Source: Halobacteriales archaeon QH_10_65_19
Lineage (GTDB): Archaea > Halobacteriota > Halobacteria > Halobacteriales > Haloarculaceae
Length of the DNA stretch: 5,932 nt
Direction of reading: 5' to 3'
NCBI GenBank assembly: GCA_003022085.1
Contig: PXQK01000185.1
Location: forward strand, 1 to 5,932
Shown: positions 1 through 5,932 of the stretch, piece by piece
Layout: each line of letters begins with the position of its first letter
Numbering within the stretch: position 1 is the first letter of the stretch
Notes under the pieces: generated by a model
What the model was told of the DNA's origin: nothing
What the model saw: only the letters and a program-made list of their open reading frames with translations
The model's database searches: none
Made by a program: the position numbers and the translations under genes

Positions 1-232
1 CGAAGAGGCTTTCACCAGCGTCAGCCGTGGTTGTGTTCTCCCACGAATCGCGGCCAGCTGTTGCCGTCTGGAGCTTCGAACTCGGCTTTGGATTGACCTC
101 TAAAACCGAGCCGATCAGCCGTGCGGGGATCTCGTCGTTCGATTCGATTCCGAGTTGGTCCCGAATCTCTTTTGGAAGCGTGACTCTTCCTCTATCATCG
201 ACTTTCAGCGTGATTTCTTCCCCGGAAATCAC
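1..232 (-). CDS. AbrB/MazE/SpoVT-family DNA-binding protein, partial (3' end outside window)
   Basis: The gene reads leftward from GTG at 232 and runs off the window edge, giving 77 codons without a stop. Residues ~5-46 form a swapped-hairpin AbrB domain: the core DDRGRVTLPKEIRDQLGI (about 12-29) is the typical 'grit' strand-helix signature, followed by a D-E-I-P segment and LIGSVLEV. The tail (NPKPSSKL...GRDSWENTT...DAGESLF) resembles the short acidic tails of haloarchaeal AbrB proteins. Members bind DNA as dimers and act as transcription regulators or antitoxins; the next gene is not visible, so a toxin partner cannot be judged. No ATG lies in frame upstream, so GTG 232 is the best start, although no Shine-Dalgarno precedes it. 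It is divergent from rio2 across about 90 bp. Family is confident; target and role are unknown. Confidence 0.82.
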   Translation of the reverse strand, partial: MISGEEITLKVDDRGRVTLPKEIRDQLGIESNDEIPARLIGSVLEVNPKPSSKLQTATAGRDSWENTTTADAGESLF

Positions 233-241
233 CTCGACCGA

Positions 242-250
242 ATTATATAT
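242..250. promoter_or_regulatory. AT-rich TATA-like element in divergent promoter
   Basis: ATTATATAT is the most AT-rich stretch between the AbrB and rio2 starts. On the plus strand it could drive a longer rio2 transcript starting near 272-275. On the minus strand its expected start site (about 220) would fall inside the AbrB coding region, so its direction is unclear. Confidence 0.35.
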
Positions 251-293
251 CGCGTTATGAGATTTATGACTGGCGGTGGCGGAACGCGCTGGT

Positions 294-299
294 CTTATA
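294..299 (+). promoter_or_regulatory. TATA box of rio2 (leaderless promoter)
   Basis: CTTATA has its centre about 26-28 nt before the GTG 322 / ATG 325 start codons, the normal archaeal TATA-to-start-site spacing. The transcript therefore probably begins at or within a few bases of the start codon. No Shine-Dalgarno lies upstream, which fits leaderless translation. Confidence 0.5.
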
Positions 300-324
300 C
301 GAGTCGGGCGATTATGCGGCAGTG

Positions 325-1236
325 ATGGTCGAGAACGTCGCGAGCGAGATGGCGGAGCTGGAGCCCGAAGATTTCTACCTCCTCTCGGGGCTGGAGCAGG
401 GGATGCGGTTCTCGGAGTGGGTCGCCCGCGAGAAGCTCCCGGAGTTCGCACGCCTGACAGAGGAAGACGTCGTGTACCGGCTGGACCGGTGCGAGACGCG
501 GGGGCTGATCGAGCGCAAAACCATCCAGTACGTGGGGTTCCGGCTCACCTTCGAGGGGTACGACGCGCTCGCGTTGCACACCTTCGCGGAGCGCGAAACC
601 ATCGAGGGCGTCGGTGCGCCGCTGGGCGTCGGCAAGGAGAGCGACGTCTACGAGGTCCGCTCGTACAAACCGCTGGCGCTGAAGTTCCACCGGGAGGGGT
701 ACACCGAGTTCCGCGAGGTGAACCGGGAACGGGAGTACACCGCCGACCGCGAGCACGTCTCCTGGCTGTACACCGCCCGAAAGGCTGCCGAACGGGAGTA
801 CGAGACGCTCGAAGCGCTCTATTCCACCGTTTCGGTTCCGCAGCCGATCGATCACAACCGCCACGCCCTCATAATGGAGCGGATCGACGGCGTCGAACTC
901 GCCCGGTCGAGGCTGGAGGCGGGGCAGATACTGCCGGTGCTGGACCTGATCCTCGAAGAGATGGCGCTGGCCTACGCCGAGGGGTACGTCCACGCCGACA
1001 TGAGCGAGTACAACATCTTCGTCAACAGCGAGGGTGTGACGGTGTTCGACTGGCCCCAGGCAGTCCCCGTCGGCCACGAGAACAGCGACGACCTGCTGAA
1101 ACGCGACGTCGAGAACACCGTCGGCTACTTCCAGCGCAAGTACCCCAGCACGGTCGAAACTGTCGACACCGACGCCCTCGCCGGGGCAGTCTCGTCGGAT
1201 TCGTTCGAGTCGGTCCGCGAATTCTTCGAACTGTAG
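325..1236 (+). CDS. rio2: Rio2-type atypical serine/threonine protein kinase/ATPase
   Basis: This 303-residue protein is a full-length RIO2 kinase. RIO2 proteins act in the cytoplasm in maturation of the small ribosomal subunit, where ATP hydrolysis releases the factor from pre-40S/30S particles (family knowledge). Residues ~8-90 form the RIO2-specific N-terminal winged helix (FYLLSGLEQGMRFSEWV..., ...LIERKTIQYVGFRLTFEGYDALAL). The RIO domain follows: ATP loop GVGKESDVYE (101-110), phosphate-contacting lysine in ALKFHREG (K120), hinge region MERIDG (184-189), catalytic loop HADMSEYNIF (H223, D225, N230) and metal-binding FDWPQ (D242). The C-terminus (VREFFEL) is short. All key residues are present and the gene looks functional. 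ATG 325 is chosen over GTG 322 three bases earlier; both fit the TATA at 294-299. It stands alone, convergent with dabA and divergent from the AbrB gene. Confidence 0.95.
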   Translation: MVENVASEMAELEPEDFYLLSGLEQGMRFSEWVAREKLPEFARLTEEDVVYRLDRCETRGLIERKTIQYVGFRLTFEGYDALALHTFAERETIEGVGAPLGVGKESDVYEVRSYKPLALKFHREGYTEFREVNREREYTADREHVSWLYTARKAAEREYETLEALYSTVSVPQPIDHNRHALIMERIDGVELARSRLEAGQILPVLDLILEEMALAYAEGYVHADMSEYNIFVNSEGVTVFDWPQAVPVGHENSDDLLKRDVENTVGYFQRKYPSTVETVDTDALAGAVSSDSFESVREFFEL

Positions 1237-1240
1237 TCGC

Positions 1241-1269
1241 TCGGCCTCTCTCGCGGCCGATCTGTGTTT
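1241..1269 (+). terminator. Putative transcription terminator after rio2
   Basis: Five bases after the rio2 stop, TCGGCC (1241-1246) and GGCCGA (1255-1260) can pair as a 6-bp GC-rich stem with an 8-nt loop, followed by a TTTT run at 1266-1269. Archaeal termination depends mainly on the U-run, and this one is short, so the call is tentative. Confidence 0.4.
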
Positions 1270-1367
1270 TCGGCGGTGTCCTTGCTCAGCGGACGATAAA
1301 CCGGTTCTTGCTATAGAGAACCACCCATCCCGAGGTCGTCGAAAAGAGGGAAAAACAGCGATTCTAC

Positions 1368-1383
1368 TGAGTGTTGCCACTCA
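1368..1383. repeat. Small perfect inverted repeat TGAGTG-TTGC-CACTCA
   Basis: Six-base arms separated by four bases, in the gap between convergent genes. It could be a weak hairpin in the dabA 3' untranslated RNA or a protein site. No T-run follows directly on either strand, so it is not called a terminator. Confidence 0.35.
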
Positions 1384-1518
1384 CTGAGCAGATCATCGGT
1401 TGTGGGTTCGTAGGGTCGTGCGTGATTATTTTCGGCATTGCTCTGAAATATCGGTGGGAGAGAATCCGAGACGCCCAATCTGCTCCAGCCGGGCGGTACA
1501 GAGTCACGCACGGCCGTA

Positions 1519-1746
1519 TCAGGTCCAGTTGAGGTCGCTGGCGTAGTGGAACGCCCGATGCTCCCGTTGTGGATCGACGACAGTCAGCGAGAACCAGTCG
1601 TTATCGAGCAGAGTGGTCAACTCCTGGTGGTCCAAAAGAATGTCAGTGACACGCTCGACAGGCGCGTGGATGACCGTCGAGAGACGGAGCGGCCGGTGGT
1701 AATGTTCGTCGTCGGCGCTCATCAGGGACTGGAGCGGGAGGCCAGT
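1519..1746 (-). other. Out-of-frame DabA C-terminal remnant
   Basis: Read from minus position 1746, this frame gives 75 residues starting TGLPLQSLMSADDEHYHRPL, then LSTVIHAPVERV, LLDNDWFSLTVVDP and ...HYASDLNW before TGA. It matches the usual DUF2309 ending (TGLPxQSV, PLRLxVVIxAP, NGWIxLxxxDP). It has no start signal of its own and is one base out of register with the upstream dabA frame, so it is best read as the severed 3' end of dabA. Confidence 0.85.
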
Positions 1747-3763
1747 CATAGGAGTGAAGAAACGACCGGCCGTCCAGGTCGAGCCCGTCGGTGAGCGCCC
1801 GCGGACCGACGATAAACGCTGCGTTCCCGGCCAGCCCCCACTCGGGGCGCGTCTCCGCCCAGTCGGCCGCACGGCGCTCGGTCTCGCGGATGCCCGATCT
1901 GCCGTCAGCACCCATGTCTCCGGCACGCTCAGCAGTTGCGCCGGCACGGGCCTCTGTGAGGTCTGCACGGAGCTGCTCGACGTCTGCCTCGTGGGTTTCG
2001 GGCACGTCGTCAGCGTACAGCTCCACCTCGTCGGTCGTCGTGTTGTGTTCGCCGGCGACGAAGACGGTATCCTCGAGAACCTCGATCCCGCGGTCCCGGA
2101 GCTCCGTTCTAACCGCGTCGTCGTTACAGATGGTTGCGAGGACGCGAGCGCTCGGACCGCCGGGATTGCCGGCGCACGCGCCACAGTCGAGACTCGAATC
2201 GAACGGGTTGTTCGCCGTCTGACTGGCGTGGCCGGCGAAGACGACGATGCGGGCGAACTGGTCCCAGCCCATGAGTTCGAAGGCTGCCGCGGCGTATTCG
2301 ACCTTCTCGTCGAGAGTGAGACCCTCGGGGAGTTCGGCCGCCGAATCCGGGCTGTGGTCGACCGCCGGCTCGCAGAACTCGTGGTCGTCGGGAACGCGTT
2401 CGTCGGTGGCGTCGAGGATGTCGTAAACCCGTGTCGGGAGAAGTGTACGGGCCGTCAAGACAGTTCCGTACCCCGCGCCGGCACTCTCGACGAAACTGAA
2501 CGCGGTGGCGGCGTTGTTCCTGAGTGCGTCCACGACGTCCCTGCCGGCGGCGAAAACGTTCGACCAGTGGTCGTGGCGGTCCCGCGCGTGGTCGTACTCG
2601 CCGATCGGACGGTCGGCGATCCGGTGTGCGGCGTCGAGGATGGGCGGGCAGGCGTCGACGGTCACGTCGGTGTCGTAACCCTCGTAGCGCATCGGAATCC
2701 CGAAGAAGCCGGCGTAGCCGTGCGTCTCGTAATCTCCGGCGGCCTCGACGTGGTGGCGGATGATCTCCGAGCGCGTGTCGATACAGAACACGAGCTGTGC
2801 GTCCGGCCGGCCGTCCCTGTCGGCAGTCTCGCAAGCGGCACTCGCGTCGGTCACCGCCTCGACCAGCTGCCGGCGGTACGTCGCCTCCCAGGCGGACAGC
2901 CAGACCCCGGGGAGGGGTACTTGTCCGCTGTCGGTTCCGGCGTCACGGTCGTCGCGGTCCCCGACACCGCTCCCGGCGTTGTCGTCGGTACGGGCCGCGT
3001 CCGCTGCGTTCCTCGGCGGCGCAATCGGCGCGTCGAGCAGGTCGGTCAGGGCCAGCCGGACCGCCAGGTAGCCGGCCAGCGTGATCGGGTGGGCCGACTG
3101 CCAGGCGCCGCTGTCGGAGACACGCTGTCTAATAAAGCCGGTCCAACCCGGGAGCGCGGCCAGGTGGTGCTCGAAGACCGCCGGCCACTCCGCCGCAGGG
3201 TGATCGGCGAGCAGCTCCTCGATGGCCGCGGCGGGGTCCTCGGGCAGGTCGGCCAGCCGCTCGCGGTCGGGAATCTCGCGGTCGTGGCGGGCCACTGACC
3301 GGACGGCAGCGTAGAACCCGCGCTCGCGGTCGGGCATCGGCCAGTGAGCCGTGCCCTGGCCCAGGAAGGCCTCGAGCCACTTCGTCAGCAGCTGGTTAAC
3401 CCGATCTGTGGGCGTCTCACCGTCTGTCCCGGCGGATCCGCTGCCGGTCGTCCCGTCGCGTTCCGCCGCGGCCATCCGGTCGAGCAGGGTCTCGGGGTCG
3501 GCCTCGTAGCCGTGATCGGCCAGTGCCGATTCGAGAACGTCGGCGTCGATCTGCCCGTTCGCCCACGCCCGGCGGAAGGCGTCGGCGCTCGGGTACCCGG
3601 TCGCAGCGAACAGCCGCTCGCCCTCGCGGACGGCCTCGTGGAACGGCCGGTCCTCGAACCCGGAAAGGGGGTTGGCAGTCATGAACGAGTGGAGCGGCCA
3701 GACCGGGCCGACGGCGTCGGCAGCCCGTTCGATGCTGTCACGAACGTCGATATCAGTACTCAT
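1519..3763 (-). pseudogene. dabA: DabA (DUF2309) inorganic-carbon transporter subunit, internally deleted and frameshifted
   Basis: DabA is the soluble, zinc-binding, beta-carbonic-anhydrase-like subunit of the DAB complex; with DabB it concentrates inorganic carbon as bicarbonate. From ATG 3763 the frame is open for 706 codons to TGA at 1643. The N-terminal signature VWPLHSFMTANPLSGFEDRPF (about 21-41) and a WPMP motif (141-144) are present, as are the putative zinc and catalytic residues: C327 and D329 in VFCIDTRSE, H512 in VVFAGHASQ and C527 in SSLDCGACAGNPGG (compare C351, D353, H524, C539 of the Halothiobacillus protein; same C-D and H-C spacings). After FLHSYDW (668-674) homology stops and a proline/arginine-rich tail follows. 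The true C-terminus continues in another frame (1519-1746). The conserved ~60-residue block between these parts (family motifs of the type GQWINLQYY and YGSGSKVTHN) is absent. Acidic inserts at ~101-120 and ~255-281 look halophile-specific. The ATG is supported by a GGAGG site. Probably non-functional. Confidence 0.88.
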
Positions 3764-5070
3764 TGTACTCCTCCGTCGAGGTCAGCAGAGTTCCGGACGG
3801 TGCCCGCGTAGCGTTCACGAGCGCCACGTAGAGGCGGTCGCTGGAGCGGTAGACGCCGGTCTCGATGGCGACGTACGGCGCGACGCCCAAGCACGACCAC
3901 GGTCGCGTGCATCGTCGTCAGCACGACCAGGCCGGTCAGCAGGAGACCAGCGTCGAGGCCGGTCCCCTTGCCAGTGAGCCCGGCGAACAGGGCCCCGCCG
4001 GCAAGCGCGGTCAGTGTGGTCACAATCAGTCCGACAGGGGTCGTCCAGGTCGTCGCGTGTGTCGTCTCGGCGGGGCTCGTGTGCTCGATCTCCTCGCCAG
4101 CGGAGAGAAACAGGTAGGCCTTGTAGAACCCGTGGAGCACGAGGTGTGTGATTGCAGCCCCAAAGAAGCCGAGGCCAGCCTGCATGATCATGAAGCCCAT
4201 CTGACCAACCGTCGAGCAGCCCAGCCGGGTCTTAGTGTCGACCTGGACCGACTTCAGCAGTTTCCCCAGCAGAGCGCTTGTCGCGCCGACACCCACGACC
4301 ACGAGCATGATTGTGGGATCGACAGTGACGACCGGCGCGAAGCGCACCAGCAGAATCCCGCCAGCGTTGACGAAGCCTGCGTGCATCAGCGCCGAGGCCG
4401 GCGTCGGTGCCGTCATCGACGAGAGCAGCCACGCCTGGAACGGGACGAGCGCCGACTGGACCATCGCCGCCAGCAGGAGCGCCCCAGCGGCGAACAGCAC
4501 GACCGGTGACGGGAGCGTCCCGACAGCCGACGCGACGCCGGAGGCAGTCGCCGTTCCGGTGTGCCACCACAGCGTTGTGAGGACGATCCCGAGCAGTGCG
4601 CTGCTCGCGAGGAAGTACCGACGTGCGAACGTCGCTGCGGCCCGGGCCTGGGGCCATCCCTGGACGTGACCGATCAGGTCGGCCATCACGAGCCCCATCG
4701 CGAGCCACGCAATCCCGAACAGGACGAGGTTGTCGGCTGCAACCAGCACCATCACGAACAGCGTGAAGCCGAACACGCGCCCGAAGAACCGGTCGACGGT
4801 TCGGCTTCCGGCCATGTAGCGCCGCGAGTAGCTGTGGACGATGCCACTGAAGAACGTGACTGCTACCCACATCACGACGGTCAGTCCGTCGACGACCACC
4901 AGCCCGGCCAGTTCTACGGGGTCGCCGTGCTGGAATTGTGCAGCCAGCGCACCGACACTCACCGCCCACAGGAGCCACACGAGCCGCGTCAGCACCGCCG
5001 GCACGCGCGATTCCGCGCCTGTCGGCGATGGAAGCTGTCCCACTGTCGTTGCCTGTTTTGTTCCGTCCAT
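3760..5070 (-). CDS. dabB: DabB, NuoL/MrpA-like membrane subunit of the DAB complex, C-terminus frameshifted
   Basis: DabB is a multi-pass proton-channel-like protein (Proton_antipo_M family, related to NuoL/NdhF) that anchors DabA and is thought to couple carbon uptake to a cation gradient. The 436-codon frame has about 11 hydrophobic segments (roughly 25-46, 55-80, 96-113, 115-134, 150-169, 188-208, 227-245, 250-270, 288-312, 343-365, 372-394). Diagnostic pieces are FSGIVHSYSRRYMAG (74-88), VPFQAWLLSSMTAPTPASALMHAG (209-232), a lysine-containing KLLKSVQVDTK stretch (270-280) and GCSTVGQMGFM (284-294), then LHGFYKAYLFLSAG. After about residue 396 the reading changes to an Arg-rich tail with poor GC3. 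Minus position 3875 in the +1 frame instead reads YVAIETGVYRSSDRLYVALV onward, ending EEYNEY and a stop at 3753, a typical DabB ending. The stop as read overlaps the dabA ATG (ATGA). No other complex I genes are nearby, so a respiratory NuoL role is unlikely. Confidence 0.88.
   Translation of the reverse strand: MDGTKQATTVGQLPSPTGAESRVPAVLTRLVWLLWAVSVGALAAQFQHGDPVELAGLVVVDGLTVVMWVAVTFFSGIVHSYSRRYMAGSRTVDRFFGRVFGFTLFVMVLVAADNLVLFGIAWLAMGLVMADLIGHVQGWPQARAAATFARRYFLASSALLGIVLTTLWWHTGTATASGVASAVGTLPSPVVLFAAGALLLAAMVQSALVPFQAWLLSSMTAPTPASALMHAGFVNAGGILLVRFAPVVTVDPTIMLVVVGVGATSALLGKLLKSVQVDTKTRLGCSTVGQMGFMIMQAGLGFFGAAITHLVLHGFYKAYLFLSAGEEIEHTSPAETTHATTWTTPVGLIVTTLTALAGGALFAGLTGKGTGLDAGLLLTGLVVLTTMHATVVVLGRRAVRRHRDRRLPLQRPPLRGARERYAGTVRNSADLDGGVQ
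3770..3774 (-). promoter_or_regulatory. Shine-Dalgarno site of dabA
   Basis: GGAGG on the minus strand ends six bases before ATG 3763 and lies inside the 3' end of dabB. It is the only strong ribosome site in the window and fixes the dabA start. An internal gene of a two-gene transcript needs such a site, in contrast to the apparently leaderless genes here. Confidence 0.75.
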
Positions 5071-5166
5071 CGTTTGATCTGTCTGCGACCGACCGACGAA
5101 GGGTCCCGCCGAGCGACGCGACCACGGTCGTCGGTCGTCTCTGTCCGACAGTACGAACAGTGCGGC

Positions 5167-5173
5167 TATTAAA
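5167..5173 (-). promoter_or_regulatory. Candidate TATA box of the dabBA operon
   Basis: On the minus strand this reads TTTAATA, close to the haloarchaeal TATA consensus, within an AT-rich island (about 5165-5225) that stands out from the GC-rich surroundings. The predicted start site is near 5144, leaving a leader of roughly 70 nt before ATG 5070, which has no clear Shine-Dalgarno. Other AT-rich hexamers nearby could serve instead. Confidence 0.45.
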
Positions 5174-5192
5174 TTTGTCTATATTACCAAAT

Positions 5193-5219
5193 CGTTCTTG
5201 AAAAACAGATTATAGAACG
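5193..5219. promoter_or_regulatory. Inverted repeat CGTTCT-N15-AGAACG, candidate operator upstream of dabB
   Basis: Perfect 6-bp arms at 5193-5198 and 5214-5219 flank a 15-bp AT-rich centre. The repeat ends about 20 bp upstream of the dabB TATA candidate, a position used by activators or by regulators that block TFB/TBP. The size and AT-rich centre suit an Lrp/AsnC dimer, and such a gene lies next to it. On the minus strand the centre holds a TTTTT run, so a role in ending the upstream transcript is an alternative. Confidence 0.4.
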
Positions 5220-5315
5220 TTATGATCACACTCTGGTGAGCAACGCGGACTGTTCCGGGCCGGCGGGCGGCGCTCGCAGTTCTCGACAGCAACTCGGGCA
5301 GTCCGGCTGCTCGCT

Positions 5316-5388
5316 CGACACGAGACAGACGGTTGTCAGGCGCGCGACACGAGACAGACGGTTGTCAGGCGCGCGACACGAGACAGAC
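5316..5388. repeat. 29-bp tandem repeat, 2.5 copies
   Basis: The unit starts CGACACGAGACAGACGG and ends TTGTCAGGCGCG. Copies at 5316-5344 and 5345-5373 are identical, and a third copy keeps only the first 15 bases (5374-5388). Identity without any drift points to recent expansion by replication slippage or recombination. It covers the 3' end of the Lrp-type gene, including its stop codon. Confidence 0.93.
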
Positions 5389-5806
5389 TGAGCACTTCGT
5401 CGGCGACCGTGAGCCCTATCTCGAGGAGTTGCTGTGCGACCGGCGTGATGTCGCTGTCCGACTCACCGACAGCCGTTACGAGGAGGTTCTGTTCGCCGGT
5501 GACGAGCTCCTGGACCGATACGACGCCGTCGATCTCCAGGATCCCCGGGACGAGGTCGCCGCGTTCGGGGATCGACGCGGTGCAGTACAGCAACATCCGG
5601 AGCGGGTAACCCGACTTCTGATAGTCGACCTCGGCGCTATACCCCTTGATAACGCCGTCGGATTCGAGGCGCTGGATGCGCTTGCGGACGGTACTGTCGG
5701 AGGTACTCGTTCGTTCTGCAATATCCCCGGACGACGTGTTCCGGGCGTCCTCCTGTAACGCATACAGGATTGCGCTGTCTACGTCGTCTATGGTATCGTC
5801 ACTCAT
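5336..5806 (-). CDS. Lrp/AsnC-family transcription regulator (HTH + RAM domain)
   Basis: This 156-codon gene encodes a one-component regulator that binds DNA as dimers or octamers and senses a small ligand through its RAM domain. Residues ~6-55 are the AsnC-type winged helix-turn-helix: DDVDSAILYALQEDARNT, GDIAERTSTSDSTVRKRIQRLESDGVIKGYSAEVD, with the recognition helix at about 36-48. Residues ~66-138 are the RAM domain (PLRMLLYCTASIP, VPGILEIDGVVSVQELVTGEQNLLVTAVG, then LLEIGLTVADEVL). From residue ~140 to the stop the coding DNA is entirely the 29-bp tandem repeat, so the ending LSLSRVARLTTVCLVSRA is not a native family C-terminus. Start ATG 5806 fits a leaderless promoter. It lies 265 bp upstream of dabB on the same strand, so it is a likely regulator of that operon; the ligand is unknown. 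DNA-binding and most of the ligand domain look intact. Confidence 0.9.
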   Translation of the reverse strand: MSDDTIDDVDSAILYALQEDARNTSSGDIAERTSTSDSTVRKRIQRLESDGVIKGYSAEVDYQKSGYPLRMLLYCTASIPERGDLVPGILEIDGVVSVQELVTGEQNLLVTAVGESDSDITPVAQQLLEIGLTVADEVLSLSRVARLTTVCLVSRA

Positions 5807-5830
5807 ATCAGTACAGTCACAGCAAAGCTA

Positions 5831-5838
5831 CTTTATCT
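5831..5838 (-). promoter_or_regulatory. TATA box of the Lrp-type gene (leaderless)
   Basis: On the minus strand this reads AGATAAAG, centred about 28 nt before ATG 5806, which places transcription start at or next to the start codon. No Shine-Dalgarno precedes the ATG. The remaining bases to the right edge (5839-5932) show no feature I can support. Confidence 0.5.
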
Positions 5839-5932
5839 TGTACGTTGTTCGGCCGTTCCGCCGGGTCCGGCCGTGTCGCGGGTTCGAGAGACGTCCCTGC
5901 CCTAGTGATCCAGGAAAGAAATTGAGGAAATT

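Follow-up and report, generated by a model that had tools for sequence, protein, structure and literature searches.

The damage to dabA, dabB and lrp on the stretch of DNA analysed here (5,932 nucleotides, the window) represents, at a probability of about one half, a recently inactivated haloarchaeal DAB (DabA-DabB) operon broken by short-homology deletion. Operon decay is slightly preferred, an assembly mis-join being nearly as likely. In such decay, dabB and dabA would have suffered out-of-frame losses of ~173 nt and ~191 nt, respectively, and the neighbouring lrp would have lost its conserved tail at an array of 29-bp tandem repeats. Short-homology deletion, whether repeat-mediated or by end-joining, would have let strands anneal at a few near-identical bases, with the stretch between them being lost; for dabA, this homology would lie between the Tyr-Asp-Trp and the Met-Thr-Gly codons and would probably be imperfect, unless the lineage had the rare Tyr codon TAT. 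The deletions would then be present in the cells and not only in the assembly.

The dab locus and its broken genes

The window is haloarchaeal, with lrp, dabB and dabA all on the minus strand (Table 1). The 3' end of the NuoL-like dabB overlaps the ATG of dabA, the arrangement of a DabA-DabB operon, though dabB is internally broken. Rio2 of the window is 75% identical to L071 over 301 aa. Between rio2 and the 3' end of dabA (1237-1518) no gene was recognised, and a 66-aa ORF at 1311-1511 had no NCBIfam match. A phage or viral context was dropped, since six DabA peptide patterns found no match in viral_contigs.

Table 1 Features of the window and of dabA remnants in two other genomes (window coordinates unless a locus is named)
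Feature	Coordinates	Strand	Basis or remark
rio2, Rio2-type kinase, 304 aa, intact	322-1236	+	Pfam RIO1 and Rio2_N
dabA, in two frames	3763-1519	-	PF10070
dabA 5' part, own frame, 674 codons	1742-3763	-	PF10070 1-634; alignment with 16 relatives
dabA junction TATGACTGG	1742-1750	-	~191 nt gone versus intact relatives
dabA 3' part, other frame, MTGLPLQS...LNWT stop	1519-1749	-	PF10070 696-746
dabB, NuoL-like proton-channel subunit, in two frames	5070-3756	-	
dabB 5' part	3878-5070	-	PF00361; 393/397 residues identical to intact P0121
dabB junction	3874-3889	-	~173 nt (3x57+2) gone versus P0121 residues 398-456
dabB 3' part, other frame, ends ...STEEYNEY at dabA start	3756-3884	-	P0121 457-496
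lrp, AsnC/Lrp regulator, likely regulator gene adjoining the dab operon	5806-5336	-	
lrp conserved part, residues 1-139	5390-5806	-	matches to relatives' Lrp
29-bp tandem array, 2.7 copies, 97% matches	5312-5388	-	TRF
dabA remnant of G283, open over 201 codons	L133 7204-7722		family-like C-terminus (...ADD)
dabA remnant of G346, open over 214 codons	L134 8364-7939		family-like C-terminus (...ADD)

The open frame of dabA (3763-1643) matches positions 1-634 of the 747 in the PF10070 profile with 664 bits against a cut-off of 25; past the junction it runs out of the family and ends at 1643. The frame read from 1749 gives a separate match of 54.5 bits to positions 696-746. A reading made from the letters of this DNA alone (the sequence-only reading) had seen the family match extend to FLHSYDW and the C-terminus resume as TGLPLQS in another frame, which the profile search bears out. 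Positions 635-695 are absent, and the second carbonic-anhydrase-like domain is thus not complete in one frame, its remainder lying in the other. Identity to the intact DabA P0001 is 80% for the main frame and 82% for the piece at 1749-1522, the latter against residues 734-808. P0001 has the HSYDW tyrosine at residue 670 and the MTGLP methionine at residue 734; joining the second base of the Tyr codon to the second base of the Met codon removes 191 nt (3x63+2), in agreement with the earlier claim that a conserved block is missing with a 3n+2 change. Among the 80 distinct intact relatives, 78 have exactly 74 residues from HSYD to LPxQS, and residues 640-750 are covered by one unbroken match in all of the 102 relative loci, which represent 90 distinct dabA sequences. 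Elsewhere in the window, no convincing match to the missing block was found (best E 0.18). The loss of the block from dabA as read in the DNA, out of frame, is well beyond chance. The poorly conserved tail of ~20 residues is absent as well, dabA of the window stopping right after WT; in 36 of 40 relatives (P0001-P0040) this tail has 18-26 residues, the other four being unparsed by the pattern. No near-identical dabA sibling was present among the best 120 of 1779 hits (best 80%), nor among the best 120 of 822 shorter hits (best 86%, covering 80% of the query). It should be noted that a first, ungapped conservation profile of dabA drifted upstream, and a codon alignment was used in its place.

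For dabB, such a sibling exists: P0121, a JGI protein (2 contigs, the longest of 3950 bases), is an intact DabB of 496 residues, to which the window DabB is 99% identical over 91% of the query, and which keeps the block that the window lacks, as the relatives do for dabA. All 40 of its residues 457-496 are identical in the 3' part. Using the DabB of Halorientalis litorea (L081), tblastn placed residues 1-393 in frame -2 and residues 453-495 in frame -3, collinearly; the size of the loss, ~173 nt, is an estimate from the edge residues. The gap lies C-terminal of the part that can be aligned by sequence to DabB2 (P0121 55-391). In lrp, the match to relatives ends at residue 139, and the tandem array replaces the conserved tail. 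Residues 1-139 are 83% identical to L081 and 87% to L082, and 85-91% in the 25 listed of 80 loci with an Lrp match; in all of these 25 the tail starts VRxHE. The period of the array is not a multiple of three, and a change in copy number would shift the lrp frame. The sequence-only reading had treated the dabA lesion as isolated, which does not hold given the second out-of-frame gap in dabB and the changed 3' end of lrp.

One of the closest known systems is DAB2, the DabA2-DabB2 complex of Halothiobacillus neapolitanus (PDB 9rd0; PMC13144422), with the same two adjacent subunits and with its zinc-site residues kept in the window. In DAB2, zinc is held by Cys351, His524 and Cys539, together with an Asp353-Arg355 dyad, and the second carbonic-anhydrase-like domain is formed by residues 281-336 and 656-827 (PMC13144422). 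Window DabA residues C327, D329, R331, H512 and C527 align with Cys351, Asp353, Arg355, His524 and Cys539, respectively, are invariant in the alignment with 16 relatives and lie upstream of the break, which supports the earlier statement that the catalytic residues were left. The missing block aligns with approximately DabA2 687-750, including the tunnel bottleneck Ala703-Pro704 described there (PMC13144422). By this alignment, DabA as read keeps the predicted zinc-binding residues and loses most of the putative second domain, and DabB as read would lose its C-terminal helices. Unlike in DAB2, both genes of the window lack a block and are frame-changed, leaving second domain and DabB helices incomplete; with both losses taken together, the DabA-DabB complex should be dead. 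A programmed frameshift or split subunits, by which the pieces would still give a working complex, could appeal to the protein-level similarity kept by both halves. However, the blocks are absent and not merely out of frame, the dabA block contains the tunnel bottleneck (PMC13144422), and it is kept in every relative locus; we consider such use of the pieces hardly credible, and the programmed frameshift or split gene was rejected on the absence of the block.

The dabA junction and its putative repeat

Read in the upstream frame, the junction TATGACTGG encodes Tyr-Asp-Trp; the downstream frame reads it as (A)TG-ACT-GG, part of Met-Thr-Gly. As the sequence-only reading observed, TGACTGG (minus strand, 1748-1742) can be read both as DW and as T-G, in different frames. 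From this it derived a slippage between two TGACTGG copies, to be checked against intact dabA of the nearest relative. The comparison made here took in 91 of the 102 loci (the motif pattern dropped the other 11), which gave 80 distinct intact dabA frames. At the first edge, TGACTGG occurs in 6/80, the Tyr codon there being TAC in 74/80 and TAT in 6/80; at the second edge, where ATG-ACT-GG is found in 2/80, it occurs in 2/80. None of the 80 has it at both edges, a result that the sequence-only reading had itself named as refuting its mechanism. The longest exact run on the junction diagonal is 6 nt, in 2/80 relatives, and never longer. Usually the edges read TACGACTGG and ATGACCGG; they are imperfectly alike, with A, GAC and GG in common, since the codons for YDW and for MTG both favour these letters. 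The window holds three copies of TGACTGG against 0.71 expected, a count reached in 10 of 200 shuffles, and the heptamer alone therefore means little. Overall, the loss of the block, its 3n+2 length and the retained zinc residues stand as first described, a TGACTGG repeat in the intact ancestor being putative.

A perfect slippage between two such copies, acting in dabA alone and with the dabB and lrp damage unrelated to it, thus appears improbable: the letters of the junction fit it and each half is seen in some relatives, but the pair is seen in none, dabB and lrp are also hit, and the other Tyr codons in the two window frames are all TAC (19/19). Put differently, Tyr is TAC in 19 of 20 cases in the dabA and dabB frames, and the lone TAT is the junction codon. 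As TAT is rare in relatives and window alike, either the ancestor had the rare TAT, in which case the repeat would be 8 nt (ATGACTGG), or the junction T came from the Met codon, with annealing over one mismatch and hence imperfect homology. Unusual homology at the dabA edges in relatives is unconvincing, a median of 10.6% (0.106) of random pairs doing as well as relatives do on the window's diagonal; this and the absence of an exact repeat pair in 80/80 relatives were counted against short-homology deletion.

Comparable processes have been described in haloarchaea. A study of Haloquadratum walsbyi and Halobacterium (Dyall-Smith et al. 2011, PMC3119063) reports repeat-mediated deletions between natural isolates with repeats of 4-20 bp, the losses spanning 10 bp to 34 kb; these are strain-specific haloarchaeal losses at short direct repeats, as the damage in the window may be. 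Both repeat copies are visible there in the undeleted strain, whereas the relatives of the window lack an exact repeat; the study also notes that in several cases the repeats of the undeleted strain differed slightly (PMC3119063), and both the TAT-ancestor and the one-mismatch variant would fit the process so described for Haloquadratum. Microhomology-mediated end joining in Haloferax volcanii (PMC2700283) resembles the window in the size range of its deletions (6-977 bp) and in the short bases shared by the ends (microhomology of 3-5 bp), but it was recorded on a cut plasmid, and the window has no known break.

Dab damage in other haloarchaeal genomes

In a sample of 392 genomes from the order, dabA was matched in 219 and, at E<=1e-60, dabB in 217; the dabA rows listed in this survey (the listed rows only) were all without stops. 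Closer inspection of 21 genomes with weak or several dabA matches revealed dabA remnants only in two of the 219, G283 and G346, in both of which dabB had no match at E<=1e-60. The remnant of G283 joins WGLAGN to GGDLMTGLP at GGCAACG on a contig of 2,940,338 bases, and the two joined places have 7-8 nt in common in 56/83 intact relatives. In G346 the join runs from ...ERAA to DLMTGLP, at GACCTG, on a contig of 44,270 bases; here 7-9 nt are common in 5/73 relatives, five more of the 78 distinct ones lacking the motif, and an lrp remnant is kept ~1.3 kb upstream of the dabA remnant. A dabA frame change with little or no loss was found in G384 (one of two copies), G167, G328 and G309, dabB being frame-changed in the former two and in one piece in the latter two. 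With dabB absent or frame-changed in G283, G346, G384 and G167, both genes are damaged together in 4/6. In G384 (L135) and G167 (L136) the frame changes of dabB and dabA lie in the same operon, without large loss; they represent either decay or sequencing indels. The rest of the 21 genomes had in-frame variants, contig ends or more distant dabA copies.

When 146 genomes of a single family were searched as a further sample, using 181 residues of the DabA C-terminus as query, 103 gave matches; the assembly breaks described in the next section also come from this sample. One of them, G427, has a 233-codon frame (L140 5398-6096) covering DabA ~618-819 only, with the block whole and well inside a contig of 21,267 bases. 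A weak DabA match in another genome (G416:C88:12679-12798, residues ~643-682, one stop) is a possible remnant. Of 240 DabA proteins surveyed for breakage, 77 were flagged, in most cases because of a variable linker or tail or a partial N-terminus. Excluding tails near 788, the survey listed ten C-terminal departures, one in P0042 (735) and the other nine at 626, 629, 638, 673, 676, 716, 738, 763 and 767. P0096 went unflagged and was spotted by eye, then checked. A 359-aa DabA, P0274 (JGI contig of 8664 bases), joins ...ADPE (~90) in frame to DTVFVAGEH (~563); in relatives both edges encode Pro-Glu, and it is another possible short-repeat deletion.

The downstream edges of four damaged genes (P0001 numbering: window 734, G283 728, G346 732, P0096 727) fall within eight codons (727-734). 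In P0096 the tail RATAAI is a frame-shifted reading of QGNGGDL, intact relatives having RATAAI in 8/83 and RATAAT in 39/83. We considered whether the QGNGGDLM segment of dabA is a recurrent deletion endpoint in haloarchaea, the near-fixed Gly-Asn, Gly-Asp-Leu and Met-Thr-Gly codons recreating short repeats with other conserved codons of dabA itself; this is doubtful. The contigs of the window and P0096, two of the four edges, may be mis-assembled, and G427 keeps the segment whole; both points were counted against recurrence. None of the nine other listed departures (626-767) lies within 727-734, and the segment is not singled out by them, though these positions, like the 735 of P0042, mark where homology ends and not downstream edges. 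Because P0096 is a possible assembly error and the searches favoured dabA copies with the C-terminus kept, the recurrent edge should be regarded as a lead, not a result.

Operon decay or assembly error

The sequence-only reading did not weigh an assembly error. In a mis-join, contig ends flanking an unassembled stretch are joined over a short chance overlap. It is quite conceivable, if short of an even chance, that both the dabA and the dabB gap arose in this way and that the cells carry intact genes; in dabA, the part left unassembled would coincide with the block that many haloarchaea of a single sample have in common at the DNA level. Indeed, the missing block is the peak of DNA sharing in the gene, with an identity of 0.846 against 0.706 elsewhere and a 31-mer common to a mean of 287 of 4005 distinct-relative pairs against 50 elsewhere. 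It also is an assembly trouble spot, which was counted against a real deletion: G426 has 95 N (L137 5258-5352) between residues 644 and 722, where ~231 nt are expected, contigs start within the block in G403 (residue 733) and G007 (residue 711), G428 shows a frame change with overlap at residues 634-641, and in the protein P0042 homology to the family ends directly behind GGDLMT. The intact dabB of the 99% sibling P0121 was likewise counted against decay and for a mis-join. Against such an error, however, stand the position of the dabB gap, in DNA that relatives share little (a 31-mer in common in 7-15 of 3916 pairs), the lack of any N in the window, the tandem array in lrp, which it leaves unexplained, and the remnants with the same downstream edge on long contigs, as in G283. 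The mis-join explanation also presupposes that the window stems from a metagenome assembly.

Point changes bear on the same question. Departures unique to one sequence at otherwise invariant columns number 0 in the window DabB (0-9 in the others) and 6 in the DabA 5' part (2-10); in the short DabA 3' part there are 2, the highest value (others 0-1). There is no clear sign of decay through point changes, save in the short 3' part, which was counted against decay, and P0122 is equally distant from the window and P0121 (43 differences each in 397 residues). Both findings were counted for a mis-join, which explains large gaps without small lesions; if the decay is real, they imply that several large lesions occurred within a very short time. 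Counted for real decay were the haloarchaeal precedents, the fall of all three lesions in one operon and its neighbouring regulator with rio2 intact, the remnants of G283 and G346 with downstream edges in the same dabA block (dabB being unmatched there), and the reasoning that mis-joined scaffolds would hardly produce the lrp array.

The damage may therefore be ordinary recent gene loss or a mistake of sequence assembly. Should the QGNGGDLM segment prove a recurrent endpoint, conservation at the protein level would set where dabA tends to break. If the gaps are mis-joins, highly shared gene blocks can give rise to false pseudogenes without any N. If the decay is real, the window would show a carbon-uptake operon caught shortly after its inactivation, with a near-identical intact dabB elsewhere, and would add one more case of the little-studied short-repeat deletion in haloarchaea.
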